A model generated the notes under the pieces. It ran no database searches. It was not told the DNA's origin and saw only the letters and a program-made list of their open reading frames with translations. Shown one piece after another: positions 1-64,000 of a DNA stretch of 64,000 nucleotides (the first letter of the stretch is position 1; every line of letters begins with the position of its first letter). A program made the position numbers and the translations under genes. Source of the DNA: Streptomyces sp. SW4 (GTDB lineage: Bacteria > Actinomycetota > Actinomycetes > Streptomycetales > Streptomycetaceae); the NCBI GenBank assembly GCA_003248315.1, contig QKWM01000004.1, positions 4,833,001 through 4,897,000 on the forward strand, written 5' to 3'.

Positions 1-2322
1 CCGCCGGCGACGCCATGCGGCTGCCCGACCTGTCGCCCGGCGACCCCGGCCTCGCCGAGGCCGTCCTCGCGGCCGCCGCGGTGGCCCGCAGCACCGCCCG
101 CGAAGAGCTGACCGTCGCCCACCTCCGGCTCGGCGCCGCCGAGGCCGCGCAGGCCGCCGCCGAACGCCACCTCGCCGACGTGCGGGAACTGGCCGGGCTC
201 CAGCGGCGGTCCGCCGAGGCCCGGGAGCGAGCGGCACGGCTGGCGGAGCGGGCCGACGCCCACCGCGCGGACCAGGAACGCATGGACCGGGCCCGCAAGG
301 CCGGGACGGTCGCCCCCGCCCTGGAACTGCGGGAGGCCGCCGACGCCGAGCACCGCCGCGCGACCGCCGCGGAGGCACACGCGCGCGCCCTGCTGCCCCC
401 CGCCCACGCCGGCGCGGGCGCCGCCGGCTGGCTGCCGCCGCCCGCCGCGCCGCGGAGGAACTGGGCGGCCTCGAAGCCGCCCGCCGCGCCGAACGCCGCC
501 TCGCCGAACTGGCCGACGAGCGCGCCGGCCTCGACCGCGACGAGCGCGCCGACCAGGACGTCCGCCAGGAGGCCGAGAGCTGGCTCGCCGGCTGGGAGGC
601 CGCCCGCGACGCCCTCCGGCGCCGCATCGAGGACGCCCAGGACGCCGTCACCCGCGCCGAACGCCTCGCCGACCAGCGGCAGACCGCCGAACGCCGGCTC
701 GACGCGGCCCGGCAGCGCGACCGGCTCACCGCCGACGCCGACGCCGCCCGGCGCCGCGCCCTCGACTCGGCCCGGCGCGCCGTCGAGGCCCGCGCCCACT
801 GGCTCGACCTCAAGGAGCAGCGGCTCGACGGCATCGCCGCCGAACTGGCCGCGCACCTCACCCCGGGCGAGCCCTGCGCCGTCTGCGGCGCCACCGAGCA
901 CCCCGCCCCGCCCGCAAGGTCGCCGGCCATGTCGACCGCGCCGCCGAGGAACGCGCCCTCGCCGCCTACCAGGCCGCCGACGCGGAGCGCGCCGAGGACG
1001 AACAGCGCCACGGCACGCTCCGCGAGGCCCTCGCCGCCGCCACCGCCGAGGCCGGGGACACCGCCACCGACCTGCTCGCCCGGGAGGCGGAGGAACTGGA
1101 GCGGCAGTACGCGCGGGCCCGCGCCGCCGCCTCCGGCCTGCACGACGCCCAGGAGGAGCTGCGCCGCGCGGAACGCGAGCACGACCAGCGGGTCGCCGCC
1201 CGGCAGGAGGCCGCCGTCCGGGCCGCCTCCCGGGTGGGCCACCGCGAGCGGCTCGACCGCGAACGCGCCGCGCTGGAGGAGGAGCTGGCACAGGCGCGCG
1301 GCGACGCCGGCAGTGTCGCCGCGCGCGCCGCCCAGCTGGAGCGGCACGCCGCGCTCCTGGCCGACGCCGCCGAGGCCGCCCGCGTCGCCGAGGACACCGC
1401 CCAGCGGCTCAAGGACGCCGACGCCCGGCTCGCCGACGCCGCCTTCCGCGCCGGGTTCGACACACCGCGCGAGGCAGCCGCCGCACTCCTCGACCCCGCC
1501 GCCCACCGCGAACTCCAGCACCGCCTCGACGCCTGGCAGACCGAGGAGGCCGCCGTCCGCGCGGTGCTCGCCGAGTCCGCCACCGCCGCCGCGGCCCAGC
1601 AGCCGCCCGCCGACCCCGCCGCGGCCGAGCGGGCCGCCCACGAGGCCGGCCGGCGACTGCGGGAGGCGGCCTCCGCCCGCGACGCCGCCGCCCGGCGCTG
1701 CGCCGAACTCGACCGGCTCTCCGCCCGGGCCACCGCCGCCGTGCGCCGCCTCGCACCACTGCGGGAGGAACACGACCGGGTGGCCCGCCTCGCCGGCCTC
1801 GCCGCCGGCACCTCCGCGGACAACGAACGCCGGATGCGCCTGGAGTCCTACGTGCTCGCCGCCCGGCTCGAACAGGTCGCCGCCGCAGCGACCGTACGGC
1901 TGCGGCGGATGTCCTCCGGCCGCTACACCCTGGTCCACTCCGACGACCGCTCCGGCCGCGGGCGCAGCGGCCTCGGCCTGCACGTCGTGGACGCCTGGAC
2001 CGGACGTGAACGCGACACCTCGACCCTCTCCGGCGGCGAGACGTTCTTCGCCTCGCTCGCCCTCGCCCTCGGACTCGCCGACGTCGTCACCGACGAGGCC
2101 GGCGGCGTCCGCCTCGACACCCTCTTCATCGACGAGGGCTTCGGCAGCCTCGACGACCAGACCCTCGACGAGGTCCTCGACGTGCTCGACTCCCTGCGGG
2201 AGCGCGACCGCAGCGTCGGCATCGTCAGCCACGTCGCCGACCTGCGGCGCCGCGTCCACGCCCAGCTGGAGGTGGTCAAGGGGCGGACCGGGTCGGCGCT
2301 GCGGCAGCGCGGCGCGGGCTGA
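1..2322 (+). CDS. sbcC: SbcC-type nuclease ATPase, C-terminal part (5' end outside window)
   Basis: This is the C-terminal two thirds of the Rad50/SbcC-like ATPase of the SbcCD nuclease, which processes DNA ends and hairpins in the cytoplasm. A long Ala/Arg/Glu-rich coiled coil is interrupted at 875-886 by a CAVC zinc hook. The ABC signature TLSGGETFFASLA lies near 2020, Walker B LFIDEGFGSLDD near 2121, and the switch histidine in SHVADL near 2230. The N-terminal Walker A half lies upstream of the window. The reading frame shifts near 400 and near 915, each time as expected for one missing base, so the gene reads in three pieces. The stop is TGA 2320-2322, converging on the Lrp gene. Confidence 0.9.
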
Positions 2323-2328
2323 GGGACG

Positions 2329-2775
2329 TCAGCGGCCCAGCGGGCGCCGGGGGAGCGGCGAGGAGTAGACCACACTCGTGGTCACCGAGCCGAGGGCGCC
2401 GATCTTCCCGGACACCTCCTCCAGGTGCCGCATGGACCGGGCGGCGACCTTGATGACGAAGCAGTCGTCACCGGTGACGTGGTGCGCCTCCAGGATCTCG
2501 GGCGTGACGGCGACCAGGTCGTGGAACGGCTTGTAGTTGCCGTTCGGATACCGCAGCCGCACGAACGCCAGGATCGGCAGACCCAGCCGGTCGGGGGCGA
2601 CGACCGCCGCGTAGCCCTGGATGACCCCGGCCTCCTCCATGCGGCGGACCCGTTCGGTCACCGCGCTCGCGGACATGGAGACGGCCCGCGCCAGCTCGGC
2701 GAAACTGGCCCGTCCCTCTCGCTGGAGGACGTCGAGGATGCGCCAGTCGGTGGCGTCCGGGGAATACGCGGTCAT
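2329..2775 (-). CDS. Lrp/AsnC family transcriptional regulator
   Basis: An intact 148-residue Lrp/AsnC regulator. The N-terminal winged helix-turn-helix (WRILDVLQREGRASFAELAR, then SMSASAVTERVRRMEEAG) is followed by a RAM/AsnC ligand-binding domain containing HHVTGDDCFVIKVAARS. Such proteins form dimers and octamers and sense amino acids or related metabolites. I chose the ATG at 2775 because it places the HTH at the usual distance from the N terminus. The divergent rhodanese gene starts 122 bp away, so control of that gene is plausible; this is inferred from position only. Confidence 0.88.
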   Translation of the reverse strand: MTAYSPDATDWRILDVLQREGRASFAELARAVSMSASAVTERVRRMEEAGVIQGYAAVVAPDRLGLPILAFVRLRYPNGNYKPFHDLVAVTPEILEAHHVTGDDCFVIKVAARSMRHLEEVSGKIGALGSVTTSVVYSSPLPRRPLGR

Positions 2776-2897
2776 CCGGGATGGATAGCAGCTCGATCCC
2801 CGGCGGAACAAGGCCCTGGCCGGGGATCGTCCCTTCTGGGCGGGGACGGCGGCCCGTAGATTCCCGGTCAGGAGATCCGCCGAGGAGAGGCCCGCCC

Positions 2898-3374
2898 ATG
2901 ACCGCCACCACCCCTCATCCCGTGCTGCGCGTCGCCCCCGCGGCACCCGCCGAGGCCGCCGCGTACTTCCGCGCGAGCCTCGCCTTCCACGCCGACGCCT
3001 CCGACGTCGCGGCCGCCCTCGCGGCGGGCGGCGACCCCGGCTTCGTCGTGGTCGACTCCCGCTCCACCGAGGCATGGGAGCAGGGCCACGTCCCCGGGGC
3101 GGTCCACCTGCCCACCGCGCTCGTCGCCGAACAGGCCCCGCGGCTCCTCGACCCGGCCGTCCCCGTCGTCACCTACTGCTGGGGCCCCGGCTGCAACGGC
3201 GCCACCCGCGCCGCGCTCGCCCTCGCCGAACTCGGCTACCGGGTCAAGGAGATGCTCGGCGGCTTCGAGTACTGGGTGCGCGAGGGCTTCGCCCACGAGA
3301 CCCGGCAGGGCCGCGAGCGGCGCTCCCCGGACCCGCTGACCGCACCGGTGGACGCGGCCGACTGCGGCTGCTGA
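2898..3374 (+). CDS. Rhodanese-like domain protein
   Basis: An intact 158-residue single-domain rhodanese, presumably a cytoplasmic sulfur-carrier or sulfurtransferase. Family features are DSRSTEAWEQGHVPGAVHLP (residues about 53-72) and the active-site loop CWGPGCNGATRAA, whose first or second Cys would carry the persulfide. The C terminus ends in CGC, which may matter for metal or sulfur chemistry. The ATG at 2898 follows a GAGGAGAGG ribosome-binding site at 2882-2890. It is divergent from the Lrp gene and 21 bp upstream of the Imm21-like gene. The natural substrate cannot be told from sequence. Confidence 0.85.
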   Translation: MTATTPHPVLRVAPAAPAEAAAYFRASLAFHADASDVAAALAAGGDPGFVVVDSRSTEAWEQGHVPGAVHLPTALVAEQAPRLLDPAVPVVTYCWGPGCNGATRAALALAELGYRVKEMLGGFEYWVREGFAHETRQGRERRSPDPLTAPVDAADCGC

Positions 3375-3395
3375 ACGGCGTGTAGGTTCTGCCGC

Positions 3396-3914
3396 ATGGT
3401 GCGATACGCGGAACCGGGCGTGGTGGAGTGGGTCGAGTCGGGCGGCGGGCCGCTCGTCGCCGTACCGGAGACGGTGCTGCCGTTCTGGACCGGCGCCGAC
3501 GGCGAGGAGACGGCCTCCGACTACGACCGCGCCTGCGAGGTCGACGGGCACGTCGGACTCCTCCCGGTCGGCGACGCCACCGCCCTCGTCCTCGGTGACG
3601 AACCCGCCGCGACCGCCTTCCTGCCGGACCACGGCACCTTCGTCCGCTGGTGCGCCGCGGACGGCGAGGCCGAGGTGCTGGCGAGCGTCCCGGACGCGCT
3701 GCGCACCGCGGAGTGGGAGCCGGAGGTGCGCTGGGACGTGCCCGGCGCGGTGCGGCTGTTCGACGCGGCCTGGCCCGGCGGCGGACCGGACGGCACCGAC
3801 CATGTGACGGTGGCCCTGGAACCGGGCCGGTACGCGGTGCGCGCCGCCCATGTGCGTCCCGGGCCGGAGACCTGGCTCGGGCTCGTCCAGGTGCGGCGGC
3901 TGGGCCACCGGTAG
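3396..3914 (+). CDS. Imm21-like immunity family protein
   Basis: An intact 172-residue soluble acidic protein. Its opening (WVESGGGPLVAVPETVLPFW), the DYDRACEVDGHVGLLPVG segment and ALVLGDEP match my recollection of the Imm21 family, polymorphic-toxin immunity proteins that are common as stand-alone genes in Streptomyces. No toxin gene is visible beside it: the neighbours are a rhodanese and a short-chain dehydrogenase. There is no signal peptide or membrane segment. The cognate toxin, if any, is unknown, and the gene may have been retained for another role. Confidence 0.65.
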   Translation: MVRYAEPGVVEWVESGGGPLVAVPETVLPFWTGADGEETASDYDRACEVDGHVGLLPVGDATALVLGDEPAATAFLPDHGTFVRWCAADGEAEVLASVPDALRTAEWEPEVRWDVPGAVRLFDAAWPGGGPDGTDHVTVALEPGRYAVRAAHVRPGPETWLGLVQVRRLGHR

Positions 3915-3980
3915 CGCGGGGCGGGCGCCGCCGGCAAAAACCGTGTGCGCCGTTCCCGGCCGCCGGGCGATCATGGGCGG

Positions 3981-4823
3981 ATGCCGAGGCTTCCCCACCC
4001 CACCCCGAAGACCTGCGCCGCGACCCCCTGCCGCTGCGCGGCCGGACCGCCCTCGTCACCGGCGCCAGCCGGCGCGGCGGCATCGGCCACGCGGTGGCCC
4101 GCAGGCTCGCCGCGTACGGCGCGAGCGTCTACCTGCACCACCACGTCCCGCACGACGCCGCCATGCCGTGGGGCGCCGACCGGACCGACGACGTGGTCGC
4201 CTCCGTCCGCGGGGCGCTCGGCGACCCCGCCGCCACGGTCGCCGCCGGCCCGGAGACCTCTCCGACCCGGCCGCGCCCGCCGCCCTCGTCGCCACGGCCG
4301 CCGACGCGCTCGGCGGGCGGCTCGACATCCTGGTCGCCAACCACGCCCTCAGCGGCTCCGACGGCACGCTCGACCGGATCGACGCCGCGATGCTCGACGC
4401 GCACTGGGCCGTCGACACCCGGTCCGTGCTGCTGCTCGTCCAGGCCTACGCCCGCCACCGTGCCGCACTCCCCCGCGCACCCCCGGCGGGCGCGTGATGA
4501 TGATGACCTCCGGACAGGACATCGCCGGCGGCATGCCCGGCGAGATCGCCTACGCGCTGCAGAAGGGCGCGCTGGCCTCCATCACGCGCTCCCTCGCGAC
4601 GACCCTCGCCGAGCACGCCGTCACCGTGAACACCGTCAACCCCGGCCCCGTCGACACCGACTACATGTCCGGGGCCGACTACGACGCGATCGCGGCGCGC
4701 TTCCCGGCCGGGCGGTGGGGCATGCCCGACGACCCGGCCCGCCTCATCGCGTGGCTCGCCACGGACGAGGCGGAGTGGATCACCGGTCAGGTGATCGACT
4801 CGGAGGGCGGCTTCCGCCGCTGA
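3981..4823 (+). CDS. Short-chain dehydrogenase/reductase (SDR)
   Basis: A classical SDR of about 280 residues, probably NAD(P)H-dependent with unknown substrate. The cofactor motif appears as TALVTGASRRGGIGHAVARR (a TGxxxGIG variant), the structural motif as LDILVANHAL, the catalytic Tyr-Lys as YALQKGAL (YxxxK), and the C terminus as VNTVNPGPVDTDYMSG and ITGQVIDSEGGF. Breaks near 4000, 4250 and 4485 shift the frame three times, each repaired by restoring one base in a C or G run. The ATG at 3981 is therefore inferred across the first break. The segment before YALQK (MMMTSGQDIAGGM) carries the active-site Ser. Confidence 0.82.
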   Translation: MPRLPHPTPKTCAATPCRCAAGPPSSPAPAGAAASATRWPAGSPRTARASTCTTTSRTTPPCRGAPTGPTTWSPPSAGRSATPPPRSPPARRPLRPGRARRPRRHGRRRARRAARHPGRQPRPQRLRRHARPDRRRDARRALGRRHPVRAAARPGLRPPPCRTPPRTPGGRVMMMTSGQDIAGGMPGEIAYALQKGALASITRSLATTLAEHAVTVNTVNPGPVDTDYMSGADYDAIAARFPAGRWGMPDDPARLIAWLATDEAEWITGQVIDSEGGFRR

Positions 4824-4845
4824 ACGGCGGGGCCGCCGTCCCCGG

Positions 4846-6533
4846 TCACAGCCGCGCCAGCTCGTCCACCAGGTCGTCCAGGCCGAGCGAGCCCTGCGAC
4901 AGCGCGGCCATGTGCCAGGCCTTGAGGTCGAAGGAGTCGCCGTGGCGGGCGCGGGCCTTCTCACGGCCCAGCAGCCAGGCCCGCTCACCGAGCTTGTAGC
5001 CGATCGCCTGGCCCGGAATCGTCAGGTACCGGGTCAGCTCGCTCTCCACGAAGTCCGCCGGACGGCTGCTGTGCGCGCCGAAGAACTCCTGAGCCAGTTC
5101 GGGGGTCCACCGCTCGCCCGGGTGGAAGGGCGAGTCGGCCGGGATCTCCAGCTCCAGGTGCATGCCGATGTCCACGATGACCCGGACGGCCCGCATCATC
5201 TGCGCGTCCAGGTAGCCGAGCCGGTGCTCCGGGTCGGTGAGGAAGCCCAGCTCGTCCATCAGCCGCTCCGCGTACAGGGCCCAGCCCTCGGCGTTGGCGC
5301 TCACCATGCCGACGGAGGCCTGGTAGCGGGAGAGGTTCCCGGCGACGTGCGTCCACTGCGCCAGCTGGAGGTGGTGGCCGGGCACGCCCTCGTGGTACCA
5401 GGTCGACACCAGGTCGTAGACCGGGAAACGGGTCTGGCCCATCGTCGGCAGCCAGGTGCGGCCCGGACGCGAGAAGTCCTCCGACGGAGGCGTGTAGTAC
5501 GGCGCGGCGGCGCTGCCCGGCGGGCGATGCGCGACTCCACCTTCCGTACCCGCTCGGCCAGTTCGAAGTGGGTGCCGTCCAGCGTCTCGATCGCCTGGTC
5601 CATCAGGCCCTGGAGCCAGTCGCGGACCTCGTCCACACCCTCGATGTGCTTGCCGTGCTCGTCGAGATGGGCCAGCGCCACCCACGGCGTCTCGGCGCCC
5701 GGCAGGATCTTCTCGGCCTCCTTGCGCATCTCGCCCAGCAGCCGGTGGTACTCGGCCCAGCCATAGGCGTACGCCTCGTCCAGGTCGAGGTCGGTGCCGT
5801 TGAAGTAGCGCGACCAGCGGGCGTAGCGCTCCCGGCCGACCGTGTTCGGCGCGCCCTCGATCGCCGGCGCGTACACGTCCCGCATCCAGTCCCGCAGCTC
5901 CACCACGGCCGCCGTCGCCGCCCGGGCCGCCTCGTCCAGCTCGCCGCGCAGCGCCTCGGGCCCGGCGGCGGCGAAGTCCTCGAACCAGCCGCGGCCCTCG
6001 CCGGTGTCCGCCCACTCGCCGAGCTGCTCGACGAACGTCGCGGTCGGCCGCGGGGCCGCGAACAGCTTCCGCTCCAGGCCCTGCGCCAGGGACTCCCGGT
6101 AGCCGGCCAGGGCGGCGGGCACCGCGCGCAGCCGCTCGGCGACGCGTGCCCAGTCCTCGTCGGTCTGCGTGGGCGTCACCGTGAACACCTCGCGCACCGA
6201 GTGCGCCGGGGTCCCCATGTTGCCGACCGAGCGCAGCCCCTCCTGGGCCTCGTGCACGGCCAGCTCCGCGGTGAGCCGCTCGCGCAGCAGCCGGGCGCAG
6301 CGGCGCTCGACGTCACTGTCCCCGCCGGGCCGGCGCTCCGCCTCGTCCAGCCGGGCGAGCGTGGTCCGGGCCAGGGCGGCCAGCGCCTCCTGGCCGGCGG
6401 GCGAGAAGTCGGGCAGACGGCTGGAACTCTCCGGCACGCCGAGATACGTACCGGTCACCGGGTCGAGGGCGATGAGCTCGTCGACGTAGGCGTCGGCGAC
6501 CTCGCGGGGCAGCGGGCTCTTGGTCTCTGACAT
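4846..6533 (-). CDS. DUF885 family protein (putative metallopeptidase)
   Basis: A protein of about 560 residues of the DUF885 family, believed to be zinc-peptidase-like. The hallmark YHEGVPGHHLQLAQ sits near 5390, with GWALYAERLMDELG and REKARARHGDSFDLKAWH further on. No signal peptide is visible, so it is probably cytoplasmic. The ATG is at 6533 (MSETKSPLPREVADAYVDEL). One frameshift near 5520 splits it, repaired by one extra C. It converges with the SDR gene. The peptide substrate is unknown. Confidence 0.85.
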
Positions 6534-6611
6534 GCGGACATCCTGATATGGATACCGGTGCCGCGTCAGCCCGGTTCGCCGGGCCGGTTCCCGCGGGCGG
6601 CCCGATTTCGC

Positions 6612-7102
6612 TCATGGCGTGGCGGCCGGGGCGCCGGGCGGCAGCAGCGGCCCGCAGTCCCACTGCTGGAAGATCAGCCGCGTCTCGACGCGGGCCACCT
6701 CCCGCTGCGACGTGAACTCGTCCAGAACCAGCCGTTGCAGATCCGCCATGTCCGCCACCGCCACATGCACCAGGTAGTCGTCCGGGCCGTCAGATGGAAC
6801 ACGGTCCGCGACTCCGGCAGCGCGCGGATCCGCTCCACGAACGGTCCCACCAGCTCCCGCCGGTGCGGCCGCACCTGCACCGACAGCAGCGCCTGGAGTC
6901 CCCGGCCCAGCCTGGCCGGATCGAGCTGGAGCCGGTGGCCGAGGATCACCCCGGCGCGGCGCAGCCGGGCCACCCGGTCCAGACACGTCGAGGGCGCGAC
7001 CCCCACCTGCGCGGCGAGGTCGCGGTACGTCGTCCGGGCGTCGTTCTGCAACAGCCGCAGCAGATGGAGATCCACCGGATCCAGTTCGACAGACTCGGCC
7101 AT
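6612..7102 (-). CDS. Lrp/AsnC family transcriptional regulator
   Basis: A regulator of about 163 residues. The N-terminal HTH (LHLLRLLQNDARTTYRDLAA, then VAPSTCLDRVARLRRAG) is followed by a RAM domain with DDYLVHVAVADMADL. A frameshift near 6790 splits the RAM domain. The ATG at 7102 (MAESVELDPVDLHLL) lies 60 bp from the start of the divergent Cys/Met PLP enzyme. Lrp paralogues commonly control such lyases in actinomycetes, so it is a good candidate regulator of that gene; this is inference from arrangement. Confidence 0.85.
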
Positions 7103-7162
7103 GGGCCGAACGTAACACGCACCTCGGCGCCGCGGACCCGGCCGGTGTTCACCCTTCGGCCC

Positions 7163-8392
7163 ATGGACTCTGCGCGCACCCACACGTCACCGTCCGACGA
7201 CGCAGGCACCACCGCACCGGCCGCCGCCCCGACCCGGGCCCTGGCCACCGAGGCCGTCCACGCCGGCCGCGACGATCTCGCCCGGCAGGGACTGCACGCC
7301 CCGCCCATCGACCTGTCCACCACCTATCCCTCGTACGACAGCCGGGCCGAGGCCGAGCGCATCGACGCGTTCGCCGCCACCGGCGCCGACCCGGACGGCC
7401 CGCCGGTCTACGGACGGCTGGGCAACCCGACCGTCGCCCGGTTCGAGACCGCGCTGGCCCGGCTGGAGGGCACCGAGGCCGCGGTCGCCTTCGCCAGCGG
7501 GATGGCCGCGCTGAGCGCCGTGCTGCTGGCCCGCGGCGCCATGGGCCTCAGGCACGTGGTCGCCGTACGCCCCCTGTACGGCTGCAGCGACCACCTGCTC
7601 ACCGCCGGGCTCCTCGGCTCGGAGGTGACCTGGACCGACCCGGCGGGCATCGCGGACGCGCTCCGCCCGGACACCGGCCTGGTCCTGGTCGAGTCACCGG
7701 CCAACCCGACGCTCGCGGAGGTCGACCTGCGGGCCGTCGCCCACGCCTGCGGCTCCGTACCGCTGCTCGTCGACAACACCTTCGCCACGCCGGTCCTCCA
7801 GCGCCCCGCGGAGCACGGCGCCCGGCTGGTGCTGCACAGCGCCACCAAGTACCTCGGCGGTCACGGCGACGTGCTGGCCGGCGTGGTCGCCTGCGACGAG
7901 GAGTCCGCCGGGCGGCTGCGGCAGATCCGGTTCGCCACCGGAGGCGTCCTGCACCCGCTCGCCGGCTACCTGCTGCTGCGCGGCCTGTCCACCCTGCCGG
8001 TCCGGGTCCGGGCCGCCTCGGCGAACGCCGCCGACCTCGCGGGCCGGCTCGCGGCGGACCCGCGCGTCGCCCGCGTGCACTACCCGCGCATCGGCGGCGC
8101 GATGGTCTCCTTCGAGGTGCACGGCGACCCGCACGAGGTGATCCGCCGGGTACGGCTGATCACCCCGGCCGTCAGCCTGGGCAGCGTCGACACGCTCATC
8201 CAGCATCCGGCGTCCATCAGCCACCGCATCGTGGACGCCGACGACCGCCGGGGCGCCGGCGTCGGTGACCGGCTGCTGCGGCTGTCGGTGGGCCTGGAGG
8301 ACGTCGACGACCTGTGGGCCGACCTGGACCGGGCGCTGGGCGCCCGGATGGAGGCGGTACCGCTGCGCGAGGCCCTGTCCGGCGCCGAGTGA
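7163..8392 (+). CDS. PLP-dependent Cys/Met metabolism enzyme (methionine gamma-lyase / cystathionine gamma-synthase-like)
   Basis: An intact protein of about 409 residues of the trans-sulfuration family. Features are the [14 protein letters not shown] substrate/PLP motif, [45 protein letters not shown] and the PLP-lysine motif [15 protein letters not shown]. The C terminus ([19 protein letters not shown]) is typical. Between RVARVHYPR and GGAMVSFEV it lacks the roughly 20-residue stretch usual in MetB. The divergent Lrp gene suggests a catabolic (methionine gamma-lyase-like) role. The ATG at 7163 has no strong ribosome-binding site. The exact reaction is not resolved. Confidence 0.85.
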
Positions 8393-8435
8393 CGGACGCG
8401 GAAGCGGGCCGCGTCCCGCGCGTCCCGCGGCCCGT

Positions 8436-8476
8436 CGCCCGGCGCCGCCCCGCACTCCGCAGGGCGGCGCCGGGCG
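8436..8476. terminator. Perfect GC hairpin between convergent genes
   Basis: The 15-base arm CGCCCGGCGCCGCCC (8436-8450) is exactly complementary to GGGCGGCGCCGGGCG (8462-8476) around an 11-base loop. It lies between the ends of the PLP enzyme (+) and the ACT-GNAT gene (-), as expected for a bidirectional terminator. No U-tract follows, which is usual in Streptomyces. Confidence 0.75.
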
Positions 8477-8555
8477 CCTGGCCGGGAGGCCGGAGCCGGG
8501 TCCCGGCCTCGGACCGGGCCCGGTCCGGTGCCTGGCCGGGTGCGCCGGGGAGGAG

Positions 8556-9815
8556 TCAGTCCCGGGTGACCCGCTCGCCCAGGGGCAGCCGGGAGCCGGA
8601 CGCGGCCCGGTCCAGCCGGGCCGTGATGACGAGGGTCCCCTCCTCGATCTGGTAGTCGAGGGGGAGGCCCAGGCCCCGCATCGCGGCGACCATGCCCGTG
8701 TTGGACGACTGCGTCACGGCGTACACGCTCTCGCAGCCGGCCTCGGCGGCCATCGCCACCAGCCGGCCCAGGAGTTCCCCGCCGATGCCGCGCCGCTGCC
8801 AGGCGTCCTCGACGAGCAGCGCCACCTCCGTCTCGTCGCCGTCCCACAGCAGATGGCCGAGCCCGACGAGCCGGCCCGAGGCGGTGTACGCGGCCAGGGT
8901 GCGGCCGAAGCGCGGGCCGAGCAGATGGTTGAGATACCGGTCGGCGTCCTTCACCGGCCCGTGGTAGCGCATCCCGAGCGTCCGCGGCGAGCACCGCTCG
9001 TGCATCGCCCGCGCCGCCGTCAGGTCGCCGGTGTCCGCCCGGCGGACGGTGATGGCACTGCCCTCGGACAGCCGCAGCACGTCACGGGCCCGCGGCACCC
9101 GCGGACCGAGCCGGGCGTCCAGCTCCACCAGGGCCCGCGCCCGCGCGAACTCGGTCGGCGTGAACGGCAGATACGGCCGCTCCACGCTGATCACCCCGCC
9201 CTCGGGCGCGCGCAGCCGCATCACCGTCTCCTCCAGGGCACCCTCCGCCGGGACGCCCTCGGTCTCCCGGCCGGCCCCGGCCGCCGGCAGCGACCGGATC
9301 GTGCACCGGCCCAGCAACTGCCGCAGCGCCAGCGGGAGTTCGGCCGCGTCCAGCGCGGTGCGGGCGGCCAGCCCGAGCATCCGGGTCGGCGCGTCCACCA
9401 GGTCGTGGGCGTCGGCCCGCTCGGCCCAGGTGTCCGCGCCGCCGGCCGCCGACACGGTCCGGACGAGCCCGGCCGCCGACACCTCGCCCGGGGCCCGCAG
9501 CAGGAACTCGTCCACCGTGCCCTCGGCCAGCGGATGCGTCTGCAGGCTGAGGATGTCCACCCGCTCCTCGGCGAGCGCCGTGCACAGGGCGGCCAGCGAG
9601 CCCGGCTCGTCCTTCACCGTGGTCCGCATCCGCCACAGCGCGCTCGGCGGCCGCTGCGACGGCCCGGCCTGCCCCTCGGCGGACGGCGGCCGGGCACCGG
9701 TATCGTCCGCCGGCGGCGCATGTCCGTGGCGGCGTGACCACCACGAGCGGAAGCGCGCGGAGACCGCGGCGGCGAGGCGTTCGGCGGGCGTCGCGTCAGA
9801 CATGTCTCGACTCAT
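8556..9815 (-). CDS. ACT-domain / GNAT acetyltransferase fusion protein
   Basis: An intact protein of about 419 residues. An ACT-like domain (residues about 55-120, LWRMRTTVKDEPGSLAALC and VDILSLQTHPLAEG) is followed by a linker and a GNAT fold. The GNAT part contains ITVRRADTGDLTAARAMHER, the acetyl-CoA loop EDAWQRRGIGGELLGRLVAM and GCESVYAVTQSSNTGM. It resembles amino-acid-sensing acetyltransferases of actinomycetes, but the acceptor is unknown. Starts at 9815 (MSRDMSDATP) or 9803 (MSDATPAERL) are both possible. A relatively AT-rich promoter region, 9816-9950, lies upstream. Confidence 0.82.
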   Translation of the reverse strand: MSRDMSDATPAERLAAAVSARFRSWWSRRHGHAPPADDTGARPPSAEGQAGPSQRPPSALWRMRTTVKDEPGSLAALCTALAEERVDILSLQTHPLAEGTVDEFLLRAPGEVSAAGLVRTVSAAGGADTWAERADAHDLVDAPTRMLGLAARTALDAAELPLALRQLLGRCTIRSLPAAGAGRETEGVPAEGALEETVMRLRAPEGGVISVERPYLPFTPTEFARARALVELDARLGPRVPRARDVLRLSEGSAITVRRADTGDLTAARAMHERCSPRTLGMRYHGPVKDADRYLNHLLGPRFGRTLAAYTASGRLVGLGHLLWDGDETEVALLVEDAWQRRGIGGELLGRLVAMAAEAGCESVYAVTQSSNTGMVAAMRGLGLPLDYQIEEGTLVITARLDRAASGSRLPLGERVTRD

Positions 9816-9953
9816 GCAGCCACTGTGAAGGAACGGTGTTGCGTGATCACGAACGCTTTGTGACCGGTGAGTAAAAAGTCCTTCTGGGTGTATTTGTTGC
9901 GTTTGCTGGTTTTGTTGAGCCTTCATCCTGCTCGGTGCCGGCGGCGGACGGGG

Positions 9954-12614
9954 TCAGGCGACCGCCGCCTCCTCCTCCCGCAGTGCCGTCCGCAGCCGCC
10001 GGGCCTGCGTCGCCAGCCGGGAGGAGCCCGGCCGGTCCGCCGCCAGGTCCAGACCGGGCAACTCGCCCCGTGCGCCGGACCGTTCGGCGCACTCGGCGGC
10101 CACGGCCAGCAGATCCCGAGCCCGCGGACGGGTGGGCGGCCCGACCCGTGCCGAGGCCGGCGAGGAGCGCGGGCAGGGTGTGCCGCAGCACGCCCCAGAT
10201 GGTGGCGTTGGCCCCCGTCGACGCCGCCGTCCGCACCGACTCGGCGAGCCGCAGCGGCTTCACCGCGCCGTCCCGCACCAGTTCCCCGAGATCCGTGCCG
10301 AGCAGTGCCGTGTCGAGCCGCCCGCGGGCCGCCAGCACCAGCAGGGCGTCCACGGCGGCGAGCCGGTCCTCCGGGTGCCGCGCCCCCAGGCCGTACGCCA
10401 CGCCCAGATGCACGGCCGCGCCCGGTGCGCCGTCCGCCTCGGCGAGCCGGGGCAGTACCGCGGCGGCCCCGCGGCCGTCGTCCACGGCACCCGCGGACAG
10501 GTCGCGCAGCAGTCGCGCCGCCACCAGCTCCGGCAGCTCGGGCAGGAGCGCGAGCCAGTACTCGCTCATCCCGTTCCTGCCGTGGTAGCAGTACCAGCGC
10601 TGCCGCGCCACGCTCACCGGATCCCCCAGCGCGCCGAACGCGGCCGGGAACCCGTCCCGCAGCTGCGGTGTCCCGTCGTACTCGACCAGGACGCGGGGTC
10701 CGGCGGTGCGCCGCGGCGCCGGGACGGGGGCGGGTGCGGTCAGCCACGCGGCGAGCCGCGCGCCCTCCGCCGTGCCCAGGGCGGCGGCGCGCTCGGCGGC
10801 CCGCCCCGCCGCCGCCCGGTCGCTCCGCCGCACCCGCAGCAGCGCCTGGGCGAAGTCGGCCGGCGCGACCCGCGCGGACAGCCGCCGGTACGCGTCCAGG
10901 CGTTCCACCAGCACCTCGGGCTCCAGCAGCCCGGTGCTCCACGTGGGCGTCGACAGCAGGAACGGCAGGGGCCGCGTGCGCAGATGGAGGGCCACCTCCC
11001 ACAGCCGTGCCTCGAAGGCCCGGGTCAGCGCCTGGTGGACGCAGCCGTGCTCCGCCGCTCCGTGCTCGGCCGCCCTGCGCAGCGTGGAGGTCCGGATCCG
11101 GCCCCGCAGCGTCGCCAGCAGCGCGTCGAGTCCGCTCGCGGCGTCGACCAGACCGTAGGAGCCGCTGAAGTACTCGTCGGCGTACGGGCCGTGGGGGTGG
11201 TTCTCCTTCGTCCACCAGCGGCGCGCGAGCACCGGCTCGAGAGCGGTCAGCAGGGCGTCCCGGTCCTGGTGGGCGTGGCGGACCAGCCCGTCCAGGGCGC
11301 GCTCGAAGGCGGTCACGTCCCCGCCGGAGGCCAGCAGCGCGCCGACCTCCTCGGCGAGTTCGGCCGGCGACCGGGGGGCTTCGGGCACCCGCGCGGGCTG
11401 CGGTGCGGGCGGCAGCAGCTCCTCGGCCGCGGGCACCGGCCCGGCACCCGCAGGCCCAGCTCCCGGGCGGCGCGGGCACACAGCGCGGGGATCAACTGGG
11501 CGGCGGCCTCGGCCAGTTCCCCCGCACCTGGGGGGCGCTCGCCCTGGCGAGGTGCCGTCCGGCCAGCTTCAGGGCCCGCTCCTGCACATCGGAGTCCTCG
11601 TGCCCGAAGGCCTGCGCCAGCGCCGGCAGCAGCGCGTCGGCAACGCCGGCGTCCCGCGCGAGGACCTTGCCCAGCAGGACCAGCTGGGCGCGCACCAGCT
11701 TCTTCTCCGGGCGGAACAGCACGGCCGCGCTCACCTCGGCCAGCCGGTCCGCCGGCAGCTCGCCGTCCAGGGCCAGCGCGGCCAGCACGGACTGGGCGTG
11801 GGCGGCCACCGGGGACACCGCGTCGGCCGCGAGCGCCGACCAGTCCGCCGTCCGCGCCCGCTCCTCCTCCCGGGTGAGCCGCAGTTGGCCGAGCAGCCGC
11901 AGGAACAGCCGCTGGTCGGCGGCCCGGCCGCCGCGCAGCAGCCGCGCGACACAGGCGTCGACCGTCTCCTCCCGGTCGAGGGCGCCCTCGGTGGTGAGCC
12001 GCGCCAGCGCCCCGGTCCAGCCGTCGGGGCCGTCGGCCGCGGACCATCCGAGGGCCGATCCGATGTCGTCCAGCCGGAACAGCGCGGCGGCGAGCTCCGC
12101 CAGGTGCGGGTCGCGGCGCAGCCGGTCGTACACCGTGCCCCGAGCTGCCAGGTGCCGCCGATGTGCCCGACCCAGCCGCGCACATAGGCCTCCGTCACCG
12201 GCACCGGGCAGCCCGCCAGCCGCACCAGGCCGGCCATCAGCTCGTACGGCACCCGGGCCCCGACCGGGCGCCCGGCGAGCCGGTGGACCACGTCGCCCAG
12301 CCAGGCCCGGTCCCGGTCGGCGAGCGCGTGCAGCAGCAGGCCCGGCGACGCCTGGCCCCACCGCATGTCGGCGCCGGCCAGCCAGCCGGCCACGGCCGCC
12401 GCACCGGTCTGGCACACCGCCCGGCCACCTGGAGCGCCGGGTAGGCGCGGCGGGCCTCCGCCGCCCAGGGCTGGGCGCGGAACCCCTTGCGAAGCGCCTT
12501 CAGTTCGGGGAAGCAGGCGCGGCGTTGCGCGGTCGTCATGGCGAGCGCCAGCCGCATCACCTCGGCCGCCCGCCCGTCCCGGACGGCTTCCATCAGCTCG
12601 TCGGCCGCCGTCAT
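9954..12614 (-). CDS. DUF6493 family protein
   Basis: A large Leu/Ala/Arg-rich, apparently all-helical repeat protein (about 887 residues when joined) of a Streptomyces family I know as DUF6493; its function is unknown. It starts MTAADELMEAVRDGRAAEV at 12614, its ATG overlapping the stop of the SWIM gene (ATGA). Segments such as DVQERALKLAGRHLARA resemble HEAT-type helices. The most conserved patch is RRWWTKENHPHGPYADEYF near 11200. Frameshifts near 12415, 12140, 11520, 11440 and 10110 break it, and the last frame ends REEEAAVA at 9954. It probably acts with the SWIM protein. Confidence 0.75.
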
Positions 12615-14203
12615 CGCACACCCCGTCGATCCGGACCGTCCCCTGCTCCGCCCCGGCGCGCGGTGTCCCGGCGGCGGCACTCGGCATCCCCGCTCCACCG
12701 CCCGGCACCCCGGCGGCACCGCTCGGCGTTCCTGTTCCTGCGCCCGGCAGCCCGGAGGCACCGCTCGGCGTCCCCGCTCCCGCGCCCGGCACCCCTGCTG
12801 CGGCGCCCTGCGTCCCGGTCGTGGCACCGCCCGCCCCGGCCGGCGTGTCCCGTCGGGCCATCCGGACCGCCAGGGCGTGCTTGCACGGTCCGCGTCCGCC
12901 GCGGTACCGGCCCACCACAGGCAGCTGCAACTGAGCACGCCCGCCTCGTCGCGCACCCGGTGGACATGGCCGTCCTCGGCCGTCACCGTCGCGTCGGCGC
13001 CGGCCAGGGTCACCGCCCCGGCGGCCACCAGCGCCCGCGCCGACAGCAGCCGCGGGTTGTGCCGCTCCGCGCGCCCGGCGTCGTACGGCAGCTCCCGGTG
13101 GAAGTAGGCCGCCTCCGCCGTGTCGTACCCGACGCGGCCCGACGTGCCGAGCCGTACCAGGGCCGCCCGCACCCGCTCCGGGCTCAGACCCGACGCGGCC
13201 GCCAGGTCGGCGACGTCCACGCGCGGCTCCCAGGCGAGGAGCACCGAGAGCAGCTCGGCGTCCGCGGCGGCCTCGTCCGTGGCGAGCGCGTCCAGCACGC
13301 CGCCCTCGCCGGAGAAGCCGCGGAGGCGTCCGGCGACAGGGTCAGCGTCAGCCGCATGCCGGGCAGGACGGCCTCCCAGGCGGAGGCCGTGGCCGCGGCG
13401 CCCGAGGCGAGGGCGGGCCCGTACACCCGCAGGGCCGTCGCGTGCCGCAGCACCCGCTGGAGGGCGGCGAGCCGCTCCGGTCCGGGCAGGCACACCGCGC
13501 CCGGCACCGCCCGCGTCGTCGGCCGCAGCGACCGGCCGGCGGGCACCACCCAGCGCGGCCCCGTCACGCCGCCCCGGACACCGGCGCGGGGCAGCGAGCG
13601 CAGGAAGCGGACCGCCTCGGGCGCGTCCAGCTCGGCCCGCAGGTCGAACCCGGAGGCGATCACCTGCGCCTCGGCGAATCCGCGCAGCCACCGGTCGGGC
13701 AGCGGCACCTTCTTCTCCACCACCGGGCCGTCCACCGTGGTCACGGCCAGTTCGTCGGGGCCGACCCGCAGGTGCAGCGGATCGTCGGCGCCGATCCGGG
13801 ACAGCGCCTCCCGCAGCGGGTCGTTGACGTCGACGTTCGTCGTGCCGTGGCCCACCTCGCCGCCGTCCAGGCCGCCCGCCAGCACGTCCAGGCGCGCGTA
13901 GACCCCGCAGCAGCCCGAGAAGGACTCGAAGCGCAGCCGGTCGCCGTTGCCCGTCACGACCGGGTCCAGCGAGGCGCGCAGCTGCCGCTGGTAGTACCTG
14001 GCCGCCGCCACGTCGGCCACCGCGAGCAGACCCGCCGAAGCGACCTGAGGATGTGTCAGGAAGCCCGTGAAGAACTGGGGATGGGCGACGGCGCCGTGCG
14101 GGGTGGCGCCCCGGGACGTCTCCAGTCCCAGGAGTCGTCCGCCCGCCCCGGTCTCCAGCACGGAGGGTCGTCGATAGGCCACGGCCTGCAAAGATCGCGT
14201 CAT
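12611..14203 (-). CDS. SWIM zinc-finger protein
   Basis: A protein of about 530 residues ending in a SWIM domain, a CxCxnCxH zinc site seen here as SCSCLWW, then GPCKHALAVRM near 12880-12930. The N-terminal half starts MTRSLQAVAYRRPSVLETG at 14203 and contains FTGFLTHPQVASAGLLAVAD. The middle carries a winged-helix-like segment (LAAASGLSPERVRAALVRLG). After the finger comes a Gly/Ala/Pro tail of 14-residue repeats. Frameshifts occur near 13330 and 12920 and probably within the tail; the TGA at 12611-12613 is inferred because it overlaps the next ATG. It likely binds nucleic acid or protein partners; biological role unknown. Confidence 0.75.
12678..12803. repeat. 42-bp tandem repeat (3 full copies) in the SWIM gene tail
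   Basis: Three consecutive 42-bp units (12678-12719, 12720-12761, 12762-12803) with degenerate partial units on both sides. On the minus strand they encode a 14-residue Gly/Ala/Pro repeat such as TPSGAAGVPGGGAG. The period keeps frame, so copy number could vary without breaking the protein. Confidence 0.8.
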
Positions 14204-14624
14204 GCGAAAAACCGTAGAGGCCGCCACTGACAATCGGCCCTGACCTGCGAAGACGCCCTCGCGACGGGGAGTTGGCGGCATCGGCGGCAGGGCCGCGCAC
14301 CGGGGGATGACACCGGTGCGCGGCACGGGGACAGGCTACGGCAGACCAGGGGCCCGGCGGCCGGACCGGCTCGGCCGCGGCCTCATCCGACGGTCCCGTC
14401 CCTCCGAGGCGTCATCCGACGGTCTCGTCCGTTCGCGGCCTCGATCGACAGGCCCATTCGTCCGCGGCCTCATCCGACGGCCCGTCCCTTCGGGCGTCAT
14501 CCGACGGTCCCGTGGCCTCATCGGCCGGCCCGGCGGAGCGGGAGCCGGGCCGGGGAGCCGGGCCGGGAAACCGGGCCGGGAAACCGGGCCGGGAAACCGG
14601 GCTGGGGAGCCGGGCCGGGGAGTC
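14204..14624. repeat. Gene-free interval with two short tandem arrays
   Basis: No credible gene is seen between the SWIM and PhoD genes. At 14385-14525 the phrase GCSTCATCCGACGGTCCCGT (with variants) recurs about five times at irregular spacing. At 14544-14621 a 13-bp unit (GCCGGGCCGGGGA / ACCGGGCCGGGAA) is repeated six times exactly in register. The upstream half (14204-14340) must contain the SWIM gene promoter; no clear -10/-35 pair was identified. Confidence 0.7.
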
Positions 14625-16205
14625 TCACTGGCCGACCCGGCCCGGCTGGAGCACCTGCGTGAACAGCACCGTGCCGTCCTGCTCGCGCAGCCGCACCGTC
14701 AGCTCGCCGCTGTCGCCGTCGATGTCGGCCTCGCCGAAGAACTGGTAGCCGCCCGCCGGCGAGACGTTCGCCGCCGTGGGTGCCTTCACGAACACCCGCT
14801 CCGGCCCGAAGGTCCCGTCCAGTGCGCTGGCCGGGAACGCGCCCGCGTTGAGCGGCCCGGAGACGAACTCCCAGAACGGCTCGAAGTCGGAGAACGCGGC
14901 CCGCGACGGCTGGTAGTGCTGCGCGGAGGTGTGGTGCACGTCGGCGGTCATCCACACGGTGCCGGTGATCCTGCGGTGCTTGACGAACCGCAGCAGCTCC
15001 GCGATCTGCAGTTCACGGCCGAGCGGTGCGCCCGGGTCGCCCTGTGCGACGGCCTCGAAGTTCGGCTTCCCCTCCGTGGAGTCGGGCACCACCAGGCCGA
15101 TCGGCATGTCGGCGGCGATCACCTTCCACACGGCCCGCGACCGCGACAGCTCCCGCTTGAGCCAGTCGAGCTGCTCGCGGCCGAGGATTCCCTGCGGGTC
15201 CGTGGTCTGCCCGTTCGCCGAGTTGGCGTTGCGGTACGTGCGCATGTCCAGGACGAACACGTCCAGCAGCGGGCCCTGCCGCAGCACGCGGTACACGCGG
15301 CCCTCGCGGGCGCCGGGACGCAGCGTGGACATCGGGAAGTACTCGGCGAACGCCCGTCGCGCGCGGGCGGCGAGCACGTCCACGCGCTTCTCCGTGTACC
15401 GGCTGTCGCCGTCGGCGACGATCTGCCCGGGTACCAGTTGTTGCGCACCTCGTGGTCGTCCCACTGGACGATCGACGGCACCCGGGCGTTGAAACGGCGC
15501 AGGTTCTCGTCGAGGAGGTTGTAGCGGAAGTTGCCGCGGAACTCCGCGAGGGTCTCGGCGACCTTGGACTTCTCCTCGGTGGTGAGGTTCCGCCAGGTGC
15601 TGCCGTCGGGCAGGGGAGCGGTCGGCGCGACGGGGCCGTCGGCGTAGACGGTGTCACCGCTGAACAGGAAGAAGTCGGGTCCAGCGCGGCCATCGCCTCG
15701 AAGATGCGGTAGCCGCCGATGTCCGGGTTGATGCCCCATCCCTGGCCGGCCAGGTCGCCCGACCAGACGAAGCGCACCCCGTCGCGCCGGCGCACCGGCA
15801 CCGTACGGAACGTGCCCGCGACCGGCTCGCCGGTGCGGCGCGGGTCGTCGGGTCGGCCAGCAGCACCCGGTAGTGGATCTGCTCGCCCGGGGCAGACCGC
15901 GCAGCCGGGTGGTGCCCGTGAAGTCCGTGTCCGGGCCGAGCAGCGGGCCCTGCCATCTGCGCGGGTTGCGGAACGACTCCGTCGCCGACGTCTCGACGAT
16001 CATCCGGGCGGGGCGGTCGGAGCGCACCCAGACCAGACCGGAGTGGGCGCTGACGTCTCCCGTCTGCACGCCCCAGGCCGCCTCCGGCCGCCCGGAGCGG
16101 GCGAACGCCGGCGCCGCGCCGAGGCGGTGGGCAGGGTGAGGGCCGCCGACGCGGCGAGGGAACCGCGCAGCACGCTGCGGCGGCCGGGAAGGGACGGTGG
16201 GACAT
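14625..16205 (-). CDS. phoD: Secreted alkaline phosphatase D (PhoD family)
   Basis: A phosphodiesterase/phosphatase of the PhoD family with a twin-arginine signal (GRRSVLRGSLAASAALTL) for Tat export. A PhoD N-terminal beta domain (RPARMIVETSATESFRNP, FTGTTRLRGLP) precedes the metallophosphatase. Metal-site motifs are FLFSGDTVYADGP, QWDDHEVRNNW and MTADVHHTSAQHY. PhoD enzymes release phosphate from organic phosphates or teichoic acids and need calcium and iron; in streptomycetes they belong to the phosphate-starvation response. Six one-base breaks (about 16190, 15985, 15880, 15840, 15680 and 15435) each shift the frame the same way. ATG 16205 is inferred across the first. Confidence 0.9.
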
Positions 16206-16389
16206 GGATGCGCCTCCAGGGACTGGATCCGGCCAGTGGGCAGTGCCACACCTACTGGGGCGCCGCGGCCGGTACGCAAACCCGGGTGAACAACCGGCCA
16301 CCGTGGGCCGGGCCGACCCGGCGCCGCCCTGCCCCACGTGGCCGCCGCGCAGCCTCCCGGCTCACCCCGCGCCCCGACCGCCTCCGCCA

Positions 16390-16843
16390 TCAGCCGAACG
16401 CCCGCCCGGATCCGGGCGGGTGGCACGTGGGCGTACCCCAGCACCAGGCGCACCGGTTCCCGGCCTCCACGCCGGGCTCCGTGTGCGCGTACCCGGTCAG
16501 CGCGCGCACCGCGTACCCGGTCAGCGCGCGCACCGCGACCCCGGCCGAGGCCACCCGTGCCAGGAGGCGGTCCGCGGGCCGAACCGCGCCGGGATCGCCG
16601 CGATGACGTGCAGGCCCGCCGAGATCCCGGACACCTCCGTGCCGGGGAAGTGTTCGGCCGGCGCCGCGGTCAGCGCGTCCCGCCGCTCGCGGTACGCGCG
16701 CTGGCACCGGCGCAGTTGGCGGTCGTAGTCGCCGCGCGCTCCGCGAACCGGGCGAACACCTCCTGGTCGAGGGCGGGATGACCCAGGTCCAGGGTGCGCT
16801 TGCGCTCGACGACCTCGTCCGCGAGCCACTCAGGTACCAGCAT
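16390..16843 (-). pseudogene. MocR/GntR-aminotransferase C-terminal remnant
   Basis: The conceptual protein LVPEWLADEVVERKRTLDLG, SGDYDRQLRRCQRAYRERRD, HFPGTEVSGISAGLHVIAA and RLVLGYAHVPPARIRAGVRL matches only the last 150 or so residues of MocR-type regulators (GntR HTH fused to an aminotransferase). The HTH and the PLP-binding part, some 300 residues, are absent: homology stops near 16850, where the sequence becomes unrelated and then a 7-bp repeat array. It is also frameshifted near 16740 and 16450 and carries a 24-bp in-frame duplication at about 16490-16538 (VRALTGYA twice). It looks like a decayed fragment. Confidence 0.7.
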
Positions 16844-16945
16844 CCGAGGAGGGCGATTCCCGCCGCGCGCGAGTATGGCCTTTCGGCGGGCGATCGGCAG
16901 GCGGGAAGAAGCACCATGGCGGGTTGCAGCCCGTTTGCCTCCGAC

Positions 16946-17008
16946 CGCACGCCGCACGCCGCACGCCGCACGCCGCACGCCGCACGCCGCACGCCGCATG
17001 CCGCATGC
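16946..17008. repeat. 7-bp tandem array, nine copies
   Basis: CGCACGC is repeated seven times perfectly (16946-16994), followed by two CGCATGC variants (16995-17008). The array abuts the stop of the alpha/beta hydrolase gene (17009) and the broken end of the MocR remnant, so slippage or recombination here may have accompanied the deletion. Confidence 0.9.
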
Positions 17009-17886
17009 CTACGACGCGACGGTGCTGCGCGAGGTGCTCGCGGCGCCGGCCGGCTGAGCGCGGCTGCCGTCGAGCAGGACGCGGGCGACCAGCGCCGGGT
17101 CGTCGTTCATCGGCACATGACCGCAGCCGGGCAGCCGGACCAGGCGGGCCCGCGGGATGACGTGCTTGGCGCGGACGCCCTGCCGGGGTACGAGCAGCCG
17201 GTCGCGGCTGCCCCAGGCCACGGTGACCGGTACGCCGGGGACGTCGTCGGTGAACCGCACCTCGCGCCCGGAGCGGAGGGTCTCGGTGAAGCCCTCCGCT
17301 CCGGCCAGCGCGAGGGTCTCGGCGACCACGGCGTCGGGTGAACGGCGGGCCGGGCGCGCGTAGATGACGCTCGTCAGGGCGGTGCGGCCGGCCGCCGTCC
17401 GGGACAGCCGCTCGACGAGCGGCAGCGGCAGCCGCCGCGCGGTGTGACGCATGCCCTCAGCACGCCGAAGGCGTAACAGCGTTCGGCCTCCGACCAGAAG
17501 CCGGCCGGGGACAGCGCCGTGACGGACCGGACGAGCCCCTGCCGTCCCAGCTCCAGGGCGAGCAGGCCGCCCAGCGAGTTGCCGGCCACGTGCGGGCGGT
17601 CCAGCCCCATCGCGGCACAGAACGCGCCGAGTACGGAGTTCATCGTCGGCAGGTCGTGCGGCAGGCCGTCCGGCAGCGCCGGCGAGACACCGAAGCCGGG
17701 CAGGTCCACGGCGATCACGTCACGCTCGGCCGCCAGGATGCCGACCACGGGGTCCCAGGCCTGGCGGTGATGGCCGATGCCGTGCAGCAGGAGCAGCGGC
17801 TCGCCCTCGCCCACGCGCGCGTAGGCGACGGTCAGGCTCCGCGGGCCGCTCGGCGTGGGAACCGTGAAGGAGACGGTGTCGGACAT
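17009..17886 (-). CDS. Alpha/beta hydrolase
   Basis: A cytoplasmic alpha/beta-hydrolase of about 292 residues. The oxyanion region is LLLLHGIGHHRQAW, the nucleophile elbow is VAGNSLGGLLALEL (GxSxG), the acid probably lies in VAWGSRDRLLVP, and the catalytic His in LPGCGHVPMNDDP. The start ATG is at 17886. A frameshift near 17455 splits the cap from the core. It is divergent from the ECF41 sigma gene with about 210 bp between them, so the two may share a control region. The substrate is unknown. Confidence 0.85.
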
Positions 17887-18096
17887 GGGGCACCTCGGGA
17901 ACGCTCGACGACAGCGTGCGTAGACAGACTGTCAGCAAAAGCTACCGACGGGTAGACCTCCGGTCATGCTCGGATCGCCTGCGAGGGTCACCCACCGGGC
18001 GGCGTGCGACGGCCGACCGGCTTCGCCGAATCGTGTGTGACGCGCGCGCGGCGAATCCGCCTGGACACGGTCCGATCCGTCCGCTGGGATGGGGCG

Positions 18097-18978
18097 GTGA
18101 CCACCGACACCGCCACCGACGTCTTCGAAGAGCACCGATCCGTCCTGCTGGGCGTCGCCTATCGCATGCTGGGCCGGCTCGCCGACGCGGAGGACGTGGT
18201 CCAGGAGGCCTGGCTGCGCTGGGCCGCCGCGGACCGCGAGGACGTCCGCGACCCCCGCGGCTACCTGGTGCGCGTCACCACCCGTCTGGCCATCGACCGC
18301 CTCCGCCAGATCAAGGCCCGAGGCGAGACGTACGTGGGCCCCTGGCTGCCCGAGCCGTACGTCACCGACTTCGGCGACACCGTGCCGGACACCGCCGAGC
18401 GCGCCGTGCTCGCCGACTCCGTCTCCCTCGCCGTCCTCGTCGTCCTGGAGTCGCTGTCCCCGCTCGAGCGGGCGGTCTTCGTCCTGCGCGAGGCCTTCGG
18501 CCATCCGTACGCCGAGATCGCCGCCGTGCTCGACCGCAGCGAGGCCGCCGTGCGCCAGCTCGCCGGCCGGGCCCGCAAGCACGTCGACGAGCGGCGCCCC
18601 CGGTACGACGTCGACCCCGCCCAGCGCCGCGACCTCACCGAGCGCTTCCTCGCGGCCGCGGCCGGCGGCGACCTCGAAGGGCTGATGGCCCTGCTCGCGC
18701 CCGACGTCCGGCTGGTCGGCGACAGCGGCGGCAAGACCAGGGCGCCGCTGCGCGTCCTGGAGAGCGCCGACAAGGTGGGCCGCTTCCTCCTGGGCGCCGC
18801 CCGCAAGAGCGCCCCGGGCCTGTCCTACCGCTTCCTGGAGGTCAACGGAGGCCCGGCCCTGCTCGCGCTGTCCGAGGGCCGGCCCGACGCCGTCTTCCAG
18901 GTGGACATCGCCGACGGGCGCATCCAGGCGGTGTACATCATGCGGAACCCGGACAAGCTGCGGGCCCTGGCCTCGTAG
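18097..18978 (+). CDS. sigJ: ECF sigma factor, ECF41/SigJ type
   Basis: An intact protein of 293 residues. Sigma region 2 (FEEHRSVLLGVAYRMLGRLA, DAEDVVQEAWLRW) and region 4 (LSPLERAVFVLREAFGHPY, HTH to RQLAGRARKHVDERRP) are followed by a SnoaL/NTF2-like C-terminal domain. This carries the two ECF41 signatures: a DGGGR-like GDSGGKTRAPL and NPDKL at the very end. In ECF41 factors this domain both activates and restrains the sigma core instead of a separate anti-sigma factor. GTG 18097 was chosen because it removes an upstream Arg-rich extension. The usual COE-type (carboxymuconolactone decarboxylase-like) partner gene is not adjacent. Confidence 0.88.
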   Translation: MTTDTATDVFEEHRSVLLGVAYRMLGRLADAEDVVQEAWLRWAAADREDVRDPRGYLVRVTTRLAIDRLRQIKARGETYVGPWLPEPYVTDFGDTVPDTAERAVLADSVSLAVLVVLESLSPLERAVFVLREAFGHPYAEIAAVLDRSEAAVRQLAGRARKHVDERRPRYDVDPAQRRDLTERFLAAAAGGDLEGLMALLAPDVRLVGDSGGKTRAPLRVLESADKVGRFLLGAARKSAPGLSYRFLEVNGGPALLALSEGRPDAVFQVDIADGRIQAVYIMRNPDKLRALAS

Positions 18979-19021
18979 AGGCGGCTCGCCCCCGCCGTCG
19001 AGCCCTCGCCGCCGGCCGAGC

Positions 19022-19072
19022 CCCGGCCGCTCCCGAGTCCCGGCCGCTCCGGAGTCCCGGCCGCTCCCGAGC
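19022..19072. repeat. 17-bp tandem repeat, three copies
   Basis: CCCGGCCGCTCCCGAGT and two near-identical copies lie in the gap between the sigma gene and the GntR gene (18979-19336). The rest of the gap up to 19220 is C-rich low-complexity sequence without a credible gene. Confidence 0.8.
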
Positions 19073-19225
19073 CACCGTCGCCAGCCGAGCCCCCGAGCCC
19101 CCGTCGCCCCCGAGCCCCCCTCGCCCGACGGGGGTTTCGCCGTCCCGTCACCCGCACCGTCCTGTGCGAACGCCCCGTGAACGCTGTGCCGCACCGCGCC
19201 CGCCCGGGCCCCCGGGCATCGAAGA

Positions 19226-19260
19226 TTGGTCTTGACCAAGGGTGAGGGCCGCCTTATGGT
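19226..19260 (+). promoter_or_regulatory. Promoter with palindromic operator upstream of GntR gene
   Basis: A -35 hexamer TTGACC (19232-19237) and a -10 hexamer TATGGT (19255-19260) are separated by 17 bp, a good housekeeping-type promoter. Overlapping the -35 is the 14-bp palindrome TTGGTCTTGACCAA (19226-19239), close to the TGGTCTAGACCA sites bound by DasR and other HutC-type GntR regulators. Autorepression by the downstream GntR protein, or DasR control, is the likely meaning. Confidence 0.65.
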
Positions 19261-19336
19261 CGCAGACAAGTGCAACAACCTTTAATAAACAAGGGCGCTA
19301 AAACGCCGCCGGACCACGGCGATTGCGGAGGACAGG

Positions 19337-20098
19337 GTGGGGACCACGCAGTTGGAATCGGTGCCGGAGCCGAAGTACTGGCATCTGAAGACCGTTCTCA
19401 GCGAGGCACTGGACTCGGAGTTCTCGGTGGGTGAGATCCTGCCCAACGAACGGGAGCTCGCCGCCCGCTTCGGCGTCGCCCGGGCCACGCTCCGCCAGGC
19501 CCTGGAGCAGCTCGAACTGGAGGGCCGGCTGCAGCGCCGCCGCGGCGTGGGCACGACCGTCGCCCCGCCGCGCGTCGGCGTGGCTGTCAGCACCCGGCAG
19601 CACGTCCTGCCCGGAGCGGACGGGGACGCCTGGCAGCCGCTCGACTGCGCGCTGGCCGCTCCGCCCGCCTCCGTCGCCGAAGCGCTCGGCACCGCCCGGG
19701 ACGAGCCCGTCCACACCGTGCGCCGCTCCCGGGTCAGCCACGGCCGGCCCGTCGCGGCGGAACTGCTGTACATTCCGCCGTCGTCGGTGCCCGACCTGTC
19801 CGCGATCGACGCCCCCTCCGGGGTGGCCCGCGCCCGCGCCGTCCTGCGGGAGCTGCAGCGGCTGGAGCTGGAGCGCCGGGACAGCGCCGTCGAACTGGGC
19901 TCGGCCCGCGCCGACGACGCGAAGGAACTGGACCGGCTGCCCGGCGCCCCCGTCCTCGTCGTCACCACCGGTTACCGCGCCGAGGGCCGCACCGTGGCAC
20001 TCTCCGTCGCCACCTACCGCGCGGACACCTGCCGGCTGACCTTCGGTGACTCCGGCGACGTCGAGATCCACCACGGCCCGCAGGCCCGCGCTTCCTGA
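19337..20098 (+). CDS. GntR family (HutC subfamily) transcriptional regulator
   Basis: An intact 253-residue regulator. The N-terminal winged HTH (ILPNERELAARFGVARATLR, QALEQLELEGRLQRRRGVGT) is followed by a UTRA effector domain (residues about 90-240, with VHTVRRSRVSHGRPVAAELL and PVLVVTTGYRAEGRTVALS). HutC regulators typically sense sugar phosphates or similar small molecules. The GTG at 19337 follows GCGGAGGACAGG. A strong promoter with a palindromic operator lies about 80 bp upstream. The neighbouring ROK regulator, convergent, hints at sugar metabolism, but no transport or enzyme genes lie beside it, so targets are distant. Confidence 0.87.
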   Translation: MGTTQLESVPEPKYWHLKTVLSEALDSEFSVGEILPNERELAARFGVARATLRQALEQLELEGRLQRRRGVGTTVAPPRVGVAVSTRQHVLPGADGDAWQPLDCALAAPPASVAEALGTARDEPVHTVRRSRVSHGRPVAAELLYIPPSSVPDLSAIDAPSGVARARAVLRELQRLELERRDSAVELGSARADDAKELDRLPGAPVLVVTTGYRAEGRTVALSVATYRADTCRLTFGDSGDVEIHHGPQARAS

Positions 20099-20124
20099 AG
20101 CGTCCCACCCGGCGGCTGGCACCC

Positions 20125-20151
20125 CGCCCGGACGACGGGAGCCTCCGGGCG
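20125..20151. terminator. Hairpin between convergent GntR and ROK genes
   Basis: CGCCCGGA (20125-20132) pairs with TCCGGGCG (20144-20151) around an 11-base loop, between the converging stops at 20098 and 20177. It suits bidirectional termination. Confidence 0.55.
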
Positions 20152-20176
20152 GACGACGGGAACCGTCGGACACCCC

Positions 20177-21328
20177 CTAGCGGCGGGCCGTGGTGCCCTC
20201 CACCGCGAACAACTGCTCCTCGACATGGTCGAGGGCCAGCCGCAGGGCCCCGTCGCCACCGCGGCCTCGCCGAGCAGTGACAGCGTCACCCGCGGCGGCC
20301 GCAGGCAGTAACGGGACAGCTCGCGCCGCAACGGCTCCAGTACGCCGTCCAGACCGGCCGCCCAGCCGCCGATGACGACCAGCTCCGGATCCAGGGCCAG
20401 CACCAGCGCGCCCACGTCGTGCACCAGCCGCCGGATGAAACGGTCGACGGCCGCGCGGGCCCGCTGATCACCGTCCCTGGCCTGGGCGAACACCATGGCG
20501 ACGGCCTGCTCGTCCAGCGGGTGCAGCGGCTCGTCGGTGGTCGACAGCAGCGTCTCCGGCGTGGCCTCCCGGCCCAGCAGATGCAGCGCGCCGATCTCGC
20601 CGGCCGCCCCGCCGTAGCCCCGGTGCAGCCGCCCGCCGATCAGCGCGCCGGCCCCCGGACTCAGCCCGGCCAGCACGAACACCACGTCGTCGGACTCGGT
20701 GGCCGCCCCTTCCAGTGCTCGGCGACCGCCGCCGCGTTGGCGTCGTTCTCCACCAGCACCGGGCACTTGAAGGACCGGCCCAGCCGTTCCCGAGCCGCAG
20801 CCCCGTCCACCCCGGCAGCGCGGTGCCCAGCCGGACCGTGCCGTCCGCCTCCACGATCCCCGGCGTGGCCGCGCCCACGGCCCGCAGCGAGCCCCGGGCG
20901 ACCCCGGCCCGGCGCAGCAGCTCGGCGACCGCGGTGCGCAGCCGTTCCAGACGCTCGTCCGCCGAGGCCGTCTCGTCCACGTCCTTGGCCTGCGCGCCGA
21001 TCACCCGGCCGTGCAGGTCGGCGAGGAGCGCCGCCACGCGGTGCGGCCCGATCTCCAGGCCCAGCAGATGCCCCGCCTCCGCCCGGAACCGGAACCGCCG
21101 CGCCGGCCGGCCCTGCCGCCGGGCCACGCCTTCCTCGGCCGCCGCCTCGACGACGAGACCGGCCTCGATCAGCCCCTCGACGACGCCCTCCACGGTCGGC
21201 CGGGACAGCCCCGTCACCCGCGTGATCTCGGTCAGCGTCGCGCAGTCCGTGGCACGCAGCGCGTGCAGCACCACCGCGGAGTTGATCCTCCGCAACAGCG
21301 AGGGATCCCCGCCGGTCAGCCGCCCCAC
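20177..21328 (-). CDS. ROK family transcriptional regulator
   Basis: A ROK repressor of about 384 residues. An N-terminal MarR-like HTH (LLRRINSAVVLHALRATDCA, TGLSRPTVEGVVEGLIEAG) precedes a sugar-kinase-like ROK domain with GHLLGLEIGPHRVAALLADL, AVGAATPGIVEADGTV, VENDAN and GLSPGAGALIGGRLHRGYGG. It likely represses sugar-uptake or catabolic genes in response to a sugar. GTG 21328 is preceded by GGAGGACGGAC. Breaks near 20795, 20715 and 20245 shift the frame, each as one missing base, with the last frame ending GTTARR at 20177. Confidence 0.82.
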
Positions 21329-21514
21329 CGTCCGTCCTCCCAGCTCGTGCGCGTGTTGGCCGGATCGTACTCGCCGCCCGGTCCTCCGGCGAGCGCCGGT
21401 CCGCTCACCTGTGCCGCACGGGCGGCCACGGCCCACCGCCCGGGCAGGGGAGCGGTCCAGACCGGCCGGGGGACTGGTAGCCCGGCGAGGGGGCCGGTCC
21501 AGCCCGGCCAGGGG

Positions 21515-22175
21515 CTAACCCGGCGCCACGAACCCCGACTCGTAGGCCGCGATCACGGCCTGCGTGCGGTCCCGCGCCCCAGCTTCGCCAGCACCGCGCT
21601 CACATGCGACTTCACCGTCTCCGTGCCGACCACCAGCCGGGCGGCGATCTCCGCGTTGGACAGGCCCCGCGCCATCAGCCGCAGCACCTCGCCCTCCCGT
21701 TCGGTCAGCTGGGCCCGCTCCATCGCCGCACGCGCCGCGCGGTTGCCGCCGTCCTCCCCGTACTCCGCGGCCAGTTGCCGCACCGACGCCGGGAACAGCA
21801 GCGAGTCGCCCTCGGCCACCAGCCGCACCGCGTGCACGATCTCCGCCGGGCGGGCCCGCTTCAGCAGGAACCCGTCCGCGCCCGCGCGCAGCGCCTCGTA
21901 CACGTACTCGTCGTTCTCGAACGTGGTCACCACGAGGATCTTCGGCGGGTCGGTCACCGTCCGCAGCAGCGTCCGCGTGGCCTCGATGCCGTCGAGCAGC
22001 GGCATCCGCACGTCCATGGCCACCACGTCCGGCCGCAGTTGCCGTACCAGCGGCACGACCGCCGCCCCGTCGGCCGCCTCCCGACGACCTCGATGTCGGG
22101 CTGTGCCTCCAGTACGGCCCGCAGACCCGCGCGTACCAGGGGTTCGTCGTCGACGAGGAGAACGGTGACCGGCAT
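21515..22175 (-). CDS. NarL/FixJ-type response regulator
   Basis: A response regulator of about 220 residues. The receiver domain has TVLLVDDEPLVRAGLRAVLE (acidic pocket), VAMDVRMPLLDGIEATR (phospho-Asp) and FLLKRARP (switch Lys). The LuxR-type HTH has LTEREGEVLRLMARGLSNAE and TVKSHVSAVLAKLG. ATG 22175 precedes two breaks, near 22080 and 21575; the protein ends AAYESGFVAPG. The kinase gene starts just upstream on the same strand, so they form one operon. The divergent ABC transporter is the likely target. Confidence 0.85.
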
Positions 22176-22201
22176 CCCGCCAGCCTACGGCCCGCCCCGG
22201 A

Positions 22202-23332
22202 TCAGCCCGACGGCAGCTCCACGCGGACCCGCCAGTCCCCGGCGTCGGGACCCGTGCGGGCGCGCCCGCCGAGGAGCGCCGCCCGCTCGCGTATGCCGCG
22301 CAGACCGCTGCCCCGGCCGGGATCCTGCGGCCCGGCCGGCAGCGGATTGCGCACCTCCAGCGTCAGCACGCCGTCCGCCACGGCGACCCGGACGCGCGTC
22401 GGCACGGCGCCGGCGTGGCGCAGCACGTTCGTCAGCGACTCCTGCAGGATGCGGTACCCCTCCCGGGACACCGGCCCGGGGACCGTCTCCAGCGGCCCGG
22501 TCACCTCGGCGTCGACCTTCGCCCCCGAGGACCGCGCGGACTCCAGCAGCCGGTCGGCGTCCGCGAGCGTCGGCCGTGCGCTCGCCGGGCGTTCCGCCTC
22601 GCGGAGCACGCCGAGCACCCGCTCCAGGTCCTCCAGCGCGGCCCGGCCGGTCTCCTCGATCGCGGCGAGCGCCCGCTCGGTGAACTCCGGGCTGTTCGCC
22701 GCGCGGGCCGCACCCGCCTGGACGACGGCCACGGTCAGCGCGTGGCCGATCGAGTCGTGCAGCTCCCGCGCGATGCGGTTGCGCTCCAGGAGCTGTTCGG
22801 TGCGTTCCTCCAGCGCGGCCAGGCGTTCGGCCGCGGAGGGACCGAGGAAGGCGCGGGCAGCGACGGTCGCCAGGCTCCCGAGGCCCACCACCGCGCCGTA
22901 CAGCGCGAGCAGGAGGAGCGGGACGAGGAGGCCGTACGCCCAGTGCGGGCCGGGTTCCCAGCCGAACAGGGAGCCGACGTCCCGGTGGCCGAGGGCCAGC
23001 CGGGTCAGCTGGACGGCGCCGACCGGCAGCCAGACGCAGACGCCGACGGTCGCCGCGCCCAGCACCATCCGCACCTGCAGCCACACCACCGTGCGCAGCC
23101 GGTCCCGCCAGCTCGCCGACGGCGCGACGGAGAAGACCCCTTCGGGCTCACCCGGCGTGAGCAGCAGCCGGGCCTGCACCCCTTCACCGGTCCGCACCGC
23201 CGGGAGCAGCCCCACCGGCAGCAGGACCACGGCGGGCACCCACAGGGTCCCGTCGTCGATGAGCGCCCACACGCTCACGACCAGCATCGGCACCCACAGG
23301 TGCAGCAGCCGGGTGTACGTCGTCCCCCGCAC
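22202..23332 (-). CDS. Sensor histidine kinase (HisKA_3, NarL-system partner)
   Basis: A kinase of about 376 residues. It has four hydrophobic segments in the first 170 residues (TRLLHLWVPMLVVSVWALI; VPAVVLLPVGLLPAV; VRMVLGAATVGVCVWLPVGA; WAYGLLVPLLLLALYGAVVG). The HisKA_3 dimerisation helix RNRIARELHDSIGHALT carries the phosphoacceptor His, and the HATPase part has LTNVLRHAGAVPTRVRVAV and GRGSGLRGIRERAALLGG. GTG 23332 opens the unbroken frame; an upstream ATG at 23346 could be the start if one base is missing between. It lies 26 bp before the response regulator. Confidence 0.85.
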   Translation of the reverse strand: MRGTTYTRLLHLWVPMLVVSVWALIDDGTLWVPAVVLLPVGLLPAVRTGEGVQARLLLTPGEPEGVFSVAPSASWRDRLRTVVWLQVRMVLGAATVGVCVWLPVGAVQLTRLALGHRDVGSLFGWEPGPHWAYGLLVPLLLLALYGAVVGLGSLATVAARAFLGPSAAERLAALEERTEQLLERNRIARELHDSIGHALTVAVVQAGAARAANSPEFTERALAAIEETGRAALEDLERVLGVLREAERPASARPTLADADRLLESARSSGAKVDAEVTGPLETVPGPVSREGYRILQESLTNVLRHAGAVPTRVRVAVADGVLTLEVRNPLPAGPQDPGRGSGLRGIRERAALLGGRARTGPDAGDWRVRVELPSG

Positions 23333-23460
23333 GAGGGGCGGAACATGCGGACCATTCCGCCATCGTGCCAGCCGCCACCGACACCGGACCTCCCCGCACG
23401 GGGGAGACGATCTCCACCCGCGGGGAGGCCCCGCCCCGCCCCCGCCGGCACGCTGTGCCC

Positions 23461-24380
23461 ATGACCAGCATCGACGTCCACGCCCTCACCAAGGAGTACG
23501 GCACCCGACGCGCCGTCGACGACCTCACCTTCACCGTGCGGCCCGGCCGCGTCACCGGCTTCCTCGGCCCGAACGGCGCCGGCAAGTCCACCACCATGCG
23601 GCTCGTCCTCGGCCTCGACCGGCCGACCTCCGGGACCGCCACCATCGGCGGACACGCCTACGCCACGTTCCGCGAGCCCCTGCGCCGCGTCGGCGCCCTC
23701 CTCGACGCCGGTGCCGCGCACGGCTCCCGCACCGCCCGCGACCACCTCCGCGCCCTCGCGGCGAGCAACCGTGTCCCGGCCCGCCGGGTGGACGAGGTGC
23801 TGGAGGAGACCGGCATCGCCGCCGTGGCCCGCCGCCGGGTGCGCACCTACTCCCTCGGCATGCGCCAGCGGCTCGGCATCGCCGCCGCCCTGCTCGGCGA
23901 CCCGGAGGTCGTGATGCTGGACGAGCCGTCCAACGGACTCGACCCCGAAGGGATCATCTGGATCCGCGAGTTGCTGCGCCGGCTCGCGGCCGAGGGCGCA
24001 CCGTACTGGTCTCCAGTCATCTGATGAACGAGACCGCGTCCTTCGCCGACCACCTCGTGGTCCTCGGCCGCGGCCGGCTCCTCGCGGACACCCCCATGCG
24101 GGACTTCATCCACGCGCGCGTGCGTCCGCGCGTCCGTGTCCGCACCACCGACTCCGCCGCCCTCGAGGGCGTCCTGGCCCGGCACGGCCACGACGCCGTG
24201 CGGCACGAGGAGGGGCACTGGACCGTGTACGACGCCCGTGTCGACGACATCGGGCGGCTGGCGTCCGAGGCACGGGTCCCGATCCTCGAACTGTCCACGG
24301 AGGAAGGCACGCTGGAGCAGGCCTACCTCGACCTGACCGCGGCCCAGACCGAGTTCGCCGCACAGCCCCAGGAGGTCTGA
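23461..24380 (+). CDS. ABC transporter ATP-binding protein
   Basis: A DrrA/YxlF-type ATPase of about 306 residues. Walker A is GFLGPNGAGKSTTMRLVLG, the signature is TYSLGMRQRLGIAAALLG and Walker B is VVMLDEPSNGLDPEG. The H-loop is TVLVSSHLMNE, just past a frameshift near 24002 repaired by one base. The C-terminal part (LRADTPM-like LLADTPMRDFIHARVRPRVR) is usual for antibiotic or lipid exporters. The stop at 24380 lies 2 bp before the permease ATG. Divergent from the two-component genes, which probably sense its substrate. Confidence 0.88.
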
Positions 24381-24382
24381 CG

Positions 24383-25107
24383 ATGGTGTCGACGCCCGTC
24401 CTGCACGCCGAGTGGATCAAGCTGCTCTCCCTGCGGTCCCTGTGCGGGGCCCTGTTCGCGGTGTTCGCCGCCACGACGGCGTTCTCCGCTCTCGCCGGTG
24501 TCTCCGACGCCTCGGACCCGGACTTCGACCCGCTGTTCACGGCGCTGTCCGGGGTGATGCCCGGCCAGATCGCCGCCATCGCCTTCGGCGCCCTGGCCGT
24601 GTCGTCCGAGTACCACTCGGGCGGGATCCGGCTCTCGCTCGCCGCGGTGCCGCAGCGCGGTCGGTGGTTCGCCGCGAAGCTGACGGTGGTCGCCGTCCCG
24701 GCCCTCGTCGTCGGGCTGGTCACCGCGGCGGCGGCGCTCGCGGCGGCCCGCGCGGGCCTCGGGTCCGCGGCGGACGGGCTCACGGCCGGTGAACAGGTGC
24801 GCGGGGTCGTGGGCTGCGGGATCTACCTCATGCTGATGGCCGTGTTCGCGGCCGGGCTCAGCGCCCTGTTCCGCAGCGGTGTGGCCACCCTCTCGGTCCT
24901 CGTCCCGTTCATCCTCGTCGTCTCCTTCGTGATCGGCGACGCGGCCGGCTCGGTGACCGAGTTCCTGCCCGACCGGGCGGGCAGGTGGCCGTGCACCAGA
25001 CCTGGGACGGAACCCTCGGCCCCTGGTCCGGGCTGGCGGTGACGGCGCTGTGGACGGCGGCCGCGGTCCTCGCGGGCACCTGGCGGCTGCGCCGGCACGA
25101 CGCCTGA
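24383..25107 (+). CDS. ABC-2 type transporter permease
   Basis: A membrane protein of about 241 residues with six likely transmembrane segments, including LCGALFAVFAATTAFSALAG, IAAIAFGALAV, VVAVPALVVGLVTAAAALAA, GCGIYLMLMAVFAAGLSALF and ATLSVLVPFILVVSFVIGDA. The last segment, GLAVTALWTAAAVLAGTWRL, lies after a frameshift near 24985. The N terminus VLHAEWIKLLSLRSL is typical of ABC-2 permeases that pair with DrrA-like ATPases. It would form an exporter with the preceding gene. The substrate is unknown. Confidence 0.85.
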
Positions 25108-25179
25108 ACCGGGCCCCGGCCGCACCCGGCCGACCCTGACGCCCCGCCAATTGTCAGTGGCCGCCGCTTTACTGGAGCC

Positions 25180-25620
25180 ATGGACATCGCGCGGCACATC
25201 GCCCTCGTCGACGAGCTGTGCCACCGCCCCTTCCCGGCGGGGCGGGGCGCGTCCGACGGGGGCACGGGGGGACACGGCCGGTTCGTGGTGGCACTGGAGA
25301 CCAGCCACGGCCTGCGCGGCGGCGACCCGGCGGAGCGGGCGCCGACGGTCGAGCAGTACGAGAAGTACCGCGACGCCCTGTACGAGCGCCTGGCCGCCCG
25401 CTGGGGGCAGACCGACCCGTGGAATCTGCAGACGCTCCTTCTGCGCACGGACCGCGAGGAGATACCCGAGCCCTGGGCCGGGCTCGGCGCGCGGGCGCGC
25501 GTCGCGTACCTGTGGCAGGCCCGGGGCACCGGCCGCTGGGTGGCGATAGCCGTCGCCGACCGGGACGAGGAGGACGAGGTGGAGCTGCTGGCGGTCGTCA
25601 CGCAGACCGATCCGCCGTGA
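25180..25620 (+). CDS. Conserved hypothetical protein
   Basis: An intact acidic 146-residue soluble protein that I do not recognise. A Gly-rich stretch (residues 20-33) precedes FVVALETSHGLRGGDPAERA. The second half (RWVAIAVADRDEEDEVELLA) looks like two antiparallel strands. No signal peptide or membrane segment. It stands alone between the ABC permease and the convergent mug gene. Codon use is normal for the window, so it is probably a real species- or genus-level gene. Confidence 0.65.
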   Translation: MDIARHIALVDELCHRPFPAGRGASDGGTGGHGRFVVALETSHGLRGGDPAERAPTVEQYEKYRDALYERLAARWGQTDPWNLQTLLLRTDREEIPEPWAGLGARARVAYLWQARGTGRWVAIAVADRDEEDEVELLAVVTQTDPP

Positions 25621-25649
25621 CGTCCGCGCCGCCGCCCGACCGCGAGCGG

Positions 25650-26195
25650 CTACGCCTCGGCGGCCACCCGCAGCCGGGCGAACTCCTCGGCCATCGTCCG
25701 CGCCGTCCAGTGCGCGTTCAGACCGCTGGGGTTGGGCAGCACCCACACCCGGGTGTCCCCGATCGTCCGCTCCTGCGGCCCGATCCGCGCCGTGCGGTCC
25801 TCGAAGGCCGCGCGGTACGCGGTGACGCCGACGACGGCCAGCCAGCGGGGCCGCAGCCGCGCCACCTTCCGGGCGAGCCGGCGCCCGCCCTCCCGGTACT
25901 CCTCGGCGGTCAGCTCGTCGGCCCGGGCGGTCGCCCGCGGGACGACGTTGGTGATGCCGAGCCCGTACGACAGCAGCTCCTCCTGCTCCGCCGGTTTCAG
26001 CTGCCTCGGCGTGAACCCGGACAGGTGCAGCACCGGCCAGAAGCGGTTGCCGGGACGGGCGAAGTGGTGGCCGGTCGCGGCCGTCATCAGGCCGGGGTTG
26101 ATGCCGCAGAACAGCACCCGCAGGCCGTCCGCGGCGACGTCTGGTACGAGACGGCCGCGGGCGGCCTCCAGCTCCGCCGGGGTGAAGCGCGCCAT
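25650..26195 (-). CDS. mug: G/U mismatch-specific uracil-DNA glycosylase
   Basis: An intact protein of 181 residues of the Mug/TDG family, which removes uracil and ethenocytosine from mismatches with guanine. Active-site motif 1 is FCGINPGLMTAATGHHFARP, with the Asn that activates water; motif 2 is LPNPSGLNAHW. ATG 26195 (MARFTPAELEAARGRLVPDV). It ends convergent with the hypothetical gene and starts 15 bp after the purB stop, so it may be cotranscribed with purB. Confidence 0.92.
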   Translation of the reverse strand: MARFTPAELEAARGRLVPDVAADGLRVLFCGINPGLMTAATGHHFARPGNRFWPVLHLSGFTPRQLKPAEQEELLSYGLGITNVVPRATARADELTAEEYREGGRRLARKVARLRPRWLAVVGVTAYRAAFEDRTARIGPQERTIGDTRVWVLPNPSGLNAHWTARTMAEEFARLRVAAEA

Positions 26196-26209
26196 GTGGC
26201 TCCGGGGTG

Positions 26210-27657
26210 TCAGAGGATCGCGCCGGGCGTGTAGCCGGCCGCCTCGGGGTGCTGCTTGACGATCTCCTCGACCCGCGCCACGACGGCGGCCACCTGGTCG
26301 GCGGCGGCGCCGGTGAAGGACAGCCTGTCGGCCATCAGCGCCGCGAGCTGCTCCCGGTCCAGCGGCAGCCGCTCGTCGGCGGCGAGCTTGTCCAGCAGGT
26401 CGTTGCGCTCGGCGCCCTGCTCGCGCATCGCCAGCGCGGTCGCGACGGCGTTCTCCTTGATCGCCTCGTGGGCGACCTCGCGGCCGACGCCCGCGCGCAC
26501 CGCGCCCATCAGGACCTTGGTGGTGGCGAGGAACGGCAGGTAGCGGTCCAGCTCCCGGAGACGACCGCGGGGAAGGCACCGAACTCGTCGAGGACGGTCA
26601 GGAACGTCTCCAGCAGCCCGTCCAGCGCGAAGAACGCGTCCGGCAGCGCGACCCGGCGCACCACCGAGCAGGACACGTCGCCCTCGTTCCACTGGTCGCC
26701 GGCCAGCTCCCCGGTCATCGAGGCGTAGCCGCGCAGGATCACCATCAGGCCGTTGACGCGCTCGCAGGAGCGGGTGTTCATCTTGTGGGGCATCGCCGAG
26801 GAGCCGACCTGGCCGGGCTTGAAGCCCTCGGTGACCAGCTCGTGCCCGGCCATCAGCCGGATCGTCCTGGCCAGCGACGACGGCGCCGCCGCGAGCTGCA
26901 CCAGCGCGGTGACGACCTCGTAGTCGAGGGAGCGCGGGTAGACCTGGCCGACGGAGGTGAACGCCTGCGAGAAGCCCAGGTGCCCGGCGATCCGCTGCTC
27001 CAGCTGCGCGAGCTTGCCCGTGTCGCCGCCGAGCAGGTCCAGCATGTCCTGGGCGGTGCCGACGGGGCCCTTGATGCCGCGCAGCGGGTAGCGGCCGAGC
27101 AGCTCCTCGATCCGGCCGTAGGCGACGAGCAGTTCGTCGGCGGCGGTCGCGAAGCGCTTGCCCAGCGTGGTGGCCTGCGCGGCGACGTTGTGGGAGCGGC
27201 CGGCCATGACCAGCTCGCCGTACTCGCCGGCCAGCTTGCCGAGCCGCGCGAGGACGGCCACGGTCCGGTCTCGCATCAGTTCCAGGGAGAGCCGGATCTG
27301 CAGCTGCTCGACGTTCTCCGTGAGGTCGCGGGAGGTCATGCCCTTGTGCACGTGCTCGTGCCCGGCGAGGTCGTTGAACTCCTCGATCCGCGCCTTCACG
27401 TCGTGCCGCGTGACCTTCTCGCGCTCGGCGATGGAGGCCAGGTCGACCTGGTCGAGCACCCGCTCGTAGGCGGAGAGGGCCTCGTCGGGCACCTCGATGC
27501 CCAGGTCCTTCTGGGCCCGCAGCACGGCGAGCCAGAGCTGCCGCTCCAGCTTCACCTTCTGCTCGGGCGACCAGAGCGTGGCGAGCTCGGCGGAGGCGTA
27601 CCGTCCGGCGAGGACGTTCGGGATGCGGGGCTTGGCGGGAGCGGAAGTCACGGGCAC
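26210..27657 (-). CDS. purB: Adenylosuccinate lyase
   Basis: A fumarase-superfamily lyase of about 482 residues, acting twice in purine synthesis (SAICAR to AICAR, adenylosuccinate to AMP). The signature loop GSSAMPHKMNTRSCERV carries the catalytic Ser; other conserved parts are HKGMTSRDLTENVEQLQ, AGRSHNVAAQATTLGKRFAT and ELAGDQWNEGDVSCSVVRR. The GTG at 27657 gives the expected N terminus. One frameshift near 26560 separates the last 115 residues (RELDRYLPFLATTKVLMGAV). A break in an essential gene argues for sequencing error rather than decay. Confidence 0.93.
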
Positions 27658-27762
27658 GGAGTCTACCGGCGTCCGGACGGGCCGGGAAGTCCGGGTGGCC
27701 GGGAGGGCGCCGGTGGGACGCCCTCCGACCTGCGGGGACGGGGTGCGGTCGGGCGTGCGCCG

Positions 27763-28009
27763 TCAGGCGCCGGTGACGCCCGCCGGGAGCAGCGACCGCG
27801 GGGAGGCGACCGGGTGGCCGATCTCCAGGGAGCCGAGCACGCTGCCGAGGAGCGGGCCGCCGGGGACGCCGGCGGACGGACCGGGGCCGGGCCGCGGTCC
27901 GGGCGGCGGGGGAGGAGGCCGGCGCGGCGGCGGAGGACGCGTGGGACGCCGGGGCGGACGCCAGCAGGGCTGCGGCGGCGACGGTGAGCAGAGCGAGCTT
28001 CTTGATCAT
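27763..28009 (-). CDS. Small secreted protein, unknown function
   Basis: A small exported protein of about 82 residues. A Sec signal peptide (MIKKLALLTVAAAALLASAPASHAS) is followed by an Ala/Pro/Ser-rich stretch. After a frameshift in the G-run region around 27900, the end reads GGPLLGSVLGSLEIGHPVAS and SLLPAGVTGA (stop 27763). ATG 28009. It resembles the many short secreted proteins of streptomycetes; it lacks the chaplin domain and Cys pairs. The function is unknown, and the exact middle sequence is uncertain because of the frameshift. Confidence 0.55.
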
Positions 28010-28112
28010 GTCCCGCCCAACGACCGGGCGGCCGTCGGGCAACGCCCGGGTCACCCGTTCACCACGGCCGGGCGGAGCCTCTCCCGCGGCGTGCCCTTCC
28101 CGAGGGGCGCGC

Positions 28113-28886
28113 TCAGCCGTCGTACGGCAGCAGTTCCGGGCGCTTCGGGGGCCGGCCGTCGCCGGAGGAGCGGCCGGTGAGCCGGCGGCCGATCCACGGC
28201 AGCAGGTGCTGCCGGGCGAACCGCAGGTCCGCCGCCCGCCGCAGCACCCAGCCCGGGGGCAGCGCCGTCGGCAGCGGGGTGCGCCAGTGGGGGTCCTCGG
28301 CCTCGTAGCCGAGGGCCTGCCAGACCGCCTCCGCCACCCGGCGGTGCCCCTCGGCGGTCAGGTGCAGCCGGTCCACGTCCCACATCCGCGGGTCGCCCAG
28401 GGACGGTGCGCCGTACAGGTCGACGACGACCGCGCCGTGCCGTTCCGCCAGCTCGTCGACACAGGCGAACAGGGCCTCCATACGGGGCCGGAACCGCTCC
28501 AGCACCGGGCCCCGGCGGCCGGGGCTGCGCATCAGCACCAGCTGCTTGCAGCTCGGGGCCAGCCGCTCCACGGCCTCGGTGAGCAGCGCCCGCACCCGGC
28601 CCATGTCGCACTTGGGCCGCAAGGTGTCGTTGAGCCCGCCGACCAGCGTGATCACGTCGGCGCCCATCGCGGCGGCGACCTCCACCTGCTCGTCGACGAT
28701 CTGGCCGATCAGCTTGCCGCGCACGGCGAGGTTGGCGTAGCGGAAGCCGGGCGTGCGGGCGGCCATCCGGCCGGCGAGGACATCGGCCCAGCCCCGGTAG
28801 GAGCCGTCGGGCAGCAGGTCCGACATGCCCTCGGTGAAGGAGTCGCCGACCGCGACCAGGCTGGAGTAGGTGGGGTTCGTGTGCAT
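28113..28886 (-). CDS. SGNH/GDSL hydrolase
   Basis: An intact protein of 257 residues. Block I is VAVGDSFTEGMSDLLP with the nucleophile Ser, block III is LVGGLNDTL, and block V is DVDRLHLTAEGHRRVAEAV with catalytic Asp and His. No signal peptide, so probably a cytoplasmic esterase/lipase or deacetylase. ATG 28886 (MHTNPTYSSLVAVGDSF). It stands alone between the small secreted protein and the CNNM pair. Substrate unknown. Confidence 0.9.
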   Translation of the reverse strand: MHTNPTYSSLVAVGDSFTEGMSDLLPDGSYRGWADVLAGRMAARTPGFRYANLAVRGKLIGQIVDEQVEVAAAMGADVITLVGGLNDTLRPKCDMGRVRALLTEAVERLAPSCKQLVLMRSPGRRGPVLERFRPRMEALFACVDELAERHGAVVVDLYGAPSLGDPRMWDVDRLHLTAEGHRRVAEAVWQALGYEAEDPHWRTPLPTALPPGWVLRRAADLRFARQHLLPWIGRRLTGRSSGDGRPPKRPELLPYDG

Positions 28887-28977
28887 GACGACAGAAAGGG
28901 TAGCGCGTGCACATACCCGCCGGTCGGTCGCCCTGCTGCGGCCCGGCGGGCCGATCCCTGCCGTGCGGGGCGCGGAC

Positions 28978-29990
28978 TCACCGGCGTCGGCCGAACAGCT
29001 CCCGCAGCACGTCCTCCATGGTCACCAGCCCCGCCAGCCGCCCGTCGGCCCCAGGACGGCCGCCAGATGCGTACGGCTGCCGCGCATCGCCGTCAGCACG
29101 TCGTCCAGCGGCGTCGCCTCCCGCACCCGCGCGATCGGCCGCATGTCGCGCAGCCGGAACGGCTCGTCGCGCGGCGAGGCGTCCAGGGCGTCCTTCACGT
29201 GCAGGTACCCGACGATCCGCCGGCCGTCGTCCACCACCGGGAACCGGGAGAAACCGGAGTCCGCCGACAGCCGCTCCAACTGCTCCGGGGTGACGCCCAC
29301 GCGCGCGTGCACGACGCGCTCCAGCGGCAGCACCACGTCCCGGACGGGACGCCGGCCCAGTTCCAGCGCGTCGTGCAGCCGCTCCTGGGCGCGGTCGTCG
29401 ATGAGCCCGGCCTCGCTCGCGTCCTTCACGATCTGGGCCAGCTCCCGGTCCGTGAACGTCGCCGCGACCTCGTCCTTCGTCTCCACCCGCAACAGCTTGA
29501 GCAGGACGTTCGCGAAGGCGTTGATCGTGAAGATCACCGGGCGCAGGGCCTTGGCCAGCGCCACCAGGGGCGGGCCGAGCGCCAGCGCGCTGCGCACCGG
29601 CTCCGCCACCGCGATGTTCTTCGGCACCATCTCGCCGAGCAGCATGTGCAGATACGTGGCGAGGGCCAGCGCGATCACGAAGGACACCGCGTGCCCCGCC
29701 CCGGACGGCACACCCATCGCGTGGAACGCCGGCTCCAGCAGGTGTGCGATCGCCGGTTCGGCGACGACGCCCAGGACGAGGGTGCACAGGGTGATGCCGA
29801 GCTGGGCGGCGGCCATCAGGGCGGAGACGTGCTTCAGCGCCCACAGCACGCTCTTCGCACGCCGGTCGCCCTCGTCGGCGTAGGGCTCGACCTGGCTGCG
29901 GCGCACGGAGATCAGCGCGAACTCGGCGCCCACGAAGAAGGCGTTGAGGACGAGGGTCAGCAGACCGATGAGCAGCTGTACGGCGGTCAC
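28978..29990 (-). CDS. CNNM/CorC-like membrane protein with CBS pair (downstream copy)
   Basis: A protein of about 338 residues. The DUF21 membrane domain (QLLIGLLTLVLNAFFVGAEF, AQLGITLCTLVLGVVAEPA, FVIALALATYLHMLLGEMVP) is followed by a CBS pair with FSRFPVVDDGRRIVGYLHVK. Such proteins act in magnesium/cobalt transport or membrane integrity. GTG 29990 overlaps the stop of the upstream copy (GTGA), so the two are translationally coupled. A frameshift near 29045 separates the end (LAGLVTMEDVLRELFGRRR). Confidence 0.87.
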
Positions 29991-31333
29991 CGCGCGGCCT
30001 CCCCGTCCTCGTCGCCGTCCCCGGCGTCGTCGAGCGGCGCGTGCAGCAGCACCCGGGCGGCCCGGCGGCCGGTCGCGTCCACCACGTCCAGCCGCCAGCC
30101 GGCCACCTCCACCGTGTCGCCGACCTGCGGAATCCGTCCGAGGCCGGCCGCGACCAGGCCGGCCAGCGTCTCGTAGGGCCCCTCCGGCACCCGGAACCCG
30201 AGCCGCGCCAGGCGGTCCACCCGGGCCGAACCGTCGGCCCGGTACAGCGCGTGCCCGCGTTCGTCCGTGCCGGCCGGGTCCAGCTCCGGCGTCTCGTGCG
30301 GGTCGTGTTCGTCCCGCACCTCGCCGACGACCTCCTCGACGATGTCCTCCAGCGTCGCCACGCCCGCCGTCCCGCCGTACTCGTCGATGACGACGGCCAT
30401 CGTGCGCCGCCCGGACAGCCGGTCCAGGAGCCGGTCGACGGTGAGCGACTCGGGCACCAGGAGCGGTTCGCGCATCAGCTCGGCGACGGTGACCCGGGGC
30501 CGCTGACCGGCCGGCACCGCCAGCACGTCCTTGATGTGGGCCGTGCCGACCACCGTGTCGAGGGTCTCCCGGTAGACGGGGAACCGGGACAGGCCGGTGG
30601 CGCGGGTCGCGTTGGCCACGTCCTCGCACGTGGCGCGGTCGTCGAGGGCGATGACCTGCACGCGCGGCGTCATCACGTTCTCCGCGGTCAGGTCGGCGAG
30701 GTTCAGCGTCCGCACGAACAGCTCGGCCGTGTCCGCCTCCAGGGCGCCCTCCCGCGCGGAGTGCCGGGCCAGCGCCGCCAGCTCCTGCGGCCCGCGGGCG
30801 GACGCCAGTTCCTCTGCGGGCTCCACGCCGAGCCGGCGCACGATGCGGTTGGCCGTGTTGTTCAGATGGGTGATGAAGGGCCGGAAGACGAGGCCGAACC
30901 AGCGCAGCGGGGAGCCGACCCGGCGCGCCACCGCGAGCGGCGAGGAGATCGCCCAGTTCTTGGGCACCAGCTCGCCGACCACCATCAGCACCACCGTCGA
31001 CAGCGCCGTGCCCAGCACCAGGGCCAGCGACGAGGCGACCGACCGGGAGACCCCCATGTCCCGCAGCGGGCCCGCGATCAGCGCGGCGATCGACGGCTCG
31101 GCGAGCATGCCGACCACCAGGTTGGTGACCGTGATGCCGAGCTGTGCCCCGGACAGTTCGAACGTCAGGTTCCGTACCGCCTTCAGGGCGCCCGCGGCAC
31201 CCCGGTCACCGCGGGCCGCGGCCCGTTCCAGCTCGCCGCGTTCGACGGTGGTCAGGGAGAACTCCGCCGCGACGAAGGCACCACAGGCGAGCGACAGCAG
31301 GATCGCCACCAGCAGCAGGAGCACTTCGGTCAT
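29987..31333 (-). CDS. CNNM/CorC-like membrane protein with CBS pair and CorC_HlyC domain (upstream copy)
   Basis: An intact protein of 448 residues. Domain order is DUF21 (four hydrophobic segments, starting VLLLLVAILLSLACGAFVAA, with VVGELVPKNWAISSPL), two CBS motifs (MTPRVQVIALDDRA, RRTMAVVIDEYGGTAGVATL, EDIVEEVVGEVRDEHDP) and a C-terminal transporter-associated CorC_HlyC domain (YETLAGLVAAGLGRIPQVGD). It differs from the downstream copy, which lacks this last domain; the pair may form a hetero-oligomer. ATG 31333. Confidence 0.92.
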   Translation of the reverse strand: MTEVLLLLVAILLSLACGAFVAAEFSLTTVERGELERAAARGDRGAAGALKAVRNLTFELSGAQLGITVTNLVVGMLAEPSIAALIAGPLRDMGVSRSVASSLALVLGTALSTVVLMVVGELVPKNWAISSPLAVARRVGSPLRWFGLVFRPFITHLNNTANRIVRRLGVEPAEELASARGPQELAALARHSAREGALEADTAELFVRTLNLADLTAENVMTPRVQVIALDDRATCEDVANATRATGLSRFPVYRETLDTVVGTAHIKDVLAVPAGQRPRVTVAELMREPLLVPESLTVDRLLDRLSGRRTMAVVIDEYGGTAGVATLEDIVEEVVGEVRDEHDPHETPELDPAGTDERGHALYRADGSARVDRLARLGFRVPEGPYETLAGLVAAGLGRIPQVGDTVEVAGWRLDVVDATGRRAARVLLHAPLDDAGDGDEDGEAAR

Positions 31334-31434
31334 CGGTTCACCTCCGTCCCATGGTCGGCCAGTGCGGGGCGGACCGCGCGCTGTCGCACGCCGGACGGCT
31401 CACCGGCATGCGCCGGCCCCGGACCCGCCGGGCC

Positions 31435-31859
31435 CTAACGGGCCAGGGGCTTCACCCAGCGCCGCCACCGCTCCTCCGGCGTGTACCCGGCGGCCCGCCA
31501 GGCGTGCTGCGCCTGTTCGTTGCGCACCAGCACCATGGCGTCGCCGCGCCGCCCCCGAGCCGTACGAAGCGGTCCTCCGCGGCGGCCAGCAGGGCCGAGG
31601 CGATCCCCTGGCGGCGGTGGCCGGGGTGGACCGCCAGCCGGTACAGATGACAGCGCCAGCCGTCGAAGCCCGCGATCACCGTGCCCACCAGCTCCCCGGC
31701 CCGCTCGGCCAGGATCAGCGCCTCGGGGTCGCGGGCGACCAGCCGTTCCACCCCGTCCCGGTCGTCGCTGATGCTCGTGCCCTCGGCGGCCGTCTTCCAG
31801 AAGGCCAGCACGGAGTCCAGGTCCTCGGGCCCGGCGGCCCGTATCCGCAGTTCGGTCAT
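31435..31859 (-). CDS. GNAT family N-acetyltransferase
   Basis: A GNAT protein of about 141 residues. Features are LRIRAAGPEDLDSVLAFWKT, VGTVIAGFDGWRCHLYRLAV (beta4) and the acetyl-CoA loop HPGHRRQGIASALLAAAEDR. The C-terminal AMVLVRNEQAQHAWRAAGYT lies after a frameshift near 31545. The fold resembles RimI-like small-molecule or protein N-acetyltransferases; the substrate is unknown. ATG 31859. Confidence 0.85.
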
Positions 31860-32001
31860 GCCGTGATCCCATCACGGGGGCCGCCACGGAAGCGGAATTC
31901 CGGCATCTGGACACCGGACGCGCCGGGCGCCGGGACGGCCGGGCGCGGGGTGCCGGACCGCTCGGCCGCCGGGGCCGCCGGGCGCCCGGCGCCGGGACCT
32001 T

Positions 32002-32890
32002 TCAGGCCCCCCGCAGCGCCGCCATGACCGGTGCGAACGCCTCCATGTACGGCTCCAGCACGGTCAGGTACGTGAAGCCGTAGCGCTCGCGCTGCGCCAG
32101 CACCTGGGCGGTGATCTGCTCGACGGTCCCCACCAGCACGATGGGCAGCCCGAGCACCTGCTCCTCGGTCAGATGCGGGACGTACTCCAGGAACGGCCGC
32201 ACGGCCGCCGCGCGGTCCTCGGTGACCAGGACCGCCTGCAGCAGCAGGTTGCGTTCCGCGGGCTCCGCGCGGTTCCCGGACAGCTTCGCGTAGCGGGCCA
32301 CGCGCTCGTCCAGTTCCTCGGCGGTCACCGGGGCCAGCTGCCCGTCGGGCTGCCCGGTACGGAACGGGCGCCCGTGAACGCCGCGATGTCGGCGTGCTCG
32401 GCGGTCAGCTCCAGCATCCGGTCGCCGTTGGCCCCGATCAGCAGCGGGACCCGGGGCCGCTGGACCGGCCGGGGCAGGTGGTCGGGGAGTCGAGCAGCCT
32501 CCCCAGCTCCTCGACCGTGCGCCTCAGACGGTCCACCCGCTCGCCCGGCGCGCCGAACGGCAGCCCGGCCGCGTCGTGCTCCGCCCGCACGTAGCCGGTG
32601 CCGAGGCCCAGCTCCAGCCGTCCGCCGGTCAGCGCGTCCGTCGTCGCCACCTCGCGGGCCAGCAGCGCGGGGTTCCAGAAGCCGGCGTTCAGGACGAACG
32701 TGCCCAGGCGGGGGCGCTCGGTCGCCTCGGCCGCCGCGACCAGCGCCGGGAAGGGCGCGGTCATGCCGAGGTGGTCGGGGACGAGGATCACGTCGTAGCC
32801 CAGCTCCTCGGCCCGGCGGCACTTGGCCCGCCACTCCTCGGCCGGTGCGGGCACGGTCAGGTTGACACCGAAACGGAACGGGCGATTCAT
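32002..32890 (-). CDS. LLM-class F420-dependent oxidoreductase
   Basis: A luciferase-like TIM-barrel oxidoreductase of about 297 residues of the type using F420 in actinomycetes. Features are RFGVNLTVPAPAEEWRAKCR, DVILVPDHLGMTAPFPALVA, LGTFVLNAGFWNPALLAREV and LTGGRLELGLGTGYVRAEHD. After two breaks near 32490 and 32370 come PLLIGANGDRMLELTAEHAD and LPIVLVGTVEQITAQVLAQR. ATG 32890 follows GAGGAGCG. The substrate is not predictable. It is isolated from other F420 genes in the window. Confidence 0.85.
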
Positions 32891-32975
32891 GAACGCTCCT
32901 CGACGGCGGGCGACTTGAGGTCAGGGCGAGTCAACCACCCGGCGGCGTACCGGGCCAGGCATCCCGGATGCCCGC

Positions 32976-33132
32976 GGACGCCGCGGCCCGCAGACCCGGA
33001 CGCCGCGGCCCGCAGCCCCGGACGCCGCGGCCCGCAGACTCGGGCGCCTCGCAAGCCGCGCCGCGGTCCCACGCCGGGCCGCGGTCGCACGCCGGGCCGC
33101 GGTCGCACGCCGCGCCGTACCCGCACGCCGCG
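32976..33132. repeat. Two adjacent tandem arrays: 22 bp x3 and 18 bp x4
   Basis: GGACGCCGCGGCCCGCAGAC, plus two bases, is repeated three times at 32976-33041. A separate 18-bp unit, CCGCGGTCGCACGCCGGG with variants, is repeated four times at 33061-33132. Both lie in the gap between the LLM oxidoreductase start and the methyltransferase stop. No gene is supported in 32891-33161. Confidence 0.85.
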
Positions 33133-33161
33133 CCGCAGCCGCCGGGCGGGCGGGGACCTGC

Positions 33162-33845
33162 TCAGGCGTCCGGCGCCCGCCAGGCCGTGCCCAGTACGCA
33201 GTAGGAGCTGGGCAGCCGGGGCCCCCGCTCCGGGACGAGGACCTGCCGGTAGGGGCCCAGCGTGAAGCCCGCCGCCCGCAGCGCGGCGACCGGGCGCCGG
33301 GACAGATGGCAGCCGCCGGACAGCCTCGGCCAGAGCGTCCGGTCCAGGGCCCGCTGGGTGAACGTCATCGCCGGGCCGCCGCCGAGGCCGTGCTCCAGGA
33401 ACCGCACCTCGCCGCCGGGCCGCAGCACCCGCCGTACCTCCGCGAGCGCCCGCTCCACGTCCCGGACGCTGCACAGCACCAGGGACAGCACCGCCGCGTC
33501 GAAGGCCTCGCTCTTGACCGGCAGGGCCTCGGCCGCACCCGGCACGACGTCGACGGGCACCTGGGAGCGCAGGGCCGACTCCACGGCCAGCTGCCGCAGC
33601 AGCCGCTCGGGCTCGATGGCCACGACCTCCGAGACGGCGCCCGGGTAGTGCGCGAAGTTCAGCCCGTTGCCCGCGCCGATCTCGATGACGCGCCCCGACA
33701 GCCCGGCGAGCAGCCGGTCGCGCAGCGGGCCCATGCCCATGCCGGTCTCGGCACGGACACTGAACCGGGCGTAGCAGCGGGCGAAGACCGGGTGGTGCAC
33801 GGCGTCCCGCGGGACCGGGCCGGAACGGGCGGACAGGAACGGCAT
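33162..33845 (-). CDS. Class I SAM-dependent methyltransferase
   Basis: An intact protein of 227 residues. The SAM-binding motif I is VIEIGAGNGLNFAHYPG, with motif post-I VVAIEPERLL, motif II FDAAVLSLVLCSVRDVERAL and motif III RRVLRPGGEVRFLEHGLGGG. It resembles the UbiE/phospholipid-methyltransferase-like group. ATG 33845 follows GAGGGAGGT, a strong ribosome-binding site. The substrate is unknown. Confidence 0.9.
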   Translation of the reverse strand: MPFLSARSGPVPRDAVHHPVFARCYARFSVRAETGMGMGPLRDRLLAGLSGRVIEIGAGNGLNFAHYPGAVSEVVAIEPERLLRQLAVESALRSQVPVDVVPGAAEALPVKSEAFDAAVLSLVLCSVRDVERALAEVRRVLRPGGEVRFLEHGLGGGPAMTFTQRALDRTLWPRLSGGCHLSRRPVAALRAAGFTLGPYRQVLVPERGPRLPSSYCVLGTAWRAPDA

Positions 33846-34008
33846 GGGACCTCCCTCACGAGGCTGCGCCTTACCGCGATTGTCCCCCGTACGGCCCCGG
33901 CGCACCCCCGCCGCCGGGCACGTCTTCCCCGCGAGGGGAGCCGGGCGGCGGACATGCCGAGCGCGGGCGGGACGTGCCCGGCGCCGCCCGGGAAGCGGCC
34001 GACGCGCC

Positions 34009-34727
34009 CTAGGGCGCCTCCCGGATCCGGAACGCCTCCGCGTCCCACGTCCCCTCCAGCCGGGGCGCGAGCCACAGCGGCGCCGCCGCGCGGAAGGCCT
34101 CCGGGGCCAGCGACCCGGCGCCGGCCGGCACCGCGCCGAGCAGCGGGGCACCCGAGACGTCCGGGAGGTCGGCGAGGTTGCAGCGGGAGGCGAGGTCCGG
34201 CGCCTCGGGCCAGCTGCCGATCACGACACCGGCCGGCTCCAGTCCGCGCGTGCGCAGCTCACGCGTCGTCAGCTCCGTGGTGTTCAGCGTGCCGAGCCCC
34301 GCCGCCGCGACGACGAGCACCGGCGCGCCCAGGAGCGCGGCGGCGTCCGCGAGCGTCCCGCCGGCCGCGTCGAAACGGACCAGCAGCCCGCCCGCGCCCT
34401 CCACCAGCACCAGGTCGTGCTCGGCGGCCAGCTTGTCCGCGGCCCGGGCCACCTCCTCGGGGTGCACCGGCGCCCGCCCGGCCCGGCGCGCGGCCGTCGC
34501 CGGGGCCAGCGGCTCGGGATACCGGGCGATCTCGCTCGCCGTCACGGCCGCACCCGCCAGGCGCGCCACTTCCTGCGCGTCCCCGGGCTCGTCCGGGCCC
34601 ACGCCCGTCTGGGCGGCCTTCAGCACGGCCACGGACCGGCCGGCCGCCACCGCGGTGGCGGCGACGGCGGCGGTCACCACCGTCTTGCCGACCTCGGTCC
34701 CGTGCCCGTGATCACCAGTACCGGCAT
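34009..34727 (-). CDS. bioD: Dethiobiotin synthase
   Basis: An ATP-dependent ureido-ring-forming enzyme of biotin synthesis, about 239 residues. The P-loop region reads [10 protein letters not shown], then TEVGKTVV only after one missing G near 34700 is restored. Further features are [20 protein letters not shown] (substrate loop), [20 protein letters not shown] and [23 protein letters not shown] 34727 is one base beyond the bioA stop (34729), so it is the third gene of a bioB-bioA-bioD operon. Confidence 0.92.
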
Positions 34728-34728
34728 G

Positions 34729-36013
34729 TCATCCCTCCCGGGCCGCCGCGCACACGGCGCGGGCGATCGCCGCCACGTCCGCGTCGCTCGTGACGTACGG
34801 CGGCATGGTGTAGATCAGGTCGCGGAACGGCCGCAGCCACACGCCCTCGCGTACGGCGGCCTCCGTCGCCGCCTTCATGTCCACGGCGTGGTCGAGCTGC
34901 ACCACGCCGATCGCGCCGAGCACCCGGACGTCCGTGACGTGCGGCAGTCCGGCCGCGGGCGCCAGTCCCTCGCGCAGCCCGCCTCGATGCGTTTGACCTC
35001 GGTGAGCCAGTCCTGCCCGAGCAGCAGCTCGATCGACGCGCAGGCCACGGCCGCCGCCAGCGGATTGCCCATGAACGTCGGCCCGTGCGCGAGCACCGGC
35101 ACCTCGCCGCGGGAGATGCCGTCGGCCACCCGCGCGGTGCACAGCGTGGCCGCCAGGGTGAGATAACCGCCGGTGAGCGCCTTGCCCACGCACATCACGT
35201 CCGGCGTCACCGCCGCGTGCTCCGCCGCGAACAGCGCGCCCGTGCGGCCGAAACCGGTCGCGATCTCGTCGAACACCAGCAGCACGTCGTGCGCGTCGCA
35301 CGCCTCCCGCAGCACCCGCAGGTACGCGGGGGAGTGGAACCGCATGCCGCCCGCGCCCTGGACCACCGGTTCGACGATCACCGCGGCCAGCTCGTCCGCG
35401 TGCTGGGCGACCATCGCGCGCAGATGCTCGGCGTACGCCTCCTCGTAGTCGGCGGGCGGCGCGTCCGCGAAGAGCTGGCGGGGCAGCACGCCGGTCCACA
35501 GCTCGTGCATCCCGCCCTCGGGATCGCACACGGACATCGGCTGCCACGTGTCGCCGTGGTAGCCGCCGCGCCAGGTCAGCATGCGCCGCTTGCCGGGTCG
35601 GCCGAGCGAGCGCCAGTACTGCAGGCACATCTTCACGGCGACCTCGACCGACACCGAGCCGGAGTCGGCGAGGAACACGTGCTCCAGGCCCGGCGGCGAC
35701 ATGTCGACAAGGAGCTTCGCGAGGCGGACGGCGGGTTCGTGGGTGAGCCCGCCGAACATCACGTGGCTCATCCGTTCCAGCTGTCCGCGCGCCGCCTCGT
35801 TGAGCACCGGGTGGTTGTATCCGTGGATCGCCGACCACCAGGACGACATCCCGTCCACCAGCTCGCCCCGGCCGCCGGCCAGCCGCAGCCGCACCCGCTC
35901 GCCGACTCCACGACGAGCGGGTCCTGCCGGCCGGGCATCGGTCCGTACGGGTGCCACACGTGCCGCCGGTCGAGCGCGAGCAGGTCGTCCACGCTCAGCT
36001 TCGGGTCAGGCAT
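34729..36013 (-). CDS. bioA: Adenosylmethionine-8-amino-7-oxononanoate aminotransferase
   Basis: A class III PLP aminotransferase making 7,8-diaminopelargonate with SAM as amino donor, about 429 residues. Motifs are [12 protein letters not shown] (substrate), [57 protein letters not shown] and the PLP lysine in [19 protein letters not shown] 36013 lies inside the end of bioB (8-bp overlap). Frameshifts occur near 35905 and 34980. Ends [20 protein letters not shown]. Confidence 0.93.
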
Positions 36014-37269
36014 TGGGCGCGAGGTCCGTTCCGGCGCCCCTGCGGCGTACGGCGACGAGGTCCGTACGCGGCTGTCCGGGCCGTGCGGCAGCCGGTGCCG
36101 TGTCACGGACACCGCCGTCCGCTTCCGCACCGCCGTCCGCGTGCGACCCGCAGCCACCGCCGGCCTCGTGGGCCCGCAGCCGCCGCTCGTCTCGGCCGGA
36201 GCGCAGCCGGTGCCGCCCTCGTGCGAGCCGCAGCCGCCGGTCTCCCCCGACCCGCAGACACCGCCCTTGCGGTGCTCCGGGAGCGTCACCTGGTCGGTGC
36301 CCTCCACCTCGAAGCCCGCGTCCGCGATCATCTCCAGGTCGGCCCGGCCGGCCTGGCCCTCGCTGGTGAGGTAGTCGCCGAGGAAGATGGAGTTGGCCAG
36401 GTGCAGGGCGAGCGGCTGCATCGTGCGCAGGTGGACCTCGCGCCCGCCGGCGATGCGGACCTCGACGTCCGGGCAGACGAACCGCACCATGGCCAGGATC
36501 CGCAGGCAGCGCTGCGGGGTGAGGTTCCACTCCTTGGCCAGCGGCGTGCCCTCGAACGGGATCAGGAAGTTGACCGGGACCGAGTCCGGGTCCAGCTCGC
36601 GCAGCGCGAACACCACGTCGACCAGGTCCTCGTCGCTCTCGCCCATGCCGGCGATCAGACCGGAGCAGGCGGACAGCCCCGCCTGGTGCGCCTTGGTGAC
36701 GGTGTCCACCCGGTCCGCGTACGTGTGCGTGGTCGTGATCTCCCCGTACGTCCCTCGGACGTGTTGAGGTTGTGGTTGTAGGCGTCCGCGCCCGCCGCGC
36801 GCAGCCGTTCGGCCTGTCCGTCGGAGAGCAGGCCCAGGCAGGCGCACACCTCGACGCCGTCGTTCTGCTCCTTGATGGTCCGGATGGTCTCCGAGACCCG
36901 GTCCACGTCCCGGTCGGTCGGACCGCGGCCGCTGGCCACCAGGCAGACCCGCTTGGCGCCCCCGGCGACCCCGGCGGCGGCGGCCTCGGAGGCCTCGCCC
37001 GGCTTCAGCCACGTGTACTTCAGGATCTCGGCCTTGGAGCCGAGCCGCTGGGAGCAGTAGGAACAGTCCTCCGGGCACAGGCCCGACTTGAGGTTGACGA
37101 GATAGTTGAGTTTCACCCGTCGGCCGAACCAGTGCCGGCGCACCTTGCCGGCCGCGGCCACCACATCGAGCAGGTCGTCGTCGGAAGTCGCGAGGACGGC
37201 CAGCGCCTCCTCGCGGGTCGGCAGCTCGCGCCGCAGCCCCTTGTCCACCAGCGTCTTCAGCAGGTCCAT
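36006..37269 (-). CDS. bioB: Biotin synthase with Cys-rich C-terminal tail
   Basis: A radical-SAM sulfur-insertion enzyme that turns dethiobiotin into biotin, about 421 residues. The SAM-cluster motif is [10 protein letters not shown] (CxxxCxxC), followed by YNHNLNTSE and [13 protein letters not shown]. After the core ([12 protein letters not shown]) comes an 80-residue tail with five Cys in GGCGSHE-like repeats, ending [12 protein letters not shown]. Breaks occur near 36760 and 36180. ATG 37269 was chosen by the [20 protein letters not shown] start. First gene of bioBAD; bioF diverges from it with about 170 bp of shared upstream DNA. Confidence 0.93.
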
Positions 37270-37440
37270 GAGAGCCGATCCTGTCCTACGCGGGGCCCCG
37301 GCCAAGGAGACTTCGCACAACGGAGGCGGTTCACCGTGTGGGTATCGCCACACCGTGCGGGACCGGTGCGGCCGCTAGGGTCTGTTCACTGCCTACAAAC
37401 GGGCACCGCTGGCGAAACCCGTCCCGGGGAGGACCGACCC

Positions 37441-38564
37441 ATGGCGTTCGGCTGGATCGACGAGCAGGCGGCGCTGCGCCGTCGCGCGGGCCTGGTGCGC
37501 GCTCTGCGGCCGCGTCCGGCCGAATCCCCGCTCCTCGACCTGGCCAGCAACGACTACCTCGGCCTGGCCCGGCACCCCGAGGTCACCGACGGCGCCGCCC
37601 GCGCCGCGCGCACCTGGGGCGGCGGTGCCACCGGCTCCCGGCTCGTCACCGGGACGACCGAGCTGCACACCGAGCTGGAGCGCGAACTGGCCGCCTTCTG
37701 CGGCACCGAGGCGGCGCTCGTCCTCTCCTCCGGGTACGCGGCCAACCTGGCCGCGGTCACCGCGCTCGCGCCGCACGGCTCCCTCGTGGTCTCCGACGCG
37801 GGCAACCACGCCTCCCTGATCGACGGCTGCCGCCTCGCCCGCGGTGCCACCCAGGTCGTGGCCCACGCGGACCCCGAGGCGGTGGGCAAGGCGCTGGCCA
37901 CGCACGACGGACCGGCCGTCGCCGTCTCCGACTCGGTCTTCTCGGTCGACGGGGACGCGGCCCGCTGGCCGCGCTGGCGGCGGTGTGCCGCGAGCACGGG
38001 CCGGGCTGGTCGTCGACGACGCCCACGGGCTCGGCGTGCTCGGCGACGGGGCCGGGGCGCCCCCACGCGGCCGGGCTGGCGGGCGCGGACGACGTCGTCG
38101 TCACGGTCACGCTGTCGAAGTCGCTCGGCAGCCAGGGCGGGGCCGTGCTCGGACCCGCCCGGGTGATCGACCACCTGGTCAACACGGCCCGTACCTTCAT
38201 CTTCGACACGGGGCTGGCGCCCGCGGCGGCGGGCGCGGCCCTCGCGGCCCTGCGCCTGCTGCGGCGCGAGCCCGGGCGGGCGGCCCGGGCCCGCGCGGTG
38301 GCGGCCGAACTCCACGCACGGCTCACGGCCGCCGGACTCGAGGCGGTGCGCCCCGACGCGGCGGTCGTGTCCGTGCGCGCGCCTTCCCCGGAGGGGGCCG
38401 TGCGATGGGCGGCGGACTGCCGTGCCGCCGGCCTGGCCGTGGGCTGTTTCCGTCCGCCCTCCGTGCCCGACGGCATCTCACGGCTCAGGCTGACGGCCCG
38501 CGCGGACCTCTCCGGGGACCAGATCGAACGCGCTGTACGGGTGATCGGCGAAACGCGGCCATGA
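37441..38564 (+). CDS. bioF: 8-amino-7-oxononanoate synthase
   Basis: A PLP enzyme condensing pimeloyl thioester with alanine, about 375 residues. Features are LLDLASNDYLGLARHPEVTD, GGGATGSRLVTGTTELHTEL, VSDAGNHASLIDGCRLARGA, LVVDDAHGLGVLGDG and the PLP lysine in VTVTLSKSLGSQGGAV. ATG 37441 follows GGGGAGGA. Breaks near 37965 and 38005 read as missing bases; one near 38066 reads as an extra C in a five-C run. Divergent from bioBAD, so biotin genes here form one regulon-like cluster. No bioC/bioH-type gene is present. Confidence 0.93.
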
Positions 38565-38607
38565 GTCGGCGGGGCACGGCCGTGCGTCGCCCGATGGCGG
38601 CCGGGGC

Positions 38608-38837
38608 CTAGCTGCGGCGCAGCCCCGTGGTGAACGCCGCCCAGCTCTCGGGGAGAAGAGCAGCGCGGGTCCCGCGGGGTCCTTGGAGTCGCGTACGGCG
38701 AGCCGTCCGGCCCAGGGGCCGGCCGCGGGCCGTGCGGTCTCCACGCAGTTGTTGGCTCCGGTGCTGTAGCTGCTGCGCAGCCACCGCACGCCGTGCAGGC
38801 GGGTACTGGACGTGACGTGCCGGGGCAGTGCGGACAT
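38608..38837 (-). CDS. DUF397 domain protein
   Basis: A small protein of about 76 residues. WLRSSYSTGANNCVETA is the defining DUF397 motif, followed by LAVRDSKDPAGPALLFSP and, after a break near 38655, WAAFTTGLRRS. Such proteins are found in multiple copies in streptomycetes, next to XRE regulators with DUF5753, and influence development and antibiotic production. ATG 38837 follows GGAGGCC. It lies 10 bp downstream of the XRE gene in the same operon. Confidence 0.88.
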
Positions 38838-38847
38838 GGTGGCCTCC

Positions 38848-39707
38848 TTACGCGCCGGCCGCTGTCGCGGCGATGAAGTCCAACGAGTCGTCGGGCGAAA
38901 GGGCGTGGTTCCGAAGGGCGTCGAAGGCCTCGGTGTAGGCCTCTAGGTCTTCTTTCCGTTCGAGATGGAGGCTACTCGTCAAGTGGTCGAGAACAACCAC
39001 GTCCAGATCAGAAGTGCTCGAAAACGAGAAGATGACGAAAGGGCCGGTGACGCCGATATGCGCCCCGGCGGCGAACGGGAGCACCTGGAGGCAGACGTGG
39101 GGCAGCCGGGCCGCGTCCACCAGACGCCGGAGCTGACGGGCCATCACCCCAGGTCCGCCGACCTCCCGGCGCAGCACCGCCTCGTCCAGGACGGCGCTCA
39201 GCCGCAGCGGCGGGTCGGCCCGCAGCACGTCCTGCCGGGCCAGCCGGACCTCCACCAGGGTGTCCAGCCGCTCCTCCGGCAGTCCGTCCACGGCGGCCCG
39301 TGTCACCGCGCGGGCGTACTCCGGCGTCTGCAGGAGCCCGGGTACGACCGTGGTCTCCAGCGTGCGCATGGCGCTCGCCTGTGACTCCAGGCTGATGAAG
39401 TCCCGGTAGGTCGGCGGCAGCACCCCGCGGTAGGCGTGCCACCAGTGGTGGCGCCCTCCGTCCCCGCCGCCCCGGCGAGCATCAGCAGCAGCTCCCGCAG
39501 CTGGGTGTCCGTCACGCCGTAGGCGTCCAGGAGTAACCGCACGTCGGCCGGTTTCGCCCCGCTGGTGCCCGTCTCGATCCGGCTGACCTTCGACTGGTGC
39601 CAGCCGACCAGCCGGGCCGCCTCCCCGCTCGTGATGCCCGCCGAGGTGCGCAGCGCACGCAGCTCGGCACCCAGCTTCCGGCGGCGCACCACGGGACCGT
39701 GCTGCAT
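38848..39707 (-). CDS. XRE-family regulator with DUF5753 domain (WhiJ-like)
   Basis: A protein of about 287 residues. The N-terminal XRE HTH (LGAELRALRTSAGITSGEAA, HQSKVSRIETG) is followed by the DUF5753 effector domain, with YRDFISLESQASAMRTLETT, VPGLLQTPEYARAV, RQDVL and LQVLPFAAGAHIGVTGPFVI. A break near 39455 joins the two. ATG 39707 follows AAGGAGTGG. The trio DUF397-XRE-ATP-binding protein is a recurring unit in Streptomyces. An AT-rich palindrome in the divergent promoter region is a candidate operator. Confidence 0.88.
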
Positions 39708-39782
39708 GGGCCACTCCTTGATCCTGACGAGTCGCCCAAATACGGTCTCCCGTCGCAGAGTTCACCGCTTCGAGCGACAGAT

Positions 39783-39792
39783 ATATGCATAT
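39783..39792. promoter_or_regulatory. AT-rich palindrome in XRE/ATP-binding divergent region
   Basis: ATATGCATAT is a perfect 10-bp palindrome within AGATATATGCATATCT, in the 214-bp region between the divergent starts 39707 and 39922. In such GC-rich DNA it stands out and may be the operator of the XRE protein or a -10 region. No experimental consensus is known to me. Confidence 0.4.
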
Positions 39793-39921
39793 CTTGGCGG
39801 ATCGCCACCCTTCACCGGTGTGGTGATGGCAGTCTGGCGGGCGAAGCACCAGTCCGGGACCGTACTCGAACCATCCGCTCCGTGTCGGACTGCGGTCCCG
39901 TGAGAAAGGGACGACGTCGCC

Positions 39922-40357
39922 ATGGCAGACCATCTGGAAGCATCCGTCACTCTGCCGAGCGATCCCGCCTCGGTGTCCGCCGCGCGCACGTACGTGGTGG
40001 GCACCCTGGCGGAGTGGGGTCTGCCCGCGGACACGGACGTGTCCGACACCATCCGGCTCATCGTCTCCGAACTCGCCACCAACGCCGTCCAGCACACGCT
40101 CGGCCAGTCGCCCACCTTCACCGTCGACCTGGCGCTCGACCGCGACGAGCGGCTGCGCGTCGGTGTCACCGACAGCCACCCGCGCTTCCCCAAACGGCTG
40201 CCGGCCGCCGTCCAGCAGGACAACGGCCGGGCATGGTGATCATCCGCTGGCTGACGGCGGAGTGCGGCGGCAAGCTGCGGATCCGGCCCACCCGCGAGGG
40301 CGGCAAGACCGTCTCCATCGAACTGCCCTGGACGCCGGGCCAGGCCCCGAGGGGTGA
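39922..40357 (+). CDS. ATP-binding protein, anti-sigma-factor-like (HATPase_c_2)
   Basis: A single-domain GHKL ATPase of about 145 residues, like RsbW/SpoIIAB-type serine kinases. Features are the N-box SDTIRLIVSELATNAVQHTL and the G1-box region LRVGVTDSHPRFPKR, then, after a break near 40232, GMVIIRWLTAECGGKLRIRP and GKTVSIELPWTPG. Such proteins in Streptomyces pair with DUF397/XRE genes; the target (sigma factor or other protein) is unknown. ATG 39922. The stop at 40355-40357 assumes one more missing base near the end. Confidence 0.8.
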
Positions 40358-40385
40358 CGGGCGATCAGGCCCGGCACCCCCTCGG
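40347..40385. terminator. Hairpin between convergent genes
   Basis: CCGAGGGGTG (40347-40356) pairs with CACCCCCTCGG (to 40385) with one bulge, and inside it CGGGC pairs with GCCCG. It lies between the converging stops of the ATP-binding and NlpC/P60 genes, as a bidirectional terminator would. Confidence 0.6.
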
Positions 40386-40393
40386 ACGGCAGG

Positions 40394-40866
40394 TCACTTG
40401 ACGCGTCCGTACCAGACGCTCTTGGTCCAGATCTTCTGCAGGCGCACCACGTCGCCGGTCTTGGGGCGTGCCAGATCTTGCCCTTCCCGGCGTAGATGCC
40501 GACGTGGTACACACTGCGGCCCGAGTGGAAGAAGACCAGGTCCCCGGCCTTGCGGTTCTTGGCGGAGATGTGGCGGGTCTTGTTGTACTGCTGGGCGGCG
40601 GTGCGTGGCAGCTTCTTGCCGGCCTTCTTGAACGAGTACAGCGTCAGCCCGGAGCAGTCGAACCGGTGCGGCCCGGTGGCGCCGTAGCGGTAGGGGGCGC
40701 CCTTCTTGGAGGCCGCCACCTGGAGCGCCTTGGTGGCGTGGCTCGCGGCGGAGGCCTCGGACGCGGCACCGGGGATCACGAGGGAGCCGCCGACGGCGGC
40801 GAGGGTGAGGGCCGAGGCCGTACCGGCCCGGGCCATGAGCGACGGGACACGATTGAGCGCAGTCAT
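40394..40866 (-). CDS. Secreted NlpC/P60 cell-wall hydrolase
   Basis: An exported peptidoglycan endopeptidase of about 158 residues. A signal peptide (LMARAGTASALTLAAVGGSL, cleavage near ASEASA) precedes the NlpC/P60 domain. The catalytic Cys is in HRFDCSGLTLYSFKKAGKKL and the His in SVYHVGIYAGKGKIWHAPK. The end (IWTKSVWYGRVK) lies after a break near 40475. No LysM or coiled-coil domain is present, so it is a minimal enzyme. The ATG at 40866 lies just behind a c-di-AMP riboswitch, the usual control of such hydrolases in actinomycetes. Confidence 0.9.
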
Positions 40867-40871
40867 GCGCA

Positions 40872-41050
40872 ACCCTTCGTCAGCCGCCTGTGAAGGATGA
40901 CCTGTCGGATTCGGGCTGGCGAAGTTGCCCGGCCGCACCGTGTGCGGCTTCACCCCAAGGGCTGCTCGGCCCGGCGTCCCTCCCGCGGAGGGGGCCGTTC
41001 CGGCGACCCGTCGTGCTCGGGTCCTCCACTCCTGCCGATCCACTCCTGTC
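40872..41050 (-). ncRNA. c-di-AMP riboswitch (ydaO/yuaA type)
   Basis: On the minus strand, directly before the NlpC/P60 ATG, the leader contains CCTTGGGGTGAAGCCGC, then GGGCAACTTCGCCAG, then CCCGAATCCGACAGGTCATC and CACAGGCGGCTGACGAAGG. These are the conserved joining segments of ydaO-class riboswitches (compare TTGGGGTGAAT and CCGAATCCGACAG in Bacillus ydaO). The 3' helix runs into the ribosome-binding site GAAGGG. High c-di-AMP should turn expression off. The 5' boundary (about 41050) is estimated. Confidence 0.8.
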
Positions 41051-41326
41051 GACCGGTCATCCGGGCGGCGGCAGGACTCGGCGTCCGCCCGGATCGCCCG
41101 CCGCCGTGGCGGGGTCTTGTCGTCAGTCGGGATCTTGCTCCAACGAAGTCGGAAAATCCCAACGGAACCGGGGATTTGTGTTGTTACTCACCACTCACCC
41201 GTTCGGGTGGACGGGACGGTGTTCGAGTGGGTGTCAAGACCCCGAGGGGCGCCGGACCAGCGGTGGAAGGGTCGATTCCGGGCCCGTGCGGGAGGCGGTG
41301 CGCAAGCGCGACCGGCCGGAGGCGGA

Positions 41327-41336
41327 GATATATCTA
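41327..41336. promoter_or_regulatory. AT-rich palindrome AGATATATCT
   Basis: A perfect 10-bp palindrome in an otherwise very GC-rich stretch at the 3' end of the ClpP-partner gene and upstream of the riboswitch leader on the minus strand. The interval 41051-41326 otherwise holds no gene; it should contain the NlpC/P60 promoter. Confidence 0.3.
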
Positions 41337-41819
41337 CACCGAAAGGCGGTACGCCGTTCGGGCCGTTTCGTCGCCGGACCGGCGCACACGGCGCCCCGGA
41401 CGCGGACGGCCGAGAACGGCCGAGAACGGCCGAGAAACGGCCGAGAAACGGCTGAGAACGGCGGGAACCGTCGAGAGCGGTCGAGAACGGCTGAGAACGG
41501 CCGAGGACCCGTCAACTTCCGGGGGTGGCGGCAGGGCGACCCGGGCCGAGCGCCGCTCGCCGTCCAGGGCACGCAACGCCCGCTCCAGGGTGGCCGCGTG
41601 CAGCTCCGTCTCGCCCCGGCGGTGCATCACCGCGAGCGCGTCCCGCAGCGCGGTGGCCCGCGCGACCAGGGCCTGTGCGGCGCGCAGTGCGCGGTAGGTG
41701 TCCCCGGGGCGGGCCGGGTTGATGCGGCCCACCAGGTCGACGACGTCGAGGTAACGGTCGATCAGCTCGGCCTCGGCACGGGTCAGGGCCGGCAGGGGCG
41801 GCGGCTCGGCGGGCAGCAT
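41334..41819 (-). CDS. Helical protein encoded directly downstream of clpP
   Basis: A protein of 161 residues that I do not recognise. The first 100 residues look fully helical (LTRAEAELIDRYLDVVDLVG, YRALRAAQALVARATALRDA, LHAATLERALRALDGE). The C-terminal part, coded by a 10-11 bp repeat (about 41405-41511), is Ser/Arg/Pro-rich (LSRFSAVSRPFSAVLGRPRP) and may be spurious if the real stop is hidden by a frameshift. ATG 41819 is 7 bp past the clpP stop with GAGGTGAG in front, so the two are coupled. A role with ClpP is inferred from position only. Confidence 0.6.
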   Translation of the reverse strand: MLPAEPPPLPALTRAEAELIDRYLDVVDLVGRINPARPGDTYRALRAAQALVARATALRDALAVMHRRGETELHAATLERALRALDGERRSARVALPPPPEVDGSSAVLSRSRPLSTVPAVLSRFSAVSRPFSAVLGRPRPGRRVRRSGDETARTAYRLSV

Positions 41820-41826
41820 CGGCCGC

Positions 41827-42459
41827 TCACCTCGCGCCCGGTGCGGGCCGGGCGCCCTCACGGCCGGCGACCAGGTGGTCCACCAGGCCGTACTCCAGGG
41901 CCTGTCGGGCGTCCAGGACCGTGTCCCGTTCGACGTCCGCGCTCACCTGCTCCGGCGTACGGCCGGTGTGCCGGGCGAGCAGTTCCTCGAGCCGGGTGCG
42001 GACGCGGGCCGCCTCGTCGGCCTGGATGGCGAGGTCGGTGGCCTGTCCCGCACCGGCTCCGCCACCACGGCTGGCGCAGCACCGCGCGTGCGCCGGGGAG
42101 CATCGACCGCTTGCCCGGGGTGCCCGCGGCGAGCAGGACGGCGGCCACGGAGCCGGCCTGGCCCAGGCAGGTCGTCGCCACGTCGCAGGAGACGTACCGC
42201 ATCGTGTCGTAGATCGCCGACATGGCGCCGAAGGAGCCGCCGGGGAGTTGATGTACAGGGCGATGTCCCGGTCCGGGGCGCGGTGCTCCAGGTACACGAA
42301 CTGCGCCGTCACGTCGTTCGCCGCGGTGTCGTCGATCTCGGTGCCGAGGAGGACGATCCGCTCCTCGAGCAGCTTGGCGTACGGGTCCGACGTGCGGCTT
42401 CCCGGGTCGGGGCGCTCGGTGAACTCGGGCAGGACGTGGCGGGCATACGGCCGGGTCAT
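41827..42459 (-). CDS. clpP: ClpP-like protease subunit lacking catalytic His
   Basis: A ClpP paralogue of about 211 residues. Features are [31 protein letters not shown], the nucleophile region [20 protein letters not shown] with Ser kept, and the acid [20 protein letters not shown] with Asp kept. Where ClpPs have the catalytic His (HQP), this one reads VLRQP: CGC, Arg. Two one-base breaks (near 42245 and 42070) are both in C runs; the Arg codon is not at a break. ATG 42459 follows GAGGAGGGG. Actinomycetes carry several ClpPs; this may be a regulatory, inactive partner subunit. Confidence 0.85.
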
Positions 42460-42638
42460 GGTGAGCCCCTCCTCGCAGAGCGCTGCTTCTGTCAAAAATG
42501 TACAGGACGTACGTCCGGTGGGAGGGGGTTCGCGCGGCCCGCGAGGTTCGCCCGCAGCGGACGGCGGGCCCGGTCAGGGCTCCGTGCCCGGCCCGCACGG
42601 GTCGCTCGTGCGCGGCTCGGGCGGCTCGCGCGGGCGGC

Positions 42639-42993
42639 TCAGGGCTCCTTGGGCGGCTCGTGCAAGCCGAACCAGGAGCCCTGGTCGTCCCGGCAGAGGG
42701 CGAAGCGGCCGAACCGTGCCTCGGAGGCGGCGTCCTCCTCGCTCTCCTCGCCGATGTCCTGCACCGAACCGCCCAGCTCCCGCACCCTCGCCGCCGCCGC
42801 GTCCAGGTCGTCGACGCGGAAGAAGAGGTAGGGGAGGCGTCCGGATCCCCGCCGTGCAGGCCGCCGGTGCGGACGGAGAAGCCCCGCCCGGAAGGTCCCG
42901 GTTCCAGACTCCAGCCGAACAGGGCGCCGTAGAAGGCCCGCCCCGCTCGGGGTCCGCGACGCCGAGTTCGAAGAACGACGGTTCGCCTGCCAT
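42639..42993 (-). CDS. VOC (glyoxalase/bleomycin-resistance-like) family protein
   Basis: A single-domain VOC protein of about 119 residues. [18 protein letters not shown] opens it, followed by [40 protein letters not shown] and [20 protein letters not shown]. Two breaks, near 42940 and 42845, separate these segments. ATG 42993 follows GAGGAGGTC. Substrate unknown; most such proteins in Streptomyces are uncharacterised. Confidence 0.85.
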
Positions 42994-43185
42994 GGGGACC
43001 TCCTCGGCCCGTCGGTGTGCCGCCCGTGCCCCCGCCCGCGCCGAGCCCGTCCCGGGTCCGGCACGCGAAGACCCCGGGCTCCCGCGGCACCGGGGTCCGG
43101 CCTCCCCGTCGCGCCTGCCTCCATGGTCCTGCCCGGGCCGTCCGCCGCAGCCGGGCGCGGCGACCGCGGCCGTAAGCTGGGGGGC

Positions 43186-43469
43186 ATGGCCGCCTACGAG
43201 ATTCCGGTGACGCAAGCCAGGGCCGAGCTCGCCGATCTGATCAACCGCGTGGTGTACGGCGGTGAGCGCGTCGTCGTGACGCGGCACGGCAAGCCTCTCG
43301 TCGCCCTCGTCTCCGCCGCCGACCTCGAGCGGCTGGAGGAGCTGCCGGAGCCGTCCGGGGAGCAGGTGGTCACGTCGGTCTCCCGGGTCCGCGACGCCGC
43401 CGCCCCGCCGAGCGCGCCGGGCACCGCTTCGGCATCGCCGCGGAGCACCGCGGACCGAACCCGACCTGA
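43186..43469 (+). CDS. Phd/YefM-type antitoxin-like protein (no adjacent toxin)
   Basis: A protein of about 95 residues. The first 60 residues are a clear Phd/YefM fold ([40 protein letters not shown]), which binds DNA and neutralises a partner toxin in TA modules. The end is reached via a one-base break near 43420, giving [13 protein letters not shown] and a stop at 43467-43469; without it the frame runs on as low-complexity sequence. No Doc, YoeB or PIN toxin gene is adjacent. Intergenic repeats follow. Confidence 0.75.
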
Positions 43470-43833
43470 CCCGTCCCGGCTTGGCCCGTCCCCGCCTGGC
43501 CTTGGCCTGACTCGTCCTGGCTCAACCCCGGCCCGTCTCGCCCCGACCCGAGCGGTCCCGACCGACCCGTCCCGCCCGGCCCGAGCGGTCCCGACCTGTC
43601 CCGACCCGGCGCGGGGCGCGGAGCGGCGGCCGGGCACCGGTCCCGGGGACCTGGAAGCGCCCGGCCGCCGCGGCGCAGCGGGAGTCGGCGACGGTACGGG
43701 GCCGCGGGGCGGCCGACGGAGCCGGCGCCGGGGTCGGCCGACGGAGCCGGGGCCGGGCGTCGGCCGACGGAGCCGGGGCCGGGAGTCGGCCGACGGGAAC
43801 GGTCGGCGGGGACCGATGGGTGCAGGTGCGGGA
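43470..43833. repeat. Gene-free interval with 26-bp tandem repeat
   Basis: No gene is supported here. From 43505 to 43610 the phrase CGACCCGTCCCG recurs in degenerate form. At 43709-43796 a 26-bp unit (GTCGGCCGACGGAGCCGGGG plus CCGGGC) occurs at 43733-43758 and 43759-43784, with partial copies on both sides. The interval separates the antitoxin-like gene from the membrane protein stop. Confidence 0.7.
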
Positions 43834-44900
43834 TCAGCCGGCGGGGGCGGGCTCGCGGCCGCCGGTCGCAGCCGCGTCCCGCGCCCGGTTCCGCAGCGCG
43901 CCGCCCAGCAGGACCGCGCCCAGTCCCAGCAGCGCCCACCAGGCCAGGGTGAGCGCCGGGCCGCCGGCCGCCGCGCCGTCGAAGAACGACACCGAGCGCA
44001 GCAGCTGCACCCCGCGCCCGGGGCAGCCACTGGCCGATCGCGCCGGCCGGTTCGGGCAGCATCTCCGGAGCCGAGGCCGCGCCGAGAACGGGTTGCCCAG
44101 CAGCATCACCAGGGCCGCGCCCAGCCCGACGCCCGCCCGGCCCAGCAGCGCGCCGAGTCCGGCCACCGCGCCGGCCACGGCCAGCGTCGACAGGCCGAGC
44201 ACCCCGGCCACGGCCCACCAGTCGTCGCCGGTCGCCTCCAGCCAGCTGTGCGCGATCGCGGCGGCGACCACGCCGACCAGGGCGGCGGCGCCGGTGACCA
44301 CGGCCACGGCACGCGCGCCGCCGAGGCCCAGCAGGGTCACCAGGGCGCCGGTGGCGATGCCGGCCAGGGCGAGGGGCAGAACGCTCGCGTTCAGGACCGC
44401 GCCCCGCGGGTCCGAGGCGGGTGCGGGCACCACGTCGACCGTCCGCACCTCGGCACCGCCTTCGGCGGCCTGGCCGGCCACGGCCTGCTGCAGGGTCTGG
44501 GCGACGACCGGACTCGCCGCCGACGCGGTGAGCAGTTCGGTGCCGCCGGGGGTGACGACGAGCGCCCCGTACACCGTCCGGTTCTCGACGGCTTCGCGGG
44601 CGGCGGCCCCGTCGGCGTAGCGATGGACCTCGAAGGCGTCTGCCCGGCCGGCGAGCCGCTGCTCGACCTGGGCGACGGCGGTGGCCGGCCCGGCCACGCC
44701 GAGCGGCAGATCCCGGGGGCGGTCCGGGCGGCGGGCCAGGCGAAGGCCCACAGCGCCAGCGCCACCACGACCGGTACGAGGAGGACGACGGCGACCGCGC
44801 GCCGGGCGGGCGGCACGGCCGACGGCGCCGACGAGGGGGCCGGTGCGGCCGGGGCGGGCGGCGTGGACGACAGCGAGGGTGACGGCGACGACGAGCGCAT
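43834..44900 (-). CDS. Multi-pass membrane protein, YhgE/ABC-2-like, under TetR control
   Basis: A membrane protein of about 357 residues. One N-terminal transmembrane segment (AVAVVLLVPVVVALALWAFA) precedes a 150-residue outer domain (RADAFEVHRYADGAAAREAV, NRTVYGALVVTPGGTELLTA). Then come about five segments, such as [60 protein letters not shown] and ALTLAWWALLGLGAVLLGGA. The topology resembles YhgE/Pip and ABC-2-type proteins that span the membrane around a large loop. Breaks occur near 44715, 44090 and 44020. ATG 44900. Divergent from TetR, its probable repressor. Function unknown; efflux is plausible. Confidence 0.75.
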
Positions 44901-44920
44901 GGGGTGCTCCTCCGCTAAAA

Positions 44921-44994
44921 AGAAGGATCGTTCGTTTTCGGTGACACCACCGTCCTCCCGGGTCGGCTCCTTGTCAAGAAGGAACGTTCGTTTT
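44921..44994. promoter_or_regulatory. Paired TetR operator-like repeats and leaderless tetR promoter
   Basis: Two near-identical 18-bp direct repeats, AGAAGGATCGTTCGTTTT (44921-44938) and AGAAGGAACGTTCGTTTT (44977-44994), lie between the divergent genes. The second contains the palindrome GAACGTTC and fills the spacer of a promoter: TTGTCA (44971-44976), 17 bp, TAGCTT (44994-44999). This places transcription initiation at about the tetR ATG (45005), a leaderless mRNA. Repression of both genes by TetR binding is inferred. Confidence 0.7.
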
Positions 44995-45004
44995 AGCTTG
45001 GGGC

Positions 45005-45631
45005 ATGGCACGCGTATCCCAGGAACACCTCGACGCCCGACGCCGGCAGATCCTCGACGGCGCCGCCCTGTGCTTCGCCCGCAACGGCTTCCACGCCACG
45101 TCGATGCAGGACGTGCTGAAGGAGACGGGGCTGTCGGCGGGCGCGGTCTACCGCTATTTCGCGGGCAAGGAGGAGCTGATCGCCGCGATCGTCGCCGAGG
45201 TCCTGGGCGACGTCCGGGGCATGTACGAGCGTGCCGCGCAGGAGACCCCGCCGCCCACGCCGGACGTCCTCATCGCCCGGACGCTCGCGTACATGAAGGA
45301 GTCGCGCCCGGCGGTCCTCGACGACGGCGAGTGGATGTTCCCGCGCCTGATGATGCAGGTCTGGGTGGAGACCGTGCGCAACCCGGCCCTGGCCGCCCTG
45401 CTCAGGGAGGGCTTCGGCACGGTCCGGGCGGCCTGGGTGAAGGTCGCCGAGAGCTACCGCGAGGCCGGGATGATGCCCGCCGGCGCCGACGTCGACGCCC
45501 TGGCCCGGGTGATGATCGCCGTGGTGCAGGGCTTCGCCGTGCAGACGGCCCTGTTCGGCGAGCCGGCGGAGGAGTTGCTGCGCGAGGGTCTGCGAGCCCT
45601 CATGAGCGTGCAAAGAACCCCCAAGAAGTAG
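45005..45631 (+). CDS. TetR family transcriptional regulator
   Basis: An intact protein of 208 residues. The N-terminal HTH (RRRQILDGAALCFARNGFHA, SMQDVLKETGLSAGAVYRYF) is followed by a helical ligand-binding domain (EWMFPRLMMQVWVETVRNPA, MIAVVQGFAVQTALFGEPAE). It is expected to repress the divergent membrane-protein gene and itself through the two 18-bp repeats in the 104-bp gap. The start ATG follows the -10 box by only five bases, so the message is probably leaderless. Confidence 0.9.
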   Translation: MARVSQEHLDARRRQILDGAALCFARNGFHATSMQDVLKETGLSAGAVYRYFAGKEELIAAIVAEVLGDVRGMYERAAQETPPPTPDVLIARTLAYMKESRPAVLDDGEWMFPRLMMQVWVETVRNPALAALLREGFGTVRAAWVKVAESYREAGMMPAGADVDALARVMIAVVQGFAVQTALFGEPAEELLREGLRALMSVQRTPKK

Positions 45632-45777
45632 CCCCGGGCAACTGAAGTGGATCTTCGCTGGGTTAACGTGACCGAAACTCGGCACAACTAGCCTGCCGAC
45701 CCGGCCACCTGCGCGTTCGCCCGTGGCCGCGGCAGCCGGGCCCCGCACGGTCCGGAGCGAGGACTGTGAGGTGGGAC

Positions 45778-46080
45778 GTGCAGCTGACCCCGCACGAACA
45801 AGAGCGGCTGATGATCCATGTGGCGGCCGACGTGGCCGCCCGGCGCCGGGCCCGGGGGCTGCGGCTCAACCACCCCGAGGCGGTCGCCCTCATCACCTCG
45901 CACATCCTCGAAGGCGCACGGGACGGCCGCACGGTCACCGAGCTGATGTCCTCCGGCCGCAAGCTGCTCACCCGTGACGACGTCATGGACGGCGTTCCCG
46001 AGATGATCCACGACGTGCAGGTCGAGGCGACCTTCCCGGACGGCACCAAGCTCGTCACCGTCCATGACCCGATCGTGTGA
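45778..46080 (+). CDS. ureA: Urease gamma subunit
   Basis: The intact 100-residue small urease subunit: [40 protein letters not shown] and [23 protein letters not shown] 45778 was chosen because it gives the family's N terminus and is preceded by GAGGTGGG; another GTG lies at 45766. First gene of the urease cluster ureA-ureB-ureC-ureF-ureG-ureD. Confidence 0.95.
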
Positions 46081-46093
46081 AGGGGCCGGTGCC

Positions 46094-46397
46094 GTGATTC
46101 CCGGAGAGATCCTGTTCGCCGACGGGCCGATCGCCGTCAACGAGGGCCGCGAGATCACCCGTCTCACCGTCCTCAACGCCGCCGACCGTCCCGTCCAGGT
46201 CGGTTCCCACTACCACTTCGCCGAGGCCAACCCGGGCCTGGAGTTCGACCGTGCCGCGGCACGCGGCAAGCGGCTCAACGTCGCCGCCGGCACGGCCGTG
46301 CGCTTCGAGCCCGGCATCCCGGTCGATGTCGAACTCGTCCCCGTCGCCGGGGCCCGGATCGTCCCCGGCCTGCGCGGCGAGACCGGAGGTGCCCTCG

Positions 46398-46405
<8 letters not shown>
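46094..46405 (+). CDS. ureB: Urease beta subunit
   Basis: The intact 103-residue beta subunit: [40 protein letters not shown] and [23 protein letters not shown] 46094 lies 13 bp after the ureA stop, and its end overlaps ureC by 8 bp. The overlap suggests coupled translation in stoichiometric amounts. Confidence 0.95.
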
Positions 46406-48117
<1,712 letters not shown>

Positions 48118-48118
<1 letters not shown>

Positions 48119-48788
48119 TGTCCCGCGCGACGCTGCTGGTGCTGGCCGACGGACGCTTCCCCGCCGGCGGCCACGCCCACTCCGGCGGGGCCGAGGCGGC
48201 CGTACGGGCCGGACGGGTCACCGACGCGGCGAGCCTCGCCGACTTCTGCCGGGGCCGGCTGCACACCACGGGACTCGTGTCGGCCTCGCTCGCGGCGGCG
48301 GCGGCCCTCGGTGCCGATCCGGTGGAGCTGGACGCGGCCGCCGACGCGCGGACGCCGTCGCCGGCGCTGCGGGCCGCGGCGCGGCGGCTCGGACGGCAGC
48401 TGACCCGGGCCGCCCGGGCCGTCTGGCCGTCCGATGAACTCGAGGCGCTGGCGCGGGAGTTCCCCAAGGGGGCCCATCAGCCCGTGGTGCTCGGGTCGTG
48501 GCCCGGGGCGCCGGGCTCGGGGCGAGGACGCGGCGTACTGCGCGGCGTACGAGAGCGTGAGCGGGCCGGCGGTGGCGGCGGTGCGGCTGCTGAGCCTGGA
48601 CCCGTTCGAGGCGACCGGGGTGCTGGCGCGGCTGGCCGGGGAGGTGGACCGGGTGGCCGACCGGGCCGTGGAGGCGGGCCGGGGTGCCTGGCCGACGGGG
48701 CCGATCTGCTGCCCTCGGCGTCGTCGCCGCTGCTGGAGATCGGGGCGGAGGACCATGCGGGGTGGGGGTGCGGTTGTTCGCGTCGTGA
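48118..48788 (+). CDS. ureF: Urease accessory protein UreF
   Basis: An all-helical UreF of about 224 residues, part of the UreDFG nickel-insertion complex. Features are [60 protein letters not shown] and [20 protein letters not shown]. Breaks near 48515, 48700 and 48770 each restore frame with one base; the last gives RLFAS and a stop at 48786-48788. ATG 48118 overlaps the ureC stop. A 361-bp gap with tandem repeats follows before ureG, unusual within this operon. Confidence 0.88.
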
Positions 48789-49149
48789 CAGGGTCCACCC
48801 CCGCGGCCCCGTCCCGGGCCGCCGCCCCGGACCCCCGAACCCCGGACCCCCGGCCCTCGACCCGGCGGCTCGACGGCCCGCCCCGGCCCGACACCCCGCC
48901 CGGGCCGGTGGCCCGTCTCGGCCCGGCGGCCGGCCTCGGACCGTGACCCCGCCCGCCCCGGCCCGGCGGCCGGCCTCGGAGGCCGGGCCGGCCCACCGGC
49001 GCCGGGCCGCCCGCAGACCGCTCGTACGCGACCTGCCGCCCGCAGACCGCTCGTACACGACCTGCCGCCCACAGACCGCTCGTACGCGGCGTACCGCCCG
49101 GAGAACCCTCACCCGTGCGAGACGCCGCCCGGAGAACAAGGAGCCGTAC
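48789..49149. repeat. Repeat-filled gap between ureF and ureG (29-bp unit x3)
   Basis: No gene is supported. A 29-bp unit, CCGCCCGCAGACCGCTCGTA plus CGCGACCTG, is repeated three times in register at 49007-49035, 49036-49064 and 49065-49093. Earlier, the phrase CCGGCGGCCGGCCTCGGA occurs twice (about 48920 and 48965). The ureG ribosome-binding region is CGGAGAACAAGGAGCC just before 49150. Confidence 0.85.
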
Positions 49150-49824
<675 letters not shown>

Positions 49825-49828
<4 letters not shown>

Positions 49829-50613
49829 GCGTGCCCGGCGAGGCAGCGCCCCGCGGCGTGCGGGCGACGGCGCGGATCGCCGCCCGTCCGGACGGGCGGG
49901 GCGGGACCTCGCTGCCCGTGCTGGAGGGCGAGGGGCCGCTCGCCCTCCGGCGCATCCGGGGCGGCGCGGCCGAGGCCCGGGTGATGCTGGTCGGCGCCAT
50001 GAGCGGGCCGCTCGGCGGGGACCGCCTCGCCGTCGAGGCGGACGTGGCCGAGGGCGCCCGGCTGCGGGTGGGATCGGCCGCCGCCACCATCGCCCTGCCG
50101 GGACCGCGCAAGGGCGAGGCCCGGTACGACGTCCGGATCACGGTGGCCGACCGGGGCGAACTGCACTGGACGCCGGAGCAGTTGATCTGTGCGGGCGGCA
50201 GCGAGCTGTACGTCACCACGACCGTCGACCTCGCGGCGACCGCCCGGCTCGTCCTGCGCGAGGAGCAGGTGCTCGGCCGGGCCGGGGAGGAACCGGGGCG
50301 GCTCGGCAGCCGTCTTGCCGTGCGGATCGCCGGACGCCGCGTCCTCGACCAGGAGCTGGCCCTCGGCCCCGGTGCCCCGGCGGCTGGGACGGCCCGGCCG
50401 GGCTCGCGGGACACCGCGCCGTCGGCCAGCTGCTCGTCGTACGGCCGGAGTTCGGGCGGCGCCCCCTGCGGCGCACGTGCTGGGGAGGGCGCGGCGGTGC
50501 TGCCGCTGGCGGGGCCCGCCGCGCTGGTGACGGCCGTGGCGCCGGACGCGCTGCGGCTGCGGCGGCTGCTGGACGAGGGGCTGGCCCGGCTGGACGGCCC
50601 GACAGCGGGGTGA
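49825..50613 (+). CDS. ureD: Urease accessory protein UreD/UreH
   Basis: The scaffold of the UreDFG complex, about 263 residues. Features are [60 protein letters not shown] and [20 protein letters not shown]. The part around 50385-50480 is broken by two or three one-base shifts, through which [13 protein letters not shown] reads; frame is then regained at [23 protein letters not shown] 49825 overlaps the ureG stop (GTGA). Confidence 0.88.
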
Positions 50614-50742
50614 CGTCCCGGTCAACGGACGCATTTCTCCGTTTATCGGATTGGCAAAGAAGTCCGGCCGCCCCTGTTCCCAGGGAACCCACAGCCACGA
50701 GGATCCCCGTACCTGTCGCAACGAAGTACGGGGAGTGCCCAC

Positions 50743-52358
50743 TTGAGGAAGAGACACCTGAAGCGGAGGACGACGGCGCTGGGTTCGGCCGGCCTGCTCG
50801 TCACCGCCACCCTGATAGCCGGCGCCGTCGCCGCGCCCTCGGCCAGCGCGAGCGCCGCGTCCGGCCGGCCGCCGGCAGGGGCACGGCAACGACCGGGAGG
50901 CCCGGGGCGTCGCCGTCGCCGCCGCGCGGGCCGCCGCCGCCGGGATCGACTGGCAGGACTGCCCCGCCGACTGGAACCTGCCCGAGCCGATCCAGTGCGG
51001 CTGGGTCTCCGTCCCGCTCGACTACGCCAAGCCGTACGGCAAGCAGATCAAGCTCGCCGTCGACCGCATCGGCAACACCGGCACCGAGGAGCAGCGGCAG
51101 GGCGCCCTGCTCTACAACCCCGGCGGCCCCGGCGGTTCCGGCCTGCGCTTCCCGGTCCGCGTCACCGGCAAGAACCCGGTGTGGGCGAAGACCGCCGAGG
51201 CCTACGACTTCGTGGGCTTCGACCCGCGCGGCGTCGGCAGGTCGGCGCCCATCTCCTGCGTCGACCCGCAGGAGTTCGTCAAGGCGCCCAAGATGGACCC
51301 GGTGCCCGACTCCGAGGCGGACAAGCGCGCCCAGCGCAAGCTGGCCGCGAGTACGCCGAGGGCTGCCTCGAGCGCAGCGGCGCGATGCTGCCCCACATGA
51401 CCACGCCGAACACGGCCCGCGACCTCGACGTCATCCGCGCCGCCCTCGGCGAGAAGCAGCTCAACTTCCTCGGCGTCTCCTACGGCACCTACCTCGGCGC
51501 CGTCTACGCCACCCTCTTCCCGGCCATGTGCGCCGCATGGTCGTCGACAGCGTGGTGAACCCCTCGCGGGAGAAGATCTGGTACCAGGCCAACCTGGACC
51601 AGGACGTCGCCTTCGAGCAGCGCTGGCGCGACTGGCAGGACTGGGTGGCGAAGAACGACGCCGCCTTCCACCTCGGGGACACCCGCGCCGAGGTCCAGGC
51701 CCAGTGGGAGAAGCTGCGCGCCACCGCCAAGAAGAACCCCATCGGGGGCGTCGTCGGCCCGGCCGAGCTGATCGGCTATTTCCAGAGCGCCCCGTACTAC
51801 GACTCCGCCTGGGTCCCCGTCGCCACCGTCTTCAGCAAGTACGTCGCCGGTGACACCCAGGCCCTCGTCGACGCCGCCGCCCCCGATCTGTCCGACACGG
51901 CGGGCAACGCCTCCGCGGAGAACGGCAACGCCGTCTACACGGCCGTCGAGTGCGCCGACGCCAAGTGGCCCACGAACTGGAGGACGTGGGACCGGGACAA
52001 CACCCGGCTCCACCGGGACCACCCGTTCCTCACCTGGTCCAACGCCTGGATGAACCTGCCCTGCGCCACCTGGCCGGTCAAGCAGCACACCCCGGTGGAG
52101 GTGAAGGCCGGCAAGGGCCTGCCGCCGGTCCTGATCGTCCAGGCCGAGCGGGACGCGGCCACCCCGTACGGCGGCGCCGTCGAACTGCACCAGCGGTTCA
52201 AGGGCTCCCGCCTGATCACCGAGCGGGACGCCGGCTCCCACGGGGTGACGGGTCTGACCAACCCCTGCGTCAACGAGCGGGTCGACACCTACCTGCTCAC
52301 CGGCGAGGTGGACCGCCGCGACGTGACCTGCGCACCGCACGCCACGCCGAAGCCGTGA
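50743..52358 (+). CDS. Secreted S33 tripeptidyl aminopeptidase (SlpD/Tap-like)
   Basis: An exported alpha/beta-hydrolase peptidase of about 539 residues. A TTG start at 50743 gives a signal peptide (MRKRHLKRRTTALGSAGLLV, then TATLIAGAVAAPSASA). The enzyme has GALLYNPGGPGGSG (oxyanion), VGFDPRGVGRSAPISC, the nucleophile LNFLGVSYGTYLGAVYATLF, the acid in VQAERDAATPYGGAVE and the His in DAGSHGVTGL. Two or more Cys pairs are present. Breaks occur near 50885, 51345 and 51530. Such enzymes remove tripeptides from secreted proteins. A strong hairpin terminator follows. Confidence 0.9.
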
Positions 52359-52363
52359 CCTCC

Positions 52364-52402
52364 GTGGGAGGGGCCGCCGGCCATCCCGGCCGCCCCTCCC
52401 AC
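52364..52402. terminator. Strong hairpin between convergent peptidase and PlsC genes
   Basis: GTGGGAGGGGCCGCCGG (52364-52380) pairs with CCGGCCGCCCCTCCCAC (52386-52402) around a five-base loop, with a single mismatched position pair. It lies between the stops at 52358 (+) and 52411 (-), suiting both genes. Confidence 0.8.
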
Positions 52403-52410
52403 ATCGCGGG

Positions 52411-53132
52411 TCAGCGCCCGGGCCTCCGCGGGAACCGCCGCCCCTGCGCCGCCCGCTGCGCCTCCTCGGCCTTGACGTCGGCCGCGTACCGGTCGACGTA
52501 CTCCTGGCCGGAGAGCGCCAGGATCGCGTACATGATCTCGTCGGTGACCGCGCGCAGCACGGCCTTCTCGTGCTCCATGCCGGCGTAGCGGGAGAAGTCC
52601 AGCGGCTCGCCGAAGCGGATCACCACGGGGTGCAGGCGCGGGACGACCTTGCCCGGGGCTGCGCCTCGAAGGTGCCGATCATCGCGCAGGGCACGACCGG
52701 CACCCCCGCTCTGAGCGCCATCACCGCGACGCCGACCTTGCCCTTGTAGAGCCGTCCGTCGTGCGAGCGGGTGCCCTCGGGATAGATGCCGAGCAGTTCC
52801 CCCTTGGCCAGCACGCCGAGACCCTCGCGGATCGCGGCCTGCCCCGCCTCCTTGCCGGTGCGGTCGACGGGGATCTGCCCGGCGCTGCGGAAGAAGAAGG
52901 CGGTGAGCCGCCCCTTGAGGCCGGGGCCGGTGAAGTACTCCGCCTTCGCGAGGAACGTGATCCGGCGCCTGAGCACCGCCGGCATCAGGAAGTGGTCCGA
53001 GAACGACAGGTGGTTGCCGGCGACGATCGCCGCTCCCGACGCCGGCACATGGTGCAGCCCCTCGATCCGGGGGCGGAACGCCAGCCGCAGCAACGGGCCC
53101 AGCAGCACGTACTTGAGCAGGTGGTAGAACAC
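52411..53132 (-). CDS. 1-acyl-glycerol-3-phosphate acyltransferase (PlsC-like)
   Basis: A membrane-associated lysophospholipid acyltransferase of about 241 residues. Motif I is AIVAGNHLSFSDHFLMPAVL (NHxxxxD), motif III is LLGIYPEGTRSHDGRLYKGK and motif IV is VPVVPCAMIGTFEA. A hydrophobic N terminus (FYHLLKYVLLGPLLRLAF) anchors it. A break near 52660 separates the end (VIRFGEPLDFSRYAGMEHEK). GTG 53132 follows GAGGGGCG. Confidence 0.88.
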
Positions 53133-53331
53133 GGCTCGCCCCTCAATCCGCCAGGTCCGTGCCGGACCGTGGTCCGCGCAGGCCGCCTCCGGGCCGGGGA
53201 ATCCGCCCACGTGCGCGTGTAGTCATCTGTAACCGTGTTCGGCCGGGCCTATGCCGCCGCGCGCGGGGGAGCCGGGCCGCCGGGCGCCGGCCGTCGCGGC
53301 GGCCACGGACCGAGGAAGGGCCAGGAGCCGG

Positions 53332-54802
53332 TCAGAACCGCGGTGTCGGCGTCTGCGACTCCACGAGCTCCGCCGCCTCCTCCTCGGTCTGCACCGAGGG
53401 CGGCGACCCGGCCAGCGGCCGCTGCGCGGTCTCCTTCATGCAGGCCACCGCGACGACACCGACCAGGGCCGCCGCCATCGAGTAGTACGCCGGCATCATG
53501 TCGGAGCCGGTCGCGCCGATCAGGGCCGTGATGACCAGCGGCGTGGTGCCGCCGAACAGCGACGCCGACAGGTTGTAGCCGACCGACAGGGAGCCGTAGC
53601 GCACCGACGTCGGGAACATCGCCGGCAGCGCCGCCGACATCGTGCCCAGCAGGCAGACCAGGGACAGGCCCAGCATCAGCATGCCGGCCGAGACCGCGAC
53701 CAGACTGCCCTGCTGCACCAGCACGAACGCCGGTGCGGACAGCACGAAGAAGCCCAGCATCCCGGTCATCAGCAGCGGCTTGCGGCCGTACCGGTCGGAG
53801 AGCCGGCCCACCTGGTTGATGACGAGCATCAGCAGCACCATGGTGGCCACCAGGATCAGCAGCCCGTGCGTCTCGGAGTAGTGCAGCTCGTCCGAGAGAT
53901 ACGTCGGCATGTACGACAGCAGCATGTAGTCGGTGATGTTGTAGGCGCCGACCAGCGCGATGCACAGCAGCAGCGTCCGCCACTGCTCCCGGAAGATCTT
54001 CGCCAGGTCGCCGCGGGCGGTGGTCTCCACCGTGTCCGCCGCCTCCGAGACGTGGACGTTGCCCTCCTCCAGCTTCAGGTAGGCGGGGGTGTCGTCCAGC
54101 TTCAGCCGCAGGTAGAGGCCGACGATCCCGAGCGGGCCGGCGACCAGGAAGGGGATGCGCCAGCCCCAGGCGTCCATCGTGTCCTGGCCGAGCCAGGCGG
54201 TCAGCGCGGTCACCAGGCCGGCCGCACCCGTGTACCCGGCGAGCGTCCCCAGTTCCAGGAAGCTGCCGAAGAAGCCGCGCCGCTTGTCCGGGGCGTACTC
54301 CGCGATGAAGGTGGACGCGCCGCCGTACTCGCCGCCCGTCGAGAACCCTGGAGCAGCCGGAAGACGATCAGCAGCAGCGGCGCCCAGAAGCCGATGACGG
54401 CGTAGCTCGGGATCAGTCCGATCGCGGCCGTGCCGATCGCCATGAGGATCATCGTCAGCGCGAGGACCTTCTTGCGGCCGATCTTGTCGCCCATCGGCCC
54501 GAAGACCATGCCGCCCAGCGGGCGGACCAGGAAGGCGACGGCGAAGGTCGCGAAGGACGACAGCAGCTGCGCCGTCTCGTTCCCGGAGGGGAAGAAGACC
54601 CGGCCGAGGGTGCCGGCCAGATAGGCGTAGATGCCGAAGTCGAACCACTCCATGGCATTGCCGAGAGAGGCCGCCTTCACCGCGCGCTTGACCGCCCGCT
54701 CGTCCGTCACCGTGATGTCCGACCGGCGGAGCCTGGGTTCTGCCGGCGCTTGACGGCGCGGAAGAGCAGGGGATGACGCTTGATCGCTGCGGAATCGGGC
54801 AC
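53332..54802 (-). CDS. MFS transporter, metabolite:H+ symporter (ProP-like) subfamily
   Basis: A 12-segment transporter of about 491 residues. Subfamily motifs are [40 protein letters not shown] (loop 2-3), [20 protein letters not shown] (after TM4) and [20 protein letters not shown] (loop 8-9). These fit proline/betaine, alpha-ketoglutarate or similar symporters. Two breaks (near 54735 and 54350) each act as one missing base. GTG 54802 gives [20 protein letters not shown]. Ends ESQTPTPRF. The substrate may be an osmolyte or organic acid. Confidence 0.9.
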
Positions 54803-54964
54803 GGGCCCGTTGTCGCTGGGGACGTGGCTGCGTTCCTTTCCGGGGCATACCGCTCCAAACGGAACTCATGCTCGTTCATCTGCTTTCCAACAGCACCTGC
54901 CACAAAATGCGGAATTCACTCATGCGGATCAGTGACGGGACCGGGGCCGGGTAGGCTCCGGCGT

Positions 54965-55422
54965 ATGCGGATCTCCGTCTCCTCCGACATGGACGAACCC
55001 GTGGCCCGCCTCCTCGTCGAGGAACTGCGCAGGCGCGGGCACGAGGTACGCACCCACGGAGCCCTGCGCCCCGGTGCCGACCCCGGTGGGCGGTCTGCTC
55101 CGAACGGGCGGCACGCGACGTCGCCGAGGGTACGGCCGATCAGGCGGTGGTGTGCTGCTGGACCGGCACCGGCGCGTCGATCGCCGCCAACAAGGTGCCG
55201 GGCGTCCGCGCGGCCCTGTGCGCGGACGCCTACACGGCGGACGGGGCCCGCCGCTGGAACGACGCCAACGTCCTCGCGCTCAGCCTGCGGCTGACGTCCG
55301 AGCCGCTGCTCAAGGAGATCCTCGACGCCTGGTTCGCCGGCGGCGCCGGCGCGGACGCCGAGGACCGGGAGAACGTCGCCCACGTCGAACGGCTCGACCG
55401 CGAGGGCCGAGCCGTTCGGTGA
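54965..55422 (+). CDS. RpiB/LacAB-like sugar-phosphate isomerase family, atypical
   Basis: A protein of about 153 residues of the RpiB fold. MRISVSSDMDEPVARLLVEE opens it, and AVVCCWTGTGASIAANKVPG, VRAALCADAYTADGARRWND and ANVLALSLRLTSEPLLKEIL follow. The usual catalytic His of DHAG is replaced (SDMDEP), the CGTG loop is CWTG, and the HNDAN His is Trp (RRWNDAN). Cys in the loop is kept. It probably has a different substrate from ribose-5-phosphate. One break near 55095. Confidence 0.8.
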
Positions 55423-55434
55423 GCGGGCGGTCCC

Positions 55435-56654
55435 TCAGCAGGCCAGGACCTTCTCCAGGGTCCCCAGGGCCTCCCGCAGCTCCTCCTCGGTGATGGTCAG
55501 CGGCGGGCGATCCGGATCGTCGACCCGTGGGTGTCCTTGACCAGCACGCCCTCCCGCATCAGCCGCTCGCTGACCTCGCGGCCGGTACCGAGCGCCGGAT
55601 CGACGTCGACGCCGGCCCACAGACCGCGCGCCCGGAACGCGACGACGCCCTTGCCGGTCAGCGCGGCCAGCCCGTCGCGCAGCACGGCGCCCAGCTCCTC
55701 CGCCCGGCGCTGGAACTCGCCGGTCTCCAGCAGCTCCACCACCGCGGTGCCGACGGCGGCGGCGAGCGGGTTGCCGCCGAACGTCGAACCGTGCTCGCCG
55801 GGATGCAGCACACCGAGCACCTCCCGGCGCCCGACCACCGCCGACACCGGCACGATGCCCCCGCCCAGCGCCTTGCCGAGCAGTACCACGTCCGGCACGA
55901 CCGACTCGTGCTCGACGGCCAGGGTGCGTCCCGTGCGGCCCAGGCCCGACTGGATCTCGTCCGCCATGAACAGGCAGCCCGCGCGCCGGGTCAGCTCCCG
56001 CACACCCGCCAGATAGCCGTCGTCCGGGACGATCACCCCGGCCTCGCCCTGGATCGGCTCGATCAGCACGGCCGCCGTCGTGTCGTCGACCGCCTCCTCC
56101 AGCGCCGCCAGGTCGTTGTACGGCACGATCCGGAAGCCCGGCGCGAACGGGCCGAAGCCCCGGCGGGCCGTCTCGTCCGTGGAGAAGCCGACGATCGTCG
56201 TCGTCCGGCCGTGGAAGTTGTCCGCGGCCACCACGATCGTCGCCCGGTCGTCGGGCACGCCCTTGACGTCGTACGCCCACTTGCGGGCCACCTTGATGCC
56301 GCTCTCCACGGCCTCCGCGCCGGTGTTCATCGGCAGCACCATGTCGGTGCCGGTCAGGGCGGCCAGCCGCTCGGCGAAACCGGCGAGCCGGTCGTTGTGG
56401 AAGGCGCGCGAGGTCAGGGTCAGCCGGTCCAGCTGGCGGTGCGCGGCCTCGATCAGCGCCGGATGGCGGTGGCCGAAGTTCAGGGCCGAGTAGCCGGCCA
56501 GCAGGTCGAGGTAGCGGCGGCCCTCGACGTCCTCCACCCGGACGCCCTCCGCACGGGCGACGACCACGGGCAGCGGGTGGTAGTTGTGCGCGAGGACGGG
56601 CTCCTCGGCACGGATGAGCTCCGCCGAGCTGCGGGTGCGGGCGGGTGCGGTCAT
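55435..56654 (-). CDS. rocD: Ornithine aminotransferase
   Basis: A class III PLP aminotransferase of about 407 residues turning ornithine to glutamate semialdehyde. Motifs are YLDLLAGYSALNFGHRHPAL, MNTGAEAVESGIKVARKWAY, NFHGRTTTIVGFSTDETARR, FMADEIQSGLGRTGRTLAVE and PLP Lys in VVLLGKALGGGIVPVSAV. ATG 56654 overlaps the ddaH stop (ATGA). One missing C near 55505 separates the end (PPLTITEEELREALGTLEKV). Part of an Lrp-ddaH-rocD operon for arginine/ornithine use. Confidence 0.93.
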
Positions 56655-57469
56655 GAACGGATCTCCCGGATCTCCTGGGTGCAGCACTTGATGCCGCCAC
56701 CGGCTTTGTGGAACTCGGACATGTCGACGGGGACGGGGACGTAACCGCGGTCGGCCAGCCGTGCCGCCAGGCCGGCCGCCCCCGGTGAGATGAACACGTG
56801 GCGGCCGTCGGACACGGAGTTCAGCCCGAAGGCCGTCGCGTCCTCGCGGGTGGCGATCACCGCGTCCGGATACAGCCGCTCCAGCACTTCGCGGCTGCCG
56901 GCGAGAACGCCTCGGGTAGTACGCCACATTGTCCTCGTCCAGCACGAACAGCGCCGTGTCCAGGTGGTAGAAGTACGGGTCCACCAGCGTCAGGGAGATC
57001 ACCGGCGTCCCGAAGAACTCCTGCGCCTCGCGGTGCGCCTCGGGGTGGTGCGAAATCCCGTCCCGGCCAGGATCCACCGGCCGGCCGGGACGAGATCGCC
57101 CTCGCCCTCGCACACCGACTCCGGATGGTGGACGTCGAAGCCCTGGCCCTTGAACCACGCCTCGTAGGGCACGGACTCGGGGCGCCGCTCCGGCGCGTGG
57201 AACAGGGAGCCGAGGACCCGGCCCTCCACGACGACCGCGGCGTTCGCGGCGAAGACCATGTCGGGCAGGCCGGGCACCGGCGGGACGTGGTCGACGGTGT
57301 GGCCGTGCACACGGTAGGCGTCGACCAGGGCCTGCCACTGGTCCAGGGCGCGGATGACGTCGACCGGCCGGTCGGGACGCATCCACGGGTTGATCGCGTA
57401 CTGCACGGCGAAGTGTCTGGGTTCGCAGACGAGAAAGCGCCGCCGGCGCGGCACACGGGAGTCGGGCAC
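56651..57469 (-). CDS. ddaH: Dimethylarginine dimethylaminohydrolase
   Basis: A guanidino-group-modifying enzyme of about 273 residues producing citrulline (or ornithine precursors) from methylated arginine or arginine. Features are YAINPWMRPDRPVDVIRALD, MVFAANAAVVVEGRVLGSLF, HAPERRPESVPYEAW, EGEGDLVPAGRWILAG, VDPYFYHLDTALFVLDEDN (catalytic His) and GGGIKCCTQEIREIRS (catalytic Cys). GTG 57469 follows GGAGGA nine bases upstream. Breaks near 57050 and 56915. Confidence 0.9.
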
Positions 57470-57490
57470 AGAGGGGTTCCTCCGCTTCAC

Positions 57491-58111
57491 TCACGGTTGG
57501 TGACTGGGGGGTGACACCACGGTAGGAAGCGGGGCAGACGGGCGACAAGGAGGAAAGGCTGCGTGTTCGCGCAGCATCGCTGCGTTGTCGCCCAGGTCAG
57601 CGCAGGTCTGCTGCGTCCTGTGCGGGGTCCTCGGGAGCGGCGTTGCTGGCCCCGCCTCCGGACTGTCCGGCAGCAGATGGGACAGGACCATCACGCTGAT
57701 CGTCTTGCGGATGAACGGCTCCGTACGGATCCGTTCCAGCACCTCCTCGAAGTGCTCCACGTCCCGCGCCCGCACGTGCAGCAGCGCGTCCGCGCCGCCC
57801 GTGACCGTCATCGCCGCGGTGATCTCCGGATGGTTGCGCACCACCTCCGCCAGCCGTCGCGGCGGCGCCGCACCCTCGCAGTACACCTCCACGTACGCCT
57901 CGGTGCGCCAGCCCAGCGCCGACGGCTTCACCGTGGCCGTGAACCCGGTGATCACCCCGGTCTCGCGCAGCCGGTCCACCCGGCGCTTCACCGCCGTCGC
58001 GGACAGCCCGACGTCCGCGCCGATCTCGGCGAAGGAGGTCCTGGCGTTCGCCATCAGCGCGGTGACGATCTTCCGGTCGAGTTCGTCGAAGGGCACGGGC
58101 CTGCTGCTCAT
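57491..58111 (-). CDS. Lrp/AsnC family regulator of the ddaH-rocD operon
   Basis: An Lrp-type regulator with the N-terminal HTH (LDRKIVTALMANARTSFAEI, LSATAVKRRVDRLRETG) and a RAM domain (MTVTGGADALLHVRARDVEH). ATG 58111 gives MSSRPVPFDELDRK. The unbroken frame ends at 57491, just before ddaH; a one-base break near 57650 would instead end it at 57597 (ASNAAPEDPAQDAADLR), which looks more coding-like. It heads the operon and probably controls it in response to arginine or ornithine. Confidence 0.85.
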   Translation of the reverse strand: MSSRPVPFDELDRKIVTALMANARTSFAEIGADVGLSATAVKRRVDRLRETGVITGFTATVKPSALGWRTEAYVEVYCEGAAPPRRLAEVVRNHPEITAAMTVTGGADALLHVRARDVEHFEEVLERIRTEPFIRKTISVMVLSHLLPDSPEAGPATPLPRTPHRTQQTCADLGDNAAMLREHAAFPPCRPSAPLPTVVSPPSHQP

Positions 58112-58188
58112 GCGGGCACTGTATCCAGCGCAAACGTCCACGTCGGACACGTGTGCAGGCACGGGGATCGCCCCTACACTCCACCTTC

Positions 58189-58952
58189 ATGCTGCGCGCC
58201 CTGGCCGTCGACGACGAACGCCCCTCGCTCGAGGAACTCGTGTACCTGCTCAACGCCGACCCGCGGATCACCGCCGCCGAGGGCGCCGGCGACGCCACCG
58301 AGGCGCTGCGCCGCATCAACCGCGCGCTCGAGTCCGGCCCGGACGGCCCCGAGGCGATCGACGTCGTCTTCCTCGACATCCAGATGCCCGGCCTCGACGG
58401 GCTCGACCTGGCCCGGCTCCTCACCGGCTTCGCGCGGCCGCCGCTGGTGGTGTTCGTCACCGCCCACGAGGACTTCGCCGTGCAGGCCTTCGACCTCAAG
58501 GCCGTCGACTACGTGCTCAAACCCGTCCGCAGGGAACGCCTCGCCGAGGCCGTCCGGCGCGCCGCCGAGCTGAGCGGCACCGCCCTCGCGGGTGCCGCCG
58601 CGCACATCCCGTACACGAACCCGACCCCGACCACATCCCCGTCGAACTGGGCGGGGTGACCCGCTTCGTGCCCGTCGACGACATCACCCACGTCGAGGCC
58701 CAGGGCGACTACGCCCGCCTGCACACCCACAAGGGCAGCCATCTGGTCCGCATCCCCCTGTCCACCCTGGAGGAGCGCTGGCGCGCCCGCGGCTTCGTCC
58801 GCATCCACCGCCGCCACCTGGTCGCCCTGCGGCACATCGGCGAGCTCCGCCTCGACGCCGGAACCGTCAGCGTCCTGATCGGCACCGAGGAACTCCAGGT
58901 CAGCCGCCGCCACGCCCGCGAACTGCGGGACCTGCTGATGAGGAGGAGGTGA
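58189..58952 (+). CDS. LytTR-type response regulator
   Basis: A regulator of about 255 residues. The receiver has LRALAVDDERPSLEELVYLL, DVVFLDIQMPGLDGLDLARL (phospho-Asp), VFVTAHEDFAVQAFDLKAVD and YVLKPVRRERLAEAVR. The C-terminal LytTR DNA-binding domain (VTRFVPVDDITHVEAQGDYA, HLVRIPLSTLEERWRARGFV, RIHRRHLVALRHIGELRL) lies after a break near 58610. ATG 58189. Its stop overlaps the start of the small membrane gene; the kinase is three genes downstream. Confidence 0.9.
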
Positions 58953-59349
58953 CCCGTGCCCCGAACCCGGCCGAGCGCCGCGTCGTCGTCACCGGCCCGC
59001 CCCGGCGCGCCCGCTCCCACCACCGGCTCCGCCCGCGCGGACGGGACCCGCACGCCCCCGCGCCTACCGCCCCCGCACCGAGATCGACGAACAGACCACC
59101 CTCGGCCACACCTACGTGCGGTCCCTGATGCGCACCCAGCTGCGCGCCGCCCTCGCCGTCTGCGCGGTCCTGGTCCTGCTCGTCGGCCCGCTGCCGCTGG
59201 TCTTCGCCGCCGCGCCGGACGCCCGCCGCCTGGAGTGGGCGGTCCTCGGCTTCGGCCTCTACGCCCCGCTCGTCCTCCTCGCCCGCTGGTACGTGCGCCG
59301 CGCCGAGCGCAACGAACGCGACCTCGTCCGGCTCGTCGAGGACCGATGA
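58949..59349 (+). CDS. Small two-TM membrane protein of the symporter unit
   Basis: A protein of about 133 residues. An Arg/Pro-rich cytoplasmic N terminus leads to two transmembrane segments (LAVCAVLVLLVGPLPLVFAA and LEWAVLGFGLYAPLVLLARW) and ends RRAERNERDLVRLVEDR. It resembles the short accessory subunits (DUF485/DUF4212-like) found before sodium/solute symporters. GTG 58949 overlaps the LytTR stop (GTGA). A break near 59060 restores the frame. It is probably a subunit or stabiliser of the symporter. Confidence 0.7.
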
Positions 59350-59374
59350 ACGTCACGAACGCGACGCCCGCCCC

Positions 59375-61215
59375 ATGAACTCCAGCCACGCCGTCGCCGC
59401 CGTCGCCCTGGTCGTCGTCGCCACCGTCCTCGTCGGCGCCTTCGGCCTGCGCATCTCCCGCACCACCTCCGACTTCTACGTCGCCTCCCGCACCGTCGGC
59501 CCCCGCCTGAACGCCGCCGCCATCAGCGGCGAGTACCTCTCCGCCGCGTCCTTCCTGGGCATCGCCGGCCTGGTCCTGGTCCAGGGCCCCGACATGCTCT
59601 GGTACCCGGTCGGCTACACCGCCGGCTACCTGGTCCTGCTGCTGTTCGTCGCCGCCCCGCTGCGCCGCTCCGGGGCCTACACCCTGCCCGACTTCGCCGA
59701 GGCCCGGCTCGCCTCGCAGGCCGTCCGCCGCCTCGCCGGGGCCTTCGTCGTCGGCGTCGGCTGGCTCTACCTGCTGCCCCAGCTCCAGGGCGCCGGACTC
59801 ACCCTCACCGTGCTCACCGACGCCCCCGACTGGCTCGGCGGGGTGATCGTCGCCGTCGTCGTCACCGCCATCGTCGCCGCCGGCGGCATGCGCAGCATCA
59901 CGTTCGTGCAGGCCTTCCAGTACTGGCTCAAACTCACCGCGCTGCTCGTCCCCGCCCTCTTCCTGATCCTGGCCTGGCAGGGCGACGGCGCCCCCAGCCG
60001 CGCCTTCGACGAACCGGCCGCCTTCCGCGAGCAGCGCTCCGTCCGGGTCGAGGACGACCTCTCGCTGAAGCTGGAGGCCCCGCTCACCGTCGCCGTCGAC
60101 GGCACCGTGGACGGCCGCTCCCACGACGGCGCCCGCCGGCGCCTGCCGGCCGGCACGCACCGCATCGACGCCGGCACCCGCCTCACCTTCGCCGAGGGCG
60201 ACACCGTCCCGGCCGCCGGGCGCGGCGGCGACGACGCCCTGTCGCCCTCCCGCGCCGAGAGCCGCACCGACCGCCCGCTGTACGCCACCTACGGCCTGAT
60301 CCTCGCCACCTTCCTCGGCACGATGGGCCTGCCGCACGTCGTCGTCCGCTTCTACACCAGCCCGCACGGCGTCGCCGCCCGCCGCACCACCGTCGCCGTC
60401 CTCGGCCTGATCGGCGCCTTCTACCTGCTCCCGCCCGTCTACGGCGCCCTGGGCCGCCTCTACGCCCCCGAGCTCACCCTCACCGGGGACGCGGACGCCG
60501 CCGTCCTGCTGCTGCCGGAGCGGATGATCGGGGGAGTGGGCGGAGACCTGCTCGGCGCGCTGGTCGCGGGCGGCGCCTTCGCGGCGTTCCTGTCCACCGC
60601 CTCCGGCCTGACCATGGCCGTGGCCGGGGTGCTCACCCAGGACGTGCTGCCCTCCCGCGGCGTACGGCACTTCCGGCTCGGCACCGTCCTCGCCATGGCC
60701 GCGCCCCTCGCGGCGAGCGTCCTGGTGGGCGGGCTGCCCGTCGCCGACGCCGTCGGACTGGCCTTCGCCGTCTCCGCCTCCTCCTTCTGCCCGCTGCTCG
60801 TCCTCGGCATCTGGTGGCGGCGGCTGACCCCGCCCGGCGCGGCGGCCGGCATGCTGGTCGGCGGCGGCGCCGCGCTCGTGGCCGTCGCGGCCACCATGAC
60901 CGGCGTACCGGTGGGCGGCACGCTGCACGCCCTGCTGGCCTGGCCGGCGCTGTGGTCGGTGCCGCTGGGCTTCCTCACCATGATCCTGGTGTCGCTGGCC
61001 ACGCCGGGCCGGGTCCCCGCCGGGACGGCGGCGATCCTGGCCCGGTTCCACCTGCCCGAGGAACTGCGCACGGAGGAGCTGCGCGCGGACGAGCTCCACC
61101 CGCAGGAGCTGCACACGGACGAACCGCGCACGGAAGGACCGCGGGGCCGCGAGCCGCGGGAGCCGGGCGCGGGGAGCGGCGTACGCCGGACACGGACCCG
61201 GGGGTGCGGGCATGA
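59375..61215 (+). CDS. Sodium/solute symporter (SSF) with large extramembrane insert
   Basis: An SSF-family transporter of about 613 residues, in the monocarboxylate/acetate permease group. SSF features are SDFYVASRTVGPRLNAAAIS, GEYLSAASFLGIAGLVLVQG, TLPDFAEARLASQAVRRLAG and TFLGTMGLPHVVVRFYTSPH. Between QYWLKLTALLVPALFLILAW and YATYGLILATFLGTMG is an insert of about 95 residues with beta-like pattern. The tail has five-residue repeats (LRTEE, LRADE, LHPQE, LHTDE). The TGA at 61213-61215 is reached by a break near 61180 and overlaps the kinase ATG. Confidence 0.9.
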
Positions 61216-62415
61216 GCGGATTCCTGGCCGGGCTGTGCGTCGCCGCACTGCCCCTGCTCGCCGCCGGCTTCTGGCTGGGCCGGCGCACCGCCCGCCCCCA
61301 GAGCCCCGGCGACCTGGGCACCCCGTGGAGCACGCCACCTTCCAGACCCTGCACACCGCCTCGCTCGCCGCACCGCCGCTGCGCGCCGGACTGACCGAGG
61401 AGACCGCCCGCAAGTCGGCCCGCAAGCTCCGCTCCCTGCTGGGCACCGACGCGCTCTGCCTCACCGACGAGAAGGAGGTGCTGGTCTGGGACGGCGCGGG
61501 CGCCCACCACCGCACCGAGATCATGGAACGCCTCGCCGGCCCGCTGGAGACCGGCCGCGGCGAGGCCTTCCGCTCACCTGCGACACCCCCGACTGCGCGG
61601 TCCGCTGGGCCGTCGTCGCCCCGCTCACCGTGGACGACCGGGTGCACGGCGCCCTGGTGGCCTGCGCGCCCCGCGAGTCGGCCGTACTGGTGCGGGCCGC
61701 CGGGGAGGTGGCCCGGTGGGTCTCCGTCCAGCTGGAGCTGGCCGACCTCGACCAGTCCCGCACCCGCCTCATCGAGGCCGAGATCCGCGCCCTGCGCGCC
61801 CAGATCTCCCCGCACTTCATCTTCAACTCGCTCGCGGTGATCGCGTCCTTCGTGCGCACCGACCCCGAGCGCGCCCGCGAGCTGCTGCTGGAGTTCGCCG
61901 ACTTCACCCGCTACTCGTTCCGGCGCCACGGCGACTTCACCACCCTCGCCGACGAGCTGCACGCCATCGACCACTACCTGGCGCTGGTCCGGGCCCGCTT
62001 CGGCGACCGGCTCGCCGTCACCCTCCAGATCGCCCCGGAGGTGCTGCCGGTCGCCCTGCCCTTCCTGTGTCTGCAGCCGCTCGTGGAGAACGCGGTCAAG
62101 CACGGTCTGGAGGGCAAGTCCGACCGGTGCCACATCCAGATCACGGCGCAGGACGCGGGCGCCGAGGCCCTCGTCGTCATCGAGGACGACGGCGCCGGCA
62201 TGGACCCGGAGCTGCTGCGCCGCATCCTCGCCCGCGAGGTCAGCCCGTCGGGCGGCATCGGCCTGTCCAACGTGGACGACCGGCTCCGGCAGGTCTTCGG
62301 CGACGACCACGGCCTCGTCATCGAGACGGCCCCCGGCGCGGGCATGAAGATCACCGTCCGGCTGCCGAAGTACCAGCCGGGCGTCCATTCGGGAGGCCGG
62401 CTCAGCGGCCCCTGA
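61212..62415 (+). CDS. LytS-like sensor histidine kinase (GAF + His_kinase)
   Basis: A kinase of about 402 residues. One N-terminal transmembrane segment (GFLAGLCVAALPLLAAGFWL) is followed by a GAF-like domain (SARKLRSLLGTDALCLTDEK, VVAPLTVDDRVHGALVACAP) and the His_kinase domain with phosphoacceptor His in LRAQISPHFIFNSLAVIASF, the N-box LQPLVENAVKHGLE and DDGAGMDPELLRRI. Breaks near 61320 and 61575. Its start overlaps the symporter stop. It has no five-TM LytS sensor, so the symporter itself may be the sensor partner. Confidence 0.88.
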
Positions 62416-62423
62416 GGGAGGCG

Positions 62424-62591
62424 TCAGGAGCGAGTGGCGACCATCCCCAGGGTGAGCAGGCCGAGGACGACCCAGCCGAACCACAGCCAGCCGTTGCTGC
62501 CGAGCGCCACCGTGTAGGCCGTCACCGCGACGAGTCCGCCGATGGTGAACGCCCCCATCGTCTTCGTGGAACTGTCCGTCGAACCGGGCAT
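62424..62591 (-). CDS. Small membrane protein, conserved in Streptomyces
   Basis: An intact 55-residue protein with two transmembrane segments (TMGAFTIGGLVAVTAYTVAL and GWLWFGWVVLGLLTLGMVAT). ATG 62591 (MPGSTDSSTK) follows GAGGAGGGTGTCGCG, a strong site, and is preferred over the upstream ATG at 62624. It lies downstream of the CtaG-like gene on the same strand and may act near the respiratory chain; function unknown. Confidence 0.7.
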   Translation of the reverse strand: MPGSTDSSTKTMGAFTIGGLVAVTAYTVALGSNGWLWFGWVVLGLLTLGMVATRS

Positions 62592-62715
62592 CGCGACACC
62601 CTCCTCGAGGTCCGTTCCCTCCATGGTGCCCCGGTTTCGCGCCGGTGCGCCCCGGACGGCGGAAGCACGCGCCGGTCCGCTGCCGGCCGGGGCGTGCCCC
62701 GCCCGGCCCTCCCGG

Positions 62716-63669
62716 TCAGTTCCCGCGCGCGTTCAGCGAGGCCAGATAGGCGTTGTAGGCCTCCAGCTCCTTGTCCCCGTCGCGGTCGGCGGCGCGGTCC
62801 TTGCGGCGGGCCTGGCGCTGGTCGGAGGCGTACCACTGGAACAGCAGCGCGATCAGCACCAGCACGGACGGGATCTCGCTGAACGCCCAGGCGATGCCGC
62901 CGGCCGCGTTCTGGTCGGAGAGCGGGTCGACGCCCAGCGACGCGGGCGGGTTGTCGAACGTCTTGACCATGGTCGTGGAGGCCATCATCAGCGCGATGCC
63001 GAAGAACGCGTGGAACGGCATGCCCGCGAACAGCTCCAGCATCCGCATCAGGTACCCCGGCCGGTGCGGACCGGGGTCCACCCCCATGATCGGCCAGAAG
63101 AAGACCAGGCCCACGGCGAGGAAGTGGACCATCATCGCGATGTGCCCGGCCTTCGAGCCCATCAGGAAGTCGAACAGCGGCGTGAAGTACAGGCCGTACA
63201 GGCTCGCGATGAACAGCGGGATGGTGAACACCGGGTGCGTGACGACCCGCATGTACCGGCTGTGCAGCAGCATCAGCAGCAGCTCGCGCGGGCCCTTGCT
63301 GCCCCGCACCGCCGCCGGCGGCAGCGCCCGCAGCGCGAGCGTGATCGGGGCGCCCAGCAGGATCAGGATCGGCGACACCATGCTGATCACCATGTGCTGC
63401 ACCATGTGCACGCTGAACATGACCATGCCGTAGTCGTTCAGCTTGGTGCACATCATCAGCAGCACGCTGAGCACACCGGCGGCGTACGCCACGGTGCGGC
63501 CCACCGGCCACCGGTCACCGCGCCGCACCAGCCGGACGACGCCCCACCCGTACAGCGCCAGGCCGAGCAGGCAGGCGACGAGGAAGAACGTGTCCGTGGA
63601 CCACTCCAGGCCCCGCCCCAGCGTGAACGGCGGCAGATCCATCGTCATGCCGTGCCCGCTGTGATCCAT
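62716..63669 (-). CDS. Cytochrome c oxidase assembly protein, CtaG (caa3) family
   Basis: An intact polytopic protein of 317 residues of the Bacillus CtaG-like family that supports copper insertion into oxidase. About seven transmembrane segments, e.g. FFLVACLLGLALYGWGVVRL, VGRTVAYAAGVLSVLLMMC, FSVHMVQHMVISMVSPILIL, HFLAVGLVFFWPIMGVDPG and FAGMPFHAFFGIALMMAST. Multiple Met/His (MDHSGHGMTMD at the N terminus) could bind copper. ATG 63669. Separated from pfkA by a terminator. Confidence 0.88.
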   Translation of the reverse strand: MDHSGHGMTMDLPPFTLGRGLEWSTDTFFLVACLLGLALYGWGVVRLVRRGDRWPVGRTVAYAAGVLSVLLMMCTKLNDYGMVMFSVHMVQHMVISMVSPILILLGAPITLALRALPPAAVRGSKGPRELLLMLLHSRYMRVVTHPVFTIPLFIASLYGLYFTPLFDFLMGSKAGHIAMMVHFLAVGLVFFWPIMGVDPGPHRPGYLMRMLELFAGMPFHAFFGIALMMASTTMVKTFDNPPASLGVDPLSDQNAAGGIAWAFSEIPSVLVLIALLFQWYASDQRQARRKDRAADRDGDKELEAYNAYLASLNARGN

Positions 63670-63722
63670 CCGCCGGCTCCTGATTCGTGGGGTTGTACGT
63701 GTACGTCCGCCCCAAGACTAGA

Positions 63723-63755
63723 ACCGCCCCCGGCGACCTTCGTCACCGGGGCGGT
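63723..63755 (-). terminator. Terminator after pfkA
   Basis: ACCGCCCCCGG (63723-63733) pairs with CCGGGGCGGT (to 63755) with one bulged C, around a short loop containing TTCG. It lies 13 bp past the pfkA stop, upstream of the CtaG-like gene on the same strand. Confidence 0.7.
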
Positions 63756-63767
63756 CGAGCGGTGGGG

Positions 63768-64000
63768 TCAGAGGACGTTCTCCGCCTCGCCGTACCGGTC
63801 CTCCGGCACCGTCTTCAGCGTCTCGACGGCCTCCGCCAGGGACACCATCACGATGTCGGTGCCCCGCAGCGCGGTCATCCGGCCGAACTCGCCCCGGTGC
63901 ACCGCCTCCACCGCGTGCCACCCGAACCGCGTGGCCAGCACCCGGTCGTACGCGGTCGGCGTCCCGCCGCGCTGGACGTGCCCGAGGATCACCGGCCGCG
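63768..64000 (-). CDS. pfkA: 6-phosphofructokinase, C-terminal part (gene continues beyond window)
   Basis: The last 77 codons of an ATP- or PPi-type 6-phosphofructokinase of glycolysis. VILGHVQRGGTPTAYDRVLA is the conserved substrate-binding/signature segment near the C-terminal end of the catalytic fold (fructose-6-phosphate site). ATRFGWHAVEAVHRGEFGRM and MVSLAEAVETLKTVPEDRY are typical actinomycete endings. Start lies outside the window. Confidence 0.93.
   Translation of the reverse strand, partial: RPVILGHVQRGGTPTAYDRVLATRFGWHAVEAVHRGEFGRMTALRGTDIVMVSLAEAVETLKTVPEDRYGEAENVL

Follow-up and report, generated by a model that had tools for sequence, protein, structure and literature searches.

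What does a solute symporter do between a LytTR response regulator and a LytS-type histidine kinase? The locus that raises this question lies in the window, a 64,000-nucleotide stretch of DNA from Streptomyces sp. SW4, in which a preliminary description had seen a four-gene unit and proposed a sensory transport module with the transporter as receptor. The four genes are real, make up a unit conserved in soil actinobacteria, and were located on the + strand in the order given there: a LytTR regulator (RR), a small membrane protein (SMP), an SSF symporter (SSF1) and a LytS-type kinase (HK), which places the symporter between regulator and kinase as claimed. In the window, RR carries a receiver (PF00072, 69 bits) and a LytTR domain (PF04397, 75 bits), SSF1 matches PF00474 with 121 bits, and HK combines PF06580 His_kinase with HATPase_c. 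The features are as follows.

58189..58952, + strand: RR gene, LytTR response regulator (PF00072, PF04397).
58189-58659 and ~58611-58949, + strand: the two parts of RR by domain matches, REC in one frame and the LytTR domain in another.
~58583-58612, + strand: frame break in RR, from comparison with relative loci.
58949..59349, + strand: SMP, divergent DUF485/DUF4212-like; two frames match one relative protein.
Within ~59029-59056, + strand: frame break in SMP, from alignment with the relative protein.
59375..61075, + strand: SSF1 (PF00474), the part alignable with relative L033; the open frame continues to 61840.
60020..60223, + strand: all-beta insert of SSF1 between TM6 and TM7, placed by way of residues 216-283 in the L112 model.
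61076..61215, + strand: SSF1 tail of charged imperfect repeats up to the HK start, outside the L033 alignment.
61212..62415, + strand: HK gene, LytS-type histidine kinase in three frames (PF06580, HATPase_c), with breaks near 61325 and 61572.
61221..61289, + strand: the one hydrophobic helix of HK, at its N-terminus (corresponds to helix 4-26 in the L112 homologue).
61397..61674, + strand: GAF-like domain of HK (residues ~63-155 of the homologue), from helix/strand order; block pLDDT ~88-96.
61777..62013, + strand: PF06580 His_kinase domain of HK, with the conserved His of SPHF at 61813-61815.
62068..62373, + strand: HATPase_c domain of HK, from a domain match.

Two junctions had been described as overlaps of stop and start. 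At the first, GTGA at 58949-58952 indeed joins the RR stop to a start matching the N-terminus of a relative's SMP. At the second, the ATGA string is present at 61212, but the SSF frame has no stop there and stays open to 61840. Elsewhere, the 4-bp SSF1/HK overlap is in frame at 27 of the 32 loci of one relative set and at 11 of 16 named loci, all having the window's gene order (L067 excluded; the two sets have at least one contig in common).

What kind of proteins are SSF1 and SMP? They look related to, though diverged from, the pair formed by DUF485 and MctC, the Corynebacterium monocarboxylate transporter, and may be a duplicate of it. SSF1 differs from MctC in scoring below the cut-off of the MctC model (191.6 and 200.3 bits against 670 for NCBIfam NF058657), in its TM8 motif (FLST versus FATILAV) and, often, in the beta-domain insert, which 13 of the 22 SSF1 rows in the alignment have, two of them in shortened form. 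Given the 13-TM, N-out topology that we take SSF1 to have, this insert would lie on the outside. The SSF1 profile matches the window's own genome at 891.6 bits, Foldseek returned SLC5 structures, and a Ser-Thr pair of SSF1 aligns with the Ser-Ser pair of vSGLT, presumably the Na2 site. The similarity of SMP to DUF485 is, as far as sequence can tell, distant only: 17 of 21 SMP homologues match DUF485 at E<=1 (best 3.1e-5) and nine of the 21 match DUF4212 (best 3.9e-6), the SMP profile meets the canonical DUF485 profile at E 4.5e-5 with a probability of 69, and neither the SMP piece of the window (13.3 bits) nor the SMP of L112 (15.2 bits) reaches the gathering score of 28 for PF04341 (DUF485).

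The kinase had been said to lack a multi-TM sensor, and rightly so: HK has one N-terminal helix, seen in the model, followed by a GAF-like domain, and a multi-TM Lyt sensor domain was without a Pfam match in 14 of 14 kinases (E<=0.01). GAF-family matches among 14 kinases are weak (GAF_3 in three, GAF in two, GAF_2 in two), and the Foldseek matches of HK, mostly kinases and phytochromes, do not settle the ligand of this domain, which could be as legitimate a sensor as SSF1, responding to a cytoplasmic ligand. With its REC-LytTR regulator, read in one frame in relatives, and its PF06580 kinase, the unit belongs to the LytS/LytTR systems; the best named model for RR is BtsR (NF008677), at 147.9 and 133.5 bits below the cut-off of 246. 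A STAC domain gave no match in Pfam scans of the window's SSF frame (E<=1) or of 14 kinases (E<=0.01), and no fusion of SSF1 to the kinase was found, each having a frame of its own at the relative loci inspected. An apparent fusion in G010 (L067) was rejected as an artefact, the SSF gene being frame-broken there, and this locus was dropped from HMM building.

How firmly does the symporter belong to the pair? Strong matches to the unit occur in 49 of 61 genus genomes, its own included, and the unit is thus not a product of chance. Within the genus, all 17 genomes picked as carriers of the unit contain PF06580, and the 12 picked as lacking it have neither PF06580 nor LytTR. In a class sample of 394 genomes, the kinase is present in 202 and SSF1 in 195, with both in 193, the kinase only in nine, SSF1 only in two and neither in 190; these are raw counts, uncorrected for phylogeny, with the 3-4 best first-look candidates scored per genome. 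SSF1 is spread over 62 of 137 genera and the kinase over 64 of 137. On co-conservation of the four genes, a check proposed in the preliminary description, there is this near 1:1 occurrence of kinase and SSF1 and a clustering that is retained through two gene orders. All four genes lie on one strand at 66 of 80 named loci, in seven of which RR and SMP stand more than 1 kb apart, with other sequence between them; adjacency of an Lrp gene is confined to the closest relatives, as judged from match extents.

That the pair might keep going without the symporter had been named as the observation to fear, and the answer is divided. At eight named loci the kinase has no SSF1 nearby although 6 kb or more of sequence is available on either side, and in all eight genomes SSF1 was found elsewhere; however, SSF1 at E<=1e-60 is absent from eight of the 202 kinase-bearing genomes (in G367, initially scored as kinase-only, it lies just past the first threshold). 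Seven of these eight have remote kinases only (E 1e-78 to 1e-95), a split noticed post hoc. G270 combines a strong kinase (1e-151) and an HK-RR-acs cluster with no SSF1, and therefore a kinase-regulator pair can exist without it.

What, then, would the unit regulate? Of 80 named loci, 31 have an mctC-type gene (>=45% identity) near it, usually with a DUF485 gene, a count that supersedes a score-based one of 30 loci with a second SSF gene (SSF2; L148 is now out, L156 and L163 are in). The second SSF match of L148 was rejected as SSF2, being a piece of a broken SSF1. The SSF2 of L131, which adjoins the unit and was the one protein tested, is MctC by NF058657 (832.8 bits against the cut-off of 670). 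Besides its place in the G270 cluster, acs lies near the unit in L142, L156 and L189.

LytTR sites are characterized in a passage of PMC11347149 as paired 9-bp direct repeats with a spacing of 10-13 bp. The preliminary description had called for a search for such repeats, and alignment of relatives revealed a LytTR-type direct repeat of 21-bp period, mostly ahead of DUF485-mctC, whereas no such site was found in the window unit. In held-out tests, the top-scoring site of a locus fell in the region ahead of DUF485-mctC at 12 of 14 and at 13 of 16 loci, and a matrix scan of 1.10 Mb gave 39 matches >=18 (16 training sites included) against 0 in one shuffle. The upstream alignment omitted L159, a wrong small-protein pick, and matrix training left out L165 and, where two sites overlapped, the second one of L130 and the first one of L144. 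In L190 a site precedes cstA, and in L044, L063, L064, L056 and L127 sites scoring 16.6-24.3 precede SMP/SSF1, after RR where present. The search expression yielded no site in L167 and L171. Among 31 mctC-type loci examined in the genus, a selection from the mctC-like copies of these genomes and with 20 of the 31 in unit-bearing genomes, the repeat was present in only one (L268, where mctC adjoins the unit); G037 and G043 (L289, L287) have mctC beside or near the unit and no site. Genome-wide scans of G000 gave 84 matches with one mismatch against 24 for the reversed pattern, and 1012 against 714 with three, and singled out no target among the matches listed; a target in the window's clade did not come to light. 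A tandem repeat cluster lies at G000:C1:468749-468831.

The computational observations are the genes themselves, their inheritance together, the MctC next to them and the conservation of the direct repeat, and around these a scheme may be drawn. Most likely, the unit controls how monocarboxylates (acetate/pyruvate) are taken up, with SSF1 providing a transporter-like input of its own and MctC likely being the regulated transporter. HK and RR would be cognate partners, and SSF1 with the DUF485-like SMP a transporter paralogue retained as the membrane input of the kinase. Occupancy of SSF1 by substrate or Na+ would act on HK and, through phosphotransfer, lead to phosphorylation of RR, which would bind paired LytTR half-sites and activate the neighbouring DUF485-mctC, sometimes acs or cstA, in many actinobacteria. 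On balance we favour this reading of the unit as a monocarboxylate-responsive two-component module, with an acetate/pyruvate-class signal, SSF1/SMP as membrane input of HK and RR activating DUF485-mctC. The earlier idea of a sensory transport module fits, because kinase and SSF1 occur near 1:1 and cluster in two orders, a multi-TM sensor was not found and MctC is separate; its second part, SSF1 as the receptor, we infer. Speaking against the favoured reading are the GAF-like domain, the failure to find an SSF1-kinase fusion, the eight kinase-bearing genomes that lack SSF1, the single repeat among the 31 mctC-type loci of the genus, mctC without a site in G037 and G043, and the negative searches in the window unit and in G000.

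It is also possible, if rather doubtful, that SSF1-SMP is a plain second monocarboxylate transporter regulated by HK-RR, with HK sensing an intracellular metabolite through its GAF-like domain. Such a role would suit the GAF-like fold, the retained Ser-Thr pair, the cluster of G270 and the sites ahead of SMP/SSF1 in five loci, as if SMP-SSF1-HK were the target. However, SSF1 accompanies the kinase even at loci whose target seems to be a distinct MctC, and almost all sampled genomes with the kinase have it; loss or exchange should presumably be more frequent for a transporter that was just a target.

In the sequence as given, RR spans two frames, SMP two and HK three. Could the unit be rewired or decaying in this species, a pseudo-operon with real frame breaks? 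The breaks in three genes and the lack of a detected LytTR-type site in the window unit would agree with this. However, relatives have unbroken RR and HK: RR reads in a single frame in 37 of 37 loci with both parts detected, and the GAF region and kinase domain of HK in 36 of 36. In all 12 relative loci compared (11 distinct, L035 and L113 being the same contig) the window lacks one base near 61325 and another near 61572, and against all 11 that cover RR (10 distinct) it shows a net frame change at 58583-58612. Given such continuity of RR and HK in relatives, the breaks are likely assembly errors; the assembly, in 4 contigs, is only 83.4% complete, and as we read the frames, the DUF485 gene next to mctC and two further SSF genes are broken as well, which points to indel errors and makes decay quite improbable. 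That the symporter is a passive hitch-hiker, a neighbour by inheritance only, is hardly credible: vertical inheritance is probably strong and the counts ignore phylogeny, but the association holds in two gene orders, where HK-RR and SSF1 sit apart within genomes, and over the numbers of genera given above.

Among known systems, UhpA/UhpB/UhpC provides a precedent for the favoured reading, in that a transporter-like receptor, a kinase and a regulator control a paralogous working transporter, UhpT; by analogy, the unit would use a transporter homologue in the same way. The Uhp system, however, is built on major facilitator transporters and has other kinase and regulator classes than LytS/LytTR. 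BtsS/BtsR and YpdA/YpdB, the pyruvate-responsive LytS/LytTR pairs of E. coli, share the PF06580 kinase and LytTR regulator, but here a symporter and a small subunit belong to the unit, RR falls below the BtsR cut-off and the kinases gave no multi-TM Lyt sensor. CrbS/CrbR and CbrA (sections of PMC5715377) and RpuS (sections of PMC9100948) are presented as SLC5/STAC histidine kinases and resemble the unit in linking an SLC5/SSF protein to a kinase; the CrbS/R regulon, as far as described there, includes acs and DUF485-actP, comparable to mctC, DUF485 and acs near the unit. In contrast to the CrbS/CbrA type, symporter and kinase are separate genes with no STAC domain found, the kinase combines PF06580 with a GAF-like domain, and a LytTR protein serves as regulator. 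In P. fluorescens, the same sections state, activation by SLC5 kinases does not depend on transport (PMC5715377).

A database survey reports no Gram-positive proteins with both SSF and HisKA (PMC7918813, section 5.1.1). Table 1 of PMC9739842 counts S. coelicolor SCO1217 and SCO1220 as orphans; from gene numbering and neighbours, these are probably this HK/RR pair, SCO1217-SCO1220 being the probable orthologues of the unit. Open PMC listings gave nothing for LytTR with symporter, Streptomyces and acetate, with solute symporter, or with Actinobacteria and symporter, and only a Geobacter paper for LytTR with acetate symporter.

In evolutionary terms, we find it plausible, with some reservation, that SSF1-SMP is a duplicated DUF485-MctC that turned into an unfused membrane receptor dedicated to a nearly soluble LytS kinase. 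The unit would then be an actinobacterial counterpart of CrbS/R, a transceptor of the UhpC kind that arose independently out of SLC5 and LytTR components and governs the uptake and activation of monocarboxylates in roughly half of the class sample (193 of 394 genomes). With a separate gene each for receptor, kinase and target transporter, signalling by occupancy versus transport would be directly testable. If this holds true, actinobacteria would possess a sensor of their own for short organic acids, coupled to a symporter and made of separable parts.

The four genes that the preliminary description proposed are present on the plus strand of the window: RR for a LytTR regulator, SMP for a small membrane protein, SSF1 for an SSF symporter and HK for a LytS-type kinase. 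The GTGA junction at 58949 is correct. The ATGA at 61212, taken for a second overlap of stop and start, does start HK, but the symporter frame has no stop there and stays open to 61840. Not noticed in that description, the frames of RR, SMP and HK are each broken up. Compared base by base, HK is 1 base short near 61325 and again near 61572 relative to all 12 related loci (11 distinct, L035 and L113 being one contig), and RR has a net frame change at 58583-58612 relative to the 11/11 loci covering it. Among relatives in which both parts were found, the RR domains lie in a single frame in 37/37 loci, and in HK the kinase domain and GAF region do so in 36/36. The own assembly (4 contigs, 83.4% completeness) also has broken frames, as judged by eye, in two further SSF genes and in the DUF485 gene beside mctC, the intact gene of a separate monocarboxylate symporter. 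The frame breaks in the window likely stem from indel errors. On the minus strand (55497-58162), genes for an Lrp-type regulator, an amidinotransferase and an ornithine aminotransferase (named by eye) are divergent from RR, the latter two apparently broken in frame as well; a pattern scan of the own genome also recorded CGGCCGTTCTCGG-like repeats in tandem, and an element with matches on both strands, at 41410-41461 and 50618-50649 of the window.

A search of 61 genomes of the genus, including the own, with 4.4 kb of DNA as query gave strong matches to the unit in 49 and weak matches only in 12. The PF06580 kinase was found in 17/17 selected genomes with the unit and in none of the 12 without, and the LytTR domain in 16 of the 17, plus the own genome, and again in none of the 12; in the one exception, G046, a contig end cuts RR. 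The genes come in two orders, RR-SMP-SSF1-HK and HK-RR-SMP-SSF1 (L048-L051, with no SMP match found in L049). In the former, SSF1 and HK share a 4-bp in-frame overlap in 27/32 loci of one set and 11/16 of the named set, the two having at least one contig in common. G020 (L053, about 3650-4459) and G016 (L055, 3646-4446) each have a lone RR gene of the unit type, roughly 53-57 kb away from the unit. In G016 the contig extends 1.4 kb ahead of SMP-SSF1-HK (L054) without an RR match, so this unit may be partnered by the remote RR.

Is the symporter an obligatory part of the unit? Scanning named genomes with a kinase alignment yielded, among the matches listed, 80 loci from many actinobacterial genera, 66 of which have HK, RR, SMP (counted at a score of at least 28) and SSF1 on one strand, with an RR-SMP gap above 1 kb in seven (L143, L150, L160, L163, L170, L176, L181). 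No SSF1 lies nearby in 13/80, five of these having a contig end within 3 kb; for all eight others (L135, L145, L146, L152, L161, L178, L180, L188) SSF1 was found elsewhere in the genome. A class sample of 394 genomes was searched twice, for the kinase (E<=1e-20) and for SSF1 (E<=1e-90), scoring the best 3-4 first-look candidates per genome. The kinase was found in 202 and SSF1 in 195: both in 193, kinase only in 9, SSF1 only in 2 (72% and 78% complete) and neither in 190, as raw counts ignoring kinship. When every candidate was scored, at E<=1e-60, SSF1 turned up in one of the nine kinase-only genomes and was still missing from eight, among them G270, with a strong kinase and RR in an HK-RR-acs cluster:

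L310 (G270, contig C10), 2645-7314: HK-RR pair, then acetate-CoA ligase gene (acs; 1033 bits against a cut-off of 657); no SSF1 match in this genome (E<=1e-60)

The upstream gene in L310 is a large ORF with weak similarity to copper nitrite reductase (142 bits against a cut-off of 296). SSF1 is thus nearly, not strictly, obligatory.

SSF1 adopts the SLC5 fold in its AlphaFold2 model (mean pLDDT 80.5), with SGLT, CHT1, NIS and SiaT as nearest structures; the protein scores below the cut-off of MctC (191.6 against 670 bits) and of every other NCBIfam model listed. An all-beta insert in the model (residues 216-283) is present in 13/22 aligned rows; the other 9 lack it entirely or almost so, and it is therefore not essential. 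The Ser-Thr pair of SSF1 aligns with the Ser-Ser pair of vSGLT, which we take to be the Na2 site, and MctC homologues have FATILAV at this position. SMP is a very distant relative of DUF485/DUF4212, below the Pfam cut-offs. HK starts with a single hydrophobic helix, which the permuted copies L048 and L050 lack, followed by a GAF-like domain and the PF06580 catalytic part. The main rival explanation, in which the GAF-like domain is the sensor and SSF1 one more regulated transporter, is possible, if rather doubtful. We lean slightly towards SSF1-SMP as the membrane input of HK, with RR turning on monocarboxylate uptake.

In 31/80 named loci the fetched stretch contains a gene with 45% or more identity to MctC, usually accompanied by a canonical DUF485 gene and mostly downstream of SSF1, or divergent from HK in Arthrobacter-type loci. 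Alignment of the DNA ahead of DUF485-mctC revealed two conserved ACCGTTCGGCGC-like repeats at a distance of 21 bp, joined in the Arthrobacter group by a GTGA-N6-TCAC element, which in our estimation resembles CRP/GlxR sites and is possibly one. This element sits between the LytTR-type repeat and DUF485 in L151, L153, L158, L164-L167 and others. A typical LytTR site is a pair of 9-bp direct repeats with a spacing of 10-13 bp (PMC11347149). A generic LytTR consensus, with at most one mismatch, had 7 matches in 1.10 Mb, of which 6 lie ahead of DUF485-mctC. A matrix built from 16 sites gives these training sites 30-40, against a maximum of 19.1 over as many as 400 random 600-bp stretches, and has 39 matches of at least 18 in the 80 loci, training sites included, against 0 in one mononucleotide shuffle. 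In held-out tests, for which region and motif width were picked with all loci in view, the locus-best site fell upstream of DUF485-mctC in 12/14 loci after training on the divergent ones and in 13/16 in the reverse split; the top match was displaced by one repeat in L129, L191 and L144, and the misses were L177, L186, L165 and L166 (both at rank 2) and L148, where a piece of a broken SSF1 had been miscalled as a second SSF gene. The acs gene is close to the unit in L142, L156 and L189, and in L190 (Microbacterium oleivorans, 4199-8134) cstA (799 bits against a cut-off of 1188) and a ybdD-like gene (named by eye) lie directly ahead of HK, with a LytTR-type site before cstA. The mctC, acs and cstA-type neighbours serve the uptake and activation of short organic acids.

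The upstream direct repeats sought on the strength of the preliminary description were thus found in relatives, mostly ahead of DUF485-mctC, but for the window and close relatives the matrix scan gave only scores below 13. Most of the Streptomyces-type genomes searched have mctC away from the unit, and only one of 31 mctC-type loci examined (20 in genomes with the unit) has the repeat site, L268, beside the unit; in L287 and L289, with mctC beside or near the unit, the matrix found none. In five loci (L044, L056, L063, L064, L127) a site scoring 16.6-24.3 precedes SMP/SSF1, after RR where RR is present (L056 has none, and SMP gave no match in L044, L056 and L063), an arrangement suggestive of SMP-SSF1-HK autoregulation. 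Sites of 20-21 also occur just beyond the unit in Streptomyces (L124 at 9583, L126 at 5495, L065 at 8663 on the minus strand), the last two between a sigma-70 family gene, tested as such in L126, and a divergent lipoprotein-like gene.

The unit does not belong to the SLC5/STAC kinases: no fusion was found in the related loci examined and no STAC domain by Pfam in the symporter frame of the window (E<=1) or in 14 kinases (E<=0.01), and the kinase and regulator are of other classes. According to section 5.1.1 of PMC7918813, Gram-positives have no SSF+HisKA proteins, and Actinobacteria only SSF with HATPase_c, GAF and PP2C. In Streptomyces coelicolor, SCO1217 (HK) and SCO1220 (LytTR) are listed as orphans (PMC9739842, Table 1), SCO1218 is termed a transmembrane transport protein in a passage of PMC5537264, and a passage of PMC3293853 has SCO1220-SCO1221 as regulator genes with a common promoter region and SCO1222 as an amidinotransferase. 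As far as these published gene descriptions go, the order SCO1217-SCO1222 agrees with that in the window; a description of the unit itself was not found in the papers listed, as judged mostly from titles and the start of abstracts. UhpABC/UhpT is a system whose working resembles that proposed for the unit. The same likeness holds for CrbS/R, whose regulon includes acs and DUF485-actP and whose activation was found to be independent of SLC5-mediated transport (PMC5715377).
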